Shown here: piece after piece, positions 1 through 64,000 of the stretch | Numbering within the stretch: position 1 is the first letter of the stretch | Layout of the letters: the number at the start of each line of letters is the position of its first letter | Translations under genes and position numbers: made by a program | Notes under the pieces: model-generated | The model's database searches: none | What the model saw: the letters and a program-made list of their open reading frames with translations, nothing else | Told to the model about the DNA's origin: nothing | Source of the DNA: an uncultured Campylobacterales bacterium | Lineage (GTDB): Bacteria; Campylobacterota; Campylobacteria; Campylobacterales; Arcobacteraceae | DNA length: 64,000 nt | Reading direction: 5' to 3' | Assembly: GCA_947494995.1 (NCBI GenBank) | Contig: CANLWY010000001.1 | Coordinates: forward strand, 930,001-994,000

Positions 1-1025
1 ATATGATTGAACAATGGAAAAAAGTAGATACTGTAATTACAGCTGAACCATTTTGGACTTCAACTGCAAAAATGTCAGATATTGTATTTCCTGTTGCTTT
101 AGAACTTGAAAGAGTAGATATTGATCAAACAGGTAGTACAAAAGAGTTTATTTTAGCAAGAAAAGCTGAGGTTGCACCTGCTGGTGAGAGTCAAAGTGAT
201 TTCTGGATTTGTAAAGAGCTATGTAAAAGATGGGGATATGAAGAGGTATTTACTGAAGGTAAAACAGAATTAGACTGGGTTAAGTCTATTTATGAAGATG
301 CCTCACAAAAAGGTAAGGCTATGGGACTTTCTATGCCTACATTTAGTGAGTTTTGGGAGAAAGGTTATGTACAATTCCCTGAGGTTGATAAAAATACATT
401 AAACTATACTAGATATACAGATTTTAGAAAAAATCCATATAAAAATAAACTTGGAACACCTTCTGGTAAAATTGAAATCTATTCACCAGTAATTGCTAAG
501 TTTGGTTATGATGATTGTAAAGGATATCCATCTTGGATTGAACCTAAAGAGTGGTTAGGAAATAAAAAACTAACTAAAAAATATCCATTGCATTTAGTAT
601 CACCTCACTCTAAATATAGACTTCATTCTCAAATGAATAATAGTTATTTAAGAGGATTATATGAAAAGTCTGGACGAGAGCCAATTTTAATGAATAAAAA
701 AGAGGCACAAAAAAGAGGAATTAAAGAGGGTGATATTTTAAGAGTATTTAATGATAGAGGTGAGATTTTAGCTGGAGCTCATATTACCGAAGAAGTAATA
801 GATGATGTTGTAATTATGTGTGAAGGTGCATGGTACTCTCCTGAAGTTCCTGGAGAAAAATCTCTTTGTCAACATGGTAATGTAAATATTCTTACTATTG
901 ATAAGGGAACATCGAAATTAGCCCAAAGTAATATTGCTCACACTGCATTAGTACAAGTTGAAAAATATAAAGGTGTTGTTAAACCTATTAATGCCTTTAA
1001 TAAACCAAAAATCATTCAATCTTAA
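1..1025 (+). CDS. TorA-family molybdopterin reductase, C-terminal part (partial)
   Basis: About 340 residues of the C-terminal part of a DMSO-reductase-family molybdoenzyme; the gene enters from the left edge. The first visible Met aligns with an internal Met of the complete TorA homologue at 5819-8275, so it is not the start. Shared landmarks are EPFWTSTAKMSDIVFP, LGTPSGKIEIYSP, the C-terminal cofactor-binding segment with HSKYRLHSQ, and the closing stretch with LTIDKGTSKLAQSNIAHTA. By family knowledge it reduces an S- or N-oxide (TMAO, DMSO, BSO) in the periplasm. The similarity to the second copy suggests paralogues of related but perhaps different substrate range. A strong terminator follows directly. 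Confidence 0.85.
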   Translation, partial: MIEQWKKVDTVITAEPFWTSTAKMSDIVFPVALELERVDIDQTGSTKEFILARKAEVAPAGESQSDFWICKELCKRWGYEEVFTEGKTELDWVKSIYEDASQKGKAMGLSMPTFSEFWEKGYVQFPEVDKNTLNYTRYTDFRKNPYKNKLGTPSGKIEIYSPVIAKFGYDDCKGYPSWIEPKEWLGNKKLTKKYPLHLVSPHSKYRLHSQMNNSYLRGLYEKSGREPILMNKKEAQKRGIKEGDILRVFNDRGEILAGAHITEEVIDDVVIMCEGAWYSPEVPGEKSLCQHGNVNILTIDKGTSKLAQSNIAHTALVQVEKYKGVVKPINAFNKPKIIQS

Positions 1026-1035
1026 TAAAAGCAAA

Positions 1036-1066
1036 GGGTTTCATATCTTTAATGAAACCCTTTTTT
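1036..1066 (+). terminator. Rho-independent terminator after the TorA-like gene
   Basis: A 9-bp perfect stem (GGGTTTCAT / ATGAAACCC) with a 7-nt loop is followed by six T. It begins 10 nt after the stop codon. Confidence 0.85.
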
Positions 1067-1068
1067 AG

Positions 1069-1150
1069 AATACTTAGTTAAAGGTGATATGGATACCTAG
1101 TCATTTATACATTCTCCTTCACTCATTCGTATCATCTTTAGCTAAGTATT
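1069..1150. repeat. Long imperfect inverted repeat
   Basis: Arms of 22 nt at 1069-1090 and 1129-1150 are complementary apart from two positions that can form G-U type pairs, with a loop of 38 nt. It lies directly after the terminator and ahead of the cytochrome gene. It has no T-run, so it may be a palindromic intergenic repeat, a MITE-like relic or a leader structure of the next gene. Confidence 0.6.
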
Positions 1151-1183
1151 TTATAAAATCTTAAAAAATACAAAGGAGTTTTA

Positions 1184-1462
1184 ATGAAAAAAACAAGTGT
1201 TTTATTTGTTTTAATGTGTACCTTAGTTTATGCTAATCCATATGCTAAGTGTTCTGGCTGTCATGGTTTAAAAGGAGAAAAGGCTGCATTAAATGGTAAG
1301 TCTAAAGTTTTAAAAGATATGACAAAAGCAGAAATAAAATCTGCAATGATAGGTTATCAAAATGGAACATATGGTGGTGCTATGAAAAATATGATGATAG
1401 CTCAATCGAAACTATTAAGTGAATCTGATATTGATACCATATCTGAAATGATTGGTAAATAG
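1184..1462 (+). CDS. Small periplasmic monohaem cytochrome c
   Basis: A 92-residue protein with an N-terminal hydrophobic signal of about 17 residues and one haem-attachment motif, CSGCH, followed by a class I cytochrome c fold ending in a C-terminal helix. A Met-rich segment (KNMMIAQSK) probably supplies the sixth haem ligand. AAAGGAG lies about 6 nt before the ATG. It is closely similar to the 95-residue cytochrome at 46872, which also sits beside a molybdoenzyme, so both probably carry electrons to periplasmic oxidoreductases (inference). A porin gene follows 32 nt later. Confidence 0.85.
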   Translation: MKKTSVLFVLMCTLVYANPYAKCSGCHGLKGEKAALNGKSKVLKDMTKAEIKSAMIGYQNGTYGGAMKNMMIAQSKLLSESDIDTISEMIGK

Positions 1463-1494
1463 TAGAATCACTATACACAAAACAAGGAAAAAGA

Positions 1495-2649
1495 ATGAAG
1501 ACGTTTAATTTAAGTCTTGCTGCTATTGCAGCAATGTCAATTGTTTCAACAACTAATGCAAGTAGTTTACAAGAAGCATTAAAAAATGGAAAAATAAGCG
1601 GTGCAATTCAAGCTTACAATTTCTCTAGAAATTTAGATTCGGGAAAAGATTATGAAATCACAACTTTAAACTTAGATTTGAGTTATGAAACAGCGCGAAT
1701 AAATGGATTTGGTGCAAAAGCAACATTTCAAGCAGCTTCTTCACCATGGGCTGATGATGATGCAAAAAATGCAAGATCTGGAGATATGTATGGTTCTGGA
1801 GCTCAACTTTCAGAACTTTACCTTTCTTATAAAACGGATAATACAACAGCTCAAGTTGGTAGAATGTATTTTTGGTCACCTCTTCTTGGTGGAAGTGGAT
1901 CAAGACCAACTAAAGAAGCTATGCAAGGTATTTCTATTGTTAATTCTGACCTTCCAGATACAACAGTAACATTAGCATATATGAATAAAATGCAATCAAG
2001 AACAGATGGTGAAGGAAATATTGGAAAGTTCACAGAAAACTTTACAGGTTGGGATGGTAGTAGATTAGAAGATGGTGCGTATACTATTGCTTTAACAAAT
2101 AAATCAATTGAAGACTTAACGCTTACATTTGCTTATCTTAATGCCATTGATGAATATAAGACTGCTTATTTTGAAGGATCTTATGATTTTGGAAGTTTTG
2201 CTCTTTCATCTCAATATTATTATAGTGAGCAAGAAGATGAAGAGGATACTAATTTATTTGGAATTAAAGCAACAACTTCTATAGGCTCTTTAGATTTATT
2301 AGCTGCTTATGTAACAGTTGATGATGACGATGGTGTTATTCCTGGTGCAGGAAATGGTGCTGACCTTGCTTATACATGGTCTGAAATCTTTTCTGATCAA
2401 TATAGAGCTGATCAAGATTCTTATAAGTTAGCTGCTACATATAATATTAACAAAGATACATATGTAGGAGTAAGTTATGTAAATGAAGATGATAAAATAA
2501 ATGACAAAGAGTATGGTTATACTGCAATTAAAGCAAGTTATAATTTTTCTGGTGAACTTTCTGGTTTAAATATCTGGGCTGCTTATGAAATGGGAAGTCA
2601 AGATGCAAGAGATGATGGTTTAAGAATTAAATTAAACTATACATTTTAA
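1495..2649 (+). CDS. Outer-membrane porin, Campylobacterota Opr type
   Basis: A 384-residue protein with a Sec signal peptide ending near residue 22 (TTNASS). Alternating amphipathic beta strands fill the mature part, and the chain ends in the aromatic residue F after LNYT, as expected for Bam-inserted barrels. The sequence style (LQEALKNGKISGAIQAY at the N terminus, many acidic loops) matches the Opr/major porin family common in Arcobacter and relatives, so it is likely a general diffusion pore. It lies 32 nt downstream of the cytochrome and is closed by a terminator at 2814-2846. Substrate specificity cannot be read from the sequence. Confidence 0.8.
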   Translation: MKTFNLSLAAIAAMSIVSTTNASSLQEALKNGKISGAIQAYNFSRNLDSGKDYEITTLNLDLSYETARINGFGAKATFQAASSPWADDDAKNARSGDMYGSGAQLSELYLSYKTDNTTAQVGRMYFWSPLLGGSGSRPTKEAMQGISIVNSDLPDTTVTLAYMNKMQSRTDGEGNIGKFTENFTGWDGSRLEDGAYTIALTNKSIEDLTLTFAYLNAIDEYKTAYFEGSYDFGSFALSSQYYYSEQEDEEDTNLFGIKATTSIGSLDLLAAYVTVDDDDGVIPGAGNGADLAYTWSEIFSDQYRADQDSYKLAATYNINKDTYVGVSYVNEDDKINDKEYGYTAIKASYNFSGELSGLNIWAAYEMGSQDARDDGLRIKLNYTF

Positions 2650-2813
2650 TAACAACAATTAGATTTAGAATAAATTTATCATTGTGAAAGATAAAAGTCA
2701 TTTGTTCTCCGCACTTAAAATTTTAACAATGGTAAGTTATTCTAAAAAACAGACTTGTTCTTTTAAAAGAATAAAACAAAACAATAAAATAAAAAAATTA
2801 AAATTAAATCATT

Positions 2814-2846
2814 AAGCTACAAAGAGTTTTTCTTTGTAGCTTTTTT
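2814..2846 (+). terminator. Rho-independent terminator after the porin
   Basis: A 12-bp perfect stem (AAGCTACAAAGA / TCTTTGTAGCTT) with a 5-nt loop and a T-run of six. It ends the cytochrome-porin region. The stretch from 2650 to 2813 holds no recognisable gene. Confidence 0.85.
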
Positions 2847-2859
2847 AATTTTCAAGAAA

Positions 2860-2976
2860 TCAGTCTATATTTCATTAGTTGATGGGCTTAAAGGTTTTCC
2901 AGAAGCTATTAATTCCATTTTCCCAAAAACAGTATTGAATTGTACCTGTCCTTTTATCCATAGTTATACCTTTTAG
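2860..2976 (+). pseudogene. IS256-family transposase relic
   Basis: In one plus-strand frame the sequence reads LVDGLKGFPEAINSIFPKT and then degenerates to a stop at 2974-2976. DGLKGFPEAI..IFPKT is the hallmark central segment of IS256/Mutator-type transposases, where it normally continues to a CIVHxIRNS motif; here the continuation is scrambled (CTCPFIHS). There is no start, no ribosome-binding site and no remaining DDE triad. It is therefore a short decayed fragment, evidence that an insertion sequence was once here. Confidence 0.75.
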
Positions 2977-3083
2977 AAAAATACTTTTAATAAATCCAAT
3001 TAATATTATCTAAAACATTATAAATATATATCTTTATTATAAAATGATATAATTAATAGGCTATTAATAAAGGATAAAAAATA

Positions 3084-3482
3084 ATGGAAAATAATATACT
3101 AATATCACTAAATGAAATAAAAACTATACTATATATTCTTATAGGAATATTTATAGTTGGCGTTCTTTTAGTTTGTTTTATATTGTATATAGTAGGAGTC
3201 AGATTTTTATCTTATAAAAAATCAGATGAATTTAAATTCTTTACAGAAGAAAAAATAGATAAAGGACTTTATAATGAAGTTATTTCAGATGCAAAAGAAT
3301 TTCTTAAAAATAGACCTCACCATACTTATACACAATGGTATTTAGCAAGAGCTTATTATTATATAGATGACTTTGAAAATGCAAAAGTTTACTTTGAGAA
3401 AATATTAAAAAGAGAACCTAGTTGGGTAGAAAGTGTAGAACCTTATTTAGATGAAATCAATGATAAAAAGATAAATGAATAA
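3084..3482 (+). CDS. Membrane-anchored TPR-like protein
   Basis: A 132-residue protein with one N-terminal transmembrane helix (about residues 12-36) and a soluble part that looks like one to two tetratricopeptide units (WYLARAYYYIDDFENAKVYFEKIL, split by its own turns). TPR domains mediate protein-protein contacts; no catalytic motif is visible. The upstream sequence contains TATAAT-like boxes and AAAGGA before the ATG. The end overlaps the next gene by 8 nt, indicating translational coupling. The specific function is not recognised. Confidence 0.65.
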   Translation: MENNILISLNEIKTILYILIGIFIVGVLLVCFILYIVGVRFLSYKKSDEFKFFTEEKIDKGLYNEVISDAKEFLKNRPHHTYTQWYLARAYYYIDDFENAKVYFEKILKREPSWVESVEPYLDEINDKKINE

Positions 3483-3978
3483 AATAAAAAAATATCTTCT
3501 CTACAGCTTAATTCTTATAGTTCTATGGATAGTATTTGCATTATCATATGGTATTTATAATTTGCTTGGAAAAGAACTGGGAAAAGGTTATGTTATATCT
3601 ACGGATAAAAATTATAATTATTTAACTTCAGAAAGTTTAAAAGAGTTAATTTTATATGGAATTCTTGATTATAATTACAATGAGAAATATATTATATTAG
3701 CTAAATTAAAGGGATCAGCTTATACTTGTAAGAATGCTGATAAATTTATTTTTGCAAAAAAAATTCAATATGTGATAATAGATAAACATTCAGGGAAAAT
3801 TATCTCCACGGAAAATGAAGAAAAATTTGAAAAGAAAAAGACTGAACTTAATATAAGATTAAAAGTTGATTCATCTGATAGTTTTGAAAAAACTATTAAA
3901 AAAGTTAGAAAATCAAATATTGATAAAAATATACTTGAGTGTGAAGACGTAAATACATATCCTATAAATAGTTACTAA
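3475..3978 (+). CDS. Hypothetical membrane-anchored protein
   Basis: A 167-residue, Lys-rich protein with a single N-terminal membrane helix (about residues 8-30) and a soluble C-terminal region without motifs I recognise. It contains two Cys residues in the soluble part. It overlaps the TPR-like gene by 8 nt, so the two are probably made together. The function is unknown. Confidence 0.6.
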   Translation: MNKIKKYLLYSLILIVLWIVFALSYGIYNLLGKELGKGYVISTDKNYNYLTSESLKELILYGILDYNYNEKYIILAKLKGSAYTCKNADKFIFAKKIQYVIIDKHSGKIISTENEEKFEKKKTELNIRLKVDSSDSFEKTIKKVRKSNIDKNILECEDVNTYPINSY

Positions 3979-4006
3979 AAATAAATTAGTGAAAGGAAGT
4001 TTCTAA

Positions 4007-4681
4007 TTGAATGAAAAACAAATAAAAAAAGAAATTGAAATGGATTTAAACAAATACTTACAAAAAAACTTTCCCTCTTTAGAGATTAAATCACCACTTT
4101 TTTATAACTGGGATTATGGATTAAGATTTGAAATAGGATTACCAACTATTCCAATTTTTAAAGATAAAGAAGTTTTTAATAGAGAGTATTTTGAAAAAGC
4201 ATTACTACGTGCTAAAAAACTTTTTGAAGCGACCTTTGAACCTAATGACAGAGTTTATGCAGTATTTCAACGATATTCAGATGGAAGACAAAAAATTAAA
4301 AGAAATAACTACGTTTTTAAATCTATAACCCAGTTTGATAAAATTGAGGTTTTTAAGATTAAAAATCTTTACAAAGATTTTGATGAAAGAGAAGATAATA
4401 GAAGAGAACATTATCATAGAATTGCAGTGCATACAAAATTAAACAATATAGATTATTCAAATATTATAAATAGAGCCATACATAAAGATTTTGGTGGAGG
4501 CTTTATTCAATCTTTTTTTATAAATATTGATAAGGGTATAATCTATTATTTATATGATGATAGAGGGTTAGATATTATTGCAAAAGATAAGAATACATTA
4601 AAAAAACTATATTTAGAATTTAATGATTGGATTCTTGATTATAATAGAAAAAAAATTGATAGTGTTTTTAAGAATTTATAA
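4007..4681 (+). CDS. DUF3885-like protein
   Basis: A 224-residue soluble protein. The C-terminal segment (YLYDDRGLDIIAKDK, then LYLEFNDWILDYNR) is the pattern I associate with DUF3885, a family of unknown function; mid-protein residues with YAVFQRYSDGRQKIK fit the same family. The start is TTG at 4007, preceded by GAAAGGAAG at a good distance; the first in-frame ATG would remove 12 residues. It lies 28 nt after the preceding gene and may belong to the same operon. No biochemical role can be inferred. Confidence 0.65.
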   Translation: MNEKQIKKEIEMDLNKYLQKNFPSLEIKSPLFYNWDYGLRFEIGLPTIPIFKDKEVFNREYFEKALLRAKKLFEATFEPNDRVYAVFQRYSDGRQKIKRNNYVFKSITQFDKIEVFKIKNLYKDFDEREDNRREHYHRIAVHTKLNNIDYSNIINRAIHKDFGGGFIQSFFINIDKGIIYYLYDDRGLDIIAKDKNTLKKLYLEFNDWILDYNRKKIDSVFKNL

Positions 4682-4800
4682 AATCAAATTTATTTTCTGT
4701 TTGAGTATTCAAGGTTTTATAACTAAAACCATAAATACTAAATAAAAGATAAATATAATAACAAGTTCAACAACCTGTAGTATTTAAGAAAGTTTTAGAA

Positions 4801-4838
4801 GATGGAGTTAATTATAAACTCCATCACACTTTTTTTTT
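4801..4838 (+). terminator. Terminator between convergent genes
   Basis: A perfect 9-bp stem (GATGGAGTT / AACTCCATC), a 7-nt loop and a long T-run on the plus strand. A second T-poor hairpin (GTATT..GGTTTT / AAAACC..AATAC) lies upstream at 4705-4738. Confidence 0.8.
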
Positions 4839-5187
4839 ATTTTAACACATCCAAAATAATTTTAGTAGCATTAGATATTCGTACTATCTTATCTTGTATT
4901 TCATAAATTTTTGTCCCTCTAATATCAGAATATTCATCAGTTTTAATAACTCTACCTCTATTTAGTATATCTTGATCTAGAACTTCACCTTTAGCTATTT
5001 TCTTTTGCCATCCGGGAGGTAATTGGCCACCTCTTTGTACTTTCTTTTGTAATCCATAAGGAATAGATTTTTCTTTTTTAACTTTATCTTTACCTTTTCC
5101 TGCCCATTCTGGCTTTTGGGCTAGTGCAGAAGTTCCTATAAGTAAAGTACTCGCAAGTAAAATAGTAAAAGCTTTATTTAGTTTCAT
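4837..5187 (-). CDS. Small secreted RcnB/CigR-like protein
   Basis: A 116-residue protein with a Sec signal peptide (cleavage probably after ALA near residue 23). The mature part is strongly basic and contains GLQKKVQRGGQLPPGWQKK, a Gly-Leu/Pro-Pro-Gly-Trp-Gln-Lys pattern seen in small periplasmic RcnB- and CigR-type proteins. The C-terminal half (IRGTKIYEIQDKIVRIS) resembles the short beta-rich tail of these proteins. It is probably periplasmic. A role in metal homeostasis or envelope regulation is only an analogy. An AAAGGATT site precedes the ATG. Confidence 0.6.
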   Translation of the reverse strand: MKLNKAFTILLASTLLIGTSALAQKPEWAGKGKDKVKKEKSIPYGLQKKVQRGGQLPPGWQKKIAKGEVLDQDILNRGRVIKTDEYSDIRGTKIYEIQDKIVRISNATKIILDVLK

Positions 5188-5357
5188 TTGAAATCCTTTT
5201 AAGTTATTAGAAAATCATATCATATGCGGGTATAAAAATTGTGAAATGCAAAGAATAATATAGAAAAAGAGATAAATTCTTTATTCCCTATATAAATTTG
5301 TTAAGCAAGTATATTTATACTTTCTATTGTATATACCAGTGTTTGAACTATCTTCTA

Positions 5358-5494
5358 TTATTTTTTCTGTAATATTTCGAGTTTTCTGTAAAGTGTTGGT
5401 TTTGGAACAAAATCAGGATTAGTAAGATTAACTATACAAAAATTCTAGGACAATCAAACTTTGACACAAAACTTTGAACAGTCTCGATATTAAT
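5358..5494 (-). pseudogene. Decayed coding fragments, family unknown
   Basis: Two protein-like stretches lie on the minus strand in neighbouring frames: NIETVQSFVSKFDCPRIFV ending in a stop at 5432-5434, then, after a frame change, LTNPDFVPKPTLYRKLE running to a stop at 5358-5360. Together they read like one short protein broken by a frameshift and resemble a small DNA-binding protein, but I cannot name a family. The rest of 5188-5818 is AT-rich with one small ORF (5524-5658). Confidence 0.3.
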
Positions 5495-5523
5495 TAAAGA
5501 ATTATGTAATAGATTTTATATAT

Positions 5524-5658
5524 TTAGATAGATGTTTTACTTATAATATCATAGACTAAGATATACATTGGCATATTTTCATTTTTCTTTTCTTCAATAG
5601 TTGTATTATCAGTTTTTTTAGTATTTTTACTTTTTTTTAAATCTCTATTTTTATTCAT
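5524..5658 (-). CDS. Possible 44-residue small protein
   Basis: A minus-strand ORF starting at ATG 5658 with an AAAAGGGA sequence just upstream. The product is lysine- and asparagine-rich with a hydrophobic C-terminal half (NMPMYILVYDII). It lies immediately upstream of the decayed fragments at 5358-5494 and may be the start of the same broken gene. No homology is recognised. Confidence 0.3.
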   Translation of the reverse strand: MNKNRDLKKSKNTKKTDNTTIEEKKNENMPMYILVYDIISKTSI

Positions 5659-5772
5659 CTTTTTTCCCTTTTATCCCTAGTGATTCTTTAGAATTATAAA
5701 TTTTATTAGACTGATACAACTATCTTAATACCTTGAAAGAAACAAAGTTATATATAATTTATTTATATAAAG

Positions 5773-5802
5773 AAGGGTCTCTTTAATAAAAAAGAGACCC
5801 TT
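5773..5802 (-). terminator. Terminator hairpin after torA
   Basis: A perfect 12-bp stem (AAGGGTCTCTTT / AAAGAGACCCTT) with a 6-nt loop lies 16 nt beyond the torA stop on the minus strand. The T-run is weak (CTTTATAT), but the stem is strong. Confidence 0.7.
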
Positions 5803-5818
5803 GTTCTTATAAAAAGTA

Positions 5819-8275
5819 TTATTTAGTCTTTGGTGGACTAAATACTGTAATAGGAGGTAGAGCATCAGTGAATTTTTCTATTTCTACCATTGCTGTATTT
5901 GCAATATTCGCTTGTGCTAAATCTGATGTTCCTTTATCAATAGTTAACTGGTTTACATCTCCATGTTTACACATTGATCCAATTTTCCCTGGTTGTAAAG
6001 GATCAAACCATCCACCTTCGCACATTCTAACTACATTTGGTGAAACTGCATCTGTAACAACTGCACCTGCTAATGTAGAACCTCTTTTATTATAAACTTT
6101 TACTACATCACCATTTTTGATTCCACGTTTTTTTGCATCTTCTGGATTTAACCAAATTGGTTCTCTTCCTTGAACTTCATATAAATCTTTTATCCAAGTA
6201 TTACTTAACTGTGAATGCAATCTATACTTTGGATGAGGAGATAATAGATGTAAAGGAGCTTCTTTTGCAAGGTCTGAACCTAACCACTCAGCTGGTTCCA
6301 TCCACATAGGATGTCCTTTACAATCATCATATTTGAATTTATCAACTACTCTAGAGAAAATTTCAATTTTTCCAGATGGTGTTCCTAGAGGATTTAACAT
6401 AGGGTTTTTTATAAAATCACTATGTCTTACAAACTCTCTTGATGATTGAGGTGTTTCAAATTTAGCAAAACCTTGTTTCCAGAAATCTTCAAATTTAGGT
6501 AACTTAATATTTTTCATAGCTGCCTGAGATATTGATTCTTTATAGAAAGATTCAATCCATTGCATTTGAGTTTTTCCATCAGTAAACTCTTTTTCATATC
6601 CCCAACGTTTACAAATTTCACGACAAATTTCAAAGTCATCTTTAGATTCACCTACAGGTTCAATTGCTTTTTGTATTGCTAAGAAGTGTGTAGCAGAATA
6701 ATCTCCTATTCTTTCAATATCATTTCTTTCAATTTCTGTTGTTGCAGGAAGAACAATATCTGCCATACGTGCTGTTGATGTCCAGAAAGGTTCATTTACA
6801 ATAAATGTCTCAACTCTTTGCCACGCTTTTAACATTCTATTACGATCTTGATGATGATGGAATGGATTTCCTCCTGCCCAATAAACTAGTTTTATATCAG
6901 GATAAGTAATTTTCGAACCATTAAAGTTAATAGTTTTCTCAGGGTTTTCAATCATATCAACAACTTTAGCTGCTGGAATATTAAATGGTTTATAATTTTT
7001 CCAAGGACCATTTTTACTACTGTTAATTGTAGTTGAAATACCAGGTAATCCAGGAGCTTTTGCTGTTGGCGTACCACCATTAGCGTAATGATAACTAAAA
7101 CCAAAGCCACAACCAGGTTTTCCAATTTGCCCAAGCATTGCAGCTAATGTAACCATCATCCAGTGGAACTGTTCACCATGATCACCTCTTTGACCAGCCC
7201 ATCCTGACATAATCATTGTATTTTCTTTTCTAATTCGTTTAGCAAATACTTTAATTTCTTCTGCTTTAACTCCACAGATTTTTTCTGCCCATTCTGGCGA
7301 TTTTTTAACGCCATCAGTTTCACCTAATAAGTACTTTTTAAACTTGTTAAAACCTACTGTATATTTTTTTATGAATTTTTCATCATATAGTTTTGCAGTA
7401 TATAAGTAGTATGCCATTCCCATCATCAAAGCAACATCTGTATTTGGTTTTACTCTAATATGTGGGCCATTGTAATATCTTTGAGTATCATTTGCAATTG
7501 GGTCAACAGAGATAACACTAATTTGGTTTTTGTCAACTTTCTTTTTAAGTTCTTTCATGTAGGCATAACCTTCATGTGCAGGAATCTCCCATGCAATTTG
7601 ATTTGTAATCATTGGGTCAGCACCCCAGAAGATCACATTTTTTGCATGTTTAAGAACTAATTCCCAAGATGTTTGTTGTTCATATACTTCATTTGTACCA
7701 AGAACATGAGGAAGAATAACTTGAGAAGCACCAGTAGAATAATCACCGATTCTTCCTACATAACCTCCTGCAATTTTCATCATTCTATTCATTACACGTT
7801 GAGGATTATGTAATCTTCCTACACAATACCAACCATAACTTCCCGCATATATACTTTTATAACCATGTTTCTCTTGTGTTCTTTTTATCTCTTCAGCAAC
7901 AAGATCTAAAGCAACATCCCAAGATACTCTAACAAATTTTTCACTACCTCTTTTTGAAGTATCACTTTTATGTCTATTTTTTAAATACCCTTCTCTTACA
8001 TATGGGTATTTTACACGAGTAGGAGCATATGTTCTTGCTGGTAAAGCATTAATCATAGGTGAAACAAGTGCATCATCTTGAAAACCTTCAACACCTGTAA
8101 ATTGACCACCTTTAATATTAGCTTTAAAAGCACCAAAATGTGAACCACTATATTTTTTATCATTGCTTGAGATTGCACTACTTACAAAAGGAACTGCATG
8201 TAAACTTTGACTTCCTAATACAGCACCCACACCAATTGAACTTGATTTTAAAAAATCTCTTCTATTTTTAAACAT
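5819..8275 (-). CDS. torA: TorA-type TMAO/DMSO reductase catalytic subunit
   Basis: An 818-residue Mo-bisMGD reductase of the DMSO-reductase type III group. The Tat signal NRRDFLK is at residues 4-10. There is no N-terminal [4Fe-4S] Cys motif, as in TorA/DorA/BisC. The molybdenum-ligand serine is in GDYSTGASQVI at about residue 180. I chose ATG 8275 because AAGGAG precedes it by 6 nt; an in-frame ATG 30 nt upstream would place extra residues before the Tat motif and inside the preceding gene. It reduces S-/N-oxides in the periplasm. The preceding cytochrome (10 nt gap) matches the Campylobacter jejuni Cj0264c/Cj0265c pair and is the likely electron donor. The substrate (TMAO versus DMSO or BSO) is not decided by sequence. 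Confidence 0.85.
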   Translation of the reverse strand: MFKNRRDFLKSSSIGVGAVLGSQSLHAVPFVSSAISSNDKKYSGSHFGAFKANIKGGQFTGVEGFQDDALVSPMINALPARTYAPTRVKYPYVREGYLKNRHKSDTSKRGSEKFVRVSWDVALDLVAEEIKRTQEKHGYKSIYAGSYGWYCVGRLHNPQRVMNRMMKIAGGYVGRIGDYSTGASQVILPHVLGTNEVYEQQTSWELVLKHAKNVIFWGADPMITNQIAWEIPAHEGYAYMKELKKKVDKNQISVISVDPIANDTQRYYNGPHIRVKPNTDVALMMGMAYYLYTAKLYDEKFIKKYTVGFNKFKKYLLGETDGVKKSPEWAEKICGVKAEEIKVFAKRIRKENTMIMSGWAGQRGDHGEQFHWMMVTLAAMLGQIGKPGCGFGFSYHYANGGTPTAKAPGLPGISTTINSSKNGPWKNYKPFNIPAAKVVDMIENPEKTINFNGSKITYPDIKLVYWAGGNPFHHHQDRNRMLKAWQRVETFIVNEPFWTSTARMADIVLPATTEIERNDIERIGDYSATHFLAIQKAIEPVGESKDDFEICREICKRWGYEKEFTDGKTQMQWIESFYKESISQAAMKNIKLPKFEDFWKQGFAKFETPQSSREFVRHSDFIKNPMLNPLGTPSGKIEIFSRVVDKFKYDDCKGHPMWMEPAEWLGSDLAKEAPLHLLSPHPKYRLHSQLSNTWIKDLYEVQGREPIWLNPEDAKKRGIKNGDVVKVYNKRGSTLAGAVVTDAVSPNVVRMCEGGWFDPLQPGKIGSMCKHGDVNQLTIDKGTSDLAQANIANTAMVEIEKFTDALPPITVFSPPKTK

Positions 8276-8285
8276 TTTGAACTCC

Positions 8286-8879
8286 TTAATGCATATCTTT
8301 TGCATGTTCTTGCATAAATTTTGTTAGTAACCATTGATCATCTGAAGTTAAACCAGCTCTATCTTTCATTGCTTTTACAATATTAGGCCATTGATTAGCA
8401 GTAAACTCATGAGGTGGGTGTGCTTGATGACAGCCTCCACAACGTTGTTTAAATAGTTTGTCAGCTTTATCCCAAACTTTATTTTGTGAAGCTACTAAGT
8501 TAGATGTTTTAACCCAAGCAGTGAAGCTACTTTCATTCCAGATTGATTCAAATTCATCAGTCTTAGATTTCCCTTTTTTTACTTTTGAGACAACTGATTC
8601 ATCTAAAATTCCTAAGATAATTCTTTTTCCAACTTTTTTGAAAATAACTGTTTCTGCACCAAATGCACTCCAACCACTAACACGAACTTTAGTGTTTTTA
8701 CCAGATTTTTTAATAATATCTAGCTTTGTACCAGGAGTAAGTGTTCCTACACTATCTCCAGCTTTGTTCATAAGAGTAGTTGTTTGTGCTACATAAGTAG
8801 ATGCAGCATTAAGTGCAGTTGAAAATAAGATTCCAGCCGCACCAACAGTAACTATTTTGATAAGGTTTTGAGTTTTCAT
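8286..8879 (-). CDS. Monohaem cytochrome c partner of TorA (Cj0265c-like)
   Basis: A 197-residue secreted protein with a signal peptide (about 25 residues ending in LNAAS). An SH3-like beta-rich domain occupies the middle (VGTLTPGTKLDIIKK..VRVSGW), and a C-terminal haem domain carries CGGCHQAHPPHEFTANQW. The architecture corresponds to C. jejuni Cj0265c and to the C-terminal haem domain of TorC, which transfer electrons from the menaquinol pool to TorA. It is transcribed just ahead of torA. A strong AAGGAG-type site lies upstream of the ATG. Confidence 0.82.
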   Translation of the reverse strand: MKTQNLIKIVTVGAAGILFSTALNAASTYVAQTTTLMNKAGDSVGTLTPGTKLDIIKKSGKNTKVRVSGWSAFGAETVIFKKVGKRIILGILDESVVSKVKKGKSKTDEFESIWNESSFTAWVKTSNLVASQNKVWDKADKLFKQRCGGCHQAHPPHEFTANQWPNIVKAMKDRAGLTSDDQWLLTKFMQEHAKDMH

Positions 8880-8947
8880 TCCTTTCTCCTTTTGTTTGAT
8901 AGAGAAAGTTTAATACAGAAGAATAAAAAAACTATAAATAAATTTTT

Positions 8948-9637
8948 TTATTTAAAATTAAGTTTGTAACCAAGTCCTTTTACATTTTCTATTAACTCAT
9001 AATGAGTTTTAGAACGAAGTTTATTTATATACATTCTAATAGTATCAGGAGTAGCTCCTTTTTCATACCAAACATAGCCTTCAATGGCATCATAGCTTAC
9101 CATATGTCCTTTATTATCAATTAAAATCTCAAAAAGTTTTTTTTCACTTCTTGTTAGATGTATAATCTCTTTATTTTTTATTAACACTTTATTTCTATAG
9201 TCATAAACAAGATCAAATCCTAGTTTTAGAAAATGATTACTTGTTGATAGTTTGCCTGAAGCCATAAGTAATGAGTTATATAATTGTTCTATATCAAAAG
9301 GTTTATGTAAAAAAGAGATAACTTCCATATCAATTGATTTACCAATATTATCAGAGGTATCATAGGCAGTAAGAACAATAACAGGTAGAGTATGATTAAC
9401 TTCACGAATGTTTTGAACCATTGTAAGCCCATTCATTTTAGGTAAATGAATATCCGTAACTAAAACATCAATATTACCTTTATAAAAAAGCTCTAAACCT
9501 TCTTTTCCATCAGTAGCAAAAACTACACTCTTACAATATGGGCTTAGTGCACTTACAATTTCATCACAAAGAAGTTCATCATCTTCAACAACTAATACAT
9601 TTACCGGAGCAAGTCTTTTAAGAACACTCTTTTCCAT
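8948..9637 (-). CDS. OmpR-family response regulator
   Basis: A 229-residue protein: N-terminal receiver domain (acidic pair in VVEDDE, phospho-acceptor Asp in VTDIHLPKMNG, conserved T/A and K in VLTAYD and LHKPF) and a C-terminal winged-helix DNA-binding domain (RSEKKLFEILIDNKG, then YINKLRSK). ATG 9637 is chosen because AAGGAGG precedes it; the in-frame upstream start lies deep inside the kinase gene. It overlaps the histidine kinase end by 20 nt and sits immediately upstream of the cytochrome-torA pair, so it probably controls that operon (inference). Confidence 0.88.
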   Translation of the reverse strand: MEKSVLKRLAPVNVLVVEDDELLCDEIVSALSPYCKSVVFATDGKEGLELFYKGNIDVLVTDIHLPKMNGLTMVQNIREVNHTLPVIVLTAYDTSDNIGKSIDMEVISFLHKPFDIEQLYNSLLMASGKLSTSNHFLKLGFDLVYDYRNKVLIKNKEIIHLTRSEKKLFEILIDNKGHMVSYDAIEGYVWYEKGATPDTIRMYINKLRSKTHYELIENVKGLGYKLNFK

Positions 9638-11666
9638 GATTAACCTCCTTAAAGGGTAATATAATTTCAAACCTTGTAGGGTTTTTATATGATGAGATTT
9701 TTATCTCACCATTTAATTTTTTATCTATTAACAATCTACAAAAATATAAACCATTTCCGGTTCCTTTTATTCCCTTTGTAGTTTGTAGTGGTTTAAATAG
9801 CTTCTCTTTAAATTTTGTATCAATGCCACAACCATCATCTTCTATTATTAGTTTATAGTGCGTTGATTTTTCTAAATTAATTGTAATATGACCTAGTTCA
9901 TCTTGGTCATCACGTTTTTCTATAATTGCATCTTTTGCATTTGAAATAAGATTTACAATGACTTGTTTAAGATGATTTGAGTGGGAAAAAAGTCTGTAGT
10001 CTTGGTCATATTCATAATTAAATTTTAAATCTATATTATTTACTCTAGCCATTGGATCCATAATATTAACAACTTCTTGAACTGTATCTGCAACATCAAA
10101 ACACTCTTTATTTGCATTAACTTTATAAAACTCTTTAAATGATTGTAAAGTCTCTTCCATAAAACGTATTATTTCCGAGGCTTTTTCAAAATTACTGATT
10201 AGTCTCTCTTCACTTATCATTTTATCTGTAACTTGGAACTTCATATTTCCCATCATCACTAATAGTGCTGCTAAAGGTTGTCTCCATTGATGCGTTATTG
10301 CTCCTACCATCTCTCCTAGAGCTGCCATTTTTCCATGTTGTATCATGATTCGTTCATGTTCTTGTTCTCTTTTTTCAAGAAAATATTCATGACTTATATC
10401 ACTTACTGTAATCATTGCACCTTCAAAATTCTGTTCTGCATCTAAAATACCAGTGACCTGTACACGCCAACTCAAAGTTTGTTTATCATTAATAAATGTT
10501 TCTGAAGTTTGTTCTACTTTTTGTGATAAAACACTAGTTATTAAAGTTTTCATTTTTTTAGAAACATCTAATGAAGTATTTGAAAATACATGAGGTATAT
10601 CATTAATATTTGTTTCATTATTTATATGTTCTAAATCAAAGAGTTTTTTATATGAAGTATTCATAAAAATACTATTACCCTTTAGATTTACCATTGCTAA
10701 GGCTTGAATACTATGGTATGCGAATGAGTCCAAAAGCTGTCTATGTTTAAACATCATTTTTGACATTAGCATTGATATAAAAAACATTATTAAGCCAAAT
10801 AAAACTAGTCCTAAAGCCATTAATACATTTATAAAAAGCTTTTGGGTTAACTCTTTAAATATATTTTCTTCATCTAATACGGTTGCAAATATCCAATCTG
10901 TATTTTCTAAAAATTCATAAGTTAAAAGATACTTTTTCCCCTCATATGAATAAGAAAGAGTATTTGATTTATCTTTTTTTTGTAAAATAGCCTTAATAGC
11001 AGCTTCACAACCTTCGCATTTTTTACTACTAAAACCTTTTGGACTTACAAGAATATTTCCTCGTTTGTTTAATAAAAAAGCAAAACCATCTACAGGTAGA
11101 TTAATTGTTAAAATATCTTTTGCAATAACATCTAAAATTAAATCACTTGATAAAACACCAATAAATTTGCCATCTCTAAGAATTGGTGTTGCAATAGAAA
11201 TTACATCATCTTTAAGATCTGAGTCAATATATGGAGTAGTAACAATCATACTATTAGCTTCTTTTGTTTCTAGATACCAAGGTCGTTTACTAGCAAAATA
11301 GTCTGATGAACCTAACCAATAAATACCTGAAATAAAATCATCATTTTCATATCCTGCATATACACTTCTAAAATCACCTGAACGATTTACATATGCTAAT
11401 TGAGTTTGAATTTTTTCATAATCAGAAGAAGATGACATAGTAGAGATAAACTCAGCAGTAGAAGCTATTAATCTTTTTTTTGACAATAACCATTCATCTA
11501 TCTTTTTTTTGTATCCTTCTACTATATTGACCTGATTATTTTTTGTAAGTTCTTCCATCATAGTTTTATTATTATTATAATTAAAAATGACCAAGCCAAT
11601 ATATAATATACAGACAATACAAATAATAACTAAGAAAATGAATTTTGTTTTTTTTAAAGTTTTCAT
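9618..11666 (-). CDS. Sensor histidine kinase with Cache and PAS domains
   Basis: A 682-residue membrane kinase. TM1 is at about 8-28, followed by a periplasmic double-Cache-like sensor region (about 35-270), TM2 (about 275-300), a PAS domain (about 305-420), a dimerisation/H-box with THQWRQPLAALL, and a HATPase domain with DDGCGID and GTGNGLYF glycine boxes. The sensor domain carries a KKCEGCEAAI Cys pair. It is upstream of and overlapping its cognate response regulator. Position next to torA suggests it senses an S- or N-oxide or periplasmic redox state, but the ligand is not visible in the sequence. Confidence 0.85.
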   Translation of the reverse strand: MKTLKKTKFIFLVIICIVCILYIGLVIFNYNNNKTMMEELTKNNQVNIVEGYKKKIDEWLLSKKRLIASTAEFISTMSSSSDYEKIQTQLAYVNRSGDFRSVYAGYENDDFISGIYWLGSSDYFASKRPWYLETKEANSMIVTTPYIDSDLKDDVISIATPILRDGKFIGVLSSDLILDVIAKDILTINLPVDGFAFLLNKRGNILVSPKGFSSKKCEGCEAAIKAILQKKDKSNTLSYSYEGKKYLLTYEFLENTDWIFATVLDEENIFKELTQKLFINVLMALGLVLFGLIMFFISMLMSKMMFKHRQLLDSFAYHSIQALAMVNLKGNSIFMNTSYKKLFDLEHINNETNINDIPHVFSNTSLDVSKKMKTLITSVLSQKVEQTSETFINDKQTLSWRVQVTGILDAEQNFEGAMITVSDISHEYFLEKREQEHERIMIQHGKMAALGEMVGAITHQWRQPLAALLVMMGNMKFQVTDKMISEERLISNFEKASEIIRFMEETLQSFKEFYKVNANKECFDVADTVQEVVNIMDPMARVNNIDLKFNYEYDQDYRLFSHSNHLKQVIVNLISNAKDAIIEKRDDQDELGHITINLEKSTHYKLIIEDDGCGIDTKFKEKLFKPLQTTKGIKGTGNGLYFCRLLIDKKLNGEIKISSYKNPTRFEIILPFKEVNHGKECS

Positions 11667-11751
11667 AAAGTTGTTCTACTTTCCATTTAAACTCTTTTTA
11701 TATTTAACATACTATATAAGAATAAAAAAAACATAAATTTTTTTAAATTTA

Positions 11752-11781
11752 ATAATAGGTGTTATTTAAAACACCTATTAT
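11752..11781 (-). terminator. Terminator hairpin after the SNF transporter gene
   Basis: A 12-bp perfect stem (ATAATAGGTGTT / AACACCTATTAT) with a 6-nt loop lies just beyond the stop at 11788 on the minus strand. The following sequence is A/T-rich rather than a pure T-run. Confidence 0.65.
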
Positions 11782-11787
11782 ACTTAA

Positions 11788-13125
11788 TTAGAAGAAAACT
11801 TTGTTAATCATTACAATCATTACCCCTAATGGAGTAATAAATCTAATTGAAAAATACCAAATTTTAAAAACTGTATCATTCATATATGGTTTTAAAAGCA
11901 TATAGATTACTTCTTTTTTTATTATAAAACCAACAAATATTGCTACGAGCATACCTCCAAGTGGTAATAAAATTGACGCACTTAAGAAGTCTAATATATC
12001 AAATGTTCCTGTACCAAAGAAAGTAACATACTCTTTTATTCCCTCTATATTTGATAAAAGAGCCATTGCTCCTAAAATGTAAGTTATTAGTCCAAGAACA
12101 ATAAGTGCTTTCATCCGACTTGTATTAAATCTATTTATTACTGCCATTACAGTTGGCTCTAAAATAGAAACAGCTGAGGTAATTCCTGCAAAAGCTAAAG
12201 CAACAAAAAAAGCTACACCAATAATATTACCTATGAATCCCATATCATGTAAGATAGCAGGAAGAGAGATAAATACAAGACCTGGACCTTGCGCTGGTTC
12301 CGCACCAAAATTAAATATTATTGCAAAAATCACAACTCCTGCAATTAGTGCAATAATAGTGTCTAATAATGCAACAATAGCAGAGGCTCTAACTAAATTA
12401 GTCTTTTTAGGTAAAGATGCTGAATAAGTCATAATAGTACCCATACCAAGTGATAAGGTAAAAAAAGCATGACCAACAGCAGCAAGAATTGAACTTGAAT
12501 GAACCTTTGAAAAATCAGGAACAAATAAAAACTCTATTGCTTTAGAAAACCCATCTAAAGTTGTTGAATAATAAAGAAGGGCAATTAAAATTACAATAAG
12601 CATTGGCATTAGAATAATATTGGCTTTTTCAATTCCTTTTTTAATTCCTTTTGAAACAATTAGAGCAGTTATTATAAAAGCAATTGTAAATAGAATAAGT
12701 TGGTTTGTTATATCTGTTGTAACCATTCCTCCAAATGCTGCACTTGAGTTTTCTACATTTTGAGGTAATGTAGTTGCAGATATATAAATATATTTGAAAA
12801 TCCATCCAATAACTACAAGATAGAAAGAAAGAATTATAACTCCATTTACAACCATCCAACCACTATATTTCCATAGTTTTCCATTTTTTGGAGCTAGTGT
12901 TTCAAATGCTGTTACAGAATCTTCTCTACTAAGACGTCCTATTACAACTTCTGCTAGAAAAAGGGAAAGTCCAATAAAAACAATTGTCATAAGATAAATT
13001 AAAACAAAAGCTCCTCCACCATTTTCTCCTGTTATATATGGAAACTTCCAGATGTTTCCAAGTCCAACAGCACTCCCTGCTGCTGCAAGAATAAACCCTA
13101 TACGGCTAAACCTCGCATTATTCAT
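11788..13125 (-). CDS. Sodium:neurotransmitter symporter family transporter
   Basis: A 445-residue protein with about 11-12 transmembrane helices. The N-terminal signature RIGFILAAAGSAVGLGNIWK followed by FPY is diagnostic of the SNF/NSS (LeuT-like) family, whose bacterial members import amino acids with Na+. TM1 residues GSAVGLGN fit the unwound substrate and sodium site. The substrate is unknown. It is 22 nt downstream of the EamA-family gene and may be co-transcribed with it. Confidence 0.88.
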   Translation of the reverse strand: MNNARFSRIGFILAAAGSAVGLGNIWKFPYITGENGGGAFVLIYLMTIVFIGLSLFLAEVVIGRLSREDSVTAFETLAPKNGKLWKYSGWMVVNGVIILSFYLVVIGWIFKYIYISATTLPQNVENSSAAFGGMVTTDITNQLILFTIAFIITALIVSKGIKKGIEKANIILMPMLIVILIALLYYSTTLDGFSKAIEFLFVPDFSKVHSSSILAAVGHAFFTLSLGMGTIMTYSASLPKKTNLVRASAIVALLDTIIALIAGVVIFAIIFNFGAEPAQGPGLVFISLPAILHDMGFIGNIIGVAFFVALAFAGITSAVSILEPTVMAVINRFNTSRMKALIVLGLITYILGAMALLSNIEGIKEYVTFFGTGTFDILDFLSASILLPLGGMLVAIFVGFIIKKEVIYMLLKPYMNDTVFKIWYFSIRFITPLGVMIVMINKVFF

Positions 13126-13146
13126 AGTAATCCTTTATTATAAAAT

Positions 13147-14079
13147 TTATGATACTCTTTCCCCATTTAATACACCACTTGCTAAGAATACACCACTTAT
13201 CACAAGAAGCATTCCAATTAATATACTTGTATTTAAATATTCATTTAACATTATAGTTGCAAGAATAGTTGCTACAGCAGGAGTTGCTGCACCAATAGCT
13301 GAAGTCTTTTCAGCACCTATTCGTATGATTGCTCCACTAAAACATATTCCTGAAAAAACTCCAACTATTATTCCTTGAACTATTAACTGTCCAAGAACTG
13401 CAGACATAGGTAGCGAACTATATCCAAGTTCAGGATTAGTTACTAAAATCCAAATGGTGATAAATATACCATTAGGAAAAGCCCCAAGTGCAGCAACTTT
13501 TAAAGGAGCAAGTCCTGATTGACGAATACTTATAGTAAATAGTGACCAAAGAAATGCACTTGATATTAAAAGAGCTTGTCCTATTAGTAAGCTATTGCTC
13601 CAGTTAGTTTCTGTTTGGATTAACATAATTACAACACCAATACAAATAATGATAATTCCCCACTTTCTAAAGTTTGGAAGTGTTTGTTTATAAACTATTA
13701 CTGCAATCAAGCTTACAAATAGTGGGATTGTTCCTGGTATAAGAGTACTTCCGTATGCTACTTGAGTTAATTGCATTCCATATCCAGAAAGAAAGAAAAA
13801 AAGTACTCCACTTCCAAATATAATTCCAAATAAATAAATAGGAGGTACTTTTCTATAATCTTTTAGACTTTTTATAAATATAGGTAATAAAATAAATCCA
13901 GGAACTGCATAACGAAAAAATGTTAATTCTGTTAAGCTTAATGGTGAAAGAGCTCCAATTCTTAGTGACAAAGCATAACTAGACCAAATAAGTACGGTAA
14001 TAAGGGCTAAAAATAATCCAATTATTTGTTGTTTTGATGTACTATTTATATTTTCTATTGTTAAAATAGTTTTAGACAT
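13147..14079 (-). CDS. EamA/DMT-family transporter
   Basis: A 310-residue protein with ten predicted membrane helices arranged as two EamA repeats (first repeat from LFLALITVLIWSSYALS; second from LLIGQALLISSAFLWSLF). The family exports metabolites, often amino acids; the substrate is not readable. It is divergently transcribed from the AraC/GyrI-type regulator across a 168-nt AT-rich gap, a layout that suggests control by that regulator (inference). Confidence 0.82.
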   Translation of the reverse strand: MSKTILTIENINSTSKQQIIGLFLALITVLIWSSYALSLRIGALSPLSLTELTFFRYAVPGFILLPIFIKSLKDYRKVPPIYLFGIIFGSGVLFFFLSGYGMQLTQVAYGSTLIPGTIPLFVSLIAVIVYKQTLPNFRKWGIIIICIGVVIMLIQTETNWSNSLLIGQALLISSAFLWSLFTISIRQSGLAPLKVAALGAFPNGIFITIWILVTNPELGYSSLPMSAVLGQLIVQGIIVGVFSGICFSGAIIRIGAEKTSAIGAATPAVATILATIMLNEYLNTSILIGMLLVISGVFLASGVLNGERVS

Positions 14080-14247
14080 ATATATATTTCTCCATTTAGT
14101 TTTTGATATTTTTAGATGAAAGAGTGATTATTATATCTGTTTGATTTCCTTGTTTCTTTCTTATAATTAATAGGTTTATTGTTTTTTTGTAAGTATAAAA
14201 TTGTCTATAATTAAACAAAAAATAGTTTATTTATAGTATAATTCTTT

Positions 14248-15123
14248 ATGCAAAGGAAAAACACACGTGATTTACATATTGATATAGCTAATAAAACTAT
14301 GTCATATATTTACAAACATATTGATACACATATAAATTTAGATCATCTTGCTTCAAATTTTTCAGTAAGTAAAATACATCTACATAATATTTTTAAGGAA
14401 CAATTAGGAATTAATATTTATGAATCAATAAAATCAATACGACTCCAAAAAGCTTCAAATCTTTTATTAACAAATAAATATTCTACTATTACAGAGATTG
14501 CTAATATGTGTGGGTATAGTTCTCATTCTTCTTTTATCAAAGCCTTTAAAGATCGTTTTGACCAAACACCAAAACAGTGGAGAAGTGGTGGTTATGAATC
14601 TTATTCTGACGCTATTTTAAAAAAATCTTTGTTGAAAAGTTCTCTTCCAAATTTTGATGAAACAAAAGTAAAAATTGTAAAAACAAAAGATAGACCAATT
14701 TATTATCTTAGACAAAAAGGATATATTTTAGAAGAGGCTAAACAAAAGTGGAGACAACTTCAAGCATGGGTTTATACAAATGAGTTGGACGATTGTGAAG
14801 AAATAGGTATTTATCATGATAATCCTGCAATAACTCCACATGATAAATGTTTTTATATAGCAGCTGTAAGCACAAAAGAAAAAGTTATAAATACAAACCT
14901 TCCTTCAAATGTATTAGAAGGAGGATTATATGCAACTTTTGATATTTCTGGAGGTGAAAAAGAAGAAGTAGCCTGGTTTATTAAATGGGTATATTATGAT
15001 TGGTTGCCTAAAAGTGGATTTGAAACAACTACTGCACCATCTTTTGTAATAATGCATAAAAATCATTTTTTAGAGGAAAAAGAGATTGAGTCAACTTTTT
15101 ATCTTCCAATAAGAAGTGTTTAA
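14248..15123 (+). CDS. AraC-family regulator with GyrI-like effector domain
   Basis: A 291-residue protein. The N-terminal third has two helix-turn-helix motifs typical of AraC (LDHLASNFSVSKIHLHNIF, then ITEIANMCGYSSHSSFIKAF, KDRFDQTPKQWR). The C-terminal part (from about residue 135, DRPIYYLRQKGY) is a GyrI-like small-molecule-binding domain as in Rob and related regulators. It is likely a drug- or metabolite-responsive activator of the divergent EamA transporter. It converges on the PLP enzyme gene with only 9 nt between stops. Confidence 0.82.
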   Translation: MQRKNTRDLHIDIANKTMSYIYKHIDTHINLDHLASNFSVSKIHLHNIFKEQLGINIYESIKSIRLQKASNLLLTNKYSTITEIANMCGYSSHSSFIKAFKDRFDQTPKQWRSGGYESYSDAILKKSLLKSSLPNFDETKVKIVKTKDRPIYYLRQKGYILEEAKQKWRQLQAWVYTNELDDCEEIGIYHDNPAITPHDKCFYIAAVSTKEKVINTNLPSNVLEGGLYATFDISGGEKEEVAWFIKWVYYDWLPKSGFETTTAPSFVIMHKNHFLEEKEIESTFYLPIRSV

Positions 15124-15132
15124 TCAAAGAGA

Positions 15133-16629
15133 TTATTTTTCTAGTTTTTTAAACTCTTTTATAATCTCTTCTATAGGTTCTATTCCAACAGAAATTCTTA
15201 TTAAATCAATTGGAAGTTCAATTTCTTCTAAAAACTTATTTCCCTCTTCTGTTTGAATTAAATCCCAGTGAGCGAGGTAAGTATATGGCATTAGAAGAGT
15301 GAATTCTGTTCCAAGGCTTGGACCTTTTGCAAAATTTAATTTATCATAAATTTCTTTTAGAGGTTTTGTAAAAACTACTGATACAATTCCTGTTAAGCTA
15401 TTGTCATCTATCATAGTAGCAGAGTAGTTTTCTTTATTCTCTTCATCTAAACAGTAATAGACTTTTTTTATATATGAACACTTCTTTAAATAATCTACTA
15501 AAACTTTTGTATTAGAAGATATTTTCTTTACTCTTTTTTCATAACCTTGTATTTCAAAGGCCATTCTTTGCATATCTTTTATATATACAGGATCACAGTG
15601 ATTAAAAAATTCAGCAGTCATGTGAGATAGAGTATGTTTTTTATTTAAAATAATTGCACCCATTAAAACGTCTGCATTTCCAGATGCAAATTTTGTTAAA
15701 GACTCTACAAAAATATCTGCATAATCTGTTAAGTCAAGGTTATAAGGTGTTGCAAAAGTTGTATCAATTACAAGTGGAATATTATATTCATCACAAAGTT
15801 TTCTTAATCTTTTAATATCAACACATTTTAATAGTGGATTTGTAGGTAGTTCTGTAATAATTGCAGTTACTCTTCTCCCTTCTTGTTTTAGATACTCTTC
15901 AAGTAAATCAAGATTTGTTATATCAGAAAATACCTTTTGTCTTTGAAAGTGATGATTTATAATATTCATCGTATCTAAATAAAGCCATCCAAATTGAACT
16001 AGAACATCTCTACCATTTCGTGCTTGTATTGAGTGAAGTCCTCGAACTATTGAGTAAATTGCATTCATTCCTGATGGTGCTAGACATACTTTATCTTTTG
16101 GTTGTTTGTAAGCATTTGCTAGTGTACCTATGATGATATCTTTTGATCTCTCTTTATCTTCTAATTCTTCTTGATATAGAGTATCTATTAATCCTTCTTC
16201 GTAAAGATATTTTTCAGCTAATCTTGAAGATAAATTGCATCCTACATGCTGAATATACATTAAAACTTTTTGAAATTGAGATGTTCCATTTTGAACTAAA
16301 ATCACTCCAAATGGTTCATTTATATCTATTTTATTGTAAATATAGTATTTGTCACTTACTAGTTCAACAGCTTTATTTGAAGATAAAAGTACTACTTCAT
16401 ACTCATCACAAATTTTATATTTCTTTTTTATAAAAGAAGCAAGTTTTTTTAAATATGGATGTAGAATAAACCTTGGATATCCACTTTTTATCTTTTCACA
16501 GATTTCAGGTGTTTGTTCTTCATAATCAATTACATCTTGTAAATAAGGCATAGATACAGATACTGCATGTACATTATTTACAGGAAGAGTTTCTCCTGTT
16601 GGGATATGATTAAAAAAGTTTTCTTTCAT
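15133..16629 (-). CDS. Cys/Met-metabolism PLP enzyme, Str2-like
   Basis: A 498-residue fold-type I PLP enzyme with an N-terminal extension of about 150 residues. The PLP lysine is in VESLTKFASGNADV, with the cofactor-aspartate region VIDTTFATP upstream. The N-terminal extension reads TGETLPVNNVHAVSVSMP and later YPRFILHP, a pattern I associate with fungal Str2-type cystathionine gamma-synthases rather than standard bacterial MetB. It probably catalyses gamma-replacement on an activated homoserine to give cystathionine (inference). It is 2 nt downstream of a second Cys/Met-metabolism PLP enzyme, so the two probably act in one pathway. Confidence 0.75.
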   Translation of the reverse strand: MKENFFNHIPTGETLPVNNVHAVSVSMPYLQDVIDYEEQTPEICEKIKSGYPRFILHPYLKKLASFIKKKYKICDEYEVVLLSSNKAVELVSDKYYIYNKIDINEPFGVILVQNGTSQFQKVLMYIQHVGCNLSSRLAEKYLYEEGLIDTLYQEELEDKERSKDIIIGTLANAYKQPKDKVCLAPSGMNAIYSIVRGLHSIQARNGRDVLVQFGWLYLDTMNIINHHFQRQKVFSDITNLDLLEEYLKQEGRRVTAIITELPTNPLLKCVDIKRLRKLCDEYNIPLVIDTTFATPYNLDLTDYADIFVESLTKFASGNADVLMGAIILNKKHTLSHMTAEFFNHCDPVYIKDMQRMAFEIQGYEKRVKKISSNTKVLVDYLKKCSYIKKVYYCLDEENKENYSATMIDDNSLTGIVSVVFTKPLKEIYDKLNFAKGPSLGTEFTLLMPYTYLAHWDLIQTEEGNKFLEEIELPIDLIRISVGIEPIEEIIKEFKKLEK

Positions 16630-16631
16630 CT

Positions 16632-17786
16632 TTACTTTACAGCCTGCTTTATATCTTCAATTAAATCTTCTACGTTTTCTAATCCTATAGAAAATCTAAC
16701 AGTTCCTTCCGCTATTCCAATAGCTGCAAGTTCTTCTTTTGAAAAAGTTGCATGTGATATTTTAGCTGGAATTTCAACTCTTGAATCTGGACTTCCAAAT
16801 GAACATTTCTCACCATATATTTTTGTATTTTCAATAAATCTCTCTGCTAATTCAAGTGATTCAAAATCTACACAAAAAACTCCTGGAATATAATCCATTT
16901 GTTCTTGAGCTAATTCATATTGAGGATGTGATTTTAATCCTGGATGAGTAACCTTTGTTATGTAATCTTGTTCTTCTAAAAATTTGGCAATTTTAAGAGA
17001 GTTTTCTTGATGTTCTTTCATTCTAACTTTTAGAGTAGGAATACCTAAAGTAATAAGATAAACATCCATAGGATTTTGAGATTTTCCACCTGCATTTGCA
17101 TAATAATGAATTTGATCTGATAATTCTTTAGTTTTTGCAACAATTGCACCTGCAACTACTGCTCCATGACCTGAGATATATTTTGTTGTTGAGAATAAAG
17201 AAAAATCAGCTCCCAGTTCTAAAGGTCTTTGAGATATAAAAGTTGCAAGAGAGTTATCTACTGCAAATAAAGCCTCATGTTTATGACTAAGTTGGGCTAC
17301 TTTTTTTAAGTCAATTATCTTAAGACCAGGGTTTGTAGGTGATTCACAAAGAACTAAATCAATAGGATTGTTTTTTAATATTTCTTCCATTTTATCAAAC
17401 TCTAGGAAGTTTGCAAAATGAACTGTTACATTATATTTTTCTTTAAAAATTTTTAATAATCTAAATGTTCCACCATAACAATCTGCTTCAACTAAAATAT
17501 GTGAGTTTGCTTTTAAAACTGTTTCAAAAAGTAGGGCAACAGAAGCAATACCTGTATGTGTACAAACACATCCTGCTCCTCCTTCAACTTCAGTAAATAG
17601 GTTTTCTAACATTTCACGTGTAGGGTTATCACTTCTTGTATAGTCATAGACTTTACCACTAGAGTCTTGTTTTTTTAAATCAAATGTACCTGTATTATAA
17701 ATTGGAAAATGTGAAGCACCTGCTTGTTCTTCAAAGGGTGCAAATTTAGCAATGTGACTTAATGAAGTCTCTATATTTTTTTTCAT
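16632..17786 (-). CDS. Cys/Met-metabolism PLP enzyme (CGS/CBL family)
   Basis: A 384-residue enzyme of the cystathionine gamma-synthase/beta-lyase family: IPYNTGTFDL-like N terminus (FPIYNTGTFDL), YTRSDNPTREMLE phosphate/tyrosine region, LVLCESPTNPG, AVDNSLATF with the cofactor Asp, and the PLP lysine in LFSTTKYISGHGAVVAG. ATG 17786 is favoured over an upstream start 33 nt away because AGGAT precedes it and family N termini begin near here. Lyase and synthase activities cannot be separated by reading. It is co-transcribed with the Str2-like gene. Confidence 0.8.
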   Translation of the reverse strand: MKKNIETSLSHIAKFAPFEEQAGASHFPIYNTGTFDLKKQDSSGKVYDYTRSDNPTREMLENLFTEVEGGAGCVCTHTGIASVALLFETVLKANSHILVEADCYGGTFRLLKIFKEKYNVTVHFANFLEFDKMEEILKNNPIDLVLCESPTNPGLKIIDLKKVAQLSHKHEALFAVDNSLATFISQRPLELGADFSLFSTTKYISGHGAVVAGAIVAKTKELSDQIHYYANAGGKSQNPMDVYLITLGIPTLKVRMKEHQENSLKIAKFLEEQDYITKVTHPGLKSHPQYELAQEQMDYIPGVFCVDFESLELAERFIENTKIYGEKCSFGSPDSRVEIPAKISHATFSKEELAAIGIAEGTVRFSIGLENVEDLIEDIKQAVK

Positions 17787-17892
17787 ACATATCCTAGTTT
17801 TTAGGCGAATTATACCCAAGTTTTTCTAAGAGTAAAAATTGCCTAAAATAGAATATTAATTTTTCTTATATTTAATAAGTTAAATTCAGTAA

Positions 17893-18384
17893 TTAGATAT
17901 CACCATTTAATAATTGTATTAAGCCTTGTGATACTTCATCAAACTTTAAAACCCTTTTCCCATTGTTTTTTTCAGCAAAACTTTTTGCTTCAGAGTGTAA
18001 TTTAAAGGCTGGTAAATCATCACCTGCAGATGATGTTTTATTACTTCCATATACATAATAAGCTTTTGTTGCATCAATTGGTTTAAGTGTTGCATAGTTT
18101 GTAACAACCAACTCTTTAATATCAAGTTTTGTTGGAGCATCTGCTTCTGGCCATTTCATTGGATTAAAATAGAATTCAAAAAGTGACTTTGGACTTACAA
18201 AATAAAACTCTCTTGAATCTTTTGTTACAACTTTTGCTGTCCAGCTAGGAGTTTTATAGACTTGCATTTTTCTAATTAGCCCTCTTGTATCTTTATCTGC
18301 ATGGAGTGTATAAGCTTCACTAGCACTTAAACTTAAAGTTGATAATAAACAACTCGATATTATAAATAATGATAATTTTTTCAT
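17893..18384 (-). CDS. nosL: NosL-like accessory protein (Cys-less)
   Basis: A 163-residue secreted protein with a Sec signal (about 22 residues). The C-terminal part (VYGSNKTSSAGDDLPAFK, then KSFAEKNNGKRVLKFDEVS) is characteristic of NosL, a periplasmic copper chaperone for N2O reductase assembly. It is last in the nos cluster, as nosL is in Wolinella. The mature protein contains no Cys, unlike typical NosL copper sites with a Cys/Met pair; copper binding would need Met (MQVYKT, NPMKWP) or His. A second, Cys-containing NosL-type protein is encoded at 19223. Confidence 0.75.
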   Translation of the reverse strand: MKKLSLFIISSCLLSTLSLSASEAYTLHADKDTRGLIRKMQVYKTPSWTAKVVTKDSREFYFVSPKSLFEFYFNPMKWPEADAPTKLDIKELVVTNYATLKPIDATKAYYVYGSNKTSSAGDDLPAFKLHSEAKSFAEKNNGKRVLKFDEVSQGLIQLLNGDI

Positions 18385-18395
18385 TGTAATTCCTT

Positions 18396-19223
18396 TTAAA
18401 CTAAATCTTTTTTCGCAAATATTGCATAACCTAAAAAGGCAAAACCAAATCCTAAAACTAAAGGATATAAAATTGAAAACAATACAAATGTTGTTTGTTT
18501 AAATGTATCTAGAATATAAAATGCTACTGGTCCCATTACTGTTAATTCTGGATCAAATAATGATATTGCGGCAACTCTAAAGATTTCCATAGGGTTTAAA
18601 AGAGCAATTGCAATTATAAAACCTTCGTCAAATCTATTTTGCATCATTAAAGAAATAAGTGCAATATCTATAAATGCTAATAAGAATATCCATATAAAAA
18701 ATGAAATACCAAGAGCAACCTCACTACTTTTTACAAAAGCTGAGATAAAAAAAGCAATTCCTAAGAAAGCTGATGAAAGTGAGAATAGTAATCCTGTATA
18801 TAAAAAGAAAATATTCCAAGGAATCTCTGCTCCTATAAATGCTCCATATACAATAGCAATAAGCATTGCAAAAAATACAGGTAAGAATACAGTAAAGAAT
18901 CTTCCTAGAATTTTTCCCCAATAATATTGTTTTAGTGATATTGGAAAAGATAACATATATTCTAAAATATGAGTATCTCTATCTCCTGAGATAGAACGAA
19001 CTGTTGTAATCAAAATAAAAATTGGTAAAATTACAATTGTTACTTGTATATACATAAGTAGGAGTCTACTTAATCCACTAAATCCCATAACTTGCGATTG
19101 CGTAACACCTGCTATAAAAAATAGGGCAATCATTCCACCAAATACTAAAGAGTAAACAACAAACCATTTTGCTCTTATTGACTCTTTTAAATCAAGGTAA
19201 GCTATTAAGGCTAAATTTTTCAT
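18396..19223 (-). CDS. nosY: NosY, ABC transporter permease
   Basis: A 275-residue integral membrane protein with six predicted helices, of the ABC-2 permease type. With NosF it forms an ATP-driven complex needed for CuZ site assembly of N2O reductase, thought to export a sulfur species. It overlaps the upstream nosL-type gene by 1 nt (stop/start sharing) and is followed 11 nt later by the second nosL. Confidence 0.85.
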   Translation of the reverse strand: MKNLALIAYLDLKESIRAKWFVVYSLVFGGMIALFFIAGVTQSQVMGFSGLSRLLLMYIQVTIVILPIFILITTVRSISGDRDTHILEYMLSFPISLKQYYWGKILGRFFTVFLPVFFAMLIAIVYGAFIGAEIPWNIFFLYTGLLFSLSSAFLGIAFFISAFVKSSEVALGISFFIWIFLLAFIDIALISLMMQNRFDEGFIIAIALLNPMEIFRVAAISLFDPELTVMGPVAFYILDTFKQTTFVLFSILYPLVLGFGFAFLGYAIFAKKDLV

Positions 19224-19687
19224 TATCTTCCTCTTTCAAGTACTCTTTTTGACATTTCATTAAAGTCAATTATCTCTGAGTTTTTATCAGTTATAGACTC
19301 TTTACTTGCATTTGCAGAGAATCCATATGCCATAGGTGTTTTATGTACAGTATCATAGTATGCAGTTCTTGCATCAATCCACTCAGATGTTTTTACATCT
19401 GTAATCCATATTTTTGCACTATCTTTCCATTCAATATTTTCTTCTTTAAACCATAAGATAACACAGCCTATATCATCAAATACATAACTTTTACCAGTTT
19501 TTTCATTTAATACCTGTGCCGCATGGTTTCTTTCGCTAATTACCATTTTACATCTTGCACACATATCTCTATCCCAATGAATTTTTCTAGGACCTTTTAT
19601 TGTCTCTTTTTCACAAGCTGTTAATATTGGCATAAGTGTTAATGCAGCAGTTCCTTGTAAAAATCTTCTTCTATTTATTGAAATCAT
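19223..19687 (-). CDS. NosL-type protein with Tat-like signal
   Basis: A 154-residue protein with an N-terminal NRRRFLQGTAAL Tat-like signal ending in LTACE, which also reads as a lipobox, so it may be a lipoprotein. The mature part has DRDMCARCKMVISERNHAAQ, the Cys/Met cluster of NosL-family copper chaperones, followed by YVFDDIGCVILWF. It lies between nosF and nosY, an extra nosL-type gene compared with the classical Wolinella cluster. It likely delivers Cu(I) to NosZ. Confidence 0.78.
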   Translation of the reverse strand: MISINRRRFLQGTAALTLMPILTACEKETIKGPRKIHWDRDMCARCKMVISERNHAAQVLNEKTGKSYVFDDIGCVILWFKEENIEWKDSAKIWITDVKTSEWIDARTAYYDTVHKTPMAYGFSANASKESITDKNSEIIDFNEMSKRVLERGR

Positions 19688-19696
19688 TTTTTATTC

Positions 19697-20335
19697 CTAC
19701 ACTTTTTCATCTGATATAATTTTTCCTAAATCCATATAGATTTGTCTATTTACAATATCTTTTACTTCATCAAGTCTATGGGTTACAAATAAAGAGATTT
19801 TCTCTTTTTCATTCTCTTCTAAAAGTCTATAGAAATCATCTCTAGCTTTTGGGTCTAAGTTGGCTGTTGGTTCATCGTAAATTATAATTTCACTCTTTTT
19901 TGCTAAAGAGATTGCAATTAACATTTTTTGCTTCATCCCACCTGATAGTTTAAAGAAAGATTTGTATAAATTAGATTTTATATCTAGTTTCATTTCATTT
20001 GCGTAATGCATAATTTGCTCTTTATCAACATTTGAACTTGTCTGGATATATTTCATTAACTCATCAAGGTTCAGTTTTATAGGAGGTGGAAGTTGAGGTA
20101 CAAAAGATATTGCATCTAATACTTCTATTCTCTCTTTTATTGGATTAAATCCATTGATTAAAACTTCTCCTGAATTTGGATGGTAATAACCCATAATTGA
20201 ACGTATCAAGGTTGTTTTCCCTGCACCGTTTGGTCCCATTAAAGCAACGTGGTCATTTTTATTAAACTCCACGCTGATATTGTCTAAAGAGACATGTGAT
20301 GCAAATTTTTTTGTTAAATTTGTAACTTGTATCAT
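19697..20335 (-). CDS. nosF: NosF, ABC transporter ATPase
   Basis: A 212-residue ATPase with Walker A GPNGAGKTT, ABC signature LSGGMKQKM, and Walker B IIYDEPTANLD, followed by the switch His (FVTHRLDEV). It partners NosY in copper/sulfur-centre maturation of N2O reductase. It is 1 nt downstream of nosH and 9 nt upstream of the nosL-type gene. Confidence 0.9.
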   Translation of the reverse strand: MIQVTNLTKKFASHVSLDNISVEFNKNDHVALMGPNGAGKTTLIRSIMGYYHPNSGEVLINGFNPIKERIEVLDAISFVPQLPPPIKLNLDELMKYIQTSSNVDKEQIMHYANEMKLDIKSNLYKSFFKLSGGMKQKMLIAISLAKKSEIIIYDEPTANLDPKARDDFYRLLEENEKEKISLFVTHRLDEVKDIVNRQIYMDLGKIISDEKV

Positions 20336-20336
20336 T

Positions 20337-21242
20337 TTATATTAAACCTTTTAATCTAAAATCAAATTTTAGTGCATCTGAATGACATACATCAATACAT
20401 CTTCCACATAAAGTACAATCTGCACCTGTAACATATTGTCTAGTAATACCTTTTTCTTTTCTTTGTTCATCATATTTAGCTTTTGTTAAATCCAATACTT
20501 GGTTTTCAAAGCAAACATCATGGCATACCATACAGTGGTCACATGCATCATTCCATTCAATTCTAAGACCACTTACTTTTCCAATATATCCATAAGTAGT
20601 TCCTATTGGACAAAGATAAGTACACCAAGCACGTCTTGAATAAAATACTTCAATTAAAAATACTATTAAAACCCAGCCTAATGCTAAACTCCATCCATAA
20701 GCGATGAATCTACTTAAGATTCCTACGACATTGAATGTTTCAAATACTAAATAACCACTTGTAAATGCCATAATCACAAACATAAACCAAAAGATATGTC
20801 TTACTCTATGATCAAATTTTCTATCTTTGATTACTTTTTTTGAGACTAAATTATTATGTATTTTTTCTGCTATTTCACTAAGTAGTCCATATGGACATAC
20901 CCAAGAACAGTAGCTTCTTCCACCAATTAAAAGATAAAAAACTAAAATAGTTGTTGTTCCTATTATCATATTTACTGGCATATGATAAGTTGCAAGATAC
21001 ATCTGAATTGTTGTAAAAGGATCTATTAAGTGAAATCCTAAAAATCTTGAACCATTTAGTGTTCCTTCTAATGTTTGTATATCTATTGCGAATGATAAAA
21101 AGAAAAGAAGATGTATAGCAATTACTACAAGCCATCTTTTCATTCTATATGAAAAGTATGTTTTTCCTTCTTTTGTTTTATCAAAAAATGTTGACCAAAA
21201 TGTTGAATTCTTTATTGTTTCTCTATTGTTCCATTTATCCAT
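20337..21242 (-). CDS. nosH: NosH, NapH-like membrane iron-sulfur protein
   Basis: A 301-residue protein with four to five transmembrane helices, the NapH-type CxxxCP motifs (CSWVCPYGLL, CTYLCPIGT) and two C-terminal ferredoxin clusters (CDHCMVCHDVC, CTLCGRCIDVCHSDA). In Wolinella-type clusters NosG and NosH are proposed to form a menaquinol dehydrogenase that feeds electrons, via the NosC cytochromes, to NosZ. It is located 23 nt downstream of nosC2. Confidence 0.88.
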   Translation of the reverse strand: MDKWNNRETIKNSTFWSTFFDKTKEGKTYFSYRMKRWLVVIAIHLLFFLSFAIDIQTLEGTLNGSRFLGFHLIDPFTTIQMYLATYHMPVNMIIGTTTILVFYLLIGGRSYCSWVCPYGLLSEIAEKIHNNLVSKKVIKDRKFDHRVRHIFWFMFVIMAFTSGYLVFETFNVVGILSRFIAYGWSLALGWVLIVFLIEVFYSRRAWCTYLCPIGTTYGYIGKVSGLRIEWNDACDHCMVCHDVCFENQVLDLTKAKYDEQRKEKGITRQYVTGADCTLCGRCIDVCHSDALKFDFRLKGLI

Positions 21243-21265
21243 CTTAACGTCCTAACAGCATATAG

Positions 21266-21766
21266 CTATTTTGATAAAGCCTCTTGTTTAGCTTTAAATT
21301 GTGAAATCTCTTTTGCAAACTCTTTTAACTCTTCTTCTGAAAGGTTCATTAATAATCCTTTCATAATAAGGTTTTCTTTTCTTCCTGCTTTAAAATCAAC
21401 TAAATCTTTATATAGCTTCTCTTCTGATTGACCAATAATTCCTGGTCCCATAAGCTTTCTACCATTTTGCATCCCAGAACCATCAACTCCATGACATGAA
21501 GCACATTTACTTTTATAAGCATTACTAACTTGAAAAACAGATGTATTTCCTGCTTTATCTCTTAGCGCTTTTAATTTATCTTGCTCAATATCTTTTTCTT
21601 CTATTGGATCAATCTTTGCATTTTGTTCCAATGTTTTTAAATCTTGAATAACATGTCCAGCTCGTCCACCTTGAAAAGCAGGTCCTGTATTAAAGGTATA
21701 TAGCATTAATGCAATTACTGCAATTGTAGAGATTAATGCAATTATTCTTTTTAATGTATTTATCAT
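21266..21766 (-). CDS. nosC2: NosC2, monohaem cytochrome c
   Basis: A 166-residue protein with an N-terminal membrane anchor/signal (about residues 7-25) and one haem motif CASCHGVDGSG, then MGPGIIG and a Met-bearing loop (IMKGLLMNLS). It is proposed to carry electrons between NosGH and NosZ. It overlaps nosC1 by 4 nt (ATGA) and shares with it the C-terminal layout LVDFK/GLL/LSEEELKEFA, so the two are diverged paralogues. Confidence 0.85.
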   Translation of the reverse strand: MINTLKRIIALISTIAVIALMLYTFNTGPAFQGGRAGHVIQDLKTLEQNAKIDPIEEKDIEQDKLKALRDKAGNTSVFQVSNAYKSKCASCHGVDGSGMQNGRKLMGPGIIGQSEEKLYKDLVDFKAGRKENLIMKGLLMNLSEEELKEFAKEISQFKAKQEALSK

Positions 21767-22362
21767 TTTAAGGCCTTAACTTCTTTATTAAATTCAAAAA
21801 TTTCATCAGCTAGTTTTTTTACATTCTCTTCTGACATTCTATTTACTAAGCCTGTCATTAATACATTTGCATCTTTATTGTTTTTAAATTTCATAATACT
21901 AGTAAAGATTTCATCTGCGTTTTTATCTAAAAGAGATGGTCCTATTATCCCATTTGCATAATCATTGTGACAAGCAGAACACTTTACAATGAACTCTTTA
22001 CTAAGTCTTTTTACAAGTAATGAAATCTTAACTTTTTCATAAGGACTTCTTACATGCATATTTGCATCAATATTAGTTCTAGGTTTTACTCTAACTGCTG
22101 CATCTTCATTTGCAGGTTTAGAATTTGGATCATATTTACTTTTTACTCCATTGTAGTTAAAGTAATATGTTTCATTTTCTTTACTCTTTGTCTCTTTTTC
22201 TGCAACCTTAATCTCTTTAGCATTTTTATTCTCTACAACTTCAATTTTTAAAGCTTTTTGAGTTTCTACTTTTTGTACAGGAACTTTTTTTTCTTCTTCT
22301 TTTTCCGAACATCCTGAGATTAATAGTATAACTGCAGTACTTAATAATATTTTTTTAATCAC
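21763..22362 (-). CDS. nosC1: NosC1, lipoprotein monohaem cytochrome c
   Basis: A 199-residue protein with a lipoprotein signal (LLISGCSEKEE), a charged linker rich in Lys/Glu, and a C-terminal haem domain with CSACHNDYANGIIGP. It is likely tethered to a membrane and works with NosC2 in electron transfer to NosZ. It overlaps nosG by 4 nt and nosC2 by 4 nt, showing tight translational coupling. Confidence 0.85.
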   Translation of the reverse strand: MIKKILLSTAVILLISGCSEKEEEKKVPVQKVETQKALKIEVVENKNAKEIKVAEKETKSKENETYYFNYNGVKSKYDPNSKPANEDAAVRVKPRTNIDANMHVRSPYEKVKISLLVKRLSKEFIVKCSACHNDYANGIIGPSLLDKNADEIFTSIMKFKNNKDANVLMTGLVNRMSEENVKKLADEIFEFNKEVKALK

Positions 22363-23102
22363 GACTTAATTCCTTTTACATAATAATCTTCATATGTGAG
22401 TCTTGGCTTAACTACAATAGCAGGCTCATTTGCTGGACATAGCTCTTCACATACACCGCAACCTATACAACCTTCATAAATATGTGGTTTTTTTCCATTT
22501 CCTTCACCAATCATTGAAATTGCACTCAAAGGATTTTCTAAAGGACACATATCCGCACAAATAGTACATTGCTTTCCTTCAAACTCATCAAGTTTTTCTA
22601 ATAGGTCAAGTTCTAATTGAGTTACATTTCTTTGTGCATTTGTAAACTCATGTATTCTTTTACTATGACCTTTTGGAACAGGTGTATTTGTAAGTGCTAA
22701 ACACTTATTAGGAAATTCTAAAACTGCAATTCCCATTTGTGCTTCTTCTGGTTTCTCTATTTTATGATCAAGTGCTCCACTTGGACAGGCTAAAACACAA
22801 GGAACAGCTGTACATGCATAACATCCTCTTTCTCTTGCATCAATATATGGAGTTCCAATTCCATGACCTTTTGCCATATCAGCTAGTTTTATTGAGTGAT
22901 AAGGGCATACTTGTAAACATTGACCACATTTGATACATAAAGCTAAAAACTCTTTTTCTCCCACTGCTCCAGGGGGTCTTAGTCTCATCTCTGCTTTAAG
23001 TGCATAAGGACTTATTACAACTCCTGCTCCAAGAGCAACCCCTAGCATTCCTAGTGTTGAAAATTTAATAAAATTTCTTCTATCTTTTTTTATACTTGTC
23101 AT
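22359..23102 (-). CDS. nosG: NosG, NapG-like periplasmic ferredoxin
   Basis: A 247-residue protein with a Tat signal (KDRRNFIKFSTLG) and four [4Fe-4S] cluster motifs: CIKCGQCLQVCP, CYACTAVPCVLACP, CTICADMCP and CIGCGVCEELCP. It is homologous to NapG and forms, with membrane NosH, the presumed quinol-oxidising module for N2O respiration. It is 10 nt downstream of nosD. Confidence 0.9.
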   Translation of the reverse strand: MTSIKKDRRNFIKFSTLGMLGVALGAGVVISPYALKAEMRLRPPGAVGEKEFLALCIKCGQCLQVCPYHSIKLADMAKGHGIGTPYIDARERGCYACTAVPCVLACPSGALDHKIEKPEEAQMGIAVLEFPNKCLALTNTPVPKGHSKRIHEFTNAQRNVTQLELDLLEKLDEFEGKQCTICADMCPLENPLSAISMIGEGNGKKPHIYEGCIGCGVCEELCPANEPAIVVKPRLTYEDYYVKGIKS

Positions 23103-23112
23103 TATTAAATCC

Positions 23113-24327
23113 TTATAACTTTAACTTTGGTTTATTATCTTGCATTAAAAATACCGGTTCACTAAAAGGTGCTAGTTTTGCTAGAAAATTAAGTAATGAA
23201 ATAACAGGTGACCCATAAAAAAACTTTACATTTGGATTATAAACCCAAAGTTGGTCTGCATATTTATATACTTTATGTGGAGTATCACCTACGTTATCTC
23301 CATCTTTATCAAATCCTTCATAGTTATCCCAGTAATTCCCTACAATTTCATTTTTGTAAGTTCTAGCACCTCTACTATCATTTACCACATCTTCAATATT
23401 TCCTAAAATTGTATTCTTTTTTATAATATTATTTTCACTTAAAGAGTGAAAGTGAATAGCTTCAGAGTTATATAAAATTTTATTCTCTTCTATCCAGTTA
23501 TTAGTATCTGGTTCAAAAGGAGATCTATCTATATAAATTCCTGTAGCATTATAAAGTACAGTATTGTCTTTTAGTGTAAAGTTCGAAACATCTTTAAGTC
23601 CAATACCCATACCAGTAGCTCCAAGTGAACTTTTTACAACATTTCCTGTTGCAATAGTATCTTTACTGTACATAAAAAATATTCCTACAGAATTAAACTT
23701 ATATATATTGTTTCTTACAAAGTTTTTTCCTGCATACATAAAGTGTAAGGAATATCTATTATATTCCCCATAGTTCTCTGATATTTCATTTCCATGAGAA
23801 TACCAAACTACCATATCTCTTGATTTTACAACCTTGTTTTTTGTAACAATATTATCATTTGAGTACCAAAGTCTAAGAGCATCACCTCTTAATCCTAAGT
23901 CTAAATCTTTTGATGTAATATAATTGTTTGAAAAAATAGAGTTATTTGTCATTGAAATATCAAGTCCAAATAGAGTATCTCTTATAATACAATCTGATAT
24001 TTCAGATTGTTTAGAGTTTTCTATTTTTATTCCTGCATCTAATTTATCATGTCTTGCTCCACTATTTTGAATAGTTAGATTTTTTAAAGTTACATATGGA
24101 CTGTTTATTGTTACAACTGTACCAACTCCAAGACCATCAATAATAACTCCATCTTCTTTTCCTATAATTGATAAAGGTTTTTTAATTACAATTGAACCTT
24201 TATAAATACCTTTAGGAAGTTTTAAAATTGAACCTTCAGGTGCTTTGTCTATTGCTTCTTGCAATATATTTGCATATAAAAAGTTGAATAATAAAAAAGA
24301 AAAAGCAACAAAAATTTTAAACATCAT
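23113..24327 (-). CDS. nosD: NosD, periplasmic copper-site maturation protein
   Basis: A 404-residue secreted protein with a signal peptide (about 18 residues) and a right-handed parallel beta-helix made of repeated short N/I-rich coils (for example NSIFSNNYI, NIVTKNKVV, NNIIKKNTIL), the CASH/NosD fold. It acts with NosF and NosY in assembling the CuZ centre. It shares 1 nt with the nosB stop (stop/start overlap). Confidence 0.9.
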   Translation of the reverse strand: MMFKIFVAFSFLLFNFLYANILQEAIDKAPEGSILKLPKGIYKGSIVIKKPLSIIGKEDGVIIDGLGVGTVVTINSPYVTLKNLTIQNSGARHDKLDAGIKIENSKQSEISDCIIRDTLFGLDISMTNNSIFSNNYITSKDLDLGLRGDALRLWYSNDNIVTKNKVVKSRDMVVWYSHGNEISENYGEYNRYSLHFMYAGKNFVRNNIYKFNSVGIFFMYSKDTIATGNVVKSSLGATGMGIGLKDVSNFTLKDNTVLYNATGIYIDRSPFEPDTNNWIEENKILYNSEAIHFHSLSENNIIKKNTILGNIEDVVNDSRGARTYKNEIVGNYWDNYEGFDKDGDNVGDTPHKVYKYADQLWVYNPNVKFFYGSPVISLLNFLAKLAPFSEPVFLMQDNKPKLKL

Positions 24328-25121
24328 TAAGCCTTATAGTTGATTCCTGTTTCATTCATAGCTTTATTTTTAGATAGAATAGATAATAAGCTAAATAGAC
24401 CAATTGCTAATATTACATAGAAACCTATAGTTGGATATGAGTGAGTTGTAAATTGTGCAATCTTTCCATCTCCAAAAACTGTAGGCATAAAGGGTTTAAT
24501 TTTAAATGCACCCCAATCATGTAGATTGTGACCAAACCAATAAAGCCAATATGAATAATCAGCAATAAATAATAGTGGCAATGATGCAGGTATATACATG
24601 ATATATGTTAATATTTTTTTATGAAAAAGAATAAAATAAATCATAAAAAGAGAAAGTCCTAAAAGAGCATATATTCCTATTTCTCTTTCTAAAATTCCAC
24701 CTCTCCACATAGGATCCATCCCTACATAGTGATTAATTGTATTCATTTCATGAACCTCACCTGAAAACCCATCAAAATGAAAGAATACAGGTATCCCATC
24801 AGGGAAGGCTTCTTTTGGATAATTTGGTGCCTCAAGGGAACAGGACCATATAGGAAGTGAAGCTACACCAATTTCTGCAGATGTTTCAATCATCATCTCC
24901 AAGTCATTATGTGCTTCTTTTGGCGTTGTAGTACTTTTATATCTTCCTTGATTATAGAAGTTCCAAACCTTTATAGCTAAAGGAGAAACTTCTTCAGGTT
25001 TTCCTTCATCTATTTTATTTAATGTTCCATGAAAAGCTATCATTGGAAAAGTAAATGCTACTGTTAATAAAATAATTGCAATTGTTGCATATATTTTTGA
25101 TTTTATAAAACTTGAATGCAT
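24327..25121 (-). CDS. nosB: NosB, polytopic membrane protein
   Basis: A 264-residue protein with five to six predicted membrane helices and a large extracytoplasmic loop after TM1. Its position directly after nosZ identifies it as NosB of clade II nos clusters, a membrane protein required for or associated with N2O respiration whose molecular function is not established. Conserved-looking features are EASPLAIKVWNFYNQG-like text (SPLAIKVWNFYNQGRY) and paired Trp residues (WLYWFGHNLHDW). Confidence 0.8.
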   Translation of the reverse strand: MHSSFIKSKIYATIAIILLTVAFTFPMIAFHGTLNKIDEGKPEEVSPLAIKVWNFYNQGRYKSTTTPKEAHNDLEMMIETSAEIGVASLPIWSCSLEAPNYPKEAFPDGIPVFFHFDGFSGEVHEMNTINHYVGMDPMWRGGILEREIGIYALLGLSLFMIYFILFHKKILTYIMYIPASLPLLFIADYSYWLYWFGHNLHDWGAFKIKPFMPTVFGDGKIAQFTTHSYPTIGFYVILAIGLFSLLSILSKNKAMNETGINYKA

Positions 25122-25216
25122 TTTTGTCCTTCAGTTTAAGTTTTAAAATATAAGTTAAAGTAATAACTTATATTTTAGGACTTATAATTTAATAGAATAT
25201 CAAAAGTGATTACTTT

Positions 25217-25251
25217 TGTCGTTGATTTCTATCAACAAAAGAGGAAGAACA
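25217..25251 (-). promoter_or_regulatory. Perfect FNR-type box inside a hairpin between nosZ and nosB
   Basis: TTGATTTCTATCAA at 25222-25235 is an exact TTGAT-N4-ATCAA palindrome, the consensus for FNR/CRP-class anaerobic regulators. Flanking bases extend it to a larger hairpin (CTTTTGT..ACAAAAG, read on the minus strand). It lies about 43 nt after the nosZ stop and about 100 nt before the nosB start. It may be an internal promoter control site or an mRNA stabiliser separating abundant nosZ from the accessory genes. Confidence 0.5.
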
Positions 25252-25277
25252 AATGTCCTTCCACTCTTTATTAGATT

Positions 25278-27875
25278 TTAGAAAAGGTTAGCGTTTTCAT
25301 CAATCCATTTAAGATATTCAATAATATCTTTTGTTTCTTCTTCTGTCATATGTTGGTTAGGCATTTTTAAATTAAAGTAATCAATCATACCTTTTACATA
25401 TGGGTCATCATACATAGTTTCTGGTCTTAAAATAAATCTACTAACCCAATCAACACCATTTTCATGTCTTTGTAATACTCCAGTTAAATCAGGTCCTGAT
25501 GAAACTTTTCCAATTACGTGACAACCATTACAACCACCCTCAGCAAACGCTTTTTCACCACGTGTCGCTGATGCACTCTGTTTTGTTGCAACCTTTCTAA
25601 CTAAAGCATCTTTTGCTCTAATACCAACATCTGCTGTTTTAACCATTAATTGCCAAATCATATTTTCAAAAAGAATAGCTTTTTCAACATCTCCAGCCTC
25701 TAATGCTTCATTAGCTAATTTTTTCTGTGCAGGAATTTGCCCATATTGATCAAATGCATCAGTAACTAGGTCTGCAACAACTTTGTGTTCTCCAAATTTA
25801 TTATCTTTTAAGAATTTAACAACAGATTGGATAACTGCATCAGTTGCATTATTAACTGCAACAGTTTTGTCATATTCTGCTTTTAACTCTTCAGGAGACA
25901 TTGTTTTCATTTTAATTTTTTGTGCACTTACATATTTTTTATTAGGGTCTTTAACCATTAAATAACCCATCATTTCTAAGTGAAGTGCTGAACAAAACTC
26001 TGTACAATAGTAAGGGAATACACCTTCCATATCTGCAACAAACTCTAAAGTAGTAGTTTCACCTGGTTCTAAAGAAGCATGTTGGTTATAGTTATCAATT
26101 GTAAATCCATGAGTTTCATCTTGAGCTCTCTCTAAGTTAGTCATGTGAAGAGTAATCTTATCACCCTTATTAACTGTAATTCTCTCTGGATTAATGTGAG
26201 ATCTAACTAATGTAGCATAGATAGTTACATTTTTTCCATCTCTTTCAATTCTTTCTTGACCAGCCAAAGTCTTACCAACGTGAATCTTACCAGTTTTAGA
26301 GTTTGTACCCATTTTGTATCTTACATGTGGGTGTAATTTTTCAGCTCTAATAGCTACCGCTTGGTGAGGTTCACCTAAAGGTAATGGCATGTCAACAAGT
26401 AAATCCATAGTTTTACCTCTAATATCAATCAATTGGTGATTTTGAGGGTGTAATGGACCAACATTTTGGAATCTATCAATTGACAGTTTATTAAGTGCAA
26501 TGATATATTCACCTTGAGGATCAGAAGATTTTCCTTCCATACCAGCTAAGTGACCAATGTTATAGTGAACATTCTCTTTATCTAATACTTTTAGGTTTTT
26601 GTAATCCCATTTAACAACTTGTGAGTCAACATATAATGAAGTATATACTTGACCATCAACTGGTGAGAATTGTGTATGTAAAGGCCCAAGTCCTAGCTCT
26701 AGTTGTCCGTGTAAAGATTTTTTCATATCTAAAATTGGAATACCGTATGGATCTTTTCCTACATACTCTTTATTATCAATTAATTTCTTAATTTTTCTAA
26801 AGTCATATACAGAAGCATGTGTATCTAGTTTACCACAAACAATCATATATCTACCATCAGGTGATACATCAACACCATGAGGTGATTTAGGTTCTGGAAT
26901 TAAGAATAATGCTTCATGTTTAACAGCAACTTCAATTGGAATAACTCTATGATCATTAATGATTTCTACATTTTTTGGATCTTTTGCAACTTCTGCTAAC
27001 TTTTCCCAGTTATATACATGTAAAAAGTCAGTGTCATTTCTTGACATACCTGCTTCATTTGGTGGCATTCCAACCTCAATCCCACCTGTATACATCTCTG
27101 TATTGAATGAATTAGTAAATCCCCAACCGTAACTTTCTCCTTTACCTGCATCACTTAAATCTTGGTGATATGGAGGAAACTCAATTGTATAAGAATCTTT
27201 TGGTAAGATACGACCTTTTTTATGGTCGAACTTCCACATTGTAACCCCACCTCTATAAGTTTCCTTATAGTCTTCTATTGGATGATAGTTATTATCAAAT
27301 GGAGCTGCATATTGAGACGCTTCAATAATATACTCTGAGTTTGGTGTGAAGAATGCTCCACCATGATCAGACTTAAATACTGGATTTGGTACGATTTGTT
27401 TAGTTTCAAAATCTTCAAGGTCAATAATTGCGATTCTTGGATTAGCTTTATCATTAATAGCTAACCATTTACCATCATATTTACCATCAATTTCAGAAAG
27501 TGCAGGGTGGTGAGTATCTCCCCAATTAATCTCTTTTCCTCTGATATTACCTTGTCTTAATATCTCTAGAGAGTCTTTATCATAACCATAACCTTGCCAT
27601 GGTTCTGGAGTAAATACACCAATATATTTTAAGATTCTCATTGATGGTACACCATAAACAATTACTTGTCCTGATTGTCCACCAGATGAAAATATAACAT
27701 ATTTGTCTTTTACACCAGTTGGATTATAAGTTTTTGCTGCTCTAATAACATCAATCTCAGATAGACCTCTTTCTTTCATTACTTTAGCTAACTGACTTGT
27801 TGCTCCTGATGCAACAGTGGCAGTTAGTACAGTTCCTAAAAGTAATGAAGAAAGTTTACTGTGTGTTCTTTTCAT
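25278..27875 (-). CDS. nosZ: Clade II nitrous oxide reductase NosZ with cytochrome c tail
   Basis: An 865-residue enzyme reducing N2O to N2 in the periplasm. A Sec signal peptide (about 24 residues), not a Tat signal, marks the atypical clade II type. The N-terminal beta-propeller carries CuZ histidines in DTHHPALSEIDG, KSDHGGAFF and PKSPHGVDVSPDG. The cupredoxin domain has the CuA motif YYCTEFCSALHLEMMGYL. The C-terminal cytochrome c domain has CNGCH at about residues 782-786, a fusion typical of Campylobacterota NosZ. AAGGAG precedes the ATG. It is the first gene of the nos cluster. Confidence 0.97.
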   Translation of the reverse strand: MKRTHSKLSSLLLGTVLTATVASGATSQLAKVMKERGLSEIDVIRAAKTYNPTGVKDKYVIFSSGGQSGQVIVYGVPSMRILKYIGVFTPEPWQGYGYDKDSLEILRQGNIRGKEINWGDTHHPALSEIDGKYDGKWLAINDKANPRIAIIDLEDFETKQIVPNPVFKSDHGGAFFTPNSEYIIEASQYAAPFDNNYHPIEDYKETYRGGVTMWKFDHKKGRILPKDSYTIEFPPYHQDLSDAGKGESYGWGFTNSFNTEMYTGGIEVGMPPNEAGMSRNDTDFLHVYNWEKLAEVAKDPKNVEIINDHRVIPIEVAVKHEALFLIPEPKSPHGVDVSPDGRYMIVCGKLDTHASVYDFRKIKKLIDNKEYVGKDPYGIPILDMKKSLHGQLELGLGPLHTQFSPVDGQVYTSLYVDSQVVKWDYKNLKVLDKENVHYNIGHLAGMEGKSSDPQGEYIIALNKLSIDRFQNVGPLHPQNHQLIDIRGKTMDLLVDMPLPLGEPHQAVAIRAEKLHPHVRYKMGTNSKTGKIHVGKTLAGQERIERDGKNVTIYATLVRSHINPERITVNKGDKITLHMTNLERAQDETHGFTIDNYNQHASLEPGETTTLEFVADMEGVFPYYCTEFCSALHLEMMGYLMVKDPNKKYVSAQKIKMKTMSPEELKAEYDKTVAVNNATDAVIQSVVKFLKDNKFGEHKVVADLVTDAFDQYGQIPAQKKLANEALEAGDVEKAILFENMIWQLMVKTADVGIRAKDALVRKVATKQSASATRGEKAFAEGGCNGCHVIGKVSSGPDLTGVLQRHENGVDWVSRFILRPETMYDDPYVKGMIDYFNLKMPNQHMTEEETKDIIEYLKWIDENANLF

Positions 27876-27904
27876 CTTAACTTCTCCTTCTTAATTTAAT
27901 TAAC

Positions 27905-27932
27905 TTAGCTTATACTTAAAAAGTAAAGCTAA
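27905..27932 (-). promoter_or_regulatory. Hairpin/palindrome in the nosZ leader
   Basis: A 12-bp stem with one bulged base (TTAGCTT.ATACTT against AAGTA.AAGCTAA) and a 3-nt loop, ending about 30 nt upstream of the nosZ ATG. It is not followed by a T-run, so it is more likely an operator or a 5' UTR stability structure than a terminator. Confidence 0.45.
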
Positions 27933-28017
27933 AATTAATACTTAAAGAATTGTACACCAGGTCGAGTTTCTTTTTGGTCGCTTTGGTTTTAATTTTAGAA
28001 AAAGTTGAGAAATTTAC

Positions 28018-28704
28018 TCAGTTTACCATATATCCTAATCGTGAAACACTCTTGATAACGTCAACTTCAAGCTTTTTTCTTAATTTGAAAACAAGGTTTT
28101 TTAAAGCACTAGGGGGTGCTTCTTCATATATATATAGTTTATCTTCTATCTCATGTTTAGTAACTAATGTCCCTTTATGCGCTAGTAGAATCTCAATAAA
28201 CTCAACTTCTTTGTTGGTTAAAAGAATTGTTTTATTTTTATATAAAAAAGTTTTATTATCATAATCATAGAATGCTTCAGGTGCTAATTCTATTATAGTT
28301 TTTGAGTTTTTCAATAGACGATGAGCACACTCTTCAAGAAGTTCTGATAAGTTAGCCTCTCTTATTGGTTTAACCACATATTCAACCAAAGATAGTTTAA
28401 TTGATTCCAATAAAAAATTCTGATCTGTAAAGGCACTTGTCACAATAATAGGAATTTCTTGATTCTCTTTTCTTATTATTTTGACTAGTTCTAAGCCATT
28501 TAATTTTGGCATTTTTAAGTCAGTAATTAAAATATCAGGATTATGCTTTTTGTAAAGCTCTAAAGCCTCTTCTCCATTTGAAGCAGTAAAAACTTCATCC
28601 ACGTAGAGTAATAAAACTTTTTTAAAACTCTCTCTTAATTGCTCTTCATCTTCTACTAAAAGTATAGATGATTTATTTAGTTTTATTTCGCATTTTTCTG
28701 TCAC
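28018..28704 (-). CDS. OmpR-family response regulator next to nosZ
   Basis: A 228-residue protein with a receiver domain (LLVEDEEQL, ITDLKMPKLNG, VTSAF, VVKPI) and an OmpR-type winged helix (TNKEVEFIEILLAHKG, LVFKLRKKL). It lies directly upstream of nosZ on the same strand and back to back with a histidine kinase (75 nt between starts). The context suggests this pair controls nos expression or a neighbouring gene. Its target sequence is unknown. Confidence 0.87.
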   Translation of the reverse strand: MTEKCEIKLNKSSILLVEDEEQLRESFKKVLLLYVDEVFTASNGEEALELYKKHNPDILITDLKMPKLNGLELVKIIRKENQEIPIIVTSAFTDQNFLLESIKLSLVEYVVKPIREANLSELLEECAHRLLKNSKTIIELAPEAFYDYDNKTFLYKNKTILLTNKEVEFIEILLAHKGTLVTKHEIEDKLYIYEEAPPSALKNLVFKLRKKLEVDVIKSVSRLGYMVN

Positions 28705-28778
28705 TTATTTTTCCTATGAACAAATATTCAGAAAATTATGATAGCATTATTAGATGAAAAAAGAATTGAGGATAGTCA

Positions 28779-30374
28779 ATGTTTGATGGTTTTAGTTTTA
28801 CAAAAAGGTATATTTTAGCACTTACAATTATCGCTTGTCTGTCTTTATTAGCTTTTTTTAATCTAAGTAAACTTTTAAGTATTCAATCAAATGATGCGGC
28901 ACTTATCAATATGAGTGGTAATCAAAAAATTATTACAAGAGAGATAGCATTTTTTTCTATCTACTATAAAATTGATAAATTAAAATCTAAAATCCAAGAG
29001 ATGGAAGAAAATCACAAGAAGTTAACATCTTTAGAACTATCTGAGGAATTGAATGATGTATATTATGGAAAAAAAATTAATTTAGATGAAAAAGTTAAGA
29101 AATATCTCTTCCATGCAAAAAGATTTTATGAAAATAGAGATGGACGAAGTCAAAATTATGTATTAAAAAGTTCAGAACATCTTTTACAAGACTTACAAAA
29201 AGCTGTTTCTGTTTATTTAAAAGAAGCTCAAGCAAACACTAGAAAACTTCAACAAATAGAAACTTATATTATGATTTCTACTATGATAACACTACTTTTT
29301 GAAGCTCTGTTTATCTTTATGCCTGCAAATAGAAGTATAAATAAAAGAACAAATGATTTAATTAAAGAGAAAGAGTTTTCAAATGCAGTTATTGAAACAA
29401 GTACAAATGCAATCATTACCCTTGATAGTGATTTGAAGATAAGAACCTTTAACAAAGAAGCAGAAAAAATATTCCTTTATACTAAAAGTGAAATGCTAAA
29501 TAGACCTCTTTTTGGAAGACTTATACCTAATAGTGATGTTCTAAATACAGATAATATTGGTGAGGTGCAAGAGCTTGAAGCTGTAAATAAAGAAGGTAAA
29601 AGTTTTCCTATTAGAATATCATTTGGTAGAAGTGGAGAACACAAAAATATTGCAATTGTTGCAAATATACAAGATATTTCAAAAGAAAAGTTAAATGATA
29701 AGATTCTAGAAGAACAATCAAAATTTGCAGCACTTGGTGAAATGATTGCAATTATTGCACATCAATGGAGACAACCCCTTGCGCAGTTAAGTTTTAATTG
29801 TATGTATATAAAAAAGAAGACAAAAGATAAGGATATTTTAGAAGAGTCTATAGCAAATGAAGAGATTATTCAATTTATGTCTGAGACTATTACAAATTTT
29901 CAAGATTTTTATAAAAAGACTGATAATACAGTTTTCAATCCAATTGTTTCTATCGAACAGGCTTTAAGAATTGTTGATTCTATGTTACGTTTAAAAGAGG
30001 TCTCATTAACAAAAGAGATTGATTCAAAAATTGAAATCTATGGTAATTCAAACAGTTTAGCACATATTGTTCTATCAATTATTCAAAATACATTAGATAT
30101 TGTAAAAATGGAAAAAGTTGAAAAACCATCTATTTCAATTAGTTTACAAGACACAGAAGAGAATATTGTTTTATCTATTAGTGATAATGCAGGTGGAATA
30201 AAAATAGAACCTATTGAAGATATTTTTAAACCTTTTAATACAAAAAAAGAGAAATCTTCGACAGGTATTGGTCTTTATATGTCAAAAATGATTATTAAGA
30301 ATCAATTTAAGGGAACAATTAAAGCAAGAAATATAAATAATGGAGCAGAATTTACAATTCTTCTGCCCCATTAA
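28779..30374 (+). CDS. Histidine kinase with PilJ/NarX-type sensor region and PAS
   Basis: A 531-residue kinase. TM1 is at about 10-30, followed by INMSGNQKIITREIAFFS, which resembles the PilJ/NarX P-box region (I-N-x-S/A-G-x-x-R/K) used in nitrate/nitrite sensing. TM2 lies at about 160-180, then a PAS domain (NAVIETSTNAIITLDSDLK), an H-box with AHQWRQPLAQL, and a HATPase domain (DNAGGI, STGIGLYMSK). GAGGA precedes the ATG. It is divergent from its likely partner regulator at 28018. Ligand assignment is inference. Confidence 0.83.
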   Translation: MFDGFSFTKRYILALTIIACLSLLAFFNLSKLLSIQSNDAALINMSGNQKIITREIAFFSIYYKIDKLKSKIQEMEENHKKLTSLELSEELNDVYYGKKINLDEKVKKYLFHAKRFYENRDGRSQNYVLKSSEHLLQDLQKAVSVYLKEAQANTRKLQQIETYIMISTMITLLFEALFIFMPANRSINKRTNDLIKEKEFSNAVIETSTNAIITLDSDLKIRTFNKEAEKIFLYTKSEMLNRPLFGRLIPNSDVLNTDNIGEVQELEAVNKEGKSFPIRISFGRSGEHKNIAIVANIQDISKEKLNDKILEEQSKFAALGEMIAIIAHQWRQPLAQLSFNCMYIKKKTKDKDILEESIANEEIIQFMSETITNFQDFYKKTDNTVFNPIVSIEQALRIVDSMLRLKEVSLTKEIDSKIEIYGNSNSLAHIVLSIIQNTLDIVKMEKVEKPSISISLQDTEENIVLSISDNAGGIKIEPIEDIFKPFNTKKEKSSTGIGLYMSKMIIKNQFKGTIKARNINNGAEFTILLPH

Positions 30375-30382
30375 TATACTAT

Positions 30383-30745
30383 TTAGAAATTTTTAATTTC
30401 AAGTGCTTTTAGTTCTTTAGGGCTTTGTACTCCCATTTTTTTATCAACTATTTTCCCATCTTTAAAGTATAATAAGGTTGGGACTCCTATCACTTTATAT
30501 TTTTTTGGTATGTCCGAATAGTCTGCTACATTTAGTTTATATATTTTCACATCTTTGGCTTTACTTGTATCTTTATATGTATGTAAATTCTTACCTAGAA
30601 CCTTACATGAACCTCACCAAATTGCATGAAAATCAACTATTATATTTCCTTTACTAGTCTTTGCTTCAAAGTTTTTTGAAGTTAATTCTTCAAATGCAAA
30701 CAGTGAAACAAAAGAGAATAGTAAGACTAATAGTATTTTTTTCAT
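30383..30745 (-). CDS. Thioredoxin-fold selenoprotein (UGA-encoded Sec at residue 44)
   Basis: Reading from ATG 30745 (preceded by AAGGAA) gives a 120-residue secreted protein with a signal peptide (MKKILLVLLFSFVSLFAF) and a thioredoxin fold: IIVDFHAIW-U-GSCKVL, then VIGVPTLLYFKDGKIV with the cis-Pro. An in-frame TGA (30614-30616) sits exactly where the first Cys of WCxxC belongs, giving a UGSC redox motif. Seventeen nt after the TGA is a 5-nt apical loop AGGTA on stems TTCT/AGAA and ATGTAA/TTACAT, meeting the rules for bacterial SECIS elements. It is probably a periplasmic thiol-disulfide or reductive enzyme. Stop-to-stop reading would split it into two pieces. Confidence 0.85.
30581..30608 (-). 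promoter_or_regulatory. Bacterial SECIS-like hairpin of the thioredoxin-fold gene
   Basis: A hairpin lies directly downstream of the in-frame TGA: outer stem ATGTAA/TTACAT (6 bp), small internal loop (GG against T), inner stem TTCT/AGAA (4 bp), apical loop AGGTA with G in its second position. The loop begins 17 nt after the TGA. Confidence 0.7.
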
Positions 30746-30823
30746 AGTTACATTCCTTTTTGTTTTGTTAAAAAGAGTATATTTGTTTTTTGTGTAGTCT
30801 TTATAAAGATTATAAATGCATAG

Positions 30824-30858
30824 AAATACTTAAAAGGCTTAAAGCCTTTTAAGTATTT
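30824..30858 (-). terminator. Terminator hairpin of the hydrogenase-chemoreceptor operon
   Basis: A perfect 15-bp stem (AAATACTTAAAAGGC / GCCTTTTAAGTATTT) with a 5-nt loop begins at the stop codon of the chemoreceptor gene. The U-run is poor. Confidence 0.65.
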
Positions 30859-32831
30859 TAATTAAGAATGTCAAACTTTTTACTGTTTACATCTTTTACA
30901 AGTTTTTGAGATAGTGTTTGTACATCACTCGCAATCTCATCTGTTCTTGCAGTTGTTGTTGCATTTTTTTGAGTAATTAAATCTAGTTGTTGAACGGCAT
31001 TGTTAATCTGTTCTAAACCAATTTGTTGTTCTTTACTAGCTTCTGTAACATCAGAAATTAGTTCTAGAGTATTTTCAATCTTTGATTTAATTTCTATATA
31101 ACCATTAATCATATCGGAACTTTTCTCTTTCCCATGATTAGCTTTTTGTGTTGCATCTTCAACTAAAGTTTTAATCTCTTTTGCAGCTTCAGCAGATCTT
31201 GCAGCTAAGTTTCTAACCTCTCCTGCAACAACTGCAAAGCCTTTACCCGCTTCTCCGGCTGTTGCTGCTTCTACTGCTGCATTTAAAGATAAAATATTAG
31301 TTTGAAATGCAATCTGATCAATTACTGAAATAGCTTCATTGATAGCATTAACTTTTTCATTTATCTCTTCCATTGAATTTACAGTATCGTTTGCAAGTTT
31401 ATTACCTGTATTTACTGAATCATTTAATGAATTTGATAGACTCTGCATTTGTACAGTTTTTTCTGTATTATGCTTGACATTTGAAGTAATCTCTTCTAGA
31501 CTAGCTGATGTTTCTTCTAAACTAGCTGCTTGAGTTGTAGCTGCTTCATTTAGTGTATTTACATTTGCTTTCAGGTTATTTGCATTTTCATCAAGTGTTT
31601 CACCATTTTGTCTATTTTCGTTTAGCATTTTAGAGATATATATTGATAACTCATTTATTGAAGTTTCAATTTCTCCTTTTGGATTAGATACTTTTGCTCT
31701 AAAGTCTAAGTTTTGATATTCATTTAGGACTTTAAGTATTTCATTTACATTTGTACCTATACCTTTACTTAATTGGTCAATCATTGAATTAATAAGCTCT
31801 TTTAATTCGTTTAATGATTGGCTATTTGCAGTAGAAGTTATCTTTTGATCAAAATGACCATTTGATATTCTTTGGGCTACATTTTTTGTATCTTCAATAA
31901 GTTTAGAGTCTATTTCAAGCCCTTTTTCTATACTTTGTATATACTCATTGAATAAAGATGAGATTTGTGCAATTTCATCTTTTGATTTAACCTCTATTTT
32001 AGATCCTTTTGAATTAATTAAGTCTAAAACTCCATTTTTAAGAATGTCTAAATAGCTTACCAATCGTTTTGAAACAAAAATTGATATAACTGAAATTATA
32101 ATAGTAATAATTAAAAGAACTATTCCAAAATCAAAAATTTTCTCTTGTAGCTCTTCAATATCTGCTTCATTAGAGAGTACAATACCTAAATGTCCTGCAC
32201 TTTCTCCTTCTTTCCAATTTGTGTGGCAAACTATACAGTCTTGAGTTACAGGAATATCATAATAAAACTCTGAGCTATTTCCTTCAATAACAGATGCAAA
32301 CGAGTTTTTGAATTTAAGTTTCTTATTTATTTCAATATGACACTCTTTACAAGTTTTTCCTTCATCTTCCTTTTTCTTTATATGTTTTTTTGCCTTTTTA
32401 GTTTCATGATGATCCTTTATTGTGTAATCATCTCTTAGAAAAAGCCCATTGGTTTTTTCATAAAGTTCTAGGTTTGGGTTTTCAATTTTTCCTTCTTTTA
32501 TTACCATTGGAAGACCTACTGTCTTTTCTCCTGATATATAAGTTGCTAGACCACTTCTAGAGAATAGTAAAGTTTTTTGTACACCATCAACTGAGGCAGT
32601 ACTATCCATAACTCTTTGAAATGTATGTCTTTGCCCTTTTGCAATTGAGTCTTTAGAGTTTTTTTCATAACTATCTAATAGTGAATATCCTTTTTTTTCA
32701 ATGCTTGTTTCAAGATTTGATTTAAACAAGTAATAGATTACTGCTAAAGAAATAGCAGATACAACAACAACACTAAGTATAAGTGTTGAAGCTAATTTAA
32801 AACCAATTGAATTTTTTAATTTAACGTCCAT
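30858..32831 (-). CDS. Methyl-accepting chemotaxis protein with dihaem periplasmic domain
   Basis: About 657 residues. TM1 is near residues 15-35; a periplasmic sensor domain with two c-type haem motifs follows, CKECH (about 161-165) and CIVCH (about 199-203). Then TM2 (about 230-252), a HAMP-like region, and a cytoplasmic signalling domain with the conserved hairpin tip [21 protein letters not shown]. It resembles DUF3365-type haem sensors. I prefer ATG 32831 over an upstream TTG because GGATAAG precedes it. It is the last gene of an operon with the hydrogenase subunits, 4 nt after the small subunit, so H2-derived electrons are a plausible signal (inference). Confidence 0.85.
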
Positions 32832-32835
32832 TTTC

Positions 32836-33777
32836 TTATCCAACTATTTTAAAGTTTTTTATTTTTCTTGTATCTTTAAAACTATGATACATAATTTGTC
32901 TAGGGAAATGCTCACTAGCACAACCAATACAAGGATGACCTGCTTTTATACATGTATTTGTATCTGCATTATGACCTAATACCAAACAATCATTTTTTGT
33001 AATAGGCCCTTGACAACCAAGCTTAAATAGACAACCTCTATCTCCTATAAATTTAGCAAATATTTTTTCTTGATAATCTGAATAATAGATACATCTGTCA
33101 TGAATAGTTCTTTCATAAAACTGCAAAGGTCTATTAGATGAATCAAGTGTTGGTAGTTTTCCAAGTCTTCCATAATGAAGGAGAGTATATACCAAATGTT
33201 CAGGCTTCATGGGACAGTTTGGAAGACTTACTATTGGTTTATGAATATTTCTTTTTTCCATAAAATCATCAATACTAACTGCACCACAAGTCATACCCTC
33301 CATTGTAGTGATTCCTCCAAATACAGCACATGTTCCAGCACTTATTACAGCAGTTGCATTTTTAGCAAGTAAATCAACCCAATCCATTATAGGCTTATCT
33401 CCCATTAAACATGCATGAGGTAAGCCAAGTGGAACAGAACCTTCAACGACTAGTATATAATCATTTTTAAATTCTTTTGCAGCAGTATTTAAAATATTTA
33501 TTACATCATCACCTGTTGCACTTGAAATATCAGGATGAAACATAATATTTGAAAATTCTGTCAAGATGTCAGTAAGAGGTACATCTTCTATATTTAAAAA
33601 TGAAGTAGAACAACCAGAACAGGATGAGGCATGAATCCATACTATATTAGGCTTCTTATAAAGAGCATTAGATGTTTGACTAGCTAATAAATCATCAAGA
33701 CTAATAAATGATGCCGCACCAACAGTAACAATTACATTGTAAAATCTTTTTAGAGCTTCTCTTCTTGAAATAGACAT
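32836..33777 (-). CDS. [NiFe] hydrogenase small subunit with Tat signal
   Basis: A 313-residue electron-transfer subunit. The N-terminal SRREALKRF Tat motif is followed by a hydrophobic stretch to about residue 33. Cluster ligands are in [11 protein letters not shown] (proximal), [18 protein letters not shown], and a C-terminal [20 protein letters not shown] and [13 protein letters not shown] for the medial and distal clusters. No C-terminal membrane anchor helix is present. It is the exporting partner for the large subunit, so the dimer should be periplasmic. The gene follows the large subunit (11 nt), the reverse of the usual small-large order. Confidence 0.9.
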
Positions 33778-33787
33778 ATTATACTCC

Positions 33788-35338
33788 TTAGTGTACAGAA
33801 CATGCCATACATGGATCAGTTGATCTTACTATTCTTGCAAGTTCTATAGGGTTTTTTGGATCTTTGATTTCTGTATTTAATAGCATTTTTTCAACTGCGC
33901 CAGGTCTTTCATCACCATCTTTTGGTGAGATATTCCAAGTTGTTGGAACTATCATGTCATAGTTTTTAATTAATCCATTATCATCTGTTTCTATAAAATG
34001 AGCTAATCCTCCTCTTGTTGCTTCTGTTAAGCCATACCCTTTTGCGTTTTTTGGAACTTCATGTTCTATAAAACCTAATTCATATGGAACAACTTTTTGA
34101 ACATCATCTAATAATTTATCCATTATTAGAGTTGATACAATTGCTCTACATAGGTGTCTACCCATTACAGAGTCATAATCACTAATAGTAATATCTAATT
34201 CCATATTGATTTTATCAACAAGTTTATTTAGTTTTTGATTTTTCCCACTATTATAAGTATTTACTACTTTTGCTATTGGACCAACTTCAACTACATTACC
34301 TTTATATCTAGGTGATCTTGTCCATGAATATTTTCCATTACTTTTATTATGTTCTTTTTTATATTCATTAAAATCAATAGGTGTCATAGTAGTATTTTCA
34401 AGTGGTTTTATATTTGTATCTGGAAAATCTTTATAATACGAATATTTATGATCTTCTTTAATATAGTTTATATTTAACTCTTCAAATTCCCCATTTGAAG
34501 GAGTGTATCCTCCGACAAACAAATGGTTTTCTCCATTTTCATCTGGTAAATAAGGAAAACTTAGGAAATTTCCATAGCCTTTCCCTATAGAAAAATACTC
34601 TTTAAACTCTTTTGCTGTTGTTATTACGTCAGACATAAACTTTTTTTGAATAAAATCTTGAACACCTTCAAGAAGTGAAGTATATTTTGCTATATTTCCC
34701 ACTGTAGGCATAGTTGTAACTCCACCAGCCTCAATTGCCACTGGATGAGGTGCTTTTGCACCAAAAATTGCAACCATTTTTGTAAGATCAGACATTATTT
34801 CTATTGATTCAAGATATCCTTTTATTGCTGAAAGATTGAAGTCTTTATTTTGTGAATAAAATGCTTCATATCTAGGTAAAAATGGAGCTGCTGGAAAGAT
34901 TTTATTACTCTTTAGTTCTGAGTTTACCCAATCTTTTAAATTATTTATTGCTTTATCTTCACCTTGATATTTTAATATATCTGTAATATCAATAAAATCA
35001 AGTGCACACAAAATATAAAAATGTAGTAGATAATCCTGTAATTGATAAGCACCAACAATAAGATTTCTTAACAACTGACCATTTTTATTCAACTTAATAC
35101 CCATTGCAGACTCAAGTGCTAATGCCGCTGCTTCTGCATGTGCATACGGACAAACTCCACAAACTCTTTGTGTTACTTGACCTGCAACTCTTGCGTCATA
35201 GCCTATTAAAGCTTTTTCTATACCCCTAAACATATCTCCCGAACATTTTGCATCTACAACTTTTCCATTTTCAATAGATGTTTCAAATCTTAAATGCCCT
35301 TCAATTCTTGTGAGTGGGTCTACTACAATCTTTTCCAT
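33788..35338 (-). CDS. [NiFe] hydrogenase large subunit lacking the C-terminal extension
   Basis: A 516-residue catalytic subunit with nickel-binding Cys pairs RVCGVCPYAHAEAAALALE (L1) and DPCMACSVH (L2). The chain ends exactly at the last His of L2; family members matured by an endopeptidase carry about 15 more residues, which are absent here. The stop codon overlaps the small-subunit ribosome-binding site, so no extension fits. Absence of the extension is a known feature of H2-sensing regulatory hydrogenases (HupV/HoxC) and some others. N-terminal VVDPLTRIEGHLR is standard. It is first in an operon with the small subunit and a dihaem chemoreceptor. Confidence 0.9.
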   Translation of the reverse strand: MEKIVVDPLTRIEGHLRFETSIENGKVVDAKCSGDMFRGIEKALIGYDARVAGQVTQRVCGVCPYAHAEAAALALESAMGIKLNKNGQLLRNLIVGAYQLQDYLLHFYILCALDFIDITDILKYQGEDKAINNLKDWVNSELKSNKIFPAAPFLPRYEAFYSQNKDFNLSAIKGYLESIEIMSDLTKMVAIFGAKAPHPVAIEAGGVTTMPTVGNIAKYTSLLEGVQDFIQKKFMSDVITTAKEFKEYFSIGKGYGNFLSFPYLPDENGENHLFVGGYTPSNGEFEELNINYIKEDHKYSYYKDFPDTNIKPLENTTMTPIDFNEYKKEHNKSNGKYSWTRSPRYKGNVVEVGPIAKVVNTYNSGKNQKLNKLVDKINMELDITISDYDSVMGRHLCRAIVSTLIMDKLLDDVQKVVPYELGFIEHEVPKNAKGYGLTEATRGGLAHFIETDDNGLIKNYDMIVPTTWNISPKDGDERPGAVEKMLLNTEIKDPKNPIELARIVRSTDPCMACSVH

Positions 35339-35658
35339 TATTCGTCCCCCTTATGTAAATGAACATTTAATCATAACATAAATTAATAAAAAAACTTAAA
35401 AATTATTTTTAATTTTAGATTAATTTAAGAAAAAAATAATTTAATATTGTCCATTAATAGGGCGCTATATACCGCTATTAAATAGGTTCATGAAAATTAA
35501 TATAATAAAATATTATTAAATAAATTTTTTATTAAACTTATATTTATTGATTATAATTATAAGTATGCCTAATAAATATGGTAATTTTTTTAAATTATTT
35601 TAAGGGAAAACCCCTTTTTTTCACATTTTTTTATTGCATAATAAAAGAAATATAAAAT

Positions 35659-35675
35659 TGACTGACCGTCGGTCA
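35659..35675. promoter_or_regulatory. TetR-type operator, site 1
   Basis: TGACTGACCGTCGGTCA, a palindrome with one mismatch, lies about 110 nt upstream of the tetR start. It is nearly identical to site 2 (35727-35743), with centres 68 bp apart. The rest of 35339-35784 is very AT-rich, with no other recognisable element. Confidence 0.8.
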
Positions 35676-35726
35676 ATATATTAAGTTTTAATTAAGATGG
35701 GCTATCATATACTTTTAAATACATTA

Positions 35727-35743
35727 TGACCGACGGTCGGTCA
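35727..35743. promoter_or_regulatory. TetR-type operator, site 2
   Basis: TGACCGACGGTCGGTCA, a 17-bp palindrome, sits 41 nt upstream of the tetR start and overlaps the likely promoter. It is the only GC-rich island in the region and is shared with site 1, so it is almost certainly the operator of the adjacent TetR repressor. Confidence 0.85.
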
Positions 35744-35784
35744 AAAAGAATATTATTGATTATTTATAATCGAAAAGGAGTATT

Positions 35785-36387
35785 ATGAGTCCTAAAAAAG
35801 TAAATAGAGAAGAAAAAAGAAGAGAAGTTGCTCTTTCATGTTTTGATTTAATTCATGATTGTGGAATTAAGAAACTTACTGTTGCAGAAGTTGCTAGAAC
35901 TGCAAATATTGGTAAGGGTACTGTGTATGAATATTTTGATAATAAAGAAGACATTATATTTGAAATAATAAATATTCATATTGAAGAGTATCATAAAGCA
36001 TTTAAAGAAGAAGTAGGGAAGTTAGAAACTACAAAAGAGAAACTTGAACTATTTTTTGATTTTGTTTTGAATGATAGTGAAGAGAATATGAAGCATTTTG
36101 AAGGATATAAAGATTTTCTGTCAATTGTTCTAGCTGAAGATAATCTAAAAATGAAAGAGTTTAATTGTGATAAGAATGAGTATTTTAGAGGTGAACTTAT
36201 TACAATCTTATCAGAAGGTATTAAAAAGGGTGAATTAAAAGAAGATGCAGTAGATTTAGCTGATGGTATTTTGACTTTTCAAAAAGGTATGGCATTAAGA
36301 AAAATGAGTCAAGCAAATTATAATGCTAGAGAAGATTTTGAAATGTTTATAAACACACTGTTTAAACTTTTAGAGCTTAAAAATTAA
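35785..36387 (+). CDS. TetR-family repressor of the efflux operon
   Basis: A 200-residue regulator with the N-terminal HTH (LTVAEVARTANIGKGTVYEYF) and an all-helical ligand-binding C-terminal domain. It is first gene of an operon with a DUF2798 protein, RND adaptor, RND pump and TolC-like channel. Two matching palindromes (35659-35675, 35727-35743) lie upstream, so autoregulated repression relieved by an efflux substrate is likely. The stop overlaps the next start by 1 nt. Confidence 0.9.
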   Translation: MSPKKVNREEKRREVALSCFDLIHDCGIKKLTVAEVARTANIGKGTVYEYFDNKEDIIFEIINIHIEEYHKAFKEEVGKLETTKEKLELFFDFVLNDSEENMKHFEGYKDFLSIVLAEDNLKMKEFNCDKNEYFRGELITILSEGIKKGELKEDAVDLADGILTFQKGMALRKMSQANYNAREDFEMFINTLFKLLELKN

Positions 36388-36617
36388 TGATACCAGTAAA
36401 ATATACAAGATTGGTTTTTTCATTTTTAATGGCCTTATTTATGACATTTATCATGAGTATGATAATTACATTTGTAAATGTTGGATTAATTGAAAATTTT
36501 ATATCAATGTGGATGGAAGCCTTTGGAAAAGCTTTTATTTTTGCCTTTCCAATTGTTTTTGTTGTTGCACCATTGGTGCAAAAGTTAACAAGTAAATTAG
36601 TAAAAAAAGAAGGATAA
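36387..36617 (+). CDS. DUF2798-type small membrane protein
   Basis: A 76-residue protein with two transmembrane helices (about 10-32 and 46-66) separated by a short loop (IENFISMWMEAFGKAF) and a basic C-terminus. The layout matches DUF2798, a family often found near transport genes. The function is unknown. It is translationally coupled to tetR (TAATG overlap) and 4 nt before the adaptor gene, so it may accompany the pump. Confidence 0.72.
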   Translation: MIPVKYTRLVFSFLMALFMTFIMSMIITFVNVGLIENFISMWMEAFGKAFIFAFPIVFVVAPLVQKLTSKLVKKEG

Positions 36618-36621
36618 TTAT

Positions 36622-37662
36622 ATGTTTAAAAAGTTATTTGTTTTAGCCGTTTCTTCAATCTCATTATTTGCAATGGGAGGCCCAGCTTTAGTTGAGACTA
36701 CAAAATTAGTAAAAGGAGAAGTAAATCCTCTTCAAGAGTTTGTAGGAACTTTGAAGTTTGATAGAAGTTCAGTTTTAGCAGCTCAAAACTCAGGTCTTGT
36801 AAAGTCAATTAGTTTTGAAGTTGGTGATAATGTAAAAAAGGGAAAAACTCTTGTTCAGATTGATGCAGATTTATTAAATGCACAAATAAGAGCAGCTCGT
36901 GCAAATCTAAAAAGTGCTAAGGATACTCTAAAAAATTCTTCAAAGGATTATGAGAGATATAAAAAACTACTTAAAAGTAATACGATTACTCAAAAAGAGT
37001 ATGATGATGCACTTTTGAGTAAAAATTCATCAAGTAGTAGTGTTCAAGCTTTAGAATCAAAGTTAAAAGAACTTCAAATTCAATTCCTTAAAAAATCTAT
37101 AAAAGCTCCTTACTCTGGAACAATTGTAGAGAAAAGTGTTCAATTAGGAGAATGGGTAAATGCTGGAACAGCAGTTGCTAAAATAGTTGATACAAAAAAG
37201 GCAGAGATTACTTTTAATGTACCTTTAAATGTTTTTAATGGACTTAAAAAAGGCGATGTTTATGATGTAAATGTTGGTGGAAATATTTTAAAAGCAAATT
37301 TAAATGCTGCTATTCCTCAAGGGGACAAATTAACTAGAACTTTTCCAGTAAAATTTAAAGCTAAATTAAATGGAACTTTTGTTTTTGATGGACAAGAAGC
37401 TAAGGTTGCTTTATCTAAAAATGCTAAAACTGAAGGTTTATTATTGCCAAGAGATGCTGTTATTAAAAGATTTGGTCAAAATGTTGTTTTTACAATTAAT
37501 GACAAAATGACTGCAATGATGATCCCTGTTCAAATTATTGGTTATGTTGGAAAACAAGTTGCAATTGCAGGTCAAGGGTTGATGCCAGGTATGGATATTG
37601 TGTTTAAAGGAAATGAAAGAGTTTTCCCTAATTCACCAGTAAAAGTAATTAATAAAAAATAA
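36622..37662 (+). CDS. RND efflux periplasmic adaptor
   Basis: A 346-residue membrane-fusion protein with a signal peptide (about 17 residues), a split lipoyl domain (FEVGDNVKKGKTLVQID and the partner APYSGTIVEKSVQLGEW), an alpha-helical hairpin (about residues 85-150) and a beta-barrel domain. It links the RND pump to a TolC-type channel. It is in one operon with both. Confidence 0.9.
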   Translation: MFKKLFVLAVSSISLFAMGGPALVETTKLVKGEVNPLQEFVGTLKFDRSSVLAAQNSGLVKSISFEVGDNVKKGKTLVQIDADLLNAQIRAARANLKSAKDTLKNSSKDYERYKKLLKSNTITQKEYDDALLSKNSSSSSVQALESKLKELQIQFLKKSIKAPYSGTIVEKSVQLGEWVNAGTAVAKIVDTKKAEITFNVPLNVFNGLKKGDVYDVNVGGNILKANLNAAIPQGDKLTRTFPVKFKAKLNGTFVFDGQEAKVALSKNAKTEGLLLPRDAVIKRFGQNVVFTINDKMTAMMIPVQIIGYVGKQVAIAGQGLMPGMDIVFKGNERVFPNSPVKVINKK

Positions 37663-37677
37663 ATAGGAAATAAAAAT

Positions 37678-40600
37678 ATGGATTTAATTAAATTCTCCAT
37701 AAAAAACCCAGTTACAATTATAGTATCTGTACTTATTGTTGTGCTGTTTGGTATTTTATCATTAACAAAACTTCCTTATCAATTAACGCCAAATGTAACT
37801 AAACCAGAGATAAAAGTTACAACTATTTGGCCTGGAGCTACTCCTTATGAGATTGAGAAGGATATTATAGAAGAACAAGAAGATGCTTTAAAATCTTTAA
37901 ATAATTTAATAGAGTATGATTCATCTTCTAGAGATAATTCAGGTGAAATCACACTTACGTTTAAACTTGGAACTGATTTAAGAGCAGCACTTCAAGATGT
38001 ATCAAATAAATTAAATGAAGTAAGTTCATATCCTGAAAATGTGGAAGAACCAGTAATTGAGACTGCAACAGCCAGTCCTGTTATTTGGACAATGCTTCAA
38101 ACAGAACCAGGAAATGACAGACATATTGATGAATATAAAACATTTTTTGAAGATGAGATTAAACCAGTTATAAAAAGAGTAAATGGTGTATCTGGAACTA
38201 TGGGCGGCGGTGGACGTGAACAACAAATGCAAATTGTATTTGATACAAATAAACTTGCGTCTTATGGTTTGACTATTCCTAAGGTAATTAGTATCTTACA
38301 GTCTGAAAATGTTGATGTCTCAGCAGGTATTTTAAATGTTGAAAGAAGAGCATATAGAATTAGAACTGTTCATAAGTTCTCATCTGTAAAAGATATTGAA
38401 GATACTATTTTAATCTCTAATAGAGAGCAAAGAGTAACAGTAAAAGATATAGCAAAAGTAGATTTTGGATATGAAACAGCTAGTTCTGTTGCCATGTTTT
38501 TAGGAAAAGATGGTATTTTCTTAGGGGTTCAACCAAGTTCTGATGCAAATATTGTACAACTTACAAATGAAGTTGAAAAAGTAGTAAATGAGTTAAATGC
38601 GACTATTTTAAAAGAGAAGCAGTTAAAGTTTCACTGGTTATATGACCAAAGACCATATATTGTTGGTTCTGTGGATACTGTTCAGAAAAATATTATGATT
38701 GGTGGAGTTCTTGCAGTATTTATATTAATTCTATTTTTAAGAGCTATTTCACCTACTGCTGTTGTTTCTGTTGCTATTCCAATTTCTATTATTGGTACAT
38801 TTATTATATTAGGAGCGATGGGAAGATCCCTTAATACAATCTCTTTAGCTGGTATCTCCTTTGCAGTAGGTATGTTAGTTGATTCAGCTATTGTTGTTTT
38901 AGAAAATATTGATAGACATAGAAAAGAGGGGATGAGTATCCCTGAAGCTGCATATAAAGGTGCTAGTGAAGTATGGGGTGCACTTATTGCTTCTGCTCTT
39001 ACAACTATTGCAGTATTTTTACCAATTATCTTTTTACAAGATGAAGCAGGGCAACTGTTTAAAGATATTGCTATTGCAGTAACAGCAGCTGTTTCTTTTT
39101 CATTGTTTGTTTCAATTTCTGTTATTCCTATGCTTTGGAAATCTTTTGCAGGTTTATCTGGAAAAGAGCCTAAAGATGCAGGTACAATTGCAAGATTAGG
39201 GACAAAATTTGTAAACTTTATTATGAGTATAGTTAATCTATCTCTTAAAAACGTACTTACAAAAATAATAACTATAGTTTTATTAGGTCTTGTTTCTGTT
39301 GGTACAATTACAGCTCTTTTCCCAAAACTTGATTATTTACCGCAAGGTAATAAGAACCTTATTTTTAATATTATGATTACCCCTCCAGGTCTCTCATACA
39401 AAGAGAGATATGAAATGGGTGCATATTTAATGAAAGGAATTGAACCTCATATTAATAAAGATGTTGGAAATATTCCAGGACTAGATAGGGCATTTTTTGT
39501 ATCATTTGGTGATTTTACGCTATTTGGTGGAACTTCAATGCATGAATCAAGAGCAAGAGAGCTTATTCCTATGTTTGCTCCACTTGTAAACTCTATCCCT
39601 TCAACTATTGGGGTATCTTTACAATCAGGTGTATTTGAAAATGGTATTGGAGAAGGAAATAATGTAAATATTGATATCTCTGGTGAAAAGATTGAAGATA
39701 TTGCAAATATTGGTATGCAACTATTTGGAGCAACTATGCAGACTTTAAAAGGTTCACAAGTAAGACCTGTGCCATCTGTAGAGTTACTTTATCCTGAAGT
39801 TAGAATCAAACCAAATCAAGATGCATTAAAAGCACTTGGTATGAGTTCAAGAGATTTAGGAACATCAATAGATGTTCTAATGTCAGGAAGAAATATTGGT
39901 GATTTTGAACAGGATGGTAAAAAGAAAATTGATTTAGTTTTAAAAGCTAGTGATGATGTTATTCAAACACCTGAAGATATAATGGCTGCACAAATTGCAT
40001 TGCCAAACTCTTCTTTAGTGCCTATTTCATCTTTGGCAACATATGGGACTACCACTGGTATTTCAGAAATTAGACACTTAAATGGAAAAAGAACAATTAC
40101 TCTTCAAGTTACACCTCCTCATGGTATGACTATTGATGAAGCAATGACTAAAATTGGTGCTATGTTAAAAGGAATGGAAGCAAAAAACATGATTCCTCCT
40201 ACAGTTGAGATTGGTATGTCAGGAACAGCTGATAAGTTAACTGAAACAATTGGCTTGTTAACAGGAAGTTTTCTTTTAGCACTATTAATTATATATTTAT
40301 TAATGGCATCTCTATTTGGTAATTTTTTATATCCAATTGTAATTATGTTTACAGTTCCATTAGCAACAGCAGGTGGTTTTATTGGACTTTGGATGACAAA
40401 GAATTTTGTTCCAGGAGCAGCTGATCAGACACTAGATATTTTAACAATGTTAGGGTTTATTATTTTAGTTGGTATTGTTGTAAATAATGCAATTTTAATT
40501 GTTCACCAAAGTTTAAATTATATTAGAAATGAAGGAATGGAGCATAAACGTGCTGTAGTAGAAGCAACACGTACTAGAATTAGACCGATTTATATGAGTT

Positions 40601-40815
40601 CATTAACTTCTATTTTTGGTATGTTGCCACTAGTTTTAGTTCCAGGTCCAGGATCTGAATTTTATAGAGGTTTAGGTTCTGTTATTACAGGAGGTCTTGC
40701 CTTCTCTACTATATTTACAATCTTTGTTACTCCTGCTTTACTTATGTTTTTTATTAAGTTAGAGCAGGGAATAAAAAAAGATAAAACTAGCCCAGTTGAT
40801 GTTAGTAAAGCGTAA
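37678..40815 (+). CDS. RND (HAE1-like) efflux pump
   Basis: A 1045-residue inner-membrane transporter with 12 predicted helices and two large periplasmic loops. The TM4 motif GMLVDSAIVVLENIDRHR carries the proton-relay acidic residue typical of HAE/AcrB-type and heavy-metal pumps; the second-half motif VGIVVNNAILIVHQ is the matching repeat. It exports drugs, detergents or other toxic compounds; the substrate is unknown. It overlaps by frame extension with the channel gene region and is 15 nt after the adaptor. Confidence 0.92.
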   Translation: MDLIKFSIKNPVTIIVSVLIVVLFGILSLTKLPYQLTPNVTKPEIKVTTIWPGATPYEIEKDIIEEQEDALKSLNNLIEYDSSSRDNSGEITLTFKLGTDLRAALQDVSNKLNEVSSYPENVEEPVIETATASPVIWTMLQTEPGNDRHIDEYKTFFEDEIKPVIKRVNGVSGTMGGGGREQQMQIVFDTNKLASYGLTIPKVISILQSENVDVSAGILNVERRAYRIRTVHKFSSVKDIEDTILISNREQRVTVKDIAKVDFGYETASSVAMFLGKDGIFLGVQPSSDANIVQLTNEVEKVVNELNATILKEKQLKFHWLYDQRPYIVGSVDTVQKNIMIGGVLAVFILILFLRAISPTAVVSVAIPISIIGTFIILGAMGRSLNTISLAGISFAVGMLVDSAIVVLENIDRHRKEGMSIPEAAYKGASEVWGALIASALTTIAVFLPIIFLQDEAGQLFKDIAIAVTAAVSFSLFVSISVIPMLWKSFAGLSGKEPKDAGTIARLGTKFVNFIMSIVNLSLKNVLTKIITIVLLGLVSVGTITALFPKLDYLPQGNKNLIFNIMITPPGLSYKERYEMGAYLMKGIEPHINKDVGNIPGLDRAFFVSFGDFTLFGGTSMHESRARELIPMFAPLVNSIPSTIGVSLQSGVFENGIGEGNNVNIDISGEKIEDIANIGMQLFGATMQTLKGSQVRPVPSVELLYPEVRIKPNQDALKALGMSSRDLGTSIDVLMSGRNIGDFEQDGKKKIDLVLKASDDVIQTPEDIMAAQIALPNSSLVPISSLATYGTTTGISEIRHLNGKRTITLQVTPPHGMTIDEAMTKIGAMLKGMEAKNMIPPTVEIGMSGTADKLTETIGLLTGSFLLALLIIYLLMASLFGNFLYPIVIMFTVPLATAGGFIGLWMTKNFVPGAADQTLDILTMLGFIILVGIVVNNAILIVHQSLNYIRNEGMEHKRAVVEATRTRIRPIYMSSLTSIFGMLPLVLVPGPGSEFYRGLGSVITGGLAFSTIFTIFVTPALLMFFIKLEQGIKKDKTSPVDVSKA

Positions 40816-40828
40816 AAGGATTATAAAG

Positions 40829-42067
40829 ATGAAAAGAAGTATTTTAACACTTATAAGTGTCGCTGTTGCAGGAAATTTATATGCAATTAATATTGATGAT
40901 GCAGTACAAAAAGCACTTTTAAACAATAATAGTTTAAAAAAACAACACTATATTTATGATGAAGCAAAAGAGAATATTAACTTTGCAAAAGGTTCATATA
41001 ATCCTGTTGTAAATATAGGATATAACTATAATGCAAATAAAAGAGATCTTGGAAATGGAAAAGATAACTCTAATGCAAATGCAACTATTTCTTATAACCT
41101 TTTTAATGGTTTTACAGATAAGTATAATATAGAAAGTGCAAAACTAAATGCTGATTATTCAAACTATACACTTCAATCTGCAAAAGAGGATTTAAAGTTA
41201 ACAACAAAACAAAACTATATTTCATATCTAAAAAGTCTAAAGAATATTGAGACACAAGAAAATGCATTTAAACTTTTAGAACAACAATATAAAGACTCTG
41301 AAAATAGATTTGAGCAAGGCTTATTAGCAAAAAATGACTTACTTCAAGTAAATGCACAAATGCTTCAAGCAAAACAAAATCTTGCACGGGCTAAAGCAGA
41401 TTCTAGAATTGCAAGATTTCAGCTTAAAAATACACTTGGAGGTAGTTTAGAAAAAGATGAAAAAATTGAAGACTTACCAAAACAAGAGATTTTAAACGAA
41501 AACTATAATTTAGAAGAGTTAAATAGTAGAAATGAAATAAAAGCTTTAAAGAAAAGTATTGATGCATTAATTAGTCAAAAGAATGCAAATAAAGGTGATT
41601 TTATGCCTAATGCAGATGTGAATTTATCATATTTTAAATATGGAAATGATGCATTTTTAGATGTAGAAGAAGGAAACCCTGAAGATCAAACAACCGCAAC
41701 TCTTGCTTTAACTTGGAATCTTTATAATGGAGGAAGAGATGCTTCTGAAGATATAATTTTCAATAAGAAAATTCTTCAAGTAAAAGAGGATTTAGCTAAT
41801 TTAAAATTATCAATTCAACTTCAATATGAGAAGGCTCTTGAAGAGTTTGAAGTTTCAAAACTAAATTTCCAAACAGCAAAAATTTCTTTAACTCAGTCAA
41901 AAGAGAATTATAAGATCGTAAATAATAGGTTTAAAGAAGGACTTTCAAGTTCAACTGATTTAATAAATGCAAACTTCTTATTAAGTCAAGCAAAACAGAG
42001 TTTTGATAATGCTTATTATGATAGATTTTTAGCAAAAGCTTCTTTAAATAGAATATTTGAGAAATAG
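40829..42067 (+). CDS. TolC-family outer-membrane channel
   Basis: A 412-residue protein with a signal peptide (about 20 residues, ending NLYA) and two repeats of coiled-coil helices with LLQVNAQMLQAKQNLARA and the matching STDLINANFLLSQAKQSF. ATG 40829 is chosen because AAAGGA precedes it; a longer in-frame start would include an unlikely basic leader. It completes the tripartite pump. A short hairpin follows directly. Confidence 0.88.
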   Translation: MKRSILTLISVAVAGNLYAINIDDAVQKALLNNNSLKKQHYIYDEAKENINFAKGSYNPVVNIGYNYNANKRDLGNGKDNSNANATISYNLFNGFTDKYNIESAKLNADYSNYTLQSAKEDLKLTTKQNYISYLKSLKNIETQENAFKLLEQQYKDSENRFEQGLLAKNDLLQVNAQMLQAKQNLARAKADSRIARFQLKNTLGGSLEKDEKIEDLPKQEILNENYNLEELNSRNEIKALKKSIDALISQKNANKGDFMPNADVNLSYFKYGNDAFLDVEEGNPEDQTTATLALTWNLYNGGRDASEDIIFNKKILQVKEDLANLKLSIQLQYEKALEEFEVSKLNFQTAKISLTQSKENYKIVNNRFKEGLSSSTDLINANFLLSQAKQSFDNAYYDRFLAKASLNRIFEK

Positions 42068-42084
42068 AAGAGTTCTTCTATTTC
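42061..42084 (+). terminator. Hairpin after the efflux operon
   Basis: A 10-bp stem (GAAATAGAAG / CTTCTATTTC) with a 4-nt loop that contains the TolC stop codon. It has no clear T-run, so it may be a processing or bidirectional stop signal. Confidence 0.45.
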
Positions 42085-42237
42085 TTAATCGAAATATTCA
42101 AAATCATCATCTTCACTTCCATCTTTTTTTCTATTTTTAAAACGCCACATAGTTTTAAAATATTTATATGTTTGAAAGCTAAGTACTAAAGCTATTAATA
42201 AAAAGATTATAGATCCTAAAACAAAAAGAGTTTCCAT
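42085..42237 (-). CDS. Small single-helix membrane protein (50 residues)
   Basis: A minus-strand ORF with a good SD (AAGGAGC) 5 nt before ATG 42237. The product has an N-terminal transmembrane helix (LFVLGSIIFLLIALVL) followed by a basic patch and an acidic tail (GSEDDDFEYFD). The start lies just after the stop of the 103-residue gene, so both form one small operon. The function is unknown; size and layout suggest an accessory membrane peptide. Confidence 0.6.
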   Translation of the reverse strand: METLFVLGSIIFLLIALVLSFQTYKYFKTMWRFKNRKKDGSEDDDFEYFD

Positions 42238-42246
42238 TGTTGCTCC

Positions 42247-42558
42247 TTATTTTTTAAAGCCTTCGTATTTAAATCCGCTATTACTTCCACCTGAACTAGA
42301 TTTCTTAGCATTTTTATTAGGAACATTTTCAACTCCTTTAAAATCATCAAACCATTTAAGTTCTGATGGAGTATAAGCATTCCTATTACTACTTGTCTTT
42401 TTGGGTGTGATTTGCATAGAAGGTGTCGAAAAATCTGTATTTTTATAAATAATGAAACCAAAAATTATAACAGCAATTGCAACAAGTATTTTAAATAATA
42501 TATCTAAAAACTTTGTAAGAGCTGTTTTTTTCTTCTGTTTTTTATATTTAGTTGCCAT
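42247..42558 (-). CDS. Hypothetical single-span membrane protein
   Basis: A 103-residue protein: a strongly basic N terminus (KYKKQKKKTALTK), one transmembrane helix (about residues 18-38) and a soluble C-terminal region rich in Ser/Asn/Lys with SELKWFDDFKGVENVP. A family was not recognised. It is first of two small genes on the minus strand between the efflux operon and the sensor trio. Confidence 0.6.
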   Translation of the reverse strand: MATKYKKQKKKTALTKFLDILFKILVAIAVIIFGFIIYKNTDFSTPSMQITPKKTSSNRNAYTPSELKWFDDFKGVENVPNKNAKKSSSGGSNSGFKYEGFKK

Positions 42559-42729
42559 AGTTTTATTATACAGAAAAATTATTAATCTTAGGGTAATATT
42601 ATTTTATTAAAGCAATAACGGTATTTATCATCAAGTATTTTAAGTCGAACTAAAGTTTTTTCTGTAGAATTTTTAAAAGTATTATATTTTTATCAGTATG
42701 AAAATTAATTATAATATCATTTTACTTAT

Positions 42730-44397
42730 TTATATAGGAACTTTTACAGTAAAGCAAGCCCCTTTTTCAGTGTTTCTGACATCAATAAGGCCATTCATAT
42801 TTGTTTCTATAATATTCTTTGACATATAAAGTCCAATTCCTGTTCCTTGAGCTTTATGTTTTGTTGTAAAGTATGGTTCAAAAATCTTTTCTATAATATT
42901 CGTATCTATTCCTCCTGCATTGTCTTCGATTTTAACTATATTAAACTCTTTACCGTTTTTTATTTCAATTGTAATTTGAGGTTCAGCTACTTTTCTAAGA
43001 ATCAAAACATCTTTTGCATTGTTTAGTATATTTAATATAACTTGCGAATATTCATTTTCATATCCATTAACTTCTACATCATCAATTACATTCATTATGA
43101 AGTCGATATTATGGTATTTTAAAGAGCTTTTTATAATATAAAATGCTTTTTTACAAGTTTCTTTTACATTAAAATACTTTTTTTCTTCTTCGGGTTTGAA
43201 GAAATTTTGAAAGTCAGAAATTGTTTGTGTCATAAATTGAGTTAATTTGTCAGCCTCATCAATTTTTTCTTCTAAATACTTCTGATCAAATTCGTTAAAT
43301 TCGTATGTTGCAAGCATGTTCATATGAATAGAAGAGATTTCACTTAAAGGTTGTCTCCATTGATGTGCAATATTTCCAATCATTTCACCCATTGAAGCAA
43401 GTTTTGACTGTTGAATTAAAATTTGTTCTTGTTCAATTCTTTTATCTATTTCTTCTTGAATTTTGTACTCTAGGTTGTTTATCATGTTATTCATCATAAC
43501 TTTTAATTCATTTAAAATAGAACTATCACTATCTTTTGTTAATCTCATACCAAGATTTCCACTTTGTATATTTTTTAATACTTTTGTAGCATCTTTTATA
43601 AATATCTCATTTTTTTTAATATTATTCTCAACATTTATAAAGTTTTTATTAATTGATTCAGCCATATAAAAAAATTCATCTTTTGAATGAATTATTATTT
43701 TTTGTGTTTTATCTTTTTTATAGTTTAAATATTCAAAAAATTCATTCAATCCTCTTTGAACAATATTTAATGATGTAATAATATTATTAGAAACAAACCA
43801 TCCTGCAAGTATTGAGAATGCCATTATGACGAAAAAATAAAGGGTAATCTCCACTACTAATAGTTTTGATTCATTTACGGCTGTGTTATATGAGTTTTTT
43901 GCATTATTTAAAAGTTTTGCTTGAATATCATGTAATTGTTTTATCAAAAGATTGAATTGTACTTTATCTCTTGTAGAAACATTTATATATGCACCTTCTT
44001 CAAAGTTTCTTTTGAAATAATATTGTGTTTTATTAATAATCTTTTTGTATTCTTCCCATAGAAGTGAAGTCTTTTCTTTTCCTATTTTGAATTGATAAAT
44101 AGATTTATCAAGTTGTTTAATTAATAAATCCAAATCTTTTTTAATAATAAGTCTTTGATTTCTATTTGGAGCAATAACCATAGATTGACTACCTTCTCTT
44201 AATCTATATAATGGGGCTATTATATTATCTTGCAAAAGTAAAACCTTTTCTGAATTAATATAAACTTTTTTTAATCTTTCTTTAGAGTTTTCACTAGTAT
44301 TTATAGAGATGAAACCAAAAATAAATACAGAACAACATAGAATTATAAATAAGATACTTAACTTAGATTTGATACTAAATCTATCAAATAATTTCAT
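42730..44397 (-). CDS. Sensor histidine kinase (four-helix-bundle sensor)
   Basis: A 555-residue kinase with TM1 at about 13-32, a helical periplasmic region (about 35-185) of the four-helix-bundle type, TM2 (about 186-205), a HAMP-like region, an H-box with AHQWRQPLSEI and a HATPase domain (DNAGGID, GTGIGLYMSK). The gene starts 1 nt within the stop of the solute-binding protein gene, and that gene overlaps a response regulator, so all three are translationally coupled into one sensory unit. Confidence 0.85.
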   Translation of the reverse strand: MKLFDRFSIKSKLSILFIILCCSVFIFGFISINTSENSKERLKKVYINSEKVLLLQDNIIAPLYRLREGSQSMVIAPNRNQRLIIKKDLDLLIKQLDKSIYQFKIGKEKTSLLWEEYKKIINKTQYYFKRNFEEGAYINVSTRDKVQFNLLIKQLHDIQAKLLNNAKNSYNTAVNESKLLVVEITLYFFVIMAFSILAGWFVSNNIITSLNIVQRGLNEFFEYLNYKKDKTQKIIIHSKDEFFYMAESINKNFINVENNIKKNEIFIKDATKVLKNIQSGNLGMRLTKDSDSSILNELKVMMNNMINNLEYKIQEEIDKRIEQEQILIQQSKLASMGEMIGNIAHQWRQPLSEISSIHMNMLATYEFNEFDQKYLEEKIDEADKLTQFMTQTISDFQNFFKPEEEKKYFNVKETCKKAFYIIKSSLKYHNIDFIMNVIDDVEVNGYENEYSQVILNILNNAKDVLILRKVAEPQITIEIKNGKEFNIVKIEDNAGGIDTNIIEKIFEPYFTTKHKAQGTGIGLYMSKNIIETNMNGLIDVRNTEKGACFTVKVPI

Positions 44398-46046
44398 TAT
44401 TTCATCCTTAGTGGTATAATAGGTGTATGTTGGTCTTCAGGATATGGTTGTTCTCCTCTTATTGACCAATGATTTTTTGTGATTTTTGTTTTCCATAAGG
44501 GGATAATTCCGCCTTCGAAAGGTTCAAAAATTACTTCTTTATTTACTGCAATCACTTTATTATGAGAAGGTACTCTTAATGTGTATGCCATATGTCTTGC
44601 ACGATATAAAATTTTTGATATTATATTTTCATAATTTTGACTATCTCTTTTTGTAATAAAAAATTCTTTAATATAATTATTCATAAATGGATCATTTTTA
44701 ATTGTAGACCAAGGTGAATTATTTTCATATATAAATAGTACAGTCCATGGATTTTGATAATACCAGTCATCATCACCCCAAGTTAATAAATCCCAATTTT
44801 TAGTATTCTTTGAGGAATGAGTATTAAGTAATTGACTATATATATCTTTTTCACTTGTAGTTATGTCATATAATATTTCTACTCCATATTTCTCAAGTTG
44901 ATACTCTAAACCTCTCCATAAAAACATAAATCTATCTTGTGTAAAAATATTTAATTTTAAACCATTGAGTAATTTATGCTTTTTTTCCTCTGACATTTTA
45001 TATTTACTATATTCATGTTTTTGTGCAATTTTATTTACAATATCAAAGTTTATTGAAGTAGTAAAAGGGGAAACTGTTCCTTCTTTTTTATATATGAAGT
45101 TTAATATATTTTCTTCATCTATTGCTTCATTCAATGCAAGTCGTATTTCTCTATTTTGAAGTTTTTGATTGCCATTTATAAGATTAAAAAATATGATTAT
45201 ATTATTTGTAGATTTTTTGATTACAAGTTTTGAGTATTTTGACATTACGGCTTCAATTTTTTTATCAAAAGGGATGGGGGAAATATCTAGTTTCCCTTCA
45301 AAGTTAACTGCATTATTAAAAGCCTCTTCAGCATTAAGTTGAGTGTAAACTGTAACTTTTTTTATTTTAGGATATTTTTTATTCCAATAATAAGGATTTG
45401 CTTCAAGAATTATCTTCTCTGTTTGTTCTTTCCCTACGGCATATCCATCTTTCAATATATATGGACCCATCCCATATGGACCAGGCTCACGTGTTCCAGC
45501 TTCTGTCTCCTCCGCTTTAGTCGGATATTTTTTTAGATACTCATCTGTGAAGAAAAATACTCTTGCTAAATCGATAAAAAATAATTCATATTTCTGTTTT
45601 AATTCAATTTTTAATCTAAATTCATCAATCTTACTAATTTCAAAATCTATTTTATCTATATTAGAAAATAAAAAAGGATTTTTTTTAAAATGGTTTAAAT
45701 TGTTTATAGCAGAATCAATTGTAAAAGGAGTGCCATCTTGAAATTTCAAGTTCCTTTTTATTTCAAAAATATAAGTATAATCATCAATTCTTTCATGCGA
45801 TTTTGCTAAATCATAAACCCATCCTTGTTCATTGTCATCAGAACGTATGAGTCCTGCGTTTGTATTTTTTGAGATGTAAATATAAGGAATACTTGGAAGA
45901 AAAATTTTGATATGAGATTTAGGATGAAGATATTCAATAGCATTTAATGAAGAGTTATCTTCTTTAAATATTTCATCATTATTTCTCAGCATCTCTGAGT
46001 TAGAGAAAAGATAGAGAAAAATAAAAATAAAAACTATTCTAATCAA
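44397..46046 (-). CDS. SBP_bac_5-type periplasmic binding protein
   Basis: A 549-residue secreted protein with a short N-terminal signal and the family-5 extracellular solute-binding fold (IFEIKRNLKFQDGTPFT, IILEANPYYWNKKYPKIKKV). Members normally feed ABC importers of peptides, nickel or similar ligands, but no permease or ATPase gene is nearby. Sandwiched between a response regulator and a kinase, it probably acts as the ligand-sensing co-receptor, as TorT does for TorS (inference). It overlaps the response regulator gene by 8 nt. Confidence 0.8.
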   Translation of the reverse strand: MIRIVFIFIFLYLFSNSEMLRNNDEIFKEDNSSLNAIEYLHPKSHIKIFLPSIPYIYISKNTNAGLIRSDDNEQGWVYDLAKSHERIDDYTYIFEIKRNLKFQDGTPFTIDSAINNLNHFKKNPFLFSNIDKIDFEISKIDEFRLKIELKQKYELFFIDLARVFFFTDEYLKKYPTKAEETEAGTREPGPYGMGPYILKDGYAVGKEQTEKIILEANPYYWNKKYPKIKKVTVYTQLNAEEAFNNAVNFEGKLDISPIPFDKKIEAVMSKYSKLVIKKSTNNIIIFFNLINGNQKLQNREIRLALNEAIDEENILNFIYKKEGTVSPFTTSINFDIVNKIAQKHEYSKYKMSEEKKHKLLNGLKLNIFTQDRFMFLWRGLEYQLEKYGVEILYDITTSEKDIYSQLLNTHSSKNTKNWDLLTWGDDDWYYQNPWTVLFIYENNSPWSTIKNDPFMNNYIKEFFITKRDSQNYENIISKILYRARHMAYTLRVPSHNKVIAVNKEVIFEPFEGGIIPLWKTKITKNHWSIRGEQPYPEDQHTPIIPLRMK

Positions 46047-46722
46047 TTTTATATCCTATTCCAGAGAGATTATTTATTATATTTTTTGGAAGTTTTTTTC
46101 TTAGATGAAGTACTACTGTACGTAATGCACTATCCGTCATTACTTGATCTTGCCAAATTTTATCTTGAATCTCTTGGTAAGGAACTACACGATTTTGGTT
46201 TCTTATAAGTAATTCTATTAATCGGAGCTCTTTTTTATTTAATATTATTATCTCTTCTTTATATTTTAATTTTTTAGTACCAAAGTTATATGTAAAATCT
46301 TGATCGCTCTCAAGTTTAATAATTTCTTCTATATTTAAAGAATCTATACATTTACCTAGCGTTTCAAATAACATCTTTGTATTTATAGGCTTTATCATAT
46401 ATTTTTCCATATGTAATTCAACGGCCTCGAGTAAATACTTTTTCTCAGTATGAGCTGTAATCATAACTACAGGTGTTGTCTTATCAACCTTTCTTACTTC
46501 TTTAATAAATTCAATTCCATCCATAATAGGCATATGAATATCACTTAAAATAATATCAGGCTTTTTTTCAAAATATATTTCTAAAGCTTCTTTACCATTC
46601 GTTGCTTCATAAACCTCTTTTGTATAGTATCTAAGTGTCTTTAAAATGTTTTTTCTAATCCCATATTCATCTTCTGCATAAAGAATTCTTAGCGGTTTTA
46701 ATTGCAATTTTACATTTTTCAA
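46039..46722 (-). CDS. OmpR-family response regulator
   Basis: A 227-residue protein: receiver domain (LYAEDEYGI, LSDIHMPIMDG, VMITAH, MIKPI) and winged helix (NKKELRLIELLIRNQNR, LHLRKKLPKNI). It is first gene of the RR-SBP-HK unit. It is divergent from the cytochrome/TorD/molybdoenzyme operon at 46872, 149 nt away, making that operon the likely target. Confidence 0.87.
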   Translation of the reverse strand: MKNVKLQLKPLRILYAEDEYGIRKNILKTLRYYTKEVYEATNGKEALEIYFEKKPDIILSDIHMPIMDGIEFIKEVRKVDKTTPVVMITAHTEKKYLLEAVELHMEKYMIKPINTKMLFETLGKCIDSLNIEEIIKLESDQDFTYNFGTKKLKYKEEIIILNKKELRLIELLIRNQNRVVPYQEIQDKIWQDQVMTDSALRTVVLHLRKKLPKNIINNLSGIGYKID

Positions 46723-46871
46723 AAGGTACTCCTTTTTGATAGCGCTTTTTTTTATTATACCTAAGAAAAATTAAATCATTAAGTTAAGAAAAATTTAAAA
46801 AAAAGCTAAAAAATGTATTTTTTTGCAATTTTTTTTTATTAAGATTAGGAAAATCAAAACAAAGGAAAATC

Positions 46872-47159
46872 ATGAAAAGAATACTATTGACAATATTTGT
46901 TCTTTTTCAAGCCTCAATATTTGCTGATGTAAATGTGGCATACAAAGGGTGTATTTCATGTCATGGAATAAATGGAGAAAAAGTTGCTTTAGGTAAAAGT
47001 AAAATCATTAAAGATATGAGTAAGGAAAGTTTTATAAATGCAATGAAAGGTTATAAGGATGGAACTTATGGAGGTCCCTTAAAAGGTATGATGAAAGCAC
47101 AATCAATGAGATTAAGTGATACTGATATTGAAGCAATAGCTGAAAAAATAGCAAAATAG
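46872..47159 (+). CDS. Small periplasmic monohaem cytochrome c
   Basis: A 95-residue protein with a signal peptide (about 18 residues), one haem motif CISCHGINGEK and a Met-containing loop (KGMMKAQSM). It is closely related to the cytochrome at 1184. It is first gene of the operon with a TorD-like chaperone, a molybdoenzyme and a ferredoxin, and may act as the electron carrier of that system. The upstream gap from 46723 is A/T-rich with a run of nine T just before the gene. Confidence 0.85.
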   Translation: MKRILLTIFVLFQASIFADVNVAYKGCISCHGINGEKVALGKSKIIKDMSKESFINAMKGYKDGTYGGPLKGMMKAQSMRLSDTDIEAIAEKIAK

Positions 47160-47172
47160 AAAGAAGTAAAAA

Positions 47173-47730
47173 ATGAAAGCAATTGAAAATAATGATTTTT
47201 CCCAAAGGCTAGATAAGATATCTATCTTAAAGGATATATTTTCAAGTATGAATGAAAATGAACTTTTTAAAGCTTTTTCTAAATTAGATAGTTCTATTGA
47301 TATTGATAAAATGACTCTTGAAGCAGATTATAATCGATATTTTGTTGGTCCAGATAATCCTATTGCTGCACCATATTCATCTGTATATATTGATAAAACT
47401 GACTCAATTATGACTGAAACTACTGAAAAAGTGAGAGATCTTTATTTTGTTATGGGTTTTAAAAATAAACTAAAAGACTCTCTTCCTGAAGATTTTTTAG
47501 GTTTAGAACTAGATGCTTATTATCAATTATTATACATTGAAGAAAAGACTAACTATTTATCTGAAGTTAGATGTTATTTTTTATTTGAACATATTAAAGT
47601 CTGGATTTATGACTTTATTGAAACTGTATTATCAAATAAAGAAAATCCCTCTCTTGCAATAAATTTTATTGTTCAAGAATTAAAATTGTTTTTCGATAAA
47701 GAATTAAAATACGAAGGAGATTTAAAATGA
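47173..47730 (+). CDS. TorD-family molybdoenzyme chaperone
   Basis: A 185-residue all-helical protein. The central motif YNRYFVGPDNPIAAPYSSVY is the TorD/DmsD hallmark (Y-N-R-x-F-V-G-P). Such chaperones bind Tat signal peptides and help insert the molybdenum cofactor. It overlaps the molybdoenzyme gene by 4 nt (ATGA), matching a dedicated chaperone of that enzyme. Confidence 0.85.
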   Translation: MKAIENNDFSQRLDKISILKDIFSSMNENELFKAFSKLDSSIDIDKMTLEADYNRYFVGPDNPIAAPYSSVYIDKTDSIMTETTEKVRDLYFVMGFKNKLKDSLPEDFLGLELDAYYQLLYIEEKTNYLSEVRCYFLFEHIKVWIYDFIETVLSNKENPSLAINFIVQELKLFFDKELKYEGDLK

Positions 47731-50003
47731 ATTACGTAAAAGAAAATGTAGACTCTATTTTAAATGATGGAGTGAGTCGACGTGGATTTTTGAAAGGACT
47801 TGCAGCTTGTGGTGCCTTGTCTATGTTTCCAGGTGGAAACTTAATGGCAAATGAGTCTTTAAATACTAAGATTCCATATCTAGGGCAAAAAGCATACAAG
47901 ACTTTTAGAAATGCTTGCCCAAGAAATTGTTATGATACCTGTAGTATTAAAACATTTGTAAAAGATGGAATTATGCAATTTATTGAAGGTGCAACAGAGT
48001 CAACATTTACAAATGGTGGTTGTTGTGTAAAAGGTAATTCTTATGTAAGAAGAGTGTACTCTCCAAAAAGAATTAAATACCCAATGATACAAGTAGGGGG
48101 TAAAGGTTCAGGTTCATGGAAAAGAGTATCTTGGGATGAAGCAATAAGTAGAATAGGAGATAAACTTCTATCTATAAAAAAAGAAGATGGGCATATGCTT
48201 GGTGCTGCATTAACTAAGTACTCTGGAAACTTTGGTATTACTCATTATGGAGTAGAAGGAATGTTTAGTTCAATTGGTTATACAACGAGATTTGGAGGTA
48301 CACCATGTTGGCCAGCAGGTATTGATGCACAAAATTTTGATACTGGAAATATGTGGTGTAATGATCCTGAAGAAATGAAAGATAGTAAATATATTATTCT
48401 TTGGGGTGTAAACCCAGCTGCAAACTCTATTCATACAATGAAATATATTTATGAAGCAAAAAGAAAAGGTGCAAAGGTTATTGTAATTGATCCATTATTT
48501 ACAGAAACAGCATCGAAAGTAAATGAATATTATCAGGTGAAAGCCGGAAGTGATGGGCTTTTAGCATTAGCTATGGCAAAAATTATAATTAAAAATAACT
48601 TGCATGATAAAAAATGGCTTAAGAAAAATTCTCACGGATATAAAAAATTTGAAAAGTATTTGAAAACTATATCAGTTAAAAAAGCTGCTGAAGTAAGTGG
48701 TCTTTCTGAAAAGTTAATTAAAGAGATTGCTATTGGATTTGCAAAAGCAGATCCAGCTACAGTTTGGATTGGATATGGAATACAAAGACATACAAATGGA
48801 GGTTCTATAGTAAGAGCTATTGATGCCTTAGTTGCAGTTACTGGTAATGTAGGTAAATATGCAGGTGGAGCAAGATATGGACATTTAAATACTTGGGGAT
48901 TTAATTATAATGCAATGACAAATCCAAAACCAGAAGGTAGTATTGGATATGAAGATAGTTCTGCTGTAATGGGAGACATTCATGGTGCTGATAGTGCAAA
49001 AGAAGTTAAATATTCGGATAGATATTTAAATATAAATAAAACAGCAGAAGGTATTCTAACAGCAGCAGATCCAAAAATAAAACTATTATGGGTTGCATGT
49101 AAAAATGTATTAGCTCAAGACTTTGATAGAAATAAAATTATAAAAGCATTTAATACTGTTGATATGGTAGTTGTTGCAGATCAGTTTTTCAATGAAACAA
49201 CAAAATGGGCAGATATCGTTCTTCCTGTTACAACCCAGTTTGAAGAGTATGATGTAAATGTATCTTATTGGCATTATTGGCTAAGTTTAAATGAACAAGC
49301 AATTAAGCCTCTTCATGAAGTGAAATCTGATCTTGAAATTGCATCATTATTATCTAAATACATGAATAAAAAAGAGAAAGGATCTTGTACTTTCCCTCAA
49401 AAATATGATAGTAAAAAGTTAACAATTAAGGAGTTTAATAAAGGAATTCATGATCAATTTGGAATTAAATCTTGGAAAGAGCTTGAAAATGGTCCAGTAA
49501 AAGCAAAAGCAGTTGTGCCATTTGCTGATGGTAAGTTCAGTACCCCAAGTGGAAAATTTGAATTTTATTCTGAACAAGCAGTTAAATATGGACACACAGC
49601 ATTGCCTGAATATTTAGAAGTAAGAAAACCTTATGATAAATATCGGTTGACAACTCTACATTCACGATATAGTTTACATTCTCAATTCCAAAATTTAGAT
49701 TGGATGGAAGATATTAATCCTGAACCATTTGTTCATATTAATCCAAGTGATGCTACATATAAAAGAATTAAAACAGGTGATACAGTAGCAGTATTCAATA
49801 AACAAGGTCTTTTACGACTTAAGGCAAAAGTTACTGATAATACTCCCGTTGGAACTTTCATGATGTATGAACAATGGTACAACAATAGTATTTATAATGT
49901 AAATGAGTTAGTTGATGATACATCTTCTGATATGGGATCATTCAAAACTGGTGCACCTGGAATTGCACTACAAGATACTTATGTAAATATAAGAAAGGTA
50001 TAA
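47727..50003 (+). CDS. Tat-exported DMSO-reductase-like molybdoenzyme
   Basis: A 758-residue molybdenum-bisMGD oxidoreductase. The Tat signal SRRGFLKGL is at about residues 17-25. An N-terminal [4Fe-4S] site uses C64, C68, C72 and C99/C100 (CPRNCYDTC, GGCCVKG). The expected molybdenum-ligand region reads GGTPCWPAGID, so C194 is the probable ligand (inference), unlike the Ser of TorA. Layout with a ferredoxin (DmsB-like), TorD chaperone and a small cytochrome fits a DmsA-like reductase without a DmsC anchor. The substrate is unknown (S- or N-oxide, or another oxyanion). GGAGG of the next gene follows the stop. Confidence 0.83.
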   Translation: MNYVKENVDSILNDGVSRRGFLKGLAACGALSMFPGGNLMANESLNTKIPYLGQKAYKTFRNACPRNCYDTCSIKTFVKDGIMQFIEGATESTFTNGGCCVKGNSYVRRVYSPKRIKYPMIQVGGKGSGSWKRVSWDEAISRIGDKLLSIKKEDGHMLGAALTKYSGNFGITHYGVEGMFSSIGYTTRFGGTPCWPAGIDAQNFDTGNMWCNDPEEMKDSKYIILWGVNPAANSIHTMKYIYEAKRKGAKVIVIDPLFTETASKVNEYYQVKAGSDGLLALAMAKIIIKNNLHDKKWLKKNSHGYKKFEKYLKTISVKKAAEVSGLSEKLIKEIAIGFAKADPATVWIGYGIQRHTNGGSIVRAIDALVAVTGNVGKYAGGARYGHLNTWGFNYNAMTNPKPEGSIGYEDSSAVMGDIHGADSAKEVKYSDRYLNINKTAEGILTAADPKIKLLWVACKNVLAQDFDRNKIIKAFNTVDMVVVADQFFNETTKWADIVLPVTTQFEEYDVNVSYWHYWLSLNEQAIKPLHEVKSDLEIASLLSKYMNKKEKGSCTFPQKYDSKKLTIKEFNKGIHDQFGIKSWKELENGPVKAKAVVPFADGKFSTPSGKFEFYSEQAVKYGHTALPEYLEVRKPYDKYRLTTLHSRYSLHSQFQNLDWMEDINPEPFVHINPSDATYKRIKTGDTVAVFNKQGLLRLKAKVTDNTPVGTFMMYEQWYNNSIYNVNELVDDTSSDMGSFKTGAPGIALQDTYVNIRKV

Positions 50004-50013
50004 GGAGGAAATT

Positions 50014-50643
50014 ATGCAAAAAGCTTTTTTAGTAGATAGTGAAAAGTGTTTAGGGTGTAATACTTGTGCAATGGCATGTAAGAATCAATATCATCAAGAT
50101 ACAGGAATACTATGGAGACAAGTAAGAGAAATAGGTCATGAAGATTATAGAATTGATGAGAATAACATTTTACCTAATCTAATATGGTATGCAAAACCTC
50201 CAAAAATAGATGTTCCTGCAGAAAGATATTATGCATCAATTGCTTGTAATCATTGTGAGGAGCCTGCCTGTGTTTCAGTTTGTCCAGTTCAAGCACACAC
50301 AAAAGATCCTAAGACTGGTATTTGTAAACATGATCAAAGTTTATGTATTGGATGTGGAGGATGTGTTAAAGCCTGTCCATTTGGAGCTTCTAAATTTAAT
50401 GAAAGATTAGGACAAGCAGAGAAATGTAGTATGTGTTGGGAAAGGCAAGATGATGGTAAGCTTCCAGCATGTGTACAGTCTTGTCCTGTTGAAGCTATTC
50501 AAGTAATTGATATTCATGATAAAAAATATATGAATATTGGAGAAAAATATCCCTTAGGACTTGATTATGCAGTTGATGCTCCAACAAAGCCAACTACAAG
50601 GTTTATCAAATCTAGTATGCCGAATAAAATAGTTAGATTATAA
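50014..50643 (+). CDS. DmsB-like four-cluster ferredoxin subunit
   Basis: A 209-residue protein with four [4Fe-4S] motifs: CLGCNTCAMACKNQ, CNHCEEPACVSVCP, CIGCGGCVKACP, and CSMCWERQDD followed by ACVQSCP. This is the electron-transfer subunit of DMSO-reductase/NrfC-type enzymes. It has no signal peptide of its own and would be exported in complex with the Tat-targeted catalytic subunit. AAGGAGG precedes the ATG. Confidence 0.88.
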   Translation: MQKAFLVDSEKCLGCNTCAMACKNQYHQDTGILWRQVREIGHEDYRIDENNILPNLIWYAKPPKIDVPAERYYASIACNHCEEPACVSVCPVQAHTKDPKTGICKHDQSLCIGCGGCVKACPFGASKFNERLGQAEKCSMCWERQDDGKLPACVQSCPVEAIQVIDIHDKKYMNIGEKYPLGLDYAVDAPTKPTTRFIKSSMPNKIVRL

Positions 50644-50661
50644 GGATAAAAAGGATGTAAA

Positions 50662-51072
50662 ATGAAAACTTTTTTAATACTCATTTTTATATCTTTAAAT
50701 TTACTTTCTGGTGAGAATGACTCACCAGAAGTATGTCCTATTGTAGAAAAAGACTTTAATTACTATTCTAAACAAAAAGTAGATATTTCTCTTCCTTACA
50801 AATTTTCTTTAGGTAAAAATGATATAGAGATAAAACTAAATGAGTTAAATTATCCTTCTGGGTATAATGTGGTTGCTTTTATTGATGTAGAAGAAAGTTC
50901 ATCTAAAATAGAACCTGAAATAGAAAATGATATTCCAATCAGTTCAATAAATTTTTTTAAAAAAGGCAAATATAAATTACTATTGAATGTAAATATAATC
51001 TATAGAAGTAGTTGAGCAGGGGTTCAAGTTGCTAGTTTAGCAAGACAAATTATCTTTGTTGATATTGAATAG
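50662..51072 (+). CDS. Probable small selenoprotein (UGA-encoded Sec at residue 118)
   Basis: From ATG 50662 the frame encodes 117 residues with a signal peptide (LILIFISLNLLSG), then meets TGA at 51013-51015, and continues sensibly to TAG at 51070: RSS-U-AGVQVASLARQIIFVDIE, completing what looks like a beta-strand-rich domain (YKLLLNVNIIYRSS before it). Nineteen nt after the TGA is a hairpin TTGCTA-GTT-TAGCAA with G first in the loop, consistent with a bacterial SECIS. The normal reading (117 aa) would end inside the domain. The family is not recognised. Downstream of the molybdoenzyme operon (18 nt) it is presumably a secreted partner of that system. Confidence 0.65.
51029..51043 (+). promoter_or_regulatory. 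SECIS-like hairpin of the second UGA gene
   Basis: A 6-bp perfect stem (TTGCTA / TAGCAA) with a 3-nt loop GTT starting 20 nt after the TGA. The spacing and the loop G match the bacterial SECIS rule. It is shorter than the hairpin at 30581-30608, so support is weaker. Confidence 0.5.
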
Positions 51073-51109
51073 GGATTGATTTTATTATTAGCAATATATA
51101 GTTACGTTA

Positions 51110-51136
51110 GCTACAAGTAATATAATTACTTGTAGC
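51110..51136 (+). terminator. Hairpin at the end of the molybdoenzyme operon
   Basis: A perfect 11-bp stem (GCTACAAGTAA / TTACTTGTAGC) with a 5-nt loop, lacking a T-run. It closes the 46872-51072 operon. The remainder of 51073-51391 is A/T-rich with no gene that I can support. Confidence 0.55.
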
Positions 51137-51391
51137 CAAAGTGATTTAATTTTAAGTTTTTTATTTTAAGACAAATTCTTCTATCGAATAAATAAGCCTT
51201 AATTATCTTTATTATATATAGAAAAAATAGCAAATTAATATAAAAAAAGGTTTTATTAAAAAATTATTCTTATATCAAACGTAAAGATGAATTTAGAGAT
51301 TTTGGAGGTAGCAGAAAAATACTTGTCTATATAATAGGAAAATAAAAGAGCATTTTCTAAAATAAGTGTTCTCTTTTGTGGTATTAGCTTA

Positions 51392-51949
51392 TTATAATGA
51401 TGAAGTAGTCAAAATAAATAAAATCTCAACATGCTCATTGGTTTTATTTCTGAACTTATGTTTCATTCTAGGTAGAATTCTAATTATATCACCTACTTCT
51501 AAGTGATGCTCCTCCTCTTCTATTATTGCATATACTTCTCCTTTTGTAATAACTGCAAATTCTTCCTTGTCATGTTTCATATATCCTTCTGTTGTTTCAC
51601 TCTGAGGGTTAAGTATTGCCCAAAGTATATCAATGTTTGAGTGCATGTATTCAGGTGTTAAAATATCAAAAACAATATGCTTTGCATTTTCTCTATAAAC
51701 TTTTTTTCTATCTTTTTTTCTTAATATTAAAGTTTCATTATCTACATCAACAACAAATAAAGAGTGAAGTGCAATGTCTAAAGACTCTGCAATACTTCTT
51801 AATGCATTTATTGAAGGATTTGCTATTCCTCTTTCAATTTGACTTAACAATGAAGTACTTAAACCAGTTTTTTTTGAAAATTCTCTTATAGAATATCCTT
51901 TTTTTTGTCTTTGCTCTAAGATTTTACGTCCAATTGTAATGTTACTCAT
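51392..51949 (-). CDS. XRE-family regulator with cupin domain
   Basis: A 185-residue protein with an HTH_3 domain at the N terminus (GYSIREFSKKTGLSTSLLSQ, then IERGIANPSI) and a C-terminal cupin (EFAVITKGEVYAIIEEEEH, LEVGDIIRILPRMKHKFRN). ATG 51949 is chosen because AAGGA lies upstream; a longer in-frame version adds a basic leader. Such regulators sense amino acids or related metabolites. It is divergent from the LysE-type exporter at 52107, which it probably controls. Confidence 0.83.
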   Translation of the reverse strand: MSNITIGRKILEQRQKKGYSIREFSKKTGLSTSLLSQIERGIANPSINALRSIAESLDIALHSLFVVDVDNETLILRKKDRKKVYRENAKHIVFDILTPEYMHSNIDILWAILNPQSETTEGYMKHDKEEFAVITKGEVYAIIEEEEHHLEVGDIIRILPRMKHKFRNKTNEHVEILFILTTSSL

Positions 51950-52106
51950 GCTTAATTTCCTTTTTTTGTATATTTTTATAAACAAAAAGTATTAAATATA
52001 TATGTTATTCTTCAATTTTGTTTACTATTATAAACATTGTATCATTTTATTGTACAAAAGTGAAAAAGTATATATAATTAAGTCGATTTTATAAGTAGGA
52101 TTATAT

Positions 52107-52742
52107 ATGGACTTAACACTTTACCTAAATGAGTTATTAACTCTTAGTTTTTTAGCAATTTTTATGGCAATAAGTCCAGGTGCAGATTTTATTATGGTTA
52201 CAAGAAACTCTATTTTTTATGGAAGAAACTCTAGTTTATATTCTGCTATTGGTATTAGTATTGCTATTTGGGTTCATGTGGCATATTCTATTGCAGGCAT
52301 AGCAGTTATAATTTCAAATTCAGTTATACTATTTTCTATAATCAAGTATCTAGGAGCTGCATATTTGATTTATATAGGTTGGAAAACATTTACTTCTAAA
52401 TCAATAATGAGTATTGAAAAGATAAAAAGTAATAAAGGACTTTCAACTTTTAAGGCTTTAAAGGTAGGTTTTATAACTAATGTTCTTAATCCTAAAACAA
52501 CTATATTTTTCTTAAGTATTTTTACACAATTAGTGACAGTAGATACACCCATTTGGATACAGATTGTCTATGGTTTTATAATATCACTAGCTCATCTTAT
52601 TTGGTTTATTATAGTTAGTTATTTATTTTCTCATCCAGTTTTATTAAATAAGTTTACAAAATCAAAGAGATTAGTAGAAAGACTCATAGGAACAGTATTA
52701 ATTGCTTTTGGTCTAAAAATGGCATTATCAACAAATAACTAA
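52107..52742 (+). CDS. LysE/RhtB-family exporter
   Basis: A 211-residue protein with six predicted helices and the family signature MAISPGADFIMVTRNS near the N terminus, followed by SLYSAIGISIAIWVHV and LGAAYLIYIGWKTF. The family exports amino acids such as lysine or homoserine/threonine; the substrate is not readable. The divergent XRE-cupin gene is the likely regulator. Confidence 0.88.
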   Translation: MDLTLYLNELLTLSFLAIFMAISPGADFIMVTRNSIFYGRNSSLYSAIGISIAIWVHVAYSIAGIAVIISNSVILFSIIKYLGAAYLIYIGWKTFTSKSIMSIEKIKSNKGLSTFKALKVGFITNVLNPKTTIFFLSIFTQLVTVDTPIWIQIVYGFIISLAHLIWFIIVSYLFSHPVLLNKFTKSKRLVERLIGTVLIAFGLKMALSTNN

Positions 52743-52990
52743 AAAAATGAATTATAAAGCAATAAATTTGTAATAGAAATATATTTTTATTCTTTTATTT
52801 TTATATTTTTTGATATCTTCATTATATCTTTTAGCTTTTTTGAATAAATTTATTTAAAAAATTATCTATGTAAATTATCCTAAAAAACGTCACTCTAAGA
52901 GATTGAAATTAAATTAAGTTATATTTTAGGAAAAAAATTAATTTTTTGGTTTATAATTTCTAGTTAGAATTATTTTAACATTTATAATAA

Positions 52991-53078
52991 GGGATTACTG
53001 AAAACCCAACAAAGCATTTGGCCGTGCATATTTGATAAGGTTTTCAGAAATCATGGTGTACTCTAATTATAGAGTACA
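52991..53078 (+). ncRNA. Structured leader or small RNA ahead of the Cys-rich gene
   Basis: A stem CTGAAAACC (52998-53006) pairs with GGTTTTCAG (53039-53047); inside, CAAA/TTTG and GCA/TGC form a second helix closing a loop TTTGGCCG. It is followed by a 9-bp hairpin (TGTACTCTA / TAGAGTACA, 53057-53078) that could be a terminator or anti-terminator arm. It sits 48 nt before the ATG of the Cys-rich protein. It matches no riboswitch consensus that I could recall. The rest of 52743-53125 is A/T-rich. Confidence 0.45.
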
Positions 53079-53125
53079 TTTATACTAACAAATTAAACTT
53101 AGTCTTTAGTTAAGCAGGAGTATAA

Positions 53126-53485
53126 ATGTATAAATTACTTATGGCATTAATAATGTCATATACTTTATTATTGGCAAACACTTTTCTAACATTATCTAAT
53201 GAAGAATTATTTGAAGAACCTAGCATTTGTGAAAAAACATATAACGATTGTATAGACGAATGTGAAAAAGCAATTCCAAGTACTTTTACAAACTGTCTTA
53301 CAGAATGTTCATCTTTATATGAAGAGTGTAAGGATAAAATGGTAGCTAAGAATTCTAAAACTTCAAAATGTAAAGATCTATATATGACTTGTACTTTAAG
53401 ATGTGAAGAAAAAATTCCTCAAATAGAACAAAACCTGTGTTATACAGATTGTGAACTTTCATTTGATAAATGTATAGATAACTAA
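53126..53485 (+). CDS. Secreted Cys-rich protein with duplicated twin-CX3C motif
   Basis: A 119-residue protein with a signal peptide (about 18 residues) and two near-identical six-Cys repeats, spaced C-x6-C-x3-C-x10/11-C-x3-C-x6-C. Repeat 1 starts at CEKTYNDCIDEC and repeat 2 at CKDLYMTCTLRC. Twelve Cys in about 85 mature residues predict helical hairpins stapled by disulfides. The C-x3-C pairs recall the mitochondrial small-Tim arrangement, probably by convergence. It is first gene of a run ending in glutathione synthetase, with a structured leader upstream. GCAGGAG precedes the ATG. Confidence 0.75.
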   Translation: MYKLLMALIMSYTLLLANTFLTLSNEELFEEPSICEKTYNDCIDECEKAIPSTFTNCLTECSSLYEECKDKMVAKNSKTSKCKDLYMTCTLRCEEKIPQIEQNLCYTDCELSFDKCIDN

Positions 53486-53523
53486 AATTATGAGTTTAAG
53501 AGTATAGAATTGAGGTAGTTTAA

Positions 53524-53754
53524 ATGGCAAATTATTATGAAGATTTAATCTTAAATTATCAAATAGAAAATCCTATAAATAAGGTTGTTTCTAAAATAAT
53601 TAAGCTCATAAAATATGATAATGACTATGAGAATGCAATAAAAATTATATTAGAGAATAATCTAAAATTAGAAGATATAGTAGGTTGTACAATTAGATTA
53701 AAGAGAAAACAAATTGTAAAGTTGGCAAGTAAACTAATTTCACTTAATAAATAA
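53524..53754 (+). CDS. Small hypothetical protein (paralogue A)
   Basis: A 76-residue, mostly helical, basic protein. Its last 60 residues resemble those of the product at 53795: NDYENAIKIILENNLKLEDI here against DDYVSASNIMINSDISIEEL there, so the two are tandem paralogues. No family is recognised. GAGGTAG lies upstream of the ATG. It is located in the run leading to gshB. Confidence 0.55.
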   Translation: MANYYEDLILNYQIENPINKVVSKIIKLIKYDNDYENAIKIILENNLKLEDIVGCTIRLKRKQIVKLASKLISLNK

Positions 53755-53794
53755 TAAGAGAAGAATATGGAATCTATAATTTATGAATTAAGTT

Positions 53795-54031
53795 ATGACT
53801 ATAGAGTGGATGAAGATGAAGAATATTTATAGAGATTCTAATAAATTAGATATAAATGAATTAATACATCAGATAATATATTTTGTTAAACATAAAGATG
53901 ATTATGTCAGTGCTTCAAATATAATGATAAATAGTGATATTTCTATTGAAGAGTTATCTGAAAAGACGATAAAACTTACTGAGATTGAACTTGCAAAAAT
54001 TGCAGATGAAATAATAAAGAATAAAAGATAA
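53795..54031 (+). CDS. Small hypothetical protein (paralogue B), start uncertain
   Basis: A 78-residue protein paralogous to the gene at 53524. Neither ATG 53795 nor ATG 53810 has a good SD. A better SD (AAGAGAAG) lies before ATG 53767, which opens a 21-residue peptide (MESIIYELSYDYRVDEDEEYL) in the other frame that overlaps this start. Either the gene is frameshifted relative to its paralogue, or it is translationally coupled to the short peptide. It is 24 nt before gshB. Confidence 0.45.
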   Translation: MTIEWMKMKNIYRDSNKLDINELIHQIIYFVKHKDDYVSASNIMINSDISIEELSEKTIKLTEIELAKIADEIIKNKR

Positions 54032-54055
54032 ATTTTATGAAAAGGAACAAATAAA

Positions 54056-55087
54056 ATGCATATTGCATTTATAATTGAAAATTGGGCAAATATTGAGCCT
54101 TTAAAAAGTACAACATTGGTAGTTATTAAAGAGTGTATGTCAAGAGGACATAAGGTGACAGTTTTATATACTCATGATTTAACAGTTAGAAATAATATAG
54201 TTCATGGTTTTGCAAAAACTTTAAATTTTGAAGGCAAAATTCCTGATTCTGTTACAAGTTTTTATAAAAAAATCACATATGATAGAAAACTTACAGCACT
54301 TCATGCTTTTGATTGTATTATGCTAAGAAAAGATCCTCCAATATCTCCAATTGTTTTTAATTTTTTGGATTCTGTAAAAGATGAAACAATTATTATAAAT
54401 GATGTTGATGGTATTAGAAAAGCAAATAATAAACTATATACAACAACATTTCATGATCCGACAAATACATACTTACCAAAAACTCATGTTTCAGGGAGTA
54501 AAAAATATATTAAAAGAATTATTGAAGAATCAGATGATGAAAAAATGATTTTAAAACCACTAGATGGTTCAGGAGGAAGAGGAGTTATTGTTCTTGAAAA
54601 AGGTGCAAAATCTAATCTAAACTCTCTACTTGATTTTTATATTGATGATTCTGGTGAAAACTATGTAATTCTTCAAGAGTATATAGAGGGTGCAGAAAAT
54701 GGTGATGTAAGAGTAATGATGCTAAATGGTAAAGCAATAGGTGCTTATCATAGAAAACCAGCAGAAGGGGAACATCGAGCAAATATTCAAACAGGTGGTA
54801 CAGCCCATAAGTACACACTTACAGACTCACAAAAAAAAATTTGTAGTAAAGTTGGTAAAAAACTATTAGCTGATGGTATATTTTTTGCAGGACTTGATAT
54901 GATTGGAGATAAAATATTAGAAGTTAATGTTTTAAATCCTGGTGGAATTACAAATATTAATAAATTGTCAAAACTAAAACTTCACAAAAATGTAGTTGAC
55001 TTCTTAGAAGAAAAAGTTCATGAGAAAGTTGAGAAAAGAGCAGAACTAGAGTATTTATTAAAAAGGCTTAGTGAGCTTAGAGAGTAG
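54056..55087 (+). CDS. gshB: Glutathione synthetase (GshB-type ATP-grasp)
   Basis: A 343-residue ATP-grasp ligase. Landmarks are MILKPLDGSGGRGVIVLEK (P-loop-like glycine segment), the acidic metal-binding region DVRVMMLNGKAIG, RANIQTGGTAHKYTLT, and LDMIGDKILEVNVLNPGGI (Mg/ATP-binding Glu and Asn). The order matches GshB, which joins gamma-glutamylcysteine and glycine. No gshA lies in the window. Thiol-rich neighbours (the Cys-rich protein at 53126) are suggestive. The stop lies in a small hairpin. Confidence 0.82.
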   Translation: MHIAFIIENWANIEPLKSTTLVVIKECMSRGHKVTVLYTHDLTVRNNIVHGFAKTLNFEGKIPDSVTSFYKKITYDRKLTALHAFDCIMLRKDPPISPIVFNFLDSVKDETIIINDVDGIRKANNKLYTTTFHDPTNTYLPKTHVSGSKKYIKRIIEESDDEKMILKPLDGSGGRGVIVLEKGAKSNLNSLLDFYIDDSGENYVILQEYIEGAENGDVRVMMLNGKAIGAYHRKPAEGEHRANIQTGGTAHKYTLTDSQKKICSKVGKKLLADGIFFAGLDMIGDKILEVNVLNPGGITNINKLSKLKLHKNVVDFLEEKVHEKVEKRAELEYLLKRLSELRE

Positions 55088-55103
55088 AGTATAATTCTAC
55101 TCT
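55081..55103 (+). terminator. Hairpin after gshB
   Basis: An 8-bp stem (AGAGTAGA / TCTACTCT) with a 7-nt loop that overlaps the gshB stop codon. The T-run is weak; it lies between convergent gshB and tyrS. Confidence 0.4.
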
Positions 55104-55150
55104 CTGTTAAATTATAATAATGTATCTTTTGGATTTACATTTTTATAAAA

Positions 55151-56338
55151 TTAATTTATTTTATAATATTTTCTTTTACCTACTTTAAGATGTATGTTGT
55201 TTACTTGAATTATCTCATCTTTATTGGCTTTTTTTATATTATCTATACTTATTGCATTTTGTTTTATCAATCTTATTATCTCACTACTACTCGTATCTTT
55301 TTCAAGAAGAGTTTTAAGAAGTTGAAATAAAGACATCTCTTTTTTTTCTAAACTTATTGTTATCATATCATTTTCAGAGATTATTTTATTTTGGAATTGA
55401 TTTATAAATCGCATTTTTGCTTTTAGGGCTTCTTCTTCTCCTTTCATTATTTTAGTTACTTCAAAAGCCATTTTAATTTTTGCATCTCTTGGGTGCAGTG
55501 TCAAAATTTCATCTATTTGTGAATGGGAAACTCTGGTGTTATTTATTAAAAAAATTTTTGTCATTTCATCTGGTTGTGACATTAATGATCCAAACATATC
55601 AAAACTATCAAACTTTAAAAATATTCCTGTGCCTCTACTTTTAGACATTAATTCTCCTGTTTGAGGATTTTCCATAAGATTTACGGTAACTACAAATTTA
55701 TCTTTATTGTTAATTGTTTTTTGAAGTTTTCTTCCCACAAGTGCATTAAAAGTTTGATCTGTTCCACATAATTCAACATCAACATCCATTGCAACACTAT
55801 CATATCCTTGCATCATAGGATACATAAATTCATGCATAAAGATAGGTTTTTTTTCATTTATTCTTTTTGTAAACATATCTCTTTCTAATAGTTGTCCTAC
55901 AGTAAAGTTACTTGCTAATTCTAATATGTCCTCAAAATTTAATTGACTTAGCCATTCTGAGTTATACTCAACTTTTGCAGGGTTTACTGGGTCATTAAAG
56001 TTTAATAGCGGTTGGATTTGCTCTAACCAACAAGAAACATTTTTTTTAACTTCTTCTTTTGTAAGTTTTGCACGTGTACTAGTTTTGTCTGTTGGGTCTC
56101 CTATTCTTGCAGTAAAATCTCCAAATAAAACTATAACTTCATGTCCTAATTGTCTAAATTCTTCTAATAATTGATAGTTTTTTGCATGGCTTAAATGTAG
56201 ACTATCACTTGTTGCATCAGCACCTATATAAAATCTTAATTTGTTTTTTAATAAAACTTCCGTAAATTCTTCCTTTGTAGGTAGGATATTTGTTATTATT
56301 CCTCTATCTAAAATTGTTTTTATTTTTTCTTTTCTCAT
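55151..56338 (-). CDS. tyrS: Tyrosyl-tRNA synthetase
   Basis: A 395-residue class I synthetase. The adenylate/HIGH-type region reads IGADATSDSLHLSHAKN; the KMSKS-type loop reads LMSKSRGTGIF; tyrosine-site residues lie in VIVLFGDFTARIGDPT and CGTDQTFNALVGR. An S4 RNA-binding domain closes the protein (LIKQNAISIDN..VGKRKYY). ATG 56338 is the most plausible start; an in-frame TTG far upstream would add about 31 unlikely residues. No strong SD is visible at this ATG. A Tyr-rich small ORF lies about 160 nt upstream on the same strand. Confidence 0.92.
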   Translation of the reverse strand: MRKEKIKTILDRGIITNILPTKEEFTEVLLKNKLRFYIGADATSDSLHLSHAKNYQLLEEFRQLGHEVIVLFGDFTARIGDPTDKTSTRAKLTKEEVKKNVSCWLEQIQPLLNFNDPVNPAKVEYNSEWLSQLNFEDILELASNFTVGQLLERDMFTKRINEKKPIFMHEFMYPMMQGYDSVAMDVDVELCGTDQTFNALVGRKLQKTINNKDKFVVTVNLMENPQTGELMSKSRGTGIFLKFDSFDMFGSLMSQPDEMTKIFLINNTRVSHSQIDEILTLHPRDAKIKMAFEVTKIMKGEEEALKAKMRFINQFQNKIISENDMITISLEKKEMSLFQLLKTLLEKDTSSSEIIRLIKQNAISIDNIKKANKDEIIQVNNIHLKVGKRKYYKIN

Positions 56339-56500
56339 TTTTTTTCTTTTTAATAAATTTTTTACATGATTTACTCTAATACATTTATAATCCTTATGAT
56401 TATTTGTATTAATAGTACTACTTAGTCTCAAGATACAATTGTTCTTGAAATATTTTTAACAATGAATTGTAATAATTATGATTAGTTTATAGTGTTAGTT

Positions 56501-56596
56501 TTAATAATAGTATGGATATTGAGGAAGAGCAGGTTTTAGCGAAGTAAGCGCTTGTGTATTAATTTTTTTTATTTTTCTTGTTATTTTAGATAACAT
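56501..56596 (-). CDS. 31-residue Tyr-rich peptide upstream of tyrS (possible leader)
   Basis: A minus-strand ORF at ATG 56596 with a near-perfect SD (AAAAAGGAGACAAA). It encodes a basic peptide ending QYPYYY-stop, with four Tyr codons (TAT, TAC, TAT, TAT) in its last five residues. The stop lies about 160 nt before the tyrS ATG. A hairpin TCAAGA/TCTTGA can form in the intervening leader. This fits a tyrosine-sensing leader peptide, but no terminator was identified. It could instead be an independent small protein. Confidence 0.5.
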   Translation of the reverse strand: MLSKITRKIKKINTQALTSLKPALPQYPYYY

Positions 56597-56826
56597 TTTG
56601 TCTCCTTTTTAATTATAATCAAAATTTTATTTTAAATATGATTAATTATTGCTTATGTAAAGTCTTCTATATTTATTATAATTAAAATTATTTATTGGTT
56701 TTTTACACTTTATTATTATATATAAATTAAAAAAAAATCTATAAAATAATTTTTATTAATTATTAACAAGAAGTAGGATAAATTATAAAATGTATTGTTC
56801 GATATTGGGTTAAAGGAGGAATAATT

Positions 56827-57321
56827 ATGGTCTCTTTAGTTCATTTACATATCGTCACTTTTTTTATTATTTATATAAATATATTGATTTTCAATAAAAA
56901 GTTATTGACTGATTTAGGTTCAAAGTATTTTTTTATAAATTATATTTATCATAAACATAAACAAATTAGTTGTTTTATTGTTACTTATCCATTTATTATC
57001 ATATTAATCTATTTTTTAGTAGAAGATATATTTCCTATAGGAACTTTTTTTATATCTGTACTTCATGTTTATTTTTTACATGAAATTATTTCTAAAAAAA
57101 ATATTGATAAAAGAGAAGCTTATATCGCTTGGTTCAAAAAAAATGTAAAACATAGTTTTTCTATGCATGCCTATGACATGATAAAAAAAGATTTTAATTT
57201 TTTAAATGAAAAAATAACAAGACCATTTTTATTTAAATTTGAAATTATATTTTTTATATCTTTAGTTATAGAAAGTGAAGTTATTTATGAAGTCTTTTCT
57301 TCTTTTTCTAGTTTAAAATAA
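56827..57321 (+). CDS. Hypothetical polytopic membrane protein
   Basis: A 164-residue, Ile/Phe-rich protein with about four predicted helices: residues near 6-24, 48-66, 72-90 and a C-terminal one near 140-155. AAAGGAGG precedes the ATG. No family is recognised. It is followed by two palindromic sites and pyrC, and the region before it (56597-56826) is A/T-rich with no features. Confidence 0.55.
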   Translation: MVSLVHLHIVTFFIIYINILIFNKKLLTDLGSKYFFINYIYHKHKQISCFIVTYPFIIILIYFLVEDIFPIGTFFISVLHVYFLHEIISKKNIDKREAYIAWFKKNVKHSFSMHAYDMIKKDFNFLNEKITRPFLFKFEIIFFISLVIESEVIYEVFSSFSSLK

Positions 57322-57340
57322 AAATTTACCTCTTATATAT

Positions 57341-57396
57341 TGCAACTAAGTTGCATTTTGATAATATATCAAAAAAATTTATGCAACTAGGTTGTA
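57341..57396. promoter_or_regulatory. Two TGCAAC palindromes flanking an FNR-like palindrome
   Basis: TGCAACTAAGTTGCA (57341-57355) and TGCAACTAGGTTGTA (57382-57396) are near-identical inverted repeats 41 bp apart. Between them lies TTTTGATAATATATCAAAA (57356-57374), a 7-N5-7 palindrome resembling an FNR site. They lie upstream of pyrC/queD and downstream of the membrane-protein gene, and look like a promoter/operator cluster. Confidence 0.5.
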
Positions 57397-57423
57397 CTAA
57401 ATATAAGTTTAAAAGGATAAATA

Positions 57424-58446
57424 TTGAAAGAAGTAAAAAGTTTTATAATAAACTCTGCATTGGATATGCACCTACATCTACGTGATGATGACATGTTAAA
57501 ACTAGTAGGACCAAAAACATCACAAAGTTTTGCAGGTGCGTTAATTATGCCAAATTTGGCTCCTCCTATTACTACTAAAGAGGCTTTACTATCATATAAA
57601 AAAAGAATAAAAGAAGCATGTAAAGATGATGATTTTGAAGCTCATGTAACAATATTTTTTCAAGTTGATTATTCATATGAGTTTTTAAAAGATTTAAAAG
57701 ATGAAATTATTGCAGTAAAGCTCTATCCTTTTGGAGTAACAACCAATTCTGAAACGGGAGTTTCATCTATGGATGTAGAAATTTTAAGACCAACTTTAGA
57801 ATCAATGGAAAAATTAGGTATTCCTTTATGTGTTCATGGTGAAACAAAAGGTTTTGTTATGGATAGAGAAAAAGAGTTCTTACCTATTTATGAATCTTTA
57901 GCTATTCACTTCCCAGATTTAAAAATTGTTATGGAACATATCTCTAGTAAAGAATCAATTGAATTACTTGAAAAATATGATAATCTTTATGCAACAATTA
58001 CAGTGCATCATTTAATGCTAACTTTAGATGATGTAGCAGGAGGAATGTTAAATCCTCATGCCTTTTGTAAACCTATAGTTAAAAGACCAGATGATAGAGA
58101 ATCTTTGTTAGAACTTGCTCTTAGTGCTCACCCAAAAGTTATGTTTGGCTCAGACTCAGCTCCTCATCAGAAAAATGCAAAAGAGTGTCATCATGGAGCA
58201 GCAGGAGTATTTACATCTGCAATTGCTCTTCAAGTATTAACAGAACTTTTTGAAAAGTATGGGAATTTGGATAACTTAAACAGTTTTGTCAGTTTAAATG
58301 CTCAGAGAATCTATGGTTTAAAGCCAATAAAAAAACCAATAAAACTAATAAAAAAGGATTTTGAAGTACCAAAATCGTATAGATACAAAGATGAAATAGT
58401 TGTTCCTTTATTTGCAGGACAAACTTTATCTTGGAGTATAGAATAA
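57424..58446 (+). CDS. pyrC: Dihydroorotase
   Basis: A 340-residue amidohydrolase of the E. coli PyrC type, converting carbamoyl aspartate to dihydroorotate in pyrimidine synthesis. Metal ligands appear in DMHLHLRDDD, the carboxylated Lys in VKLYPFGVTTNSETG, His in VHGETKG and EHISSK, and the catalytic Asp in FGSDSAPHQKNAKE. The start is TTG 57424, with AAAAGGA upstream; no ATG lies nearby. The stop lies 3 nt before the queD start, so the two are coupled. Confidence 0.9.
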   Translation: MKEVKSFIINSALDMHLHLRDDDMLKLVGPKTSQSFAGALIMPNLAPPITTKEALLSYKKRIKEACKDDDFEAHVTIFFQVDYSYEFLKDLKDEIIAVKLYPFGVTTNSETGVSSMDVEILRPTLESMEKLGIPLCVHGETKGFVMDREKEFLPIYESLAIHFPDLKIVMEHISSKESIELLEKYDNLYATITVHHLMLTLDDVAGGMLNPHAFCKPIVKRPDDRESLLELALSAHPKVMFGSDSAPHQKNAKECHHGAAGVFTSAIALQVLTELFEKYGNLDNLNSFVSLNAQRIYGLKPIKKPIKLIKKDFEVPKSYRYKDEIVVPLFAGQTLSWSIE

Positions 58447-58449
58447 AAT

Positions 58450-59001
58450 ATGATTATAAGAAAAAAGTTTAAATTTGAGGGTGCTCATATAGTAAGAAAC
58501 TGTTCAACTAATAGATGTAAGAAATCAATTCATGGACATTCTTATGAAGTTGAAGTCTTTTTTTCTTCGAACAAATTAGACAATGGATATATGGTTTTAG
58601 ATTTTGGATTAACAAAAAAACATATTAAAAATATTATTGACTCTTTTGACCATGCTTACACAATCTGGGAAGGGGAGTCTAAAGAGTTTAAAAACTTTTT
58701 TAAAACAAACTCAGAACGATGGATAGAGATGCCAATATCTCCTAGTGCAGAGTCTTATAGTTTGATGTTTTTAAAATTAATAGATCACATTCTTAAGAAT
58801 ACTATTTTTAATAATGGTGAGGGAAATGTTGAAGTTTCATCTGTTAGGGTTCATGAAACTCAGACTGGTTATGCTGAAGCTTTTAGAAATGATATGGAAA
58901 TGATTGCTTTTGATTTAGGAAAAATAGTTTTTTCAAAGCAAGTTATAAACGAATGGGAGCAGAAAGAAGAGTTATTAAATATCTTGTCTCTTGTCAACTA
59001 A
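58450..59001 (+). CDS. queD: 6-carboxytetrahydropterin synthase QueD-like
   Basis: A 183-residue PTPS-fold enzyme with zinc histidines (FEGAHIVRN, KSIHGHSYEVEV) and the catalytic region DFGLTKKHIKNII, FDHAYTIWE; the C terminus has the family Glu (RVHETQTGYAEA). It makes the queuosine/7-deazapurine precursor 6-carboxytetrahydropterin. It is 3 nt after pyrC. A hairpin (TCTCTTG / CAAGAGA) overlaps its stop codon. Confidence 0.85.
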   Translation: MIIRKKFKFEGAHIVRNCSTNRCKKSIHGHSYEVEVFFSSNKLDNGYMVLDFGLTKKHIKNIIDSFDHAYTIWEGESKEFKNFFKTNSERWIEMPISPSAESYSLMFLKLIDHILKNTIFNNGEGNVEVSSVRVHETQTGYAEAFRNDMEMIAFDLGKIVFSKQVINEWEQKEELLNILSLVN

Positions 59002-59079
59002 ATGTCAAGAGATGTTTCCTTATATAATTGACACTTATTCAATATAATTCAAATACTTAAAATTTCACTTATAGGATTT

Positions 59080-59160
59080 ATGATGAACTTTTTAAGAAAT
59101 TTAATAATCTTAGTTGCAGTATTTTTTATTAGTTTAGGCTTTTTAAGTTACAACATATAA
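59080..59160 (+). CDS. 26-residue single-helix small protein
   Basis: ATG 59080 follows ATAGGATTT, and the product is a membrane helix (FLRNLIILVAVFFISLGFL) with a short polar tail (SYNI). Such tiny hydrophobic ORFs are often small accessory membrane proteins. No homologue is recognised. A strong hairpin at 59209-59241 follows, which supports a real transcription unit. Confidence 0.4.
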   Translation: MMNFLRNLIILVAVFFISLGFLSYNI

Positions 59161-59208
59161 TAAAAATAGCAATAAGATAAAACTTACCTTTGACTAAAAC
59201 TACATCCC

Positions 59209-59241
59209 TTAATTACAAGTATTAAAAATACTTGTAATTAA
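59209..59241 (+). terminator. Terminator hairpin upstream of the antiporter gene
   Basis: A perfect 15-bp inverted repeat (TTAATTACAAGTATT / AATACTTGTAATTAA) with a 3-nt loop (AAA), followed after a short gap by a T-rich stretch (CTTCTTTG..TTTTCTTTTTT). It probably ends the small-protein transcript. The rest of 59161-59369 is A/T-rich and otherwise featureless. Confidence 0.65.
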
Positions 59242-59369
59242 ACCTTCTTTGAGCTTTTCTTTTTTCACTTAATATGGTTTTTAATCTTATTGGAATAGAA
59301 TTCAAGCTTAAAAAACGAAATTAATATATAGAAAACATGTGATTTTTATAAAATTAAAAAGGATAGAGG

Positions 59370-60695
59370 ATGAATGCTGTAGTTATAGCAGTTTGTATTA
59401 TGGTTTTACTTTCACTTTTAAGGGTGAATATTGTTATTGCACTTATTATTGGTGCAATTGCTGGGGGTCTTACTGGTGGTTTAGGACTGAATGAAACAAT
59501 TGAAGCTTTTAATAAAGGACTTGGTGGTGGTGCAACTATTGCTTTAAGTTATGCTATGCTTGGTACTTTTGCAGTAGCTATCTCAAAATCAGGAATTACT
59601 GATTTACTTTCTAATATGATTATAAAAAAAGTAAATAGGGGAAGTACTGATATACAATTTATTTATATAAAATATTTGATGTTATCATTTATTTTATTAG
59701 CAGCTATAATGTCTCAAAATTTAATTCCTGTACATATTGCTTTTATTCCAATTTTAATTCCACCATTACTTCATTCTATGGCAGAATTAAAACTTGATAG
59801 AAGGGTTGTCGCTTGTGTAATTACTTTTGGTTTAGTTGCAACATATATGTTTTTACCAGTTGGATTTGGTGGGATTTTCTTAAATGAAATTCTTCTTAAG
59901 AATCTAGTTAATAATGGAGTTGAAGCTGCATCTGGACAACTTCCTATGGCAATGGCTCTACCTGTAGCAGGTATGTTTTTAGGTCTTATTGTCGCAATAT
60001 TCTTTTCATACAAGAAAAAAAGAGTTTATGATGTAAGTAAAATTTTAGAGGTAGAATCTGAAAGAAAAGAGATAAATCCATTTTTTATTGCAGTTGCAAT
60101 AGTTTCAGCTATAACAGCACTATCTTTACAGCTTTATACTAACTCAATTATTATTGGTTCTTTAGCTGGATTTATAATCTTTATTGTTGCAGGTGTTATA
60201 AAAGCTAGTCAAACTCAAGACTTTTTTGCAAGAGGTCTTAAGATGATGGGGATGATTGGTTTTATTATGATTGCTGCAAATGGTTTCGCATCAGTTGTAA
60301 ATGCCACAGGTGGTGTTGAAACTTTAGTAGCTTCTGTTGCAGATGTGATAGGAAATAATAAGTCAATGGCTGCATTACTTATGCTTTTAGTTGGATTGTT
60401 TATTACTATGGGAATAGGTTCATCTTTCTCAACTATTCCAATTATTGCAACTATATATGCACCACTTTGTATTCAACTTGATTTTTCTGTTATGGCTACA
60501 ATTACTATTATTGGTACGGCTGCTGCCCTTGGAGATGCAGGAAGTCCAGCATCTGACTCAACACTTGGACCAACATCAGGACTTAATGTAGATGGACAGC
60601 ATGACCATATTTGGGATACAGTAGTACCTACATTTATTCACTACAATATTCCACTTGTGATATTTGGTTGGTTTGCAGCTGTTTATATCTTTTAG
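59370..60695 (+). CDS. Na+/H+ antiporter family protein
   Basis: A 441-residue protein with about 11 helices, belonging to the NhaC-like antiporter family. It has a glycine-rich N-terminal segment ([16 protein letters not shown]) and a conserved late motif [19 protein letters not shown], then [18 protein letters not shown]. The family exchanges Na+ for H+ or for small substrates. AAAGGA lies upstream of the ATG. No operon partner is evident. Confidence 0.83.
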
Positions 60696-60900
60696 AAAAG
60701 TATTAATAATAATTCTAACCTGTTGAATTTTCTAGATAGAGATTTTGACAGGTACTTTTCTATATCTTCATTTAAAATTTAATCGTCAAAATTATTAATT
60801 AAAGACAACTATTTGACTTTTCTTAAACATATCTTTAAAAATAATTTTAATTTAATTATAATTATTATAATATAATAAAATGTATTTTTAAAGGATATGT

Positions 60901-63132
60901 ATGAATAATATGACAATTAAGAATAAGTTGATAATGATACTGGCTTTGCCTATCATATCTTTAGTTTTTTTATCTTCAGTAATTAGTTATGAAAGATATA
61001 AAACTAGTAATGGATATAACAAACTTGAAGATGCCGTAAAACTATCTACAAAGATAACTTCTTTAGTTCATGAACTACAAAAAGAAAGAGGTATGACTGC
61101 TGGATATTTAGGAAGTAAAGGTGTTAAGTTTAAAGATAAAATAGGAAGTCAAAGAGATTTAACTAATAAAAAAAGAAAAGAGTTTTTAAAATATTTAGAC
61201 TCATTAGATACAAAATATTATGGTACTGAATATAATAAACTTTTAACAGATGCTTTAAATAGATTAAAGGAACTTAAGACAAAAAGAATTAAAGTTTCTT
61301 CTTTAAGTATAAGTGGGAAAGAGGCTATTTCATATTATACAAATATGAATGGAGTATTTTTAGAAGTGGTTAGAAAGGCTGCAAACTATTCTCCCAACAC
61401 TCAAATGGTTCAACAATTAAATTCATATACAAATTTTTTATTATCTAAAGAGAGGGCAGGAATAGAAAGAGCAGTTGGCGCTGTAAGTTTTGCTGCTAAT
61501 AAGTTTGCATCAGGAATGAAAACAAAGTTTAATAGACTTATATCTGAACAAGATGCATTTCTTTACTCTTTTGAAAAATTAACCAATAAGCAAACTATGG
61601 AGTTTTATAAAAAAACTGTACAAGGTAAAGCTGTAGAAGAAGTAAAAAGAATGAGAAATGTAGCTTTAACAGCAGAAAATGGAAGAGGTTTTAATATAGA
61701 TTCTGCTTATTGGTTTAATACTATTACAGAAAAGATTAATCTTCTTAAAATGGTTGATGACCATTTAGCGAATACTTTGATTGCTGAATCTAAAGTATTA
61801 GTAAGTGCTGCAAAAACAGAAATGACTTTATATATTGTAATCAATTCAATTTTGATTATTATTGTAATTCTTCTAGGTAGGGCAGTTTTAAATAACATTT
61901 TAATGGGAATTAGAACATTATCTGCTGGTTTAGATGACTTTTTTAAATTTTTAAATAAAGAAGTTAAAGATGTACGACTTATTGATATCAATAGAAAAGA
62001 TGCTATTGGTGTTATGGCTAAAAAAGTAAATGATAACATAGAAAAAACAAGAGAAGTTGTAATTGATGATGTTAGGTTTATGGAAGAAGTGAAAAATATC
62101 GTAGAACAGATAAAAAAAGGTTATCTTTTCCAAAGACTAGAATATAATGCAAAAAGTAAAAATTTGGAAGAGTTAAAAACTGAAATAAATGAAATGTTAA
62201 CTGTGATGAATAAAACAATTGGTGGAAGTGTAAATAAAATTACTGATGTATTAAACTCTTATTCTGATTTAGATTTTACAAATAATATTAAAAATGCAAA
62301 TGGAAAAGTTGAAACTTCAATATTAAATGTTGGAGAAATGATTACAAATATGCTTCAATCTAATATGAAAAATGGTTTAACAATTGAACATACTGCTAAT
62401 GATCTATTACAAAATGTTGATATATTAAATGTAGCTTCAAATGAAGCAGCTGCCTCTTTAGAAGAGACCGCTGCAGCATTAGAAGAGATAACAGGAAGTA
62501 TAAATCATAATACTAATAATATTATAAAAATGTCTCAACATGCATCTGAAGTTACAAGCTCAGTAAAAACTGGACAAGATTTGGCAAATGAAACTACAAC
62601 TGCAATGGATGAAATAAATGAACAAGTTAGTGAAATAAATGAGGCAATATCAATTATTGATCAAATTGCTTTTCAGACAAATATTTTATCTCTTAATGCT
62701 GCCGTTGAAGCAGCAACTGCTGGTGAAGCAGGAAAAGGTTTTGCAGTCGTTGCTGCGGAAGTTAGAAATCTTGCCTCAAGAAGTGCAGAAGCAGCTCGTG
62801 ATATTAAAACTTTAGTTGAAAGTGCTACTTCTAAAGCAAATGATGGTAAACATATTGCGGATAAAATGATTGATGGTTATACAAGTTTAAATGAAAGTAT
62901 TTCTCAGACAATAGACTTAATTGAAGATGTTACAAATGCTTCAAAAGAACAAAGTGCTGGGATTGAACAAATTAATGACGCTGTAACTTTACTTGATCAA
63001 CAAACACAAAAAAATGCATCAGTAGCAGCACATACAGCTCAAATAGCAAAAGATACAAAAGATATAGCACATCATATTGTTGAAGATGCAAATGAAAAAG
63101 AGTTTAATGGAAAAAGAGAAATTTCACTTTAA
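60901..63132 (+). CDS. Chemoreceptor with NIT (nitrate/nitrite) sensor domain
   Basis: A 743-residue methyl-accepting chemotaxis protein. TM1 is at about 10-28; the periplasmic NIT-type domain (HELQKERGMTAGYLGSKG onward, to about residue 295) follows; TM2 is near 300-325, then a HAMP-like region and a cytoplasmic signalling domain with [21 protein letters not shown] at the hairpin tip. NIT domains respond to nitrate or nitrite in several bacteria, which would fit a denitrifier (inference). It is encoded alone and converges on the MFS remnant. Confidence 0.87.
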   Translation: MNNMTIKNKLIMILALPIISLVFLSSVISYERYKTSNGYNKLEDAVKLSTKITSLVHELQKERGMTAGYLGSKGVKFKDKIGSQRDLTNKKRKEFLKYLDSLDTKYYGTEYNKLLTDALNRLKELKTKRIKVSSLSISGKEAISYYTNMNGVFLEVVRKAANYSPNTQMVQQLNSYTNFLLSKERAGIERAVGAVSFAANKFASGMKTKFNRLISEQDAFLYSFEKLTNKQTMEFYKKTVQGKAVEEVKRMRNVALTAENGRGFNIDSAYWFNTITEKINLLKMVDDHLANTLIAESKVLVSAAKTEMTLYIVINSILIIIVILLGRAVLNNILMGIRTLSAGLDDFFKFLNKEVKDVRLIDINRKDAIGVMAKKVNDNIEKTREVVIDDVRFMEEVKNIVEQIKKGYLFQRLEYNAKSKNLEELKTEINEMLTVMNKTIGGSVNKITDVLNSYSDLDFTNNIKNANGKVETSILNVGEMITNMLQSNMKNGLTIEHTANDLLQNVDILNVASNEAAASLEETAAALEEITGSINHNTNNIIKMSQHASEVTSSVKTGQDLANETTTAMDEINEQVSEINEAISIIDQIAFQTNILSLNAAVEAATAGEAGKGFAVVAAEVRNLASRSAEAARDIKTLVESATSKANDGKHIADKMIDGYTSLNESISQTIDLIEDVTNASKEQSAGIEQINDAVTLLDQQTQKNASVAAHTAQIAKDTKDIAHHIVEDANEKEFNGKREISL

Positions 63133-63371
63133 TTGAAATCTTTGAAAAGTCTTCTATTTATATAAACAAAAGTTAGTATAAATAGAAGCATTCCTACAAA
63201 CATATAAATAGTAGTTCCCCATCCAAATTTTGCATAGATTATTGATGGTAAAATAGAACCAACTGCTCCTCCAATATAATAAAAACTTAAATACATACCA
63301 GAGGTTAAAGCCTTTTGTGAAGCTTTTAAAGAGTTTGCAATTCTTGTTGATACAGTATGTACAATAAACAT
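63129..63371 (-). pseudogene. Truncated MFS transporter (C-terminal remnant)
   Basis: About 80 residues that read as the last two to three helices of an MFS exporter (IANSLKASQKALTSGMYLSF, YYIGGAVGSILPSIIYAKFG), whose family members are about 390-400 residues. No upstream coding frame continues, and the next sequence leads into an integrase gene on the other strand. The truncation point lies near 63371. It overlaps the chemoreceptor stop by 4 nt. Confidence 0.75.
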
Positions 63372-63565
63372 ATTGATTCAAAATTGAAAACTCCTATTCA
63401 ATCTAAAAAATACCATAATAAGAGCTGTTTAAAGGGACTATATAAACTTATTTATATACTTAAATATCTAATTTTAGACATATAAGACCAATAAAAGTAT
63501 ACAAAAAGTTCATTATCTTAAGTTCTTATATACTATAATTTAACACTTAACAATAGGATTTAGTA

Positions 63566-64000
63566 ATGTCAAAATATGAGAAAACTAGTAAAACAAATAT
63601 TTATACAAAAGAAACTAAAAATGGTGATATACATTATTTTATGAGATTAAAAGTTCAAAATAGACTACTTCCATTTAAAAATTTAACATTAGCCTTTAAT
63701 ATTAATAGTCTTAACAAGGCTTATGAAAAAATGAAAGAGTTAAGAACACAATATAGGAATGGTATAGATCCTTTTAAAAAAATATTTACTTATAAAGAAC
63801 TAATTTTAAACAATATCTGGGATAAAAAAATTGAAGAGGTTAAAAAGAACAATGTATGGAGAGCAACAACATTAAATGGTTATGTAAGGTTTTATGAAAG
63901 ATTTTTAAGAGATACCTTGGGAAAAAAATCTATATTAGATATTACTAAAAAAGATGTTGAAGATTTTAGAGATTTAACATTAATGAATTATGGTTCTACT
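63566..64000 (+). CDS. Tyrosine recombinase/integrase, N-terminal part (partial)
   Basis: At least 145 codons open to the right edge from ATG 63566, preceded by ATAGGATTT. The N-terminal part contains an Arm-type domain (RLKVQNRLLPFKNLTLAFN) and a SAM-like core-binding domain (TTLNGYVRFYERFLRDTLG, then ITKKDVEDFRDL), typical of phage or island integrases. The catalytic domain lies outside the window. Its position beside a truncated MFS gene suggests an integrated element starting here. Confidence 0.7.
   Translation, partial: MSKYEKTSKTNIYTKETKNGDIHYFMRLKVQNRLLPFKNLTLAFNINSLNKAYEKMKELRTQYRNGIDPFKKIFTYKELILNNIWDKKIEEVKKNNVWRATTLNGYVRFYERFLRDTLGKKSILDITKKDVEDFRDLTLMNYGST

Follow-up and report, generated by a model that had tools for sequence, protein, structure and literature searches.

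Does the lone in-frame TGA in a thioredoxin-like gene of an uncultured member of the Arcobacteraceae end the protein, or is it translated as selenocysteine (Sec)? The gene lies on the minus strand of the window, i.e. the whole 64,000-nucleotide stretch of DNA analysed here, and an earlier note, made from the sequence alone, had read it as a periplasmic selenium redox protein with a UGSC active site. Standard gene calling ends at residue 43, so public annotation is likely to lack this gene and its relatives or to flag them as broken. We report that UGA codon 44 very probably encodes Sec in a selenoprotein of the thioredoxin family. The features of the gene are:

30383..30745, minus strand: predicted Sec-thioredoxin gene, 120 residues with Sec at position 44, stop codon included
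30614..30616, minus strand: in-frame TGA read as Sec, at the first position of the (W)CxxC motif (W-U44-G-S-C)
30695..30745, minus strand: signal-peptide-like N-terminus MKKILLVLLFSFVSLFA, read from the sequence
30479..30481, minus strand: P89, the cis-proline of GVPTL, which should face the active site and is invariant in alignment A1
30581..30608, minus strand: putative SECIS hairpin, with the apical loop AGGUA at 30592-30596 and the invariant G at 30595

The interrupted frame and its protein

The frame starts with an ATG at 30745 and ends with a TAA at 30385-30383, and the TGA at 30616-30614 (codon 44) is the only in-frame stop that interrupts it, exactly at the first active-site Cys as the earlier note had placed it. 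With the TGA read as Sec the protein begins with MKKILLVLLFSFVSLFAFEELTSKNFEAKTSKGNIIVDFHAIWUGSCKVLGKNL and has its active site at AIWUGSCK. The first 17 residues form a signal-like stretch of typical composition (two lysines, a hydrophobic run and an alanine), the terminal FAFE of which is invariant in alignment A1, and on this basis we infer that the gene encodes an exported thioredoxin.

The protein scores 71.8 bits against PF00085 (gathering score 23.5; Pfam), which together with the invariant P89 bears out the thioredoxin fold with a cis-Pro that had been predicted for it. An AlphaFold2 model, computed with the window protein and 19 relatives as input, has a mean pLDDT of 89, with low values for the signal-like N-terminus; a helix (residues 45-61) begins after residue 44, and both UxxC at the helix start and the cis-Pro of a thioredoxin fold are present in the model. 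The nearest solved structures in a PDB search were ordinary thioredoxins (TM about 0.8 over the query), among them those from Staphylococcus aureus, Helicobacter pylori and Treponema pallidum. The scores against the TrxA equivalogs were below the curated cut-offs (82.5 vs 96.8 bits for TIGR01068 and 56.7 vs 138 bits for NF006898), and in the NCBIfam scan the protein exceeded the cut-off of no model, selenoprotein models included. The DsbC and DsbE profiles gave weak matches. The window protein is most like a general thioredoxin, and unlike DsbA or DsbC.

Thioredoxins with UxxC (PF00085) are listed among the Sec families verified by experiment (PMC13188914). Seven bacterial cases of Sec-thioredoxins were given in 2006 (PMC1794560), Sec forms of the COG0526 Trx-like 1 group are frequent in marine metagenomes (PMC2398784), and one thioredoxin selenoprotein was counted in the Epsilonproteobacteria in 2015 in the main text of Cravedi et al. 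(PMC4607533), the only report that our literature search on Arcobacter, selenoprotein and thioredoxin found. Because this group is established, also in the Epsilonproteobacteria, we regard the window protein as an additional member of a known family, with which it has in common the PF00085 domain, Sec in place of the first Cys and a SECIS directly downstream, and whose features, as far as compared, it shares except for the SECIS energy limit (see below) and the TrxA equivalog cut-offs. It may differ from known Sec-thioredoxins by its apparent signal peptide and differs in being over the cut-off of no NCBIfam thioredoxin model, and the Arcobacteraceae Sec forms differ by the varied middle residues of UxxC and by forming a clade of their own. 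The protein counted by Cravedi et al. (PMC4607533) is from the same phylum and of the same kind, and is possibly an orthologue, its species and sequence being unstated in their main text; in place of that single count, 24 genes in seven genera were traced here. Among the known selenium-containing thioredoxins, the window protein is a well-founded member that is easy to miss. The UGSC-containing selenoprotein family NF041046 has only the letters UGSC in common with it; its model was not matched in the NCBIfam scan, and we treat it as a different family.

Decoding machinery and the SECIS hairpin

The earlier note had pointed to selA, selB, selC and selD as the genes to look for, and all four were found as a compact cluster on contig C2 of the window's own assembly:

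G000:C2:398849-403668: selD-tRNASec-selA-selB cluster

Here selD (341 bits) itself carries one TGA (context AAGUAAK) and is followed by a tRNA with anticodon tca, which was identified as tRNA-SeC by ARAGORN, and by selA (566 bits) and selB (300.7 bits). The tRNASec scored 46.8 bits against RF01852, marginally short of the gathering score (47), and would thus escape an Rfam scan run with default settings. Three formate-dehydrogenase-like genes with a TGA in a U-H motif (ARIUHS twice, ARLUHG) are also present, which gives at least five candidate Sec genes in this genome including the Sec-thioredoxin; on its gene content the genome should be able to insert Sec. Among 104 genomes of the family a TGA homologue was detected in 19 of the 70 with selB over the cut-off and in 1 of the 34 without (Fisher p = 0.003, a generous value as the genomes are related and not independent). 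The single exception, G096, is an 86% complete MAG.

The hairpin described in the earlier note is present at 30608-30581: the loop AGGUA begins 17 nt after the TGA, with G at its second position, and this G is invariant in 19 sequences. The 5-nt loop is closed by an upper stem of 4 bp (5 bp in the consensus), followed by a bulge and 7 bp. According to the bSECIS model a bacterial SECIS has an apical loop of 3-9 nt on an upper stem of 4-16 bp, a G within the first two loop positions, a distance of 16-37 nt between UGA and loop, and an MFE at or below -7.5 kcal/mol (PMC13188914). The window hairpin agrees with three of these four features (loop and stem size, loop G and the 17-nt distance) but misses the energy limit, with an MFE of -6.3 kcal/mol at every length folded (-5.3 to -11.2 for the homologues). 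Its z-score varies between -0.1 and -2.0 with the length folded, and 18% of synonymous-codon shuffles equal its simplified hairpin score. Taken alone the window hairpin is weak, no better than chance. Moreover, Rfam at gathering thresholds gave no match in the window, which leaves the SECIS without support from a curated RNA family.

It is the relatives, and not the single sequence, that carry the case. We aligned, without gaps, 19 distinct stretches consisting of the TGA and the following 42 nt (identical copies were dropped; L053, with its stem out of register, was left out and G390 is also not in the alignment). The five pairs adjacent to the loop are present in every one of the 95 cells and show 19 double compensatory changes at three stem pairs, while the outer stem is less regular. 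The covariation score was 0.611, compared with 0.35 +/- 0.04 for shuffled sequences and at most 0.25 when the partner was slid; sliding by 1-3 columns lowered the pairing to 25-70%, and shuffles of the 3' letters never attained the observed pairing or covariation. This is far beyond chance and argues that the hairpin is a SECIS; the loop, G and distance given in the earlier note are confirmed, and the relatives add compensatory changes. Cravedi et al. (PMC4607533) present a 5/6-bp hairpin of this kind, likewise containing an invariant G, as the common SECIS of Epsilonproteobacteria.

The pairing is also visible in the protein. Residues 49 and 53 change together (Val/Ile49 with Asn53, Ala/Thr49 with Ser53) because their codons pair in the SECIS stem, i.e. 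an amino-acid pattern is driven by RNA pairing. For L053 (G091:C1:1638324-1638659) the pairing register of the stem is shifted by one base, below a six-base loop that still starts with AG, and residues 48-49 are Glu-Asp instead of Lys-Val; our reading is that this hairpin was kept by a shift and not by pairwise compensation. There was no sign that the Cys forms as a group retain the SECIS stem.

Sec and Cys forms among the relatives

In the Arcobacteraceae we identified 22 TGA homologues, the window gene included, in 20 of the 104 genomes and in six genera, alongside many homologues with Cys. Two further TGA forms, L092 (G316) and L093 (G390), both with the motif UHSC, belong to a second family of the order, giving 24 TGA genes in seven genera. 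Residue 44 is encoded by TGA or Cys in all aligned homologues. The Sec forms have the motifs UGSC, UGAC, UPSC, UPAC, UYAC, UFAC, USAC and UHSC, with U and the second C constant. The earlier note had suggested looking for Cys at this residue, and had named a frameshift or nonsense pattern at codon 44 in related strains as evidence against Sec; the relatives have the Cys/TGA pattern and no scattered changes. Two other readings of the codon were discarded: translation of TGA as Trp or general readthrough, as the aligned residue is Cys and never Trp, and a split gene with an internal restart, as no in-frame ATG follows soon after the TGA when inspected by eye. Matches with an internal stop in four genomes (G081, G082, G089 and G287) were left out of the TGA set; these are ordinary TrxA-like genes with the stop codon upstream of the likely start.

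A lone TGA in an otherwise intact frame is, when only one genome is considered, also what a recent nonsense mutation is expected to look like, and a sequencing error could likewise create it. For the closest pair, the window's genome and G065 (76% identical), dN was 0.117 upstream of the TGA and 0.140 downstream, with dS at 0.75 and 0.80, respectively, i.e. dN/dS is about 0.16 before and 0.18 after, and for seven other pairs dN was lower than dS on both sides (ratios about 0.03 to 0.4). Purifying selection downstream of the TGA is as strong as upstream. With constraint equal on both sides, a TGA at the same codon in 23 other genes from seven genera and a SECIS stem that covaries across relatives, we consider a pseudogene or a sequencing error hardly credible. 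The UxxC selenoprotein proposed in the earlier note is instead supported by the sel cluster, the Cys/TGA pattern and the conserved hairpin.

In a maximum-likelihood tree based on 45 proteins, a branch supported at 100/97 has all 22 TGA genes on the same side. The sole Cys form on that side, L023 (G092:C25:48354-48701), has CPSC, lies among closely similar TGA forms and still has an intact SECIS hairpin sequence; it is best read as an apparent recent change from Sec to Cys. The clade contains Sec and Cys counterparts of one signal-bearing, predicted exported thioredoxin, sometimes within one genome, and these pairs together with the apparent recent Sec-to-Cys change make it directly testable what Sec adds to a thioredoxin. 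Three genomes of one genus have two Sec-clade thioredoxins each (L042/L053 in G091, L016/L051 in G093 and L023/L052, one of them Cys, in G092), so the family appears to have been duplicated or exchanged within this genus. The UHSC forms of the second family suggest gene transfer or deep loss. No relative of the Sec-thioredoxin was found in the viral contigs scanned.

Neighbourhood and proposed role

The genes and loci relevant to the neighbourhood are:

28779-30374: histidine kinase, neighbour of the Sec-thioredoxin gene and convergent with it
30858-32843: methyl-accepting chemotaxis-like gene, neighbour of the Sec-thioredoxin gene
L012, L013, L014, L016, L020, L023, L024, L037, L041, L042 and L045: loci with selO adjacent to the thioredoxin gene

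The same kinase, together with a response regulator, is present beside the thioredoxin gene in G056. The closest paralogue in the window's own genome is a Cys form (G000:C7:126186-126518) that is 51% identical to the window protein, has the same length and likewise has a signal-like N-terminus; it differs in having CPPC and in its position next to dsbD. Specifically, it sits immediately 5' of a full dsbD gene (529.6 bits) and is flanked on its other side by a rhodanese gene. In G086 and G087 a Sec form (UYAC) occupies this dsbD-flanked place between the same neighbours, and the matches listed for these two genomes include no additional CPPC form of the subfamily. It therefore seems that either a Sec or a Cys form can serve in the position linked to dsbD. 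We consider DsbD the likely electron source for the Sec-thioredoxin. The window copy adjoins neither dsbD nor any other thiol-redox gene, so this link is drawn from the relatives.

We propose that SelB and tRNASec would decode UGA codon 44 as Sec, directed by the hairpin immediately downstream, and that the thioredoxin would then be exported, with Sec44 and Cys47 forming a fast thiol/selenol-disulphide exchange centre. On periplasmic client proteins, Sec44 would attack oxidised thiols such as disulphides and sulphenic acids, and Cys47 would resolve the mixed selenenyl-sulphide. The oxidised Sec-thioredoxin would be re-reduced by the membrane electron carrier DsbD, fed by cytosolic thioredoxin, and may work alongside the Cys paralogue encoded beside dsbD. 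Such a DsbD-linked role as periplasmic reductant is the function that we lean towards, with less confidence than in the identity of residue 44; export, reduction by DsbD, the reductive direction and the clients are each presumed.

Exported CxxC proteins with a thioredoxin fold include DsbA- and DsbC-type enzymes, and the Sec form might, given the weak DsbC and DsbE profile matches, serve protein folding in the periplasm, chiefly as an oxidase or isomerase and not as a reductant. A UxxC pair is expected to have a low redox potential, which favours the reducing side, close relatives adjoin dsbD, and both sequence and model group with TrxA-type thioredoxins; we consider a folding role improbable.

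The selO loci raise a further alternative, namely a selenoprotein with a job tied to SelO and not to DsbD, the two forming one oxidative-stress unit. SelO is a protein adenylyltransferase, and its gene is divergent from the thioredoxin gene at 11 loci in three genera (ten Sec genes and the Cys revertant of G092, L023); where complete, SelO at these loci ends in a CSS motif. The SelO sequences examined have no signal-like start, and a SelO without this stretch is expected in the cytosol, whereas the thioredoxin looks exported. Many Sec forms have other neighbours, selO of the window's genome lies elsewhere (G000:C7:141436-142851), and the adjacency would be accounted for by a promoter region common to both genes or by inheritance of the gene order. 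We give this alternative little chance, and continue to favour reduction through DsbD. A wider picture, in which the Arcobacteraceae possess a dedicated periplasmic selenium-redox line, with a DsbD-fed Sec-thioredoxin coupled to SelO that maintains extracytoplasmic thiols and a history of repeated duplications with one or more reversions to Cys, is speculative and rather doubtful.

Finally, the ORF translations of the window revealed other redox genes on the minus strand: a nitrous-oxide reductase, the C-terminus of which is cytochrome-like, together with a neighbouring NosD-like gene (23113-27875), and the small and large subunits of a [NiFe]-hydrogenase (32836-35338), the large subunit of which ends in DPCMACSVH, with Cys and not Sec.
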